From IMG/VR virus record IMGVR_UViG_3300033064_002981, positions 1 to 22,744 of that record: a DNA stretch of 22,744 nt; one strand, given 5' to 3'. This DNA is from a virus. A model generated the notes under the pieces. It ran no database searches and was not told where the DNA came from. It saw only the letters and a list, made by a program, of their open reading frames with translations. The position numbers were made by a program, and so were the translations under genes. This document shows, piece by piece, positions 1 to 22,744 of this stretch (its first letter is position 1; each line of letters starts with the position of its first letter).

Positions 1-207
1 GGGCGTAGTCAACCTCCGCCAATTATCGACGGCATTTTGCCAGCTCGTTTCCAATGGTTGGTTCCACTCCCGCGCCTCGGGGAAATTCCAAGGCCGAGCC
101 ATTGGCTGCTCTGGTATGCAGGTCGCACAACCCATGAGCCAACAAGCTAGCATGAGATACAGAACGGCTAGCACAACTGCTGTTAATAGTGTAGTTTTAC
201 GTCTCAT
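1..207 (-). CDS. Partial small exported or lipoprotein-like protein
   Basis: The gene starts at ATG 207 and is open to the window edge, so at least 69 residues are encoded and the C-terminus is missing. The N-terminus is MRRKTT followed by a hydrophobic stretch of about 20 residues ending ACWLMGCATC, which looks like a signal anchor or a lipoprotein signal with a weak lipobox (LMGC). After it comes a Trp-rich hydrophilic part (RPWNFPEAREWNQ). The start overlaps the upstream gene's stop by 11 nt in another frame. Two GCTAGC palindromes fall inside its first 25 codons. A role such as a spanin lipoprotein is possible but unsupported. Confidence 0.6.
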   Translation of the reverse strand, partial: MRRKTTLLTAVVLAVLYLMLACWLMGCATCIPEQPMARPWNFPEAREWNQPLETSWQNAVDNWRRLTTP

Positions 208-403
208 CTTTTTTAGTGATGTCCAAGGTTCCGTTCGGCAGCGCTTTAATTTGGTCCGTCCGGAAATGCGCGATGTCCCCGCCGTCCTCCATCGCCACGG
301 TCCAGATGTCGTTTGCCAGATGACTCTCTCGGCAGACGTAGATGACCCAGCCGTAACCGATCGGGGTCTTCACACAGAAGGGTCTTTGAAATTCGAGCAT
401 CAT
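197..403 (-). CDS. Conserved small phage protein, 68 aa
   Basis: The start is ATG 403, which overlaps the upstream TGA by 4 nt; an in-frame upstream ATG at 466 lies deep inside the neighbouring gene and is rejected. The protein contains IGYGWVIYVCRES, NDIWTVAMEDGG and AHFRTDQIKALPNGTLDI. I recognise this pattern, a short beta-rich domain ending in a H-F-x-S/T-x-Q-I motif, from many uncharacterised phage proteins. The predicted fold is a small beta barrel. Its function is unknown, and its place in an early operon of small proteins suggests an accessory role. Confidence 0.75.
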   Translation of the reverse strand: MMLEFQRPFCVKTPIGYGWVIYVCRESHLANDIWTVAMEDGGDIAHFRTDQIKALPNGTLDITKKDET

Positions 404-756
404 TGAGACAACCCTTTCAAAGTTTTCAGACACTGATTCATCTGCATCGTGTCCATGATGCGGCACGAGTTTATCCGGTTTGGTTTGAACGAGGTGCCTG
501 AGTCTGACTCTTCCTCGATCTCTAGCAGCCGGATTAACTCCGATGCGGCTTCCCGATATTTTAATACTACACCCCGCGCCTCGTCGCGCTCCGTAATGAG
601 TCGGGCTTCGCGCTCTCCCCCCATGCCTAGTAGGCGGGCTTGCTCCTCAATCTCTGCCTGTGTGAGTCGTAGTTGTTCTCGCGCCTCCGCAAGTTCGTCT
701 CGCAGTCCCTGCATCTCGCAGAGCGTGGCTTCCATTGTTTCGTAGAGGTTGTTCAT
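400..756 (-). CDS. Coiled-coil early protein, 118 aa
   Basis: Start ATG 756 is chosen over an in-frame ATG at 771 because GAGGAG lies just upstream of it and it forms an ATGA overlap with the preceding gene. Residues from about 5 to 85 are rich in Glu, Arg, Ala and Leu with heptad-like spacing (DELAEAREQLRLTQAEIEEQ), so a long coiled coil is expected. The segment ITERDEARG resembles ERERDEARE in the gene upstream, and the two share a 19-nt identical stretch (573-591 and 929-947), which points to local duplication or convergent coiled-coil coding. The C-terminus contains NRINSCRIMDTMQMNQC. Function is unknown. Confidence 0.75.
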   Translation of the reverse strand: MNNLYETMEATLCEMQGLRDELAEAREQLRLTQAEIEEQARLLGMGGEREARLITERDEARGVVLKYREAASELIRLLEIEEESDSGTSFKPNRINSCRIMDTMQMNQCLKTLKGLSQ

Positions 757-1031
757 TTCGCCTCCTCGCAAATGTCGTCAATGGCCACGAGAGATCCGCT
801 CACATTGTTTGGGTTGCCCCATGCGGCAGGTCGTTGGATTAAATTGCGAATCTCTCGCAATGCCGCCCGCGCCTCCGCAATCTCGGCGTCCTGCGAAAGA
901 GTTTTGCGGCGGTATCGTTCTGCGGCCTCCCGCGCCTCGTCGCGCTCGCGCTCCAGCTGTCGAGCCACGTCCGCTGAAACAACGGTGCCGTCATGCAATG
1001 CAGCGGCGTCTGTTTCTGGTGTGTCGCTCAT
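753..1031 (-). CDS. Small coiled-coil phage protein beginning MSDTPETD, 92 aa
   Basis: Start ATG 1031 has AGGAGG about 6 nt upstream and overlaps the preceding stop as ATGA; the longer in-frame extension to 1190 crosses two other small genes and is rejected. The protein starts MSDTPETDAAA, then runs into a helical Arg/Glu-rich coiled coil (VARQLERERDEAREAAERYR) and ends IDDICEEAK. Phage proteins with the layout (S)DTPxTDA followed by an LERERDEAR helix are common and uncharacterised. It lies in a chain of 4-nt overlaps, so its translation is likely coupled to its neighbours. Confidence 0.75.
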   Translation of the reverse strand: MSDTPETDAAALHDGTVVSADVARQLERERDEAREAAERYRRKTLSQDAEIAEARAALREIRNLIQRPAAWGNPNNVSGSLVAIDDICEEAK

Positions 1032-1168
1032 TCGCCATCCTCCTCTTCTTCCTTGGACTTCCCGTAGCGCATAGCCCATGCAAAGACGAAGCCGTACGTT
1101 GAGAATCCGCCGAGCAGAAGCCCGACGGCCATACCAATTAAGAACATTCCCTCCGGGCTGTAGTTCAT
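1028..1168 (-). CDS. Single-span membrane microprotein, 46 aa
   Basis: This short ORF starts at ATG 1168, preceded by GAGGAGGA, and its stop overlaps the next start as ATGA. The product begins MNYSPEGM, has one hydrophobic helix (FLIGMAVGLLLGGFSTYGFV, about residues 9-28) and ends in an acidic tail KSKEEEEDGE. This composition predicts a one-pass inner-membrane protein with a charged cytoplasmic tail. Both ends tie it into the operon by overlap, which is the main reason to accept such a short gene. Function is unknown. Confidence 0.65.
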   Translation of the reverse strand: MNYSPEGMFLIGMAVGLLLGGFSTYGFVFAWAMRYGKSKEEEEDGE

Positions 1169-1317
1169 TCGGAGTCCTCCTCTTCTTCAACTAAGCCTTC
1201 AGCGACTGGGTCGAAGGGAATCCCCAGACGTTCACACCCGTCTTTTGCGGCATTCCAAACGTCGGCTTCGCGTTGCTCACCGTCACAGCGATCGTCGTAG
1301 TCGTGTTCGTCGTTCAT
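1165..1317 (-). CDS. Acidic small protein, 50 aa
   Basis: The gene runs from ATG 1317 to a TGA that overlaps the start of the membrane microprotein (ATGA), and its own ATG overlaps the stop of the 99-aa gene upstream in the same way. The product is highly acidic (MNDEHDYDDRCDGEQ at the start, GLVEEEEDSE at the end) with a short central WNAAKDGCERLGIPF. I do not recognise a family. Its Glu-rich end doubles as the Shine-Dalgarno region (GAGGAGGA) of the next gene. The double overlap supports it as a real gene. Confidence 0.65.
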   Translation of the reverse strand: MNDEHDYDDRCDGEQREADVWNAAKDGCERLGIPFDPVAEGLVEEEEDSE

Positions 1318-1613
1318 GCTGTCCTCCAGATTCGGAGCCCTTTGCGCCCCTTAGTTGCAACGACCTGCCGCCCAACATACTTCCTGCCCCATTTCTTTCC
1401 GTAGTACGTAGCCACGGCTCGCAAGGTGTTGAAGTTTCCGGGCGCGTCGAGCGGCCACTGAAAGCTATTACCCACCTCCATCTTCTTCAGAAGGAAAGCC
1501 ATTGGATGCGCGGTCCTAGAAGACAGTGACTGCTTGGGTACGATGGGGACGTCTTGGTCAATCACCACGACGTACTTCTTTAGATTAGTTTTGAGGTTTA
1601 TTGTTTTGTTCAT
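1314..1613 (-). CDS. Conserved phage protein of DUF7303 type, 99 aa
   Basis: The start is ATG 1613, overlapping the upstream TGA by 4 nt. The central and C-terminal part reads FLLKKMEVGNSFQWPLD, then FNTLRAVATYYGKKWGRKY and GLRIWRTA. This matches a pattern I know from many short phage proteins (PFxxMxxGDSF ... AxxYGKRxGRKF ... G(L/V)RVWR), to which the name DUF7303 has been attached; that name is from memory. The helix with YGKKWGRKY followed by a beta hairpin could bind nucleic acid, but no function is established. The N-terminal 30 residues look like a beta-strand extension. Confidence 0.7.
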   Translation of the reverse strand: MNKTINLKTNLKKYVVVIDQDVPIVPKQSLSSRTAHPMAFLLKKMEVGNSFQWPLDAPGNFNTLRAVATYYGKKWGRKYVGRQVVATKGRKGLRIWRTA

Positions 1614-2017
1614 AAATTATCCGTGTCGATAAACATTGGGGTCCCTTCTCCGAGCCACGCCCCCGCTACGTTGAATTCAAAAAATTCCTCGGCTTCCTCG
1701 TAGCTCATGTCCCGAGCTAAGACTTCGATGCACCGGGTTCGGTCGTAGACGGCGAGGGGCGGGCCATTCAATCGGCGTGCTGTGCCGATAAGGGCTTCTT
1801 CAAAGCCGTCTGCTAGCAGCATGTCTTCCTCCGGGTCCCGAGAACTAACCGTTGGTTCCACGTAGCAATGAAGTTTCTTCGGCTCTACGTATTGGGCGAT
1901 AGGCAAGCCCAAGGCTTTAGCTCGGTCTTGCACTTCTTGGGTTAGGGCCCGCCCGCAACCGTCAAACATCTGGCACCCTTCTCCGGGGCAAAACGTCGCA
2001 TCCATGTAGCACATCAT
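1610..2017 (-). CDS. Cys-rich N-terminus joined to a conserved phage domain, 135 aa
   Basis: ATG 2017 forms an ATGA overlap with the preceding gene; a second Met follows at once. Residues 1-25 hold four or five Cys (CYMDATFCPGEGC, then FDGCG), which suggests a zinc-binding knuckle. From about residue 68 the sequence is DGFEEALIGTARRLNGPP, YDRTRCIEVLARD, MSYEEAEEFFEFNVAGAW and GEGTPMFID. This second part is a frequent phage protein family of unknown function recognised by EALIG and F(E)FN(V/T)xGAxxGExTPxF. The family often stands alone at about 80-90 residues, so this looks like a fusion with a metal-binding module. Confidence 0.75.
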   Translation of the reverse strand: MMCYMDATFCPGEGCQMFDGCGRALTQEVQDRAKALGLPIAQYVEPKKLHCYVEPTVSSRDPEEDMLLADGFEEALIGTARRLNGPPLAVYDRTRCIEVLARDMSYEEAEEFFEFNVAGAWLGEGTPMFIDTDNL

Positions 2018-2208
2018 GGCGCGATCCTCGTTGTAGCTGCGGAAGCCTCTTGAGCTTGGCGGGCCATTCGGGCCAGCAGCGGCATCGCATTGCGGTGGAT
2101 GTCATTCCACGAAGCCCCGCCGCAGACGCCTTTCCAAACGCGCTTGTAGGCGCGGGCGGCTTTGAGGATGGGGTGCGAATGAGGTAACTTACGTAGGGCA
2201 GGTTTCAT
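2014..2208 (-). CDS. Small basic protein, 64 aa
   Basis: The start ATG 2208 lies 4 nt downstream of the stop of the primase-helicase gene; the longer in-frame reading from 2442 lies wholly inside that gene and is a shadow. The product is basic and helical (MKPALRKLPHSHPILKAAR, AYKRVWKGVCGGASWND, LLARMARQAQEASAATT). No family is recognised. Its stop overlaps the next start as ATGA, and the tight fit between two real genes supports it. A nucleic-acid-binding accessory role would suit its charge and place but is a guess. Confidence 0.6.
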   Translation of the reverse strand: MKPALRKLPHSHPILKAARAYKRVWKGVCGGASWNDIHRNAMPLLARMARQAQEASAATTRIAP

Positions 2209-2212
2209 ATAT

Positions 2213-4333
2213 TTAAGGCAGAATAATTTTCCACAGGGTCCGACCGTCTTTGGTTCGCGGGACGTGGAGCCAGTCAACGTGGGCGTGGAGTTGATGAAGC
2301 CAACGCCCGACGACTCCGGCGTGCTCGCGGTTGATCTCTTTGAGGCCCTCGACCTTGTTGATCTCGCGTAGCAGCTCGGTGACGGTCCCCTCGAATTGGG
2401 ATTTGTCGGCGTGATGGCGTTTGTACTCGGCCCGAAAGACATCCAACGTCTCGATAAACCGGAACGACGGGTTTTGATCCAAGGAAGCCTGAACTAGGAT
2501 CGGGTGGTGGTAAGGCTCGAAACCGAATCTCGGGGACGCCTTGATCGCTTTGTCGGGCCCGTTCTGGAGTAGCCAGCGCAGAAACCACGGCAGCTCTCGG
2601 GCGATCATATTATTGTTGGCGTCCTGATCCGGCGAAAACACGGGCGAAAACACCGGGGACATTTTCAAAAGCATCATCTTGTCCATGATCGTTCCGTCGG
2701 TGGACGGGATTAGGTTGAGGGATTGCGGGTCATCGTTGAGGGTCACGACCACCCGACCGCGCCACGGCATGGTCTGGGCGTCCCGGTATTTCGGGTGGTA
2801 GGCGAAGAACTGGTTGGCCGCAGCCTTCTTGACCATTTCAGAAAAGCGTCGATGGCTCTTCCAGTCTGTGGACGAGGTTCCGTCATCCACGTTCCACACG
2901 GCGACTTCCAGCATCTCCTTGTTAAAAGAGGTCTCGCTCATCAAGAACGACGACGCGTCGGTGCCACCTCCCATGATCTGGCGGAGGATCTGCATACCGA
3001 AAAACGACTTACCCCGCCCGTGCGGTCCGGCGATGAAGAGGGTGTGTCCCGGCTGGAGTTGACCCCCGAGCGCTGGGGCATACAGGCGGCGAATCCATTC
3101 GAGAAGGAAATGTTTCTGATCTGTCGGCTCAAAGCTCTTGTCAAAGAAGTCGGCCAGCCACGGGAAGTTCTCTCCCCACGCCAGCGGATGGTCAGCCTCG
3201 ACAGGTTGCATGACGCTCCGGCGACCGATGTTGAGGTGACGCAAGCCATTGTTTTCGACAATGAGGCTTTTGTTAAAGAGAAACGGAATAGCGGCATCTA
3301 TGTGCTTGGTGCTTTGAATCGTGTGCAGAATGCGCTCTACTTCGCTGGCCGTCTCGTGCTGCTTAGTCTTGCAGGTCATCTTGTGGGCAACCTTCAGATG
3401 CAGCACGGTGTCTTCCTTATTGGCTGAGCGCCAATCCCCAGCGTCTTTCTTCCACCAGTAGTAAGCCCCGTCGTAAAAGAACTGGTCGATGACAGCCCCG
3501 TACTTTTTGGCTTCAAAGCCCTTTACGAAAGATTTGCCGAAAATCATGTCCCACGGCGCGAAGCTCGTTCCGGCGCGGGAGGAGTAGCAGATCATTCCGG
3601 TGGTCGCCACTTCACAGCCCACGCGGTCGATGCCGTCTGCTATCCAGAACAGGGGGCCGCGAGTACCAACGTTAAAGTCCCCAGTCCAGCGACCCGGAAA
3701 CTGGAGATCCAACTCCTCACGAATCAATTCCACGGGGATCTCGGTTCCTTGAGTAGACACGTCAACTTTTTTGCAGGCCTCGTGCATCCAGAACCCGATC
3801 GTTGTCGGGTCAATAAACGGGACTCCCGTCACCTCCATCCAGTTTTCGCCGACCTCGAAGTACTGAGAGGTCTCAAGCGAAGCTGGGTCGAACCCCGGCA
3901 TCAGGCTCTTTAGCTTGAGTTCCTTCCCCGCGACCTTGAGGAAGTTCTCTGAAATTTTACCGTTGTCGATGTACGAAGGCTCTTCGAAGAGCCAGACCAG
4001 CCTCGCCCCTCCGGAGAAGGTCTGGGAAAAATAGTTCGGCTTGATCGGCGCGTTCTTGTCAATAAGGGACGCGATCTCGGTCATGGAAATAGACGCGTCG
4101 TAGTCGGCGACAATGCCGTGGAGTTTTAGGGCTGGATTCTGGCGGGAGACCCGCACGTTGGCGTTGGTCCCCTCCACTGTGGAGTAGAACAACCAGTCGG
4201 TGTTGGCCTCAGCGCACCACTTGCGAAAGGCCTCCTTGTCAGCAAACTGCGGTCGTTTGTTGGTGTGCTTCCACGGTTCGCAGGGAACCACAGTCGAGCT
4301 GCGGAGATTAGGGAGTGAGAATAACGAGGGCAT
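2213..4333 (-). CDS. Primase / SF3-type replicative helicase, 706 aa
   Basis: Unwinds DNA at the phage fork and probably primes synthesis. The N-terminal part has GIVADYDA (residues 73-80, an Asp-x-Asp like the metal site of archaeo-eukaryotic primases) and TFSGGARLVWLFEEP (about 105-119), typical of AEP or D5-type primases. The helicase part has Walker A GPHGRGKS (436-443), Walker B VAVWNVDDG (478-486) and sensor 1 VVVTLNDD (528-535), the pattern of SF3 helicases. The C-terminal 100 residues look like a winged-helix region. ATG 4333 is chosen since the reading upstream to 4498 overlaps polymerase coding; it leaves a 28-nt gap behind the polymerase stop. No primase zinc finger is seen. Confidence 0.85.
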   Translation of the reverse strand: MPSLFSLPNLRSSTVVPCEPWKHTNKRPQFADKEAFRKWCAEANTDWLFYSTVEGTNANVRVSRQNPALKLHGIVADYDASISMTEIASLIDKNAPIKPNYFSQTFSGGARLVWLFEEPSYIDNGKISENFLKVAGKELKLKSLMPGFDPASLETSQYFEVGENWMEVTGVPFIDPTTIGFWMHEACKKVDVSTQGTEIPVELIREELDLQFPGRWTGDFNVGTRGPLFWIADGIDRVGCEVATTGMICYSSRAGTSFAPWDMIFGKSFVKGFEAKKYGAVIDQFFYDGAYYWWKKDAGDWRSANKEDTVLHLKVAHKMTCKTKQHETASEVERILHTIQSTKHIDAAIPFLFNKSLIVENNGLRHLNIGRRSVMQPVEADHPLAWGENFPWLADFFDKSFEPTDQKHFLLEWIRRLYAPALGGQLQPGHTLFIAGPHGRGKSFFGMQILRQIMGGGTDASSFLMSETSFNKEMLEVAVWNVDDGTSSTDWKSHRRFSEMVKKAAANQFFAYHPKYRDAQTMPWRGRVVVTLNDDPQSLNLIPSTDGTIMDKMMLLKMSPVFSPVFSPDQDANNNMIARELPWFLRWLLQNGPDKAIKASPRFGFEPYHHPILVQASLDQNPSFRFIETLDVFRAEYKRHHADKSQFEGTVTELLREINKVEGLKEINREHAGVVGRWLHQLHAHVDWLHVPRTKDGRTLWKIILP

Positions 4334-4342
4334 GGTATGGTA

Positions 4343-4367
4343 GGTATATGCGGGTTGCTGCTTATTT
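4343..4367. repeat. Intergenic repeat at polymerase stop / primase start
   Basis: On the minus strand the word AAATAAGCAGCAACCCGCAT continues into ATACC and includes the polymerase stop codon TAA. It nearly equals 7355-7376 apart from a 2-nt insertion (GC) and one substitution. It contains CATATACC, the complement of GGTATATG, and ends about 10 nt before the primase ATG. Confidence 0.6.
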
Positions 4368-6143
4368 GGTGTAGATTTGGGCTTCGGAGGCTTCTGCGTC
4401 GATGGGGAGTCCTGAGATCCACGAAGGGGTTTCGCAGAGAAGTCGCACAACGTCTGCTGGCTTCTGGTGGGGCTCGGCTTCGACCACCACCTCGTCATGC
4501 ACGGTCAAAATTACCTTGTAGCCATTTGCTTTTAGACGCAGGACCCCTTCACAAAAAACATCTCTACTCGCGGCTTGAATAATGTTTTCGCAGAGTATCG
4601 CCCCCCAGATTCGCACCGGGATCAGTTTGCCCTGACGCGGGATGCGGGCCGTAAGGCTACCTGCGACAGACTCGGGCTGGCGGTATCTGAGTTTGCGACC
4701 GCTGGGCAACTCAAACTCGACGGGCTCCGGAACCCGCATACGGAAATGGTTTTCTAAATCCTTCCAGAACGCCGTGATCTTAGGATTGCTCTCGCGCCAG
4801 TTTCTTACAATGACCTCGGACTCATCCCGTGTGATGTCCAGTCCAGCCACAACCTTTGCTACGACCACGAACTTGTCGGCACCGCAGCCGTAGCCTAAAC
4901 CCAAAACGCGAGCTTTCGCCAACTGGCGCATCTTCTTATAGTGCTCGTCTTGTTCCGCCGCCACCTTGAGTGGGATCTCCAAGTTGTAACTCATGGTCAT
5001 CCGAGCGTGGGCCTCGTAAATATCGACCCCGCTCTTCACCATTTTGAGCGTGTCCCAGTCCTCGCTAAACCACGCTAGCACGCGAGGTTCGATCTGGGCT
5101 AAGTCGGCAATGATCAGTTTTTTTCCCTCCGGCGCGACAATCATGCTGCGGAGATTTACCCCAAAGAGTTCCTCCCTCGGTAGGTTTTGAAAGTTGATGC
5201 CGGAACCCCCTCCGGAAAATCGTCCAGTGTGAGCCCCGCAATACATGAGTGAATAGGTCAGCCGCCCGTCGGGCCGGATGCGTTGCTCGATGTTTTCCAC
5301 TTTTTTAAGAAGCGCGTTGCAACGCCGGAACTTCCGCATCGCCCCCACCCACGGGTATTGGTCCCCGTATTTTTCTTCCCATTCAGCGCACTCCGGTGAG
5401 TCGATGGCTAGCGACGACGGGGGTTCAATGCTGTGCTTCCGGCATTCGAGAGCGAGGGCTTTTGGCGAGAGAATCTTGGCGTCCGTGTCGGCCCACGGAA
5501 TGTTCTGCTCGGCCTCCCAGATCTGACCCCGCAGTGTCTTGACCGCGTCCTCCACACGACTCCGGTCGATTGCCAGTCCCTCTGCGCCCATCTCTCTTGT
5601 TTGGTGAGAGATCAGGCGCTCGTGCTCCGGCCATTCGTGCTGCCAATCCGTCCACAGTTGTAGACAAAGTTCGGCATCCTTCAGAGCGTACGCATCAACG
5701 TCCGCTTGAAACTCCGGCGTCATGTCATCCCACCGCTTACCTTTCATGGCATCCCGGACATCCTTGGAAGTTGATACTCCGAGCAACACAGACGCCGCTT
5801 GTTTCAAAGATCGGGGGCTACCCAGCGATGCTGCTAGGTCCGCCGTGCAATGCCACACCGGAGTTTTTTCCGACGCGTCAATGCGTCCTGTCTGCTGTAA
5901 AAAATGGTATACGGGTTCGTCAAAGCTCGCGTTGTGGGAGACCCACAAGTCGGCCTCTGCGATCATCTTCCAATCGACATCCTTGGGATGCCCGACAAAC
6001 TGAAAACCATTAGACCCGACAATACTCACACGATAAGCGTCAAACTCGTCATGCATGAGATAATGCCAAAGCCCCTGCTCGGTGATTCCCACGGTTTTGG
6101 AGTAATAGGTTTCAAAGTCGATAGCGTAAGTTAGGGTTTGCAT
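4362..6143 (-). CDS. polA: Family A DNA polymerase with 3'-5' exonuclease, 593 aa
   Basis: Replicates the phage genome. The exonuclease domain has all three motifs: DFE (residues 9-11), NASFD (71-75) and YALKD (152-156). The polymerase domain has motif A ADLAQIEPR (346-354), motif B RQLAKARVLGLGYG (406-419) and motif C TVHDE (547-551). There is no 5'-3' exonuclease domain, as usual for phage enzymes of about 600 aa. The residue matching E. coli Pol I Phe762 is Leu414; in metagenomic work Leu here has been linked to temperate phages, which fits the integrase. The start overlaps the upstream nuclease by 13 nt. Confidence 0.95.
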   Translation of the reverse strand: MQTLTYAIDFETYYSKTVGITEQGLWHYLMHDEFDAYRVSIVGSNGFQFVGHPKDVDWKMIAEADLWVSHNASFDEPVYHFLQQTGRIDASEKTPVWHCTADLAASLGSPRSLKQAASVLLGVSTSKDVRDAMKGKRWDDMTPEFQADVDAYALKDAELCLQLWTDWQHEWPEHERLISHQTREMGAEGLAIDRSRVEDAVKTLRGQIWEAEQNIPWADTDAKILSPKALALECRKHSIEPPSSLAIDSPECAEWEEKYGDQYPWVGAMRKFRRCNALLKKVENIEQRIRPDGRLTYSLMYCGAHTGRFSGGGSGINFQNLPREELFGVNLRSMIVAPEGKKLIIADLAQIEPRVLAWFSEDWDTLKMVKSGVDIYEAHARMTMSYNLEIPLKVAAEQDEHYKKMRQLAKARVLGLGYGCGADKFVVVAKVVAGLDITRDESEVIVRNWRESNPKITAFWKDLENHFRMRVPEPVEFELPSGRKLRYRQPESVAGSLTARIPRQGKLIPVRIWGAILCENIIQAASRDVFCEGVLRLKANGYKVILTVHDEVVVEAEPHQKPADVVRLLCETPSWISGLPIDAEASEAQIYTK

Positions 6144-6577
6144 GGTCGGAGATTGGAAAATTTGCGGAAGTATTTAGGGTAATTAGTTTCGTTAATTGTA
6201 AAATGACAGGTTCGGATGTCAGAGACTGGGACGACAAACAGCTCCATATTCATCACGCTGACTAAAACGGCGACGTCACAGTCGTTGCAGGAAATAATTT
6301 TTCGGGCTCCTTTCTCGGCTTTAGCTTGGTATCGGGTCGTGTCAAAGAGCAGTCTCCGCCCAACCCGCTTACGTGTACTTTTGACCTGAATCCGGAGCGC
6401 TCTCGCACCTCGCACAGCGATCAAATCGAAAATGCTGTGAGACGATCTCGGATAAGCCACGTTCCAGCCCTGACCGATTAACTCCTGCGCTACAAACATC
6501 TCCACGATTTCCGACTGCTGATGATTGGTGTAGCGCGGGGGCTGAGGGAGTTCGTGGGAAGAGCTTTGTTTCACCAT
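6131..6577 (-). CDS. PD-(D/E)XK nuclease, 148 aa
   Basis: The core reads QSEIVEMFVAQELIGQGW, then SIFDLIAVRGARALRIQVKST. This gives a helical Glu, an Asp (FDLIA) and a QVK triad, as in small PD-(D/E)XK endonucleases of the PDDEXK_5 type, where Gln replaces the second acidic residue. The C-terminal strand MELFVVPVSDI fits the same fold. It sits directly before the DNA polymerase, where related phages often carry a VRR-NUC resolvase, so a role in branched DNA processing is plausible. ATG 6577 is chosen; an in-frame GTG at 6670 would add 31 basic residues without family resemblance. Confidence 0.75.
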   Translation of the reverse strand: MVKQSSSHELPQPPRYTNHQQSEIVEMFVAQELIGQGWNVAYPRSSHSIFDLIAVRGARALRIQVKSTRKRVGRRLLFDTTRYQAKAEKGARKIISCNDCDVAVLVSVMNMELFVVPVSDIRTCHFTINETNYPKYFRKFSNLRPCKP

Positions 6578-6676
6578 GCCTGCCGCGCCACCCGTGCGTC
6601 GATCAAGGCCGACGCCAGCGCGTTTTACACGTCTGCCGGAATCTCTCCGGCTAGCATACGCTCTTCCCACGAAATT

Positions 6677-7033
6677 TTACTTCCAGTCCCCTTGGTTGCA
6701 GAGTTGGGCTATAACGGCATAGTTGGCTAGGTCCTGCCACGAGTCGTAAATAGTCTCGTTTTTGGCGGTTTTGGACTTCCACACTAGCTGTTTAAGCCTC
6801 TCCGTTTTGTCCACGCAGCGGACCAGCACACCCTTCTCACCGAAGGTCGTTATGTTCCCGGAGCCATAGTCCTGCTGTTTTCTATCCAGCAGCTTGATAT
6901 TCTCCAGCGCGACCTTGAGGGCGGATTTCCCCATTTCGGTCTGAAGACCCAGCTTGTTTGCCAGATCTGCCAACGTCGCCTCAACAAACGCCTCGGGGCT
7001 GTAGGTGAGCACTTCTTCGACTTGAACGCTCAT
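6677..7033 (-). CDS. DUF1599 / Nmad1 family protein, 118 aa
   Basis: The diagnostic part is LLDRKQQDYGSGNITTFG followed by GVLVRCVDKTERLKQLVWK and IYDSWQDLANYAVIAQL. This is the signature of DUF1599, renamed nucleotide modification associated domain 1, a helical domain common in phages and sometimes encoded beside enzymes making modified bases. No thymidylate synthase or hydroxymethylase is visible in this window, so base modification cannot be concluded. ATG 7033 overlaps the upstream stop by 4 nt. About 100 nt separate its stop from the nuclease gene; they hold a GCTAGC but no convincing gene. Confidence 0.85.
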   Translation of the reverse strand: MSVQVEEVLTYSPEAFVEATLADLANKLGLQTEMGKSALKVALENIKLLDRKQQDYGSGNITTFGEKGVLVRCVDKTERLKQLVWKSKTAKNETIYDSWQDLANYAVIAQLCNQGDWK

Positions 7034-7347
7034 CGTTTAGATGCCCTGCGGCGGGTTTGGCTTTTCCGTTTGGGAGCAGTAACGTCATCCGTCTCTTGAA
7101 TCAGGCTAATAGACTGTATGTCATCGCGGCCCAAGCCCATTTTGGGAAACCCGTTCAAAGATTTCCACAGTGAGTCACAGTAGATGCCGATGAAACGCAC
7201 ACCGTTGTCGCCTCGAATTACGTGCATGATCGGTTGCAAATTGAGGAGCTGCACTAACGGGATGTTTCCGGGCCGGACAATCGTTTGTGCGAGCGTCCCA
7301 ATGAGCCACACGATTACTCGCTCGTATGTTTTACGAATTTTTTGCAT
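7030..7347 (-). CDS. Unknown early protein with basic tail, 105 aa
   Basis: The start is ATG 7347, 23 nt after the preceding stop, within the repeat described at 7355-7376. The N-terminal half is hydrophobic and beta-rich (VIVWLIGTLAQTIVRPGNI, LLNLQPIMHVIRG), the middle reads VRFIGIYCDSLWKSLNGF and the end is strongly basic (APKRKSQTRRRASKR), which suggests contact with nucleic acid. I do not recognise a family. It is locked to the Nmad1 gene by an ATGA overlap and lies inside the replication cluster. Confidence 0.65.
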   Translation of the reverse strand: MQKIRKTYERVIVWLIGTLAQTIVRPGNIPLVQLLNLQPIMHVIRGDNGVRFIGIYCDSLWKSLNGFPKMGLGRDDIQSISLIQETDDVTAPKRKSQTRRRASKR

Positions 7348-7354
7348 TGGTTAT

Positions 7355-7376
7355 GGTATATGGGGGTTGCTTATTT
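7355..7376. repeat. Intergenic repeat at 255-aa gene stop / 105-aa gene start
   Basis: On the minus strand AAATAAGCAACCCCCATATA then CC, including the stop codon of the 255-aa protein gene. It is the second copy of the repeat at 4343-4367 and again ends about 8 nt before a start codon. In plus orientation it reads GGTATATGGGGGTTGC, close to 19679-19694. Confidence 0.6.
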
Positions 7377-8138
7377 CCGACCCGAAAGACCCAACATGAA
7401 GTTGAGCATCTCGCCTTCGTGCTTACCGTTGAAGCGTAGCGACGGGACGTGCCACGAACCCTTCGAGTTAGTCCGCTTCTCGGTGCTCACGTTCCACTCA
7501 CCTTGGTAGAGCCCTTCGGCGAGGAAGTTGAGGCTGGCCGTGTAAAGGACCGGACCCGTCTGACCGTAGGCCGTCCCACGAGCTGTCCAAAGCGCCATCG
7601 CGTACCATTTACCGTTAGGCCCTTTGTACGGGAATAGCAGGCTGTCCTGTTCGGAGATCGTCTCTGGGCGCTCCAACACCGTGCGAAGCATGACGACCTC
7701 GGCGAAGTAATGTTCGTCTTTCATGTTGAAAGAACCCCCAGCTTTGAGCACCTCGTCTGCGGTGTCACAAATGAGCGGGCGCTTTTCGGCCTGCATCGGG
7801 AGTTTCTCCTCATAGAACTTTTGCATTTGGACGAAAGTCATCCGAATGGGATTTCCCTCGGTAGCAAGTTTGACTTCCCCGTTGAAGAGAATGCTGCCGG
7901 ACCCGAACGTCGAAGCATCGTCAGAAATTTTCTGGACGATACGTAGGTAAGGTAGGCGGATGTCTTTGGTGTCGAACTCCCCGATGACGTCACCTGCCAC
8001 GTTGGTCAGGTTGGCTAGTTCCTTTTTGGGAGAAGGCACCAGCGCGGTCTCCTCTGTGATTTCGATGATCTCGGCGTTACCCGAGGCTTCGGAGGCTTTG
8101 ACATCCTCCACGGTTTTCTTAAATGACATTGTAGGCAT
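7371..8138 (-). CDS. Conserved replication-cluster protein, possible ssDNA-binding protein, 255 aa
   Basis: No family is named with confidence. The sequence has LPYLRIVQKIS, GSILFNGEVKLA, FVQMQKFYEEKLP, LFPYKGPNGKWYAMALWT and SWHVPSLRFNG, a beta-rich, aromatic-rich pattern compatible with an OB-like fold. In many phages the order is Cas4-like DUF2800 protein, DUF2815 ssDNA-binding-like protein, PolA; this gene occupies the DUF2815 slot after the helicase-nuclease fusion. Function is inferred from position only. The start is ATG 8138 (a second ATG lies at 8129). The leader is A/C-rich (AACAACAACAACACAAAAC) and lacks a Shine-Dalgarno motif. GC-balanced coding is like its neighbours. Confidence 0.6.
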   Translation of the reverse strand: MPTMSFKKTVEDVKASEASGNAEIIEITEETALVPSPKKELANLTNVAGDVIGEFDTKDIRLPYLRIVQKISDDASTFGSGSILFNGEVKLATEGNPIRMTFVQMQKFYEEKLPMQAEKRPLICDTADEVLKAGGSFNMKDEHYFAEVVMLRTVLERPETISEQDSLLFPYKGPNGKWYAMALWTARGTAYGQTGPVLYTASLNFLAEGLYQGEWNVSTEKRTNSKGSWHVPSLRFNGKHEGEMLNFMLGLSGRK

Positions 8139-8184
8139 ATTATTTCTATTTCTGTTATGTTTTGTGTTGTTGTTGTTAAGGGCG

Positions 8185-10674
8185 CTACTTGATCTGTTTC
8201 AGGTAGATAAACCCTTGTTCTTCTTTCAGAAGGCCAGCGTCTTTGAGCCGACATTCTAAATCTTGTCTTGAGTTGGCCTTTTTTCCTTTTGGCGCATGAC
8301 TCGAAAAAACGTCCTCCAGCTTGCTGATCGACACGCTCTCGCACACCTTCAGAAATTCGTCCACAGGCATGACGTCTTTGACCTGAAGGTAAGCTCCGTG
8401 TGCGGAGAGAATTTTTCGGGCAGCGCGGCGTTCGATCCGCTTAAATCCGGGAAAATCGACACCCTCTTGGACCGCTAAATCAATGCACCGCTTCCGTATC
8501 GAGGAAGCCCAAGCCTCCGCAATCGGGGCCAGCTTCAACAGCTCTGCTAGCATCTTGGGGTCGTTCGTTTGCAGTGCATCGACGGTCTCCGGCACAGTGA
8601 TGTTGTGCCCCTCATAGCGCTTGGTGATGTCCAACATGGTGCTAGCAAGAGCCGGACAAACGCTTTGTTTCCCGCAGTACTCACACAGCCCGTGCCCCGG
8701 ATTAAACGCCCGTTTAACATCGAGCTGGCCCTGCCGCGCTAACTGGGCCTTCCGAATCACGGTGTTAAACCGCAGAGCGATGCGCCCCATGTCGGCACGA
8801 GTGTAGGTAGCGAAGGAGACTTCATCCCTGTGTGGGATGGCAAAGTAAAATTCGAGGGTCTCAATCTCCGGAAAACGCTGGAGCGCCCCCAAAACGTAGG
8901 CTTGGGCTTGGGCGTTTTCCTCGGCATCGTCGATCTTCCCCCACCCCGTCTTGAAATCGACCATCAGGGCCTGCTTCCCGCTTTGCACAAAAACGTCGCA
9001 AGTCCCAAAAGTTGAAGTCCCGTCTCCGAGGTCGATGTCGAGGCGCAGCTCGTTAATTCGGTCAATTTGCTTCCAGCCCTTGGAGTGGACTAGGTCGGCA
9101 ACAAAGCTGCGGCAAATGTTGGCGACGTTTACCTCATCATCGTCTTGGAGTTTGGTAAAGTCACCCGTCTCCAAAGCATTGTGGATACGCGTTCCGCGCT
9201 CCGCGATTTCGTTAGTTCCCTCTCGGCGAAAATAGCTGGGGCAACGCTCAAAGTATTTGAGGGCGCTTGGGCTAAATTCCGCGTGTGGGCGTTCGTCGGC
9301 TTCTACTTTAACTTGTGGGACGGGCATGGGCGTGGTGGGCTTCCGCAGGGTTGTAGACTGGTAGCATATACCCGACTCAAAAAAAGTCAAATCGTTCAAA
9401 CTTTCTTGCGCCGGATTTAAGATTTCTAACTGCCGGAGTTTGCCGCGCACACTTCGCTCAATTTCTTCCTCAATGGTGCCAGAAGCGAAGATGACCTTTT
9501 GCAGGGACGGTGTTTTCCCCCCTGCGCGGTGGACCCGCCCGAGCGTTTGGACGAGGTCTTTGGCGTTCCAAGACGGCGAGATGATCGCTGCCCTCGGATG
9601 CCCGCCTTTGGTGTCGTGGAGCGAGACTCCCACTCCGCCAGCGGCGATGTTTGCGAGGATGATTTTGCTTTCATTGTTTTGGAATCTTTCGATGATGTTT
9701 TCTCTCTCCTGCGCTGTTTGGCCCCCGCGAATGATGTCAGGCCCTTTTAGCCGCTCACGAAGGGCCTCAGCGGTAGCGTCAAAATTGATAAAAACCACGA
9801 CGTGAAATCCTTCGCGCAGGAGATCTTCGGCCAGTTCTACGAAAACGGGCACCTTCAACAGTTCCACCTTTTGACGCGCACGCAACATGGCTGTCAATTT
9901 TTCGTGCTCGTGTCCTTTCTTGTCGGAAGCCGAACGGCTCTCCAGTTCGACAAGCTCGCGCTCCATGTCCGCGTAAATTTTTTGAACCTGCCCATCGCCG
10001 ATTTCAAGGGGCGTTGTGATGATTTGAGTTTCGGTAAATTTGTCCGCTAACATGGCTTTAGTCACCAGCGACCCGCGTGCCGGGAAGATCTCGCCCGCTA
10101 TTTTTCCTAAAAGCTCGGGGGTTCCGCGAAACTCAAAGCCACCCCAACGATTTCGGAAACACCCGTTGCGTTGGGCCCACGACCAAAAGTTGGTCAAAAT
10201 GTGGAGTCCGAGGATGTGGCCGAGCGCCCGCATTTCCGTCGGGTCCTCGGCAGCCGTGGCCGAACAGCACAGATTCAAAAATGGTTTGGCTTCAATCAGC
10301 ATCTTTGCATTTTTGGTTGCCGTCCCCTGACAGCGATGCACCTCGTCCCAGATGATTAAAGGGTCGGCTGGAAGCTCCCACACCCACCGCTTCCCTTCCC
10401 AGCGACCAAACTCCGTGGTCCCTGTGCGGAGTTTCTCGTAGTTAATCACCGCAAGAGTCGGGACGCCGCGTTCTTCCAGTTCGAGCCTCCATGAGGGGAT
10501 AACAATTTTCGGGCACACAACCAACGTGGGGCGTGCTAGCTCTCGGGCTACGTCGGCCCCCACAATAGTCTTACCTGTCCCGGTTTCACTCGCGTCCAGC
10601 GCCGATCGGTATTCGCGAATGGCGAAGAGTAAACGATTTCGACTAGCTGTCTGAATGGGGTAAAGCTCTTTCAT
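8185..10674 (-). CDS. SNF2-type helicase fused to Cas4/RecB-like Fe-S nuclease, 829 aa
   Basis: Residues 1 to about 430 form a superfamily 2 SNF2-like ATPase: Q-motif-like YPIQ, Walker A ETGTGKT (30-36), DEVH (110-113), CSAT (137-140), ILANIAAGGVGVSL (339-352) and arginine-finger motif QTLGRVHRAGG (376-386). From about 465 the protein is a DUF2800/Cas4-like nuclease: SPSALKYFERCPS with Cys478, GTRIH (494-498), Asp560, VDFKTG (572-577), QAQAY (589-593) and the Cys cluster CEYCGKQSVC (664-673), giving four Cys for an iron-sulfur cluster. Helicase and nuclease are usually separate phage genes, so the fusion suggests a single end-processing or recombination machine. It starts at ATG 10674, overlapping the upstream gene as ATGA. 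Confidence 0.9.
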   Translation of the reverse strand: MKELYPIQTASRNRLLFAIREYRSALDASETGTGKTIVGADVARELARPTLVVCPKIVIPSWRLELEERGVPTLAVINYEKLRTGTTEFGRWEGKRWVWELPADPLIIWDEVHRCQGTATKNAKMLIEAKPFLNLCCSATAAEDPTEMRALGHILGLHILTNFWSWAQRNGCFRNRWGGFEFRGTPELLGKIAGEIFPARGSLVTKAMLADKFTETQIITTPLEIGDGQVQKIYADMERELVELESRSASDKKGHEHEKLTAMLRARQKVELLKVPVFVELAEDLLREGFHVVVFINFDATAEALRERLKGPDIIRGGQTAQERENIIERFQNNESKIILANIAAGGVGVSLHDTKGGHPRAAIISPSWNAKDLVQTLGRVHRAGGKTPSLQKVIFASGTIEEEIERSVRGKLRQLEILNPAQESLNDLTFFESGICYQSTTLRKPTTPMPVPQVKVEADERPHAEFSPSALKYFERCPSYFRREGTNEIAERGTRIHNALETGDFTKLQDDDEVNVANICRSFVADLVHSKGWKQIDRINELRLDIDLGDGTSTFGTCDVFVQSGKQALMVDFKTGWGKIDDAEENAQAQAYVLGALQRFPEIETLEFYFAIPHRDEVSFATYTRADMGRIALRFNTVIRKAQLARQGQLDVKRAFNPGHGLCEYCGKQSVCPALASTMLDITKRYEGHNITVPETVDALQTNDPKMLAELLKLAPIAEAWASSIRKRCIDLAVQEGVDFPGFKRIERRAARKILSAHGAYLQVKDVMPVDEFLKVCESVSISKLEDVFSSHAPKGKKANSRQDLECRLKDAGLLKEEQGFIYLKQIK

Positions 10675-10826
10675 CGAGACCCGATGACTACTATGTAAAG
10701 AAATCCAAGGTTCCCGATGGTGTATCCCAAAAATGCGATGCCCATTCCTGTTTGCCCCTCCCGGAAAAACCCCACTGAGGTTAGGACGTAGCAGACCGTG
10801 CAGATGAGAAGCGGAAAAAATGTCAT
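10671..10826 (-). CDS. Two-span membrane microprotein, 51 aa
   Basis: This short ORF from ATG 10826 ends in a TGA overlapping the helicase start. Its product has a first hydrophobic helix (FPLLICTVCYVLTSVGFF), a turn REGQTGMG and a second helix (IAFLGYTIGNLGFLYIVVIG), ending SR. I recognise the layout, a roughly 45-55 residue hairpin membrane protein ending G-x-x-x-A/G-N-x-G-L/F, from many phages, where it has no known function. It is a candidate small membrane effector, but early position makes a lysis role less likely. Confidence 0.7.
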   Translation of the reverse strand: MTFFPLLICTVCYVLTSVGFFREGQTGMGIAFLGYTIGNLGFLYIVVIGSR

Positions 10827-10857
10827 TACTTAGACGTAAGTGTTGTTTTTCCTATCC

Positions 10858-11076
10858 TCACCAAACTGAAAGCTCTCGATCTCGGAGGTCTTCTAGCAGG
10901 CGTTGGCGAATTCGATCAAAGACCGCGTACTCTTCAGCGCTGTGGTCGCTGTGCTTTGTTTCGCTTCTGAGAAACTCCAGCAGTTGACAGACAACGATTT
11001 TCCAAGCCACCCCCTGCTGTGCTAGCTTGAACTCCTCACGCTCTTCCGGCAGCTTAAATTCGAGGATACCTCTCAT
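10858..11076 (-). CDS. Conserved small phage protein, 72 aa
   Basis: ATG 11076 gives an ATGA overlap with the preceding gene; the in-frame ATG at 11094 would overlap further and is not needed. The protein reads LEFKLPEEREEFKLAQQGVAW, then a helix VCQLLEFLRSETKH and a final IRQRLLEDLRDREL. This L-F-x-L-P-E-E-x-E-E-F layout is frequent in phages next to replication or endonuclease genes and is of unknown function. It is predicted wholly helical and acidic. Confidence 0.75.
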   Translation of the reverse strand: MRGILEFKLPEEREEFKLAQQGVAWKIVVCQLLEFLRSETKHSDHSAEEYAVFDRIRQRLLEDLRDRELSVW

Positions 11077-11324
11077 TGTTCCACCCTCCTCCACTGGTCG
11101 TCGTACATGCTTGTTGCCATGCTTTTTGCGGATTGATCGACGAATTCCTCATCAAAAAATGGAAATTCGTGGTGCAGCAATTCATGGAGCAGGGTTTCCA
11201 TGTGGTGAATGCCCCGCAGCCGCTCGTCCACATGAACCTTCCCGTCGAAAGTGCAGAGGCCGTCGGCTTGCTCCCTCCCCAGCTTTCGACGAATTACCTG
11301 AACGCCTCCTTTAACCTTTTTCAT
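11073..11324 (-). CDS. Small HEXXH metallopeptidase-like protein, 83 aa
   Basis: The central helix METLLHELLHHEFPFFDEEF carries HELLHH, a HExxH zinc-binding signature, with a downstream helix VDQSAKSMATSMYD that could supply a third ligand (Asp or Glu). Small phage proteins with TLIHELLHH are known and usually called SprT-like or ImmA-like metalloproteins; most are too short for a full protease, so activity is uncertain. The N-terminus (VQVIRRKLGREQADG) forms beta strands. ATG 11324 overlaps the RuvC stop by 4 nt, and the gene's own stop overlaps the next start. Confidence 0.75.
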   Translation of the reverse strand: MKKVKGGVQVIRRKLGREQADGLCTFDGKVHVDERLRGIHHMETLLHELLHHEFPFFDEEFVDQSAKSMATSMYDDQWRRVEQ

Positions 11325-11797
11325 TTAGACGATGTGCTGGTCGCATATACCTTGTCGTGGAAAGTGACAGCCAAAGCGAGCGCGGCCCACGCATGGGATT
11401 TGACTCCGAACAAGGGGCCGGGCTCTTTTTTTGTGCCGACATCCCCGAAACGATCAATCAGAGCTTGGCGTACGTTGCTGTCTTTGGCTCTGGTTGAGTG
11501 GCAAAGGTGAAGTTTGACCTCTTGGCGAAAGATAAAGTTAAAGTCCACTTTTTTGTCGTAGGCCGTTTGAGCCATCCTTCCGATCCATACGCAGGTCTCA
11601 AAGACTGTTTTGCCAACAGCCATCCCGTAGGAAGCGATCATTTCGCAGGCAACTGGGTGTGAGCATTCGCTAAGCATGACAAGAACGCGTTCATTGGGGA
11701 CGACCCCAGTCGAAAGGACTGCCGCCCCGTCCCACAACACAACACCGGATTCCGTGAGGCCGGGGTCGATTGCTAGAACGGGGCGGCGAGCACTCAC
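11321..11797 (-). CDS. RuvC-like Holliday junction resolvase, 158 aa
   Basis: The RNase H-like fold is marked by LAIDPGLTESGVVLWD (Asp11), VACEMI (Glu52), KDSNVRQALIDRFG (about 105-118) and the C-terminal GVKSHAWAALALA, where His135 stands near the place of the last catalytic acidic residue. This matches phage RuvC/poxvirus-A22-like resolvases, which cut branched DNA before packaging. The start is GTG 11797, whose GTGA overlaps the TGA of the small RHH gene upstream. A GGTATATG word occurs on the same strand near its 3' end (11344-11351). Confidence 0.85.
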   Translation of the reverse strand: MSARRPVLAIDPGLTESGVVLWDGAAVLSTGVVPNERVLVMLSECSHPVACEMIASYGMAVGKTVFETCVWIGRMAQTAYDKKVDFNFIFRQEVKLHLCHSTRAKDSNVRQALIDRFGDVGTKKEPGPLFGVKSHAWAALALAVTFHDKVYATSTSSK

Positions 11798-11964
11798 TGC
11801 GCTATATTTTCGGCAATTTCAGTCAGCAACTCGGAGACGGAAATATCGCGTTTATCCGCGTATTTCTTTAGAAGCGCGTGCTCTTCTTCGGTTAATCGAA
11901 CTGTGACTTTGGTGGATGGTTTTGGTTTTTCTTTTTGGTGGTGTAGTGGGCTTGTAGTGGGCAT
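11794..11964 (-). CDS. Ribbon-helix-helix DNA-binding protein, 56 aa
   Basis: The ORF from ATG 11964 encodes a Lys/Pro-rich N-terminus (QKEKPKPS) followed by TKVTVRLTEEEHALLKKYAD and ISVSELLTEIAENIAQ. A short strand TKVTVRL plus two helices is the ribbon-helix-helix (Arc/CopG) fold, which binds DNA as a dimer through the strand. Its stop overlaps the RuvC start as GTGA. It could be a regulator of the early operon, at the head of which it sits, or a partner of the second RHH protein. The leader (11965-12046) shows no clear promoter. Confidence 0.75.
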   Translation of the reverse strand: MPTTSPLHHQKEKPKPSTKVTVRLTEEEHALLKKYADKRDISVSELLTEIAENIAQ

Positions 11965-12046
11965 AGAGAATTATTATGAAGGTCTACGGCGGGTCTCACA
12001 TTTGCGGACGGGTTTACACTAGTATTTATGTTACTGCGATAAAAAC

Positions 12047-12271
12047 CTAACGCTTGTACCGAGCGCGTATAAATTTGCTTTTTGCAGGACTGCGTCGCAG
12101 TTGAACAAACTCAGAGTCTTGGTTCTTTACGACGTACTCCCACAGGGCTTCGCGAATTAGTTCCGATGTGTTAAGTCCGCTTTCTGACGCGAGACGTTCA
12201 ATTTTAGTGTAGTCTGATTTATCAACACAAAACGTGACACGTTTCGTGTTTGGGCTTATCTGATTAGGCAT
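12047..12271 (-). CDS. Second ribbon-helix-helix DNA-binding protein, 74 aa
   Basis: The protein begins MPNQISPNTKRVTFCVDKSD and continues YTKIERLASESGLNTSELIR with EALWEYVVKNQ. The strand KRVTFCV and helices fit a CopG/Arc repressor. The C-terminal tail is basic (RRSPAKSKFIRARYKR) and may add DNA contacts. It lies between the integrase terminator-like hairpin and the early operon, a typical place for a lysogeny regulator or excision factor; neither role is shown. It and the 56-aa RHH protein do not look like recent duplicates beyond the fold. Confidence 0.8.
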   Translation of the reverse strand: MPNQISPNTKRVTFCVDKSDYTKIERLASESGLNTSELIREALWEYVVKNQDSEFVQLRRSPAKSKFIRARYKR

Positions 12272-12288
12272 CGTGTGTATTTTCTGAT

Positions 12289-12310
12289 AAAAAGCTCAGA
12301 GGCAGCTTTT
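12289..12310 (-). terminator. Hairpin terminator behind integrase
   Basis: Reading the minus strand, AAAAGCT, loop GCCTCTG, AGCTTTTT forms a 7-bp stem followed by a short T run, placed about 50 nt after the integrase stop. Because the flanks are A on one side and T on the other, it could work in both directions. GC content of the stem is low, so strength is uncertain. Confidence 0.5.
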
Positions 12311-12359
12311 ATGGTGTGGAAGACTTGCATACGGGCTTTCCGTTGTCAAGCGTTCGAAA

Positions 12360-13607
12360 TTAGGCAACTCCTTTCGGGCTGAGGTTGAAATATTTACAAG
12401 CATCTTCAGGAACGGCTAGTGTTTGGTAGACGGCCTTAATCATCCGGATTGAGTTTCCGCTCTGGTCAGATACCAGCGCGGCGTTACCACATTCCGCCAT
12501 TGCATAAGAGATGAAAGAGTGCCTCAGCGCGTTGTGGCCCCACTTAGCTCCGCCGCCGAGTGCTCCTGTCGCGATGGTCCGGGTGTAGTCAAAGAAACTC
12601 CCCTCCGTTATGCGACCGGAGCTTTTGCTGCACAACGCCAACCACTCGGCAAGAGCGGGTCGGATGGGGAGTCGCCGCCCCTCTTTGGTTTTGGTCAGTC
12701 CCCGATGAAGAAGAATGCTTTGGGATTCAACACGGACGTCCTCCCATTGCAGTCGTTCAAGCTCTGCCGTGCGAATTCCAGTGAACGCCTTGATGGCGAG
12801 CGCGGCTAGTACCCACTTAGGAATCTCGCCGGACAGAGTCTTTAGTCGGGTGTATTCCAGCAGTTTCCCCAACTCTTCGGGGGTGTAGACGCTCTTTTCC
12901 TGATTTTCTTCGAAAGTAGGAAGCTCCATCGCCGCATGGGGGATGTTTTTTGGCATCGCTCCCATTCGAGCTTGAGCGTGGTTCCACACCGCCGTGAACG
13001 TGTTCGCTAAGTTGTTGCGAGATTTTCCGCTAAGCGCCCGACCCCGAAAGTGCTTCGGGCGGCAACAGGCCGTTTTGAGGAAGTAAACAATCTCGTCGCG
13101 GGTGATGCTGGATATGATACGACTCCCAAATTCCTGCGTAATAAAAAGGTGCTTGGACTTGGTGCTAGTCTTGTGCCGATCGCTTCCGCTAATTGATAAC
13201 TCGCTGTAGTGGTGATCGCACGCTTCTTTTACCGTCTTTTGGCTTACCCCAGCGTTGCTTTCCACGAAAAACTCAGCAGCTTTCAAGAGAGAAGACCCCG
13301 CCAGAAGAACTTTGGCTGCTCTAAACTCCGCAATGTCCGCAGGCGACATTGACGCTCGCTCTAGCCGCCCCTTGTTTAGGTCCGCCGCGACTTCTTCCGC
13401 TCTTGCTACAGCGCGTCCGGCATCCGCAAACTTCTCACGTTTACGCTGCCCCGCAACACTCCAATGGACGACGTGCTCGATCTTCTCGCCGTTTTGACCA
13501 CGGTACACCCGGACGGCTCCGAGTGCTGTTTTAATGACGCGGGGAAAAGACAGGGGTTTTATTTTCATCAAGGCAGCAGGGTTGGTAATGGTATAAGACA
13601 CGGACAT
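12360..13607 (-). CDS. int: Tyrosine recombinase / phage integrase, 415 aa
   Basis: Integrates and excises the phage genome. The catalytic domain shows GIRTAELERLQW (Arg279), LTKTKEGRRLPI (Lys306 or 308), GHNALRHSF (His358, Arg362) and the nucleophile Tyr394 in MIKAVYQTL. A core-binding helical domain lies at about 120-240 and an N-terminal beta domain (AVRVYRGQNGEKIEHV) at about 30-60, like arm-binding or MrcA-type folds. The usual His/Trp of box III is replaced in VSDQSGNS. The ending SGNS...Y...EDACKYF resembles integrases I recall from Verrucomicrobiota. The start is ATG 13607; an in-frame TTG lies at 13622. Confidence 0.9.
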   Translation of the reverse strand: MSVSYTITNPAALMKIKPLSFPRVIKTALGAVRVYRGQNGEKIEHVVHWSVAGQRKREKFADAGRAVARAEEVAADLNKGRLERASMSPADIAEFRAAKVLLAGSSLLKAAEFFVESNAGVSQKTVKEACDHHYSELSISGSDRHKTSTKSKHLFITQEFGSRIISSITRDEIVYFLKTACCRPKHFRGRALSGKSRNNLANTFTAVWNHAQARMGAMPKNIPHAAMELPTFEENQEKSVYTPEELGKLLEYTRLKTLSGEIPKWVLAALAIKAFTGIRTAELERLQWEDVRVESQSILLHRGLTKTKEGRRLPIRPALAEWLALCSKSSGRITEGSFFDYTRTIATGALGGGAKWGHNALRHSFISYAMAECGNAALVSDQSGNSIRMIKAVYQTLAVPEDACKYFNLSPKGVA

Positions 13608-13640
13608 ATTTGGTTTGTTCAATGTTTTCGATTTATTTTT

Positions 13641-13667
13641 TGTCCCCCCTTATCCACGAGGGGGACA
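13641..13667. repeat. Inverted repeat TGTCCCCC / GGGGGACA
   Basis: TGTCCCCC (13641-13648) and GGGGGACA (13660-13667) form an 8-bp perfect stem with an 11-nt loop just upstream of the integrase start. The right half belongs to a longer word, CGAGGGGGACAC, repeated at 13896-13907, and GGGGGACA returns at 13910-13917. These are candidate binding sites for the integrase arm domain or for a regulator such as an RHH protein. Confidence 0.5.
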
Positions 13668-13789
13668 CAAGTTACGTGCAAATTGTCGTAACTCGTTGAT
13701 ATTTATACCGTTGTTTATTTCCTCTCTTGCGAAGACTTGTGTGCAAGGCCCTCGCTTTAAGCCGCTTCCGGGGGTATATGTGGGTATAT

Positions 13790-13844
13790 GCAGACTTGCC
13801 AACAGGTTTTAAGTCCGATGTGTCTGCCATTCCACCACGCCGAC
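13790..13844 (-). other. tRNA-Leu(UAA)-like 5' half, candidate attP core
   Basis: The minus strand reads GTCGGCGTGGTGGAATGGCA, then GACACATCGGACTTAAAACC and TGTTGGCAAGTCTGC. The segment TGGTGGAATGGCAGACAC is the D-arm of tRNA-Leu and CTTAAAA is an anticodon loop with UAA. There is no T-arm (no GGTTCGA) and no 3' acceptor strand CGCCGAC, and the anticodon stem has mismatches, so it is not a complete tRNA gene. A 6-bp inverted repeat GCAGAC/GTCTGC flanks the anticodon part. Next to an integrase this is best read as attP identity with a host tRNA-Leu gene. Confidence 0.6.
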
Positions 13845-13982
13845 AAAAGGTTGATAAACAGGGGTTTGCATTGAAAAGCTGAGCCATTCTTTTTTCGAGG
13901 GGGACACTAGGGGGACAGTCATTTTGACCCCCCGATCAGAAAACACATCCGTTAGAAACGAAACCGTCGATTTCCCGGTATA

Positions 13983-14010
13983 TTTGACTTGTCGTCTCCT
14001 ATATGTTACC
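13983..14010 (+). promoter_or_regulatory. Promoter-like motif TTTGAC-N11-TATATGTTACC before terminase
   Basis: TTTGAC at 13983-13988 and TATATGTTACC at 14000-14010 are separated by 11 nt, and an identical pair with the same spacing precedes the portal start. Spacing is too short for a classic sigma70 promoter, so either the host sigma factor differs or the site binds a phage activator. The terminase ATG lies 12 nt beyond the motif. Confidence 0.5.
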
Positions 14011-14021
14011 TGCTTACGCTC

Positions 14022-15821
14022 ATGGGAGTTACTCGTTATGGCCGCACATGGCCCGAGGGCGTGGATGCGCTGAACATCGAATTGTACTGTTTTCGCCATG
14101 ATCGGACCCTAGAGCAGGGAGGCCTCGGCAAGGCTGGACATTTCCGCAATATTGTCAACGTCCTCTGGCACCCAACCTCTCCGAAACCGTGGACGTGGCA
14201 TCCGTGGGCGGATCAAATGCTGGAGGGCGCTTGCCGCACGAACTATTTGGCTGTGGCGGGTTGTGCCTCTTCAGGGAAAACCGACTTTTTTGCGGTTTGG
14301 GCTATCGTCAACTACATCGCGGCCCCTCTCGAAACGATGGTGCTGGTGACCTCGACCACCCTTAAAGAATCCCGAAAACGGATCTGGGGCTCGATCCGGG
14401 AGTACTGGCAGGCTGTGCCGGGCCTCCCCGGCAAATTGGTGGACTCGGTCGGTCAGATTCGTTTTGAGGACGGCAGCGGGGAGTCTCTCTCGGACAAGGC
14501 GGGGATCACCCTCGTTGCCGCCGAACGGTCCAAGGAAAAACAGGCCATCGGCAAGCTGATCGGCCTCAAACAGAAGCGGGTCTTCCTCATTGCCGACGAG
14601 TTGCCCGAGTTGTCCGAGGCCATCCTCCAAGCGGCCTATTCGAACCTTTCAGCCAACCCCTACTTTCAGCTCGTGGGCCTCGGCAACCCCAACTCCTACT
14701 ACGACGCGTTCGGGTTGCTAGCACAGCCCAAGGGCGGTTGGGCAACGGTCACCGTTAATGACGAGGAGTGGCAAACCGAACGTGGAGTCTGCATCCACTT
14801 AGACGGAACCAAAAGCCCGAACATTCTTGCAGGCCGGACCATCTATCCGTGGATGATTACGGAGGACAAACTTGAAGACGCCCGCCAGAAATTCGGCGAG
14901 AAGTCCGTGGCTTACTGGCGCATGTTCCGTGGGTTTTGGTGCCCCAGCGGTTCGGAGGATTCCATTTACGCAGAGGCCGACATTGTTAAAACACAAGCCG
15001 ACGCGCCCCCTCTTTGGCTGGCTCCCCCCACCCCGATCGCAGCTTTAGACCCCGCATTCACCAACGGGGGGGATCGAAGCATCCTGTATTTCGGCTATGT
15101 CGGGACCGACGCAAATACTAAGGTACGTATCGTCTGTTTCGATCGTTTTGAACCTCTCTCCGAAGATGTTTCCTCCAAGGAGCCCCGTGCTTACCAGATC
15201 GTTCGGCAGTTCCGGGCCCGCTGCGAGCAAGAGGGCGTGTCCCCCCGCAACGCCGCTTACGATGCGACCGGAGCGGGAAACCCGTTCGGGGACATCGTAG
15301 ACGCCTTGTGGAGCCGGGATGTTCTCCGTGTTCATTTTGGCGGTAGGGCAAGCAAGCTCCCAGTATCTCTGACGGACCGCACTTTGTCAGATGAACGATA
15401 TGCCAACAGAGTTACGGAGCTATGGTTTTCCGCGAAAGAGCTAATGCGGACGGGACAGGTGCGGGGTATTTGCAAGGAGCTAGCACGCGAAATGTGCGAG
15501 CGACGTTACATCACCGATAAGAGCGGCACTTTGCGTCTGCGAGTCGAACCCAAGTCGGAGATGAAAGAGCGAACAGGCAAGTCTCCCGACGTAGCTGACG
15601 CAGCTTTTATCATGCTCGATCTTGCCCGACAGCGGCACGGCATGGCGGCGGACCCCGTCGGCTACGGCAGTGATTTCGGAGGGCGACGGGCGGCAAAGCG
15701 CAAGATCATGGACAAGTTCAATCAGGTAGCAACCAGCCGTTCGGTGAACCTATCTACTGGGAAAGGACTTGCGTTTGACATTCTAGGGGGTATATGTTAC
15801 CTCACTAACTTCACGTTTTGA
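14022..15821 (+). CDS. terL: Terminase large subunit, 599 aa
   Basis: The DNA-packaging motor and nuclease that fills the procapsid through the portal. The ATPase domain has Walker A GCASSGKT (80-87), Walker B VFLIADEL (187-194) and a coupling-motif region GLGNPNS (219-225). The RNase H-like nuclease has ALDPAF (Asp343), AAYDATGAG (Asp414) and DVADAAFIMLDLARQRHG (Asp523/526 and the closing helix). Length is usual for the family. ATG 14022 is chosen; a TTG at 13989 falls within the promoter-like motif. No Shine-Dalgarno motif is visible. No small terminase gene precedes it. Its stop overlaps the portal start. Confidence 0.93.
   Translation: MGVTRYGRTWPEGVDALNIELYCFRHDRTLEQGGLGKAGHFRNIVNVLWHPTSPKPWTWHPWADQMLEGACRTNYLAVAGCASSGKTDFFAVWAIVNYIAAPLETMVLVTSTTLKESRKRIWGSIREYWQAVPGLPGKLVDSVGQIRFEDGSGESLSDKAGITLVAAERSKEKQAIGKLIGLKQKRVFLIADELPELSEAILQAAYSNLSANPYFQLVGLGNPNSYYDAFGLLAQPKGGWATVTVNDEEWQTERGVCIHLDGTKSPNILAGRTIYPWMITEDKLEDARQKFGEKSVAYWRMFRGFWCPSGSEDSIYAEADIVKTQADAPPLWLAPPTPIAALDPAFTNGGDRSILYFGYVGTDANTKVRIVCFDRFEPLSEDVSSKEPRAYQIVRQFRARCEQEGVSPRNAAYDATGAGNPFGDIVDALWSRDVLRVHFGGRASKLPVSLTDRTLSDERYANRVTELWFSAKELMRTGQVRGICKELAREMCERRYITDKSGTLRLRVEPKSEMKERTGKSPDVADAAFIMLDLARQRHGMAADPVGYGSDFGGRRAAKRKIMDKFNQVATSRSVNLSTGKGLAFDILGGICYLTNFTF
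15774..15801 (+). promoter_or_regulatory. Promoter-like motif TTTGAC-N11-TATATGTTACC before portal
   Basis: TTTGAC (15774-15779), an 11-nt spacer and TATATGTTACC (15791-15801) repeat the motif found before terminase, although the spacers differ in sequence. It lies inside the last codons of the terminase gene, 16 nt before the portal start, so its conservation is not explained by the encoded residues, which differ in context from the other copy, a non-coding site. Confidence 0.5.
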
Positions 15822-18097
15822 GCGTTACCGTCTCCCATTCATCTGACCTACTTGTTCCCACTCTCAATGAGGAGGGGATTCCGCCGTGTAGTCGCGTAAA
15901 GGACGCCCACAGCTTGCGAGAAATTTACGTTCGCTTGCGCGAAGCCGACCGCCGCGCTTCCGAACATCGCTCTGAAGTGCAGGCTATGTTTGACGGCCAG
16001 CCCCCTTACGATGAAGTCGAACTGCGGGCAACAGGCCAAGCGTTCCGGTGCAACCTAAATTTCGACGAAGCATCTTCCATGCTAGAAGCCTCAGTCGGCC
16101 AATACGTGGACTTGCTAAACGCTGTCGAAAACTTAGTTACGCTCAAAACGACAATCGGGTCTGAAGCCCAACGCGCTGAGTGGGAGCCGATCATGGCGGA
16201 GGAGCTGACCAAGATGCTCCGGAGCTGGCCGGAATTTCATTACAACTATTTGCTGCTAGCTCATCATTTTATTGCTCACGGTGTGGGCATCGCCCTGTTT
16301 GAGGACGACGTAGACTGGCGCTGGAAAGTCATCGGGCTTGGAGATTTCCTCATGCCGCGCAAAACGCTTGCTTCCGAGCAGGAGCTGGAGGTCGCCGTTG
16401 CCCGCCGCTCGTTCCAAGCGCAACAACTTTTCCGGTACATCGAGGACGAAGAAACCGCGATCAAAGCGGGCTGGAACGTAGAGGCTACTCGCAAAGCCAT
16501 CATGGAAGCGCAGCCTAAGCACACAAGCAACGCTGGGTTTGGTGACTGGGAACAGTTTCAGACGGAGGTCAAGAACAACGACCTCTATCATAGTTACGCG
16601 ACCGCTTCAGAAGTGAAGGTCATCCACGGCTGGGTGCAGGAGTTTGACGGCTCTGTAAGTCATTATATCGCGTTAGAGGCTGACGAAGGCGACATCGACA
16701 ACGTATTTTTGTACCAATGCTCTTCCCGTTTTGAGTCTCCAAGCCACGCTTTTGTGGTGTTCCCCTACGGGATTGGCACCAATGGTTTTTTCCATAGCAT
16801 TCGAGGATTAGGGCACCGCATTTTCCCGCACATTCAAGTTTCTAACCGCCTCCGTAGTCAGCTCGTGGATGGGTCAATGCTAGCAAGCAGCTTGCTCATT
16901 GTGCCCCAAACCGAGGAGGCCCTCGACTCTTTGGCGTTCACTTACTACGGCCCCTATGCCGTGCTAAACCCCGGTTTCGACATTGCCGAGCGTTCAGTGC
17001 CGGACTTTTCCAAGAACGTCATGCCCGTTTTGAACGACATGGCGGACATCGTTTCCAAAAAAGTCGGGCAGTACAACGTCAGTGAAAATTTCGCTGGGAG
17101 CAAAGAGCGCACCCGCTTCGAGGTTCAAGCCCAGCTTTCAGCTCAGTCTAGGGTATCCACTGCTTCCCTGAATTTGTTTTACGAACCGTGGACGCGACTT
17201 CTTCGGTCAGTTGTAAGCCGAGTCATTCGCCGAGACTACAACGTGCTAGAATCGGGCGGTCGGGCTGTGATGGAGTTTCGCAAGCGCTGTCTTAAACGAG
17301 GGGTTCCTAGTGAAGCGATCCACGCGGTGGACGTCTCATCAGTCAAAGCTGTCCGAGCTATTGGCAACGGATCCGAGCAGATGAGAACGTTGGCCCTGAA
17401 CGAATTCACAGAGATGATGGGCTCGTTGGATGACGTGGGTCGTCAAAATCTTGTACGCGATCGAGTGGCTGCTCGCATTGGCTATGAGGCGGCAGACCGC
17501 TACGCGCCAAAACCGACTGAGGGCGGTCGCCCCCCAATCGACACGAGGTTTGCTGACCTAGAGAATGCCGTGATGCGCTCTGGCAGCGACATGATGATCC
17601 TCCCGACTGACAACCACATTGTTCACGCCCGCATCCACATCGCAGCCATGAGCGAAGTTGCCGATGCGGTGGATCAAGGTCAGGTACCTGTCGAACAAGT
17701 TATCGAATTCCTTTCCCGTTGTTTTTCTCATACCGAACCACACGTCGCGGAGGCCTCCAAAGAAAAACTCCTTGCCGAAGAATCCGCAGCGCTTCGAAAG
17801 GCCCTGCAAAACCTCGGGGAAATGGTTACTAACGGTTTGCGAAAAGTTCAAGCCGCGCAGCGTAAAGCTGCACAAGACGCTAGCCAAATGGACCCCGCTC
17901 AAGGTGCAGCTCCACAGGCGGCACCCCAGCAACCCCAGATTGATCCCAAACTGGAATCAAAAGTTGCGGAGCACCGCTTAAGACTGCAACTAATGCAAGA
18001 AGCGGCAGAAACTAAAATGGCTATTCGGATGGCCGAGGCTCGCCAAAAAATGTCACTCAAAGACGCCGAAACCGCCAGTAAAGTATCTAGTTTTTAA
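15818..18097 (+). CDS. Portal protein, 759 aa
   Basis: Forms the ring at one capsid vertex through which DNA passes. Recognisable features are MFDGQPPYD near residue 58, CNLNFDEASSMLEASVGQY (about 80-98), a long mixed alpha/beta body, and a C-terminal region from about 660 rich in Ala, Gln and charged residues (QAAPQQPQIDP, then MAIRMAEARQKMSLKDAETA), predicted as a coiled coil. Length exceeds the 450-550 aa common in siphoviruses and is closer to podovirus portals. The only plausible start is TTG 15818, which overlaps the terminase stop; no in-frame ATG occurs before MFDG. Calls rest on position after terminase and the N-terminal pattern. Confidence 0.85.
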   Translation: MSVTVSHSSDLLVPTLNEEGIPPCSRVKDAHSLREIYVRLREADRRASEHRSEVQAMFDGQPPYDEVELRATGQAFRCNLNFDEASSMLEASVGQYVDLLNAVENLVTLKTTIGSEAQRAEWEPIMAEELTKMLRSWPEFHYNYLLLAHHFIAHGVGIALFEDDVDWRWKVIGLGDFLMPRKTLASEQELEVAVARRSFQAQQLFRYIEDEETAIKAGWNVEATRKAIMEAQPKHTSNAGFGDWEQFQTEVKNNDLYHSYATASEVKVIHGWVQEFDGSVSHYIALEADEGDIDNVFLYQCSSRFESPSHAFVVFPYGIGTNGFFHSIRGLGHRIFPHIQVSNRLRSQLVDGSMLASSLLIVPQTEEALDSLAFTYYGPYAVLNPGFDIAERSVPDFSKNVMPVLNDMADIVSKKVGQYNVSENFAGSKERTRFEVQAQLSAQSRVSTASLNLFYEPWTRLLRSVVSRVIRRDYNVLESGGRAVMEFRKRCLKRGVPSEAIHAVDVSSVKAVRAIGNGSEQMRTLALNEFTEMMGSLDDVGRQNLVRDRVAARIGYEAADRYAPKPTEGGRPPIDTRFADLENAVMRSGSDMMILPTDNHIVHARIHIAAMSEVADAVDQGQVPVEQVIEFLSRCFSHTEPHVAEASKEKLLAEESAALRKALQNLGEMVTNGLRKVQAAQRKAAQDASQMDPAQGAAPQAAPQQPQIDPKLESKVAEHRLRLQLMQEAAETKMAIRMAEARQKMSLKDAETASKVSSF

Positions 18098-18100
18098 GTT

Positions 18101-18382
18101 ATGACTTTAGCAGAGTGGTACGCACACGAGGATCAAGTGCTTCTTTTTAGGCAATCCTTAAACACTGAGGTAATGCAAAGTGCCGTTGCCGTCCTACAAG
18201 AACACGGCTTACCAATCATGCGACCTGTTCCACATGGAACAGACCCGATCCAGCACGGGGCTTTGATCAACGCTCGTCGCGAGGGTTACTTTGAATGCCT
18301 CCGCAATTTTCAGGCCCTCGCCGTCACTCCGCTAAAGCCGGAAGCACACGAGCTTACCCCTTGGAAAAAGCCTACAACCTAG
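18101..18382 (+). CDS. Small head-module protein, 93 aa
   Basis: The ORF starts 3 nt after the portal stop and ends 9 nt before the scaffold-like gene, so it belongs to the head operon. The product is MTLAEWYAHEDQVLLFRQSL followed by VMQSAVAVLQEHGLPI and INARREGYFECLRNFQALA. The closing pattern, a Gly-Tyr-x-x-x-Leu-x-x-L helix, recurs in small unannotated proteins between portal and scaffold genes of podovirus-like phages. A head-assembly role is inferred from place only. Confidence 0.7.
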   Translation: MTLAEWYAHEDQVLLFRQSLNTEVMQSAVAVLQEHGLPIMRPVPHGTDPIQHGALINARREGYFECLRNFQALAVTPLKPEAHELTPWKKPTT

Positions 18383-18391
18383 TCAAATTTT

Positions 18392-19594
18392 ATGTCCACT
18401 GAAGCAAACGCAGCCGTGTCAGAAGTTCAGCCTACTGACGTCCAAACCACTCAAACCGCGCAGGATAGCTCGCCCAGCCTGCCAACAACGCCGGAGACCT
18501 CGAACGACAGTAGTTCCGCTTCGTGGCTAGATCATTTAGACGGGGTGTTTAACGAAGAGCCTGCTGAGTCTGATAAAGACGTTTCTGAATCTGACAAAGA
18601 CAGCACGGAAAAAGACACTAGTGCCGAAGCGGAACAAACCGAGCCGGACAAAGGCGAGGCAGACACCGATCCTAAAAACATGAGCGCGGAAGCCCGACGG
18701 GCTTTCAAAGAGTACCGGGTCAAAAACCGAGAGCTAAGCACGCAGCTCGAAGCCCTAAAGGGAGAGATTAAAAGTCTCAAGAGCACCCCCACGACCGCCG
18801 CCACAACAGAGACGCCGCAGCTCACTAAGCTGGAAGAGGAAAACAAAGCCTTAAAGTCTCAAGTTGAGGAGATGACCTCGGAGCTTTCGACCGTCGCCAT
18901 CGAATCTACGCCCCAATACAAAACAGACGTGATCAAGCCCTTGGTTGACACCCTTCGCAGCGTGAGCACGCTGTCGGAAAAGTATAGCGTGTCCAAGCGT
19001 CTGTTGGAGCGGGCTATCGAAGAAAGCGCGGAAACTGGAGGCCCGACAGAAGAGCTTACCGACGCGGCTTCCGCGATGAACTCGTTCGACCAGCAAGAAC
19101 TTCATCTTTTAGTGCGAGGTATGCGGGCGGTCATGGAAAAAAAGTCGTGGTACCGCGAGAATTCCAAAACCCTTTCTGAGCAGCAACGAAAAGAACACAG
19201 CGACAAGGCGGTAATTCAGGAAGAAGCCCGTCGTGAAGCTGTTCTCGCGGCAGCGGACAACGTTTGGGAGCGGCTTAGCGAGTTGCCCCCCATTAAAAGC
19301 ATGGCAGAGGCCGACCGCGTAAAAGCATACGAAACTGCTAAAGACGCCGTCCTAACACTGGAAAAAGCGCCCGAAGATTTGCGTAGCTATAGTGTCTTTG
19401 CTGCTGCGCTCTTCCCTAACGTCCTCAAGCAAGTGAAGGCGTCGCAGGCAAAAGTTCGCGAGCTGGAGTCCAGCCTTGCCAAGTACACCAAAGCAAAACC
19501 CAAGGCGGGTGCGGGCACTTCCGACGGCGGTGTGTCTCAAGCGCCAGAAGGGATGTCGTTCCTCGACGCCATCGAAGCAGGTGTGGGTGGGTAA
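18392..19594 (+). CDS. Scaffold-like capsid assembly protein, 400 aa
   Basis: Located between portal and major capsid genes. The first 100 residues are Ser/Thr/Glu-rich and likely disordered, with a short repeat ESDKD twice (about 64-76). A coiled coil follows (EYRVKNRELSTQLEALKGEI and LTKLEEENKALKSQVEEM, about 108-168), then a helical middle and a Lys/Gly-rich linker (KAKPKAGAGTSDGG) ending MSFLDAIEAGVGG. Acidic, helical, low-complexity composition with a short C-terminal capsid-binding-like tail is typical of scaffold proteins. No protease motif is seen. Confidence 0.75.
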   Translation: MSTEANAAVSEVQPTDVQTTQTAQDSSPSLPTTPETSNDSSSASWLDHLDGVFNEEPAESDKDVSESDKDSTEKDTSAEAEQTEPDKGEADTDPKNMSAEARRAFKEYRVKNRELSTQLEALKGEIKSLKSTPTTAATTETPQLTKLEEENKALKSQVEEMTSELSTVAIESTPQYKTDVIKPLVDTLRSVSTLSEKYSVSKRLLERAIEESAETGGPTEELTDAASAMNSFDQQELHLLVRGMRAVMEKKSWYRENSKTLSEQQRKEHSDKAVIQEEARREAVLAAADNVWERLSELPPIKSMAEADRVKAYETAKDAVLTLEKAPEDLRSYSVFAAALFPNVLKQVKASQAKVRELESSLAKYTKAKPKAGAGTSDGGVSQAPEGMSFLDAIEAGVGG

Positions 19595-19885
19595 TTAAGT
19601 AAGTAATAACGAACGTCACTGGGATAGAAATAGTGACAATAGTTAACTTACCGAAAGATTTATTTGACAACCCCGTTTGGTATGTGATGGTTGCATCATG
19701 CTAGCAGGAGCAGTAAATCCTGTGCGACCTCTGCGGAGTCGTAAAACTCGCTGACAGTTTCTACGAGCGTTTCCTTCTTTGTGAAGGTTTGTCGGTTTCG
19801 CTCACCCGACTGAATCTAACCCGCGTCTCCGACGCCGTGTGGCATTTGGGTGTACGCGGGTAACACAATCAACAAGGAGGTCTTT
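19595..19885 (+). promoter_or_regulatory. Structured leader of the major capsid gene
   Basis: This 291-nt gap has no convincing gene. It holds a promoter-like TTTGAC-N12-TATGTGATGG (19663-19690), a TGCTAGCA palindrome (19699-19706), small hairpins CCTTC/GAAGG (19773-19787) and GTCGG/CCGAC (19791-19810), and a perfect 8-bp stem ACCCGCGT/ACGCGGGT (19819-19861) that ends about 10 nt before the AAGGAGG ribosome site. An 18-codon ORF starts in the palindrome (19698-19754). The layout suggests strong, separately controlled capsid expression. Confidence 0.55.
19663..19690 (+). promoter_or_regulatory. Looser copy of the late promoter-like motif before capsid gene
   Basis: TTTGAC (19663-19668), 12-nt spacer, then TATGTGATGG. 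It matches the two copies before terminase and portal in the first box and roughly in the second (TATGTG for TATATG), with one extra spacer nucleotide. The sequence GGTATGTGATGGTTGC also resembles GGTATATGGGGGTTGC at 7355. Confidence 0.45.
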
Positions 19886-21109
19886 ATGCCTGCTAGCTTT
19901 AGTAACTATCAAATCAACAACATTCTGGAAGCCGAGGCCAATCGTATTGGTCCCGACATCCACCGCAAAGTGCTGGACACCAGCATTTGGCTCAAACTCA
20001 CCAAACAAGAAAGTTGGCCCGATGAAATGGGCGAAGAAATCTCCGTTTTGACTTACGGGCGGTCTTTGCCGTCTGTGTCGAGTAACGACGGTGACATCAC
20101 TTCGAAGTGGGCTAACGTGTCGTTTAACACGGTCGTCGCCGACCCAAGTAACTGCGTTCCGCAGGCTTCGGTCATCGAATTCAGTCATTACCTGCGGTCT
20201 TACAACCTTCAGCAAAACGCGCTGGAGAGTCCCCCGCTCTGTATCAATGATCTGCGTTATTCCTTCAAGCGTAAGGAACAGTTGAGCAACATCTTCGACA
20301 TTCTCACCGAGAACGTCGCTTATGGTTGGAAAGAGCGTTATCGCAACGAATACATGCGCGTCTCCGAAAATAAAGGTGTCGCAGCCCACGGGGGAGTCAC
20401 GTTTGCGAGCACAATGCCTGTTCCTGCCACTGCGGCGGGCGCAGCGGCCAACCTGACGCAGGCCATGCTGGATTCGGTTTACCTTCGTCTCGTTCGCGAC
20501 GGCGCTGGTATGAATCCGCTCGGTCGGGCAGACGGTCGCCCTGAGTTCGGCGTGATCCTCGGTTCCGAGGCTTCGATGAACCTCATTCGCGACAACAGCG
20601 GAGATGTCCGGTACGACTTCCGTTACAGCACTCGTGCTAACGAGTTGCTAGCACCGCTCGGCATTGATCGCAGCTATCGTGGTTTTTACCACATGGTTGA
20701 CGACTTTGCTCCAAGGTACAACTACGTGGCAGATTCAGACGCGGTTACCGCAGGTACCCAGCCCGCATGGGTTCGGGTGGCTCCTTACATCAAGGACGCT
20801 TCGCTTAATGCTCGCGGTTGGATTGTCAACCCGGCGTATGAAACCGCTGAGTACGAAGACGCCATTGTTTACCATCGCGACGTGTTTGTGAGCATGGTTC
20901 CGAAGCCCATTACGGCTCCGGGCGGCAACACCAAATTCGACGCAGTTGCCTATAAAGGTGACTTCAAATGGCTGAACATTCAGGATCGCGTTGTCAATCC
21001 GGATCGGACGATCGGATATTTCAGAGCTGTCCTGAGTAACGGCACCAAGCCGCTCAAACCTGAGTACGGCTACGTCATCCGCTTCAAGCGGAAGGGCACG
21101 AACGCCTAA
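19886..21109 (+). CDS. Major capsid protein, 407 aa
   Basis: Main shell protein, called from position after the scaffold-like gene, isolated strong expression signals and size. It begins MPASFSNYQINNILEAEANR and includes GRSLPSVSSNDGD, SHYLRSYNLQQNALESPPLC, FGVILGSEASMNLIRDNSG, PLGIDRSYRGFYHMVDDF and a beta-rich C-terminus VAYKGDFKWLNIQDRVVNPD, compatible with the HK97 fold. ATG 19886 is chosen because AAGGAGG lies 7 nt upstream, the best ribosome site of the right arm; an in-frame ATG at 19850 has none and lies in the leader stem. Confidence 0.85.
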   Translation: MPASFSNYQINNILEAEANRIGPDIHRKVLDTSIWLKLTKQESWPDEMGEEISVLTYGRSLPSVSSNDGDITSKWANVSFNTVVADPSNCVPQASVIEFSHYLRSYNLQQNALESPPLCINDLRYSFKRKEQLSNIFDILTENVAYGWKERYRNEYMRVSENKGVAAHGGVTFASTMPVPATAAGAAANLTQAMLDSVYLRLVRDGAGMNPLGRADGRPEFGVILGSEASMNLIRDNSGDVRYDFRYSTRANELLAPLGIDRSYRGFYHMVDDFAPRYNYVADSDAVTAGTQPAWVRVAPYIKDASLNARGWIVNPAYETAEYEDAIVYHRDVFVSMVPKPITAPGGNTKFDAVAYKGDFKWLNIQDRVVNPDRTIGYFRAVLSNGTKPLKPEYGYVIRFKRKGTNA

Positions 21110-21115
21110 TCACGG

Positions 21116-21165
21116 TTCGGTTTAAGGTGGGGGGTGGGCCTCGGCTCACTCCCCACCCAACCGAA
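21116..21165. terminator. Long hairpin behind capsid gene
   Basis: TTCGGTT (21116-21122) pairs with AACCGAA (21159-21165), and inside it GGTGGGGGGTGGGCC (21126-21140) pairs with GGCTCACTCCCCACC (21143-21157) with two G-U wobbles, giving a stem of about 22 bp with a tiny loop and a small bulge. No T run follows, so it may not be a classic intrinsic terminator; it could stabilise the capsid mRNA or reduce read-through. The next gene starts 9 nt later. Confidence 0.6.
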
Positions 21166-21174
21166 AATAAACAT

Positions 21175-21531
21175 ATGGCTACGACTAAAACAAAGGATTC
21201 GGCCATGCCCGGACTAGAAGACGCTATTGCGGCGGGTCAAGATGAGGCAACTCCTACGCCTGACGCTCCAAAAGGTTTGGAAATTCCGGTTCCTAACGGT
21301 TTCGAAGCTCCGGAGGACGGCCAGTCAGGTGCGTCTTTCGACGTGCTAGCAACTGTTAAAATGGAAGACGGAAAGCTCACCCTAGAAGCTATCGACGGAC
21401 TTCCTATAGTCGCGCAGGCCGAGACCGACGAAGACGAAGAGATGGAAGACGAAAGCGATATGGTCGGCGATGCTGAAGGCGACGGATTTATGGGCGCGAT
21501 CGAACGTAGTATGGCAGAGGCCCCCGTATGA
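21175..21531 (+). CDS. Acidic structural-module protein, 118 aa
   Basis: The start ATG 21175 lies just after the long hairpin and has no Shine-Dalgarno motif; an in-frame ATG at 21127 falls within the hairpin stem. The protein is Pro/Ala/Glu-rich and largely disordered in prediction, with a strongly acidic run (ETDEDEEMEDESDMVG) and a helical C-terminus GFMGAIERSMAE. Its N-terminal PGLEDAIAAG resembles the scaffold protein's C-terminal SFLDAIEAGV. It may bind the capsid or act as a head decoration or head-tail factor; function is unknown. Confidence 0.65.
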   Translation: MATTKTKDSAMPGLEDAIAAGQDEATPTPDAPKGLEIPVPNGFEAPEDGQSGASFDVLATVKMEDGKLTLEAIDGLPIVAQAETDEDEEMEDESDMVGDAEGDGFMGAIERSMAEAPV

Positions 21532-21749
21532 AACCGCCCGGTAACAGCGCTATGAACTTATCAGATCATTTTCCAACGCATGTTCAAACTGTTGAACGAG
21601 GTCTTTTCGGCATTTTTGCAACGTCAGCCGGAACCGTAGTTTCCTTCGTCCCCGAGATTGAGCTGTGGCTAAGGATCACTTCTCTAGTGGTCGGTATCGT
21701 GTTGGGCCTAGCTACACTCTACTCGATACTCTCGAAGCGTCGCCCGTAG
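21528..21749 (+). CDS. Small membrane protein, holin-like, 73 aa
   Basis: ATG 21528 overlaps the upstream stop as ATGA; ATG 21552 is an alternative. The sequence has an amphipathic start (SDHFPTHVQTVERG), a hydrophobic helix (LFGIFATSAGTVVSFV), a short polar turn, a second helix (ITSLVVGIVLGLATLYSIL) and a basic end SKRRP. Two spans with a positive tail fit small class II holins, which permeabilise the inner membrane at lysis. No endolysin lies within the window, so the call is tentative. Confidence 0.6.
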   Translation: MKPPGNSAMNLSDHFPTHVQTVERGLFGIFATSAGTVVSFVPEIELWLRITSLVVGIVLGLATLYSILSKRRP

Positions 21750-21762
21750 TTGTTCTTTAACA

Positions 21763-21939
21763 GTGCCAAAGTTGCGCCGTCAGGATTTCTTTTCTGAAGA
21801 AGATTCTCCGGAATGGATTGATCTGAACTCGCGCAATGAGGATCGCCGCGACAATGCGCGGCAATCCAAAAGCAAACAATTTTCCAAAAAACAGAAACAT
21901 CGCAGAGATAAACGCCAGTCACACTTTTACGACGAATGA
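21763..21939 (+). CDS. Highly charged small protein, 58 aa
   Basis: This ORF has a GTG start at 21763, 13 nt after the membrane protein, and its TGA overlaps the next ATG (ATGA), which is why it escapes ATG-based searches. It encodes MPKLRRQDFFSEEDSPEWID, then LNSRNEDRRDNARQSKSKQF and a very basic end KKQKHRRDKRQSHFYDE. Composition suggests a disordered nucleic-acid- or protein-binding peptide. It fills what would otherwise be an unexplained 186-nt gap. I do not recognise a family. Confidence 0.6.
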   Translation: MPKLRRQDFFSEEDSPEWIDLNSRNEDRRDNARQSKSKQFSKKQKHRRDKRQSHFYDE

Positions 21940-22289
21940 CATATCCAGAAAACAAACTGGTTATTGCCGAAGGCGACAGCCTTAGTCTCTCGGTGCTCAT
22001 CGAGGAAGATGACGCTCCAAAGAACCTAACGGGTTCTCAATTATTTTTTAGTATCAAGAAATCGCCGAACGACAGCGATCGCGACGCGCTCCTTCGGCTC
22101 ACGGTACCTTACTCCACGGGCTACCCTGCCGGAATTTTTCCGTTGCTAGCGCCTGCAAGTCAAATGAAGCGCATCCGCGCTGGTTCCTACTTTTACGATC
22201 TTCGCCTCAAAAACATCGGGATGGTTACGACTCTGGCTGCGGCTAGCCACCTTGAAGTGGTTTCTGTCATTACCAACAACGTACAATGA
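21936..22289 (+). CDS. Small beta-rich tail or baseplate-like protein, 117 aa
   Basis: The sequence MTYPENKLVIAEGDSLSLSV is followed by LFFSIKKSPNDSDRDALLRL and AGSYFYDLRLKNIGMVTTLA. A string of beta strands with a D-x-x-x-x-L core and Y-D-L-R ending resembles the N-terminal domain of phage baseplate upper proteins (BppU-like) and similar Ig-like adaptors encoded next to tail fibres. It overlaps both neighbours by 4 nt, directly before the tail fibre, so an adaptor or fibre-attachment role is likely but inferred. Confidence 0.65.
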   Translation: MTYPENKLVIAEGDSLSLSVLIEEDDAPKNLTGSQLFFSIKKSPNDSDRDALLRLTVPYSTGYPAGIFPLLAPASQMKRIRAGSYFYDLRLKNIGMVTTLAAASHLEVVSVITNNVQ

Positions 22290-22744
22290 TTTCAGTAACC
22301 GTTACGAATGAGAATTCCGGCTTTTCAAAAGTCGTAATTTCCCCCGCTCCTGTATGGCTGGGTAGCGGTGTTTTTACGCCTGAATGGGCGACAATCCTCA
22401 ACAAGCCCTCGACGTTCCCTCCGTCCGCTCACACACACCCCGCCTCCCAGATCACGGATTTTGCGACAGCGGTCGCTGCGGCAGCGCCCCCTACGACAAA
22501 CGCGGATTTGCTCACCAGCGGTACGCTACTCGACGCAAGACTCTCCACGGCGGTTACAACTAGCCTTGGGAAAGCCGACACTGCTTCGCAGCCGGGACAC
22601 CTTCACGTAATCTCCGACGTTGCCAACCTCCAGACAACTCTGGACGGAAAGCAGGCCAGCGGGTCTTACGCGGCGTCTTCTCACAGTCACCCCGCCTCCC
22701 AGATCACGGATTTTGCGACAGCGGTCGTTGCGGTGGCTCCGCCA
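22286..22744 (+). CDS. Tail fibre protein, N-terminal part (truncated by window edge)
   Basis: ATG 22286 overlaps the preceding stop as ATGA. The N-terminus (MISVTVTNENSGFSKVVISP) is a short beta domain, after which PEWATILNKPSTFPPSAHTH and PASQITDFATAVAAAAPP begin a repeat. LDGKQASGSYAASSHSH and a second PASQITDFATAV follow about 84 residues later. DGKQ...SHSHxxSxITDF repeats are characteristic of phage tail fibres that bind host surface sugars or proteins. At least 153 residues are present and the receptor-binding C-terminus lies outside the window. Confidence 0.85.
   Translation, partial: MISVTVTNENSGFSKVVISPAPVWLGSGVFTPEWATILNKPSTFPPSAHTHPASQITDFATAVAAAAPPTTNADLLTSGTLLDARLSTAVTTSLGKADTASQPGHLHVISDVANLQTTLDGKQASGSYAASSHSHPASQITDFATAVVAVAPP
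22436..22475 (+). repeat. 40-bp direct repeat in tail fibre, copy 1
   Basis: The 40 nt starting CACCCCGCCTCCCAGATCAC are identical to 22688-22727, 252 nt downstream and in the same frame (84 codons). Each encodes HPASQITDFATAV. Identity at third codon positions points to recent duplication or ongoing recombination. Confidence 0.85.
22688..22727 (+). repeat. 40-bp direct repeat in tail fibre, copy 2
   Basis: Second copy of the fibre repeat, perfectly identical to 22436-22475. After it the encoded sequence differs from copy 1 (VAVAPP against AAAAPP), so the repeat boundary is sharp. Confidence 0.85.

Follow-up and report, generated by a model that had tools for sequence, protein, structure and literature searches.

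Integrases that target tRNA genes use, as a norm, the 3′ half of the gene (PMC10865867, PMC8371274), in agreement with the statement in an earlier note on the DNA studied here that most tRNA-targeting phages carry the 3′ part. Use of the 5′ half has been called seldom encountered in bacteria (PMC8371274). For the pTN3-like archaeal integrases, the site is the tRNA 5′ half and the rebuilt tRNA is expressed from the integrase promoter (PMC8371274). The T7-like cyanophages P-SSP7 and S-TIP37 have been shown by PCR to integrate into tRNA-Leu, with both int and attP being required, and their attP of about 39 bp is the first half of the host tRNA-Leu and lies beside a tyrosine integrase (PMC8776855). 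Strand exchange by tyrosine recombinases commonly spans 7 bp that correspond to the anticodon loop (PMC8371274).

Here we describe a 5′ half in a virus record that is classed as linear (IMGVR_UViG_3300033064_002981; 22,744 bases), and the whole of this stretch is referred to as the window. It is very probable that positions 13807-13844 form an attP core corresponding to nt 1-38 of a host tRNA-Leu(UAA), and that the host tRNA is conserved by donation of a 5′ half from the phage. Attachment sites of this kind are uncommon yet already known; the new details are the host group, the swap between isoacceptors, and an integrase that lies beyond the half. With the proposed site, integration by way of a tRNA 5′ half, known from archaeal plasmids and marine T7-like phages, would also take in Verrucomicrobiota phages and small elements.

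Gene setting of the tRNA half

Besides a tyrosine integrase and a ribbon-helix-helix regulator, the window encodes a terminase, a DNA polymerase of family A and a fusion of a helicase with a PD-(D/E)XK nuclease. The features at and around the tRNA half are as follows.

12047..12271, minus strand: ribbon-helix-helix protein, possible regulator adjoining int (PF01402 / PF21983; phrog_876 transcriptional repressor)
12360..13622, minus strand: tyrosine recombinase (integrase), 420 aa (PF00589, E 2.9e-7; phrog_1 integrase, E 4.6e-27)
13802..13806, minus strand: CCTGT, phage-specific, replacing host TCCGA on the P′ side of the core (by sequence comparison)
13807..13813, minus strand: CTTAAAA, 7-nt anticodon loop, presumed strand-exchange (overlap) region, from the biology of tyrosine recombinases
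13807..13844, minus strand: tRNA-Leu(UAA) 5′ half (nt 1-38), candidate attP identity block (exact match to complete Chthoniobacterales genes over 13807-13842)
13845..14021, minus strand: intergenic stretch from the tRNA half to the terminase start, which would lie upstream of the rebuilt tRNA (by position only)
13989..15821, plus strand: terminase large subunit, open from 13989 with a likely ATG at 14022, diverging from the tRNA half (phrog_2, E 2e-10)

The integrase gene is 185 bp from the tRNA half, on the same strand and downstream of it. Since no break separates int from the tRNA half or the half from the terminase gene, the layout is that expected of the free (unintegrated) form of a phage. 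Elsewhere in the window, a SNF2/ResIII-type helicase (phrog_62) and a DUF2800/PD-(D/E)XK nuclease (phrog_69) are united in a single 829-aa ORF (8185-10674, minus strand). Two large ORFs on the plus strand, 15818-18097 and 19850-21109, occupy portal-like and capsid-like positions without a Pfam or PHROG match, and the former has no match in the phage collection either.

The half matches host tRNA-Leu(UAA) genes

From 13844 to 13807 on the minus strand, the block reads GTCGGCGTGGTGGAATGGCAGACACATCGGACTTAAAA, which is nt 1-38 of tRNA-Leu(UAA), with G1 at 13844 and A38, the final anticodon-loop base, at 13807. It comprises the D-arm, the 5′ strands of the acceptor and anticodon stems and the whole UAA anticodon loop, and the T-arm is absent. 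The alignment to host genes bears out what had been proposed from the window alone, a 5′ half of a tRNA-Leu with a UAA loop and no T-arm. The interval given at that time, 13790-13844, needs to be trimmed: 13807-13844 is tRNA-like, whereas the 17 nt at 13790-13806 are phage sequence. When the host tRNA-Leu(UAA) is aligned, as the earlier note had advised, the stretch 13807-13842 is exact over 36 nt to the Chthoniobacterales copies, and 37/38 nucleotides are identical over nt 1-38. Such a 36-nt exact match in 22.7 kb is far beyond chance. The sole mismatch is at nt 2, where the window has U for host C and a U-G pair with G71 is still possible. Divergence from the host gene begins at nt 39, with CCTGTTGG in the phage where the host has TCCGAAGG. 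The mismatches in the anticodon stem had raised the suspicion that the identity block is shorter than the visible similarity, and the block indeed stops before the 3′ strand of that stem. In attB, the CTTAAAA loop lies between the inverted anticodon-stem arms TCGGA/TCCGA.

The exact 32-mer GTGGTGGAATGGCAGACACATCGGACTTAAAA was found in 12 bacterial contigs (11 of them with a complete tRNA-Leu(UAA) at that spot) and in no other viral contig searched. The 36-mer is common only to the Chthoniobacterales contigs L002, L004, L006, L008, L009 and L013, plus L011; lineages beyond that Chthoniobacterales group have just 32 nt in common with the window half. L011 (JAGYIQ010000039.1) is labelled Pirellulaceae but is probably misbinned, because its upstream DNA is syntenic with Chthoniobacterales loci. 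By these matches, the phage is predicted to have a host in the Verrucomicrobiota, which is presumably a freshwater organism, judging by the names of the MAGs. Since nt 2 is unlike all known host copies, the exact host lies outside the genome collection. L008 and L009 are two contigs of one MAG (G001), and their copies of the tRNA-Leu(UAA) locus are 99.6% identical, which reflects either duplication or strain mixture.

In silico recombination rebuilds the tRNA on one side

We joined phage DNA through TTAAAA to host DNA after TTAAAA, and the reciprocal. The phage 5′/host 3′ join gave a tRNA-Leu(UAA) with 5/5 host genomes, and neither the reciprocal host 5′/phage join nor attP alone gave a tRNA with the same five hosts. 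The tRNA rebuilt with the window half carries a U-G pair in the acceptor stem owing to the U at nt 2. These results support the earlier reading of the block as a candidate attP that replaces the host 5′ half, as only the phage-5′/host-3′ join encodes a tRNA in silico. A complete tRNA within the interval had been named as grounds against that reading; ARAGORN found none in the window, and Rfam gave no match at the gathering threshold.

The more usual arrangement, in which the phage restores the 3′ half and the stretch in the window is merely an unusual copy, would follow the norm for tRNA-targeting integrases (PMC10865867, PMC8371274). It has almost no chance of applying here, since exact matches of at least 12 nt between the window and the host gene are confined to the 5′-half block, ARAGORN and Rfam report no tRNA, and the sequence contradicts such an arrangement, there being no 3′ half in the window.

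A sister phage carries the half of another isoacceptor

A sister phage, represented by three contigs (L063, L064 and L065), was found through a terminase query of viral contigs; the window integrase as a single query of viral contigs found no relatives. The three contigs share with the window long stretches of 72-79% DNA identity, and the integrase is 64.6% identical. At the same aligned position, the sister phage has GCCGGCGTGGCGGAACTGGCAGACGCGACGGACTCAAAA and then CCCTATAAG, which is nt 1-38 of tRNA-Leu(CAA). Several host-order genomes contain complete tRNA-Leu(CAA) genes to which this half is exact, with identity running from the first mature-tRNA base to the final anticodon-loop base. Joined in silico with three tRNA-Leu(CAA) hosts, the sister phage gave the same outcome as the window. 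The intact or exact state of the block, together with its replacement by that of another Leu isoacceptor, points to selection for matching the host tRNA. On the sequences compared, the isoacceptor exchange in the sister phage appears to be the best evidence for the half as a working attP core. In each of three genomes (G003, G004 and G005), the UAA half as in the window and the CAA half as in the sister phage both occur exactly. With two sister phages and two tRNA genes leading to the same three genomes, an exact half can serve for host assignment of uncultured viruses. The window and its sister are also a natural pair for studying how an integrase changes its target isoacceptor.

Direct and inverted repeats flank the core in a cluster that is partly conserved in the sister phage, and they resemble the arm sites of integrases. 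Four of the five GGGGGACA copies in the window fall inside 13600-13960, around the core. GTCCCC and CATATACCCACATATA are retained between the window and the sister phage while the tRNA half differs. The putative arm-type sites are as follows.

13641..13648, minus strand: TGTCCCCC as read on the plus strand, inverted copy of GGGGGACA (by repeat clustering)
13660..13667, plus strand: GGGGGACA, integrase side (by repeat clustering)
13772..13790, plus strand: GGGTATATGTGGGTATATG, tandem repeat adjoining the core (kept in the sister phage as CATATACCCACATATA)
13899..13917, plus strand: GGGGGACACTAGGGGGACA, two sites, terminase side (GTCCCC..AG.GTCCCC in the sister phage)

It is very unlikely that the tRNA fragment is a passive relic of imprecise excision or recombination and not a working attP. 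The mismatch at nt 2 could be taken in favor of a relic, as could the results of searches for an integrated form: among 213 genomes of the host order, there was no integrated copy of the window phage, of L063 or of another close relative (the best integrase matches being at most 38% identical), and 384 class and 388 phylum genomes, searched without a positive control, gave no integrase relatives at E 1e-45. A relic, however, is expected to drift, whereas the block is intact or exact, and the sister phage has the half of the other isoacceptor, which begins and ends at the same points and lies between conserved repeats.

Another explanation is that recombination takes place in a short core alone (about 7-10 bp, within the anticodon loop), with the phage supplying a complete tRNA to make up for the loss of that of the host. 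Such tRNA-dependent lysogeny is known in actinobacteriophages (PMC10865867), and the recombinase may need less than the whole identity block. We regard it as highly improbable for the window phage, since 37 of the 38 nucleotides at nt 1-38 are in common with the host gene, the sister phage is exact from the first base, and a full tRNA is rebuilt in silico; the short core of about 10 bp without tRNA rebuilding that is typical of such lysogeny is not what is seen here. Moreover, no complete tRNA was found in the window, which is a genome fragment, or in the 76-kb sister record.

Comparison with 5′ halves in other viruses

Orphan 5′ halves of tRNA-Leu(UAA/CAA) are present in about 110 viral contigs, and two degenerate pattern scans gave 16 and 95 records. 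P-SSP7 (L098, 45,176 bases) is among them, and its half and that of the window stop at one and the same base of the TTAAAA loop. Like the window, pelagiphages (for example HTVC109P) and related marine contigs (L047-L062) have only the 5′ half of tRNA-Leu(UAA), ending at the anticodon loop. Neighboring integrases were located with an HMM built from sequences that include the integrases of the window and P-SSP7, and this HMM served solely for finding neighbors. Where an integrase was recognized in this way, in nearly all cases the gene lies upstream of the half and shares its strand (54 loci), and int is downstream on the same strand only in the window and the three sister records (L063-L065). 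These counts of int position are lower bounds because the HMM missed some short or divergent neighbors (56 contigs were scored as having none); they also take in natural-junction loci and phages represented by more than one overlapping record.

In the cyanophages, int precedes the half, is encoded on its strand and is followed by an RNA polymerase gene, whereas in the window int is downstream, RNA polymerase is absent and the structural genes are different. In pelagiphage-type contigs, the integrase gene and the half share a strand and the gene stops about 115-130 nt before the half, again unlike in the window, and the window integrase shows no BLASTP similarity to the ORFs neighboring pelagiphage-type halves. 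An integrase immediately upstream of the half and transcribed towards it, as in cyanophages and pelagiphages, is found neither in the window nor in L063-L065. The window and the 5′-half attP class of these phages have the mechanism in common, but the module is not the same. A further difference is from the pTN3-like elements, in which the suicidal archaeal integrase gene is split on integration; the window int is intact and lies outside the core.

Proposed integration and promoter

The integrase, the half and where it ends, the repeats, the isoacceptor swap in the sister phage and the analogous natural junctions described below are all read directly from DNA. What we infer is integration of the window phage, the precise point of crossover, binding at the arm sites and a phage promoter. 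The integrase of 12360-13622 would exchange strands within the 7-nt anticodon loop common to attP and attB. One junction would then consist of the host promoter and host 5′ half followed by phage DNA toward int, leaving a dead tRNA half (predicted sequence: host tRNA promoter + half + CCTGTTGGCAAG). At the other, upstream phage DNA would lead into the 5′ half of the phage joined to the 3′ half of the host, the two halves making up a complete tRNA-Leu (predicted sequence: phage TTATCAACCTTTTGTCGGCG...TTAAAA + TCCGAAGGGG). Because identity is confined to the 5′ side, it would be the front half of the tRNA that the phage donates, and the rebuilt tRNA would be transcribed from phage DNA, most likely starting in the gap that separates the tRNA half from the terminase gene.

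It had been argued that the phage would have to provide a promoter. Phage DNA would indeed lie upstream of the rebuilt tRNA, but no convincing promoter could be recognized: a consensus search found no sigma-70 promoter upstream of the tRNA half (13845-14021, minus strand), and the weight-matrix scores of the phage upstream regions were no better than those of shuffles (P = 0.29 for the window and P = 0.18 for L063). Among host upstream regions, those of L006 (P = 0.002) and L008 (P = 0.014) scored above shuffles and others did not. As some host tRNA genes also score poorly, the missing phage promoter is weak evidence either way. The finding poses, in testable form, the question of what drives transcription of the rebuilt host tRNA.

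Given the position of int downstream of the half, with both on one strand, it would come to lie behind the host's own tRNA-Leu promoter upon integration. We tentatively suggest, as an idea that may well prove wrong, that integration couples int to the host tRNA-Leu promoter and leaves a phage promoter in control of an essential tRNA of the host, and that this group of phages swaps 5′-half cassettes between Leu isoacceptors. If this is true, integrase expression and the host leucine-tRNA supply would be coupled in the lysogen.

Natural junctions in bacterial genomes

In L011, host DNA that is syntenic with other genomes lies upstream of a 5′ half, which is followed by unrelated non-tRNA DNA; the 1.1 kb of this element that is visible contains no integrase. 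We scanned 384 class genomes for 5′ halves without T39 after them and obtained two further junctions, L088 and L089. Among 213 genomes of the host order, there was no half-tRNA junction of the searched form. In the natural junctions, as in the window and the sister phage, identity stops at the final anticodon-loop base.

L088 (G272:C61, Verrucomicrobiae) contains, at about 51.8-59.5 kb, a 7.6-kb integrated element with both ends visible. At position 59470 (minus strand), the half tRNA is followed by non-tRNA DNA, and at position 51812 the same half, in a 40-nt repeat, lies within a complete tRNA-Leu(UAA), which has a divergently oriented PF00589 integrase gene about 100 bp away. Paired GGTTGCAAC/GGTTACAAC repeats occur near both ends of the element, and the host gene past the rebuilt tRNA resembles, as read from the sequence, that of formamidopyrimidine-DNA glycosylase. 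The likeness to the window is in the tRNA-Leu(UAA) 5′ half, which is duplicated at both element ends with the tRNA rebuilt at one. The element differs in being small, in encoding AAA and ERCC4 proteins and in having an integrase that diverges from the rebuilt tRNA; this integrase has no significant BLAST match to that of the window. G272:C61 is an integrated element with the 5′ half supplied by its integrase end, and is not close kin of the window phage.

A second integrase C-terminal remnant (HLRHT...GHK) is located at about 59530-59916 (minus strand) of G272:C61 and ends 59 nt upstream of the attL half tRNA, which suggests an older element at the same site. In L089 (G241:C54:31788 onward), where the other end is off the contig, the half tRNA-Leu precedes tandem GGTTGCAACCACGG repeats, after which come a small antitoxin-like ORF and a zeta-toxin-like ORF.
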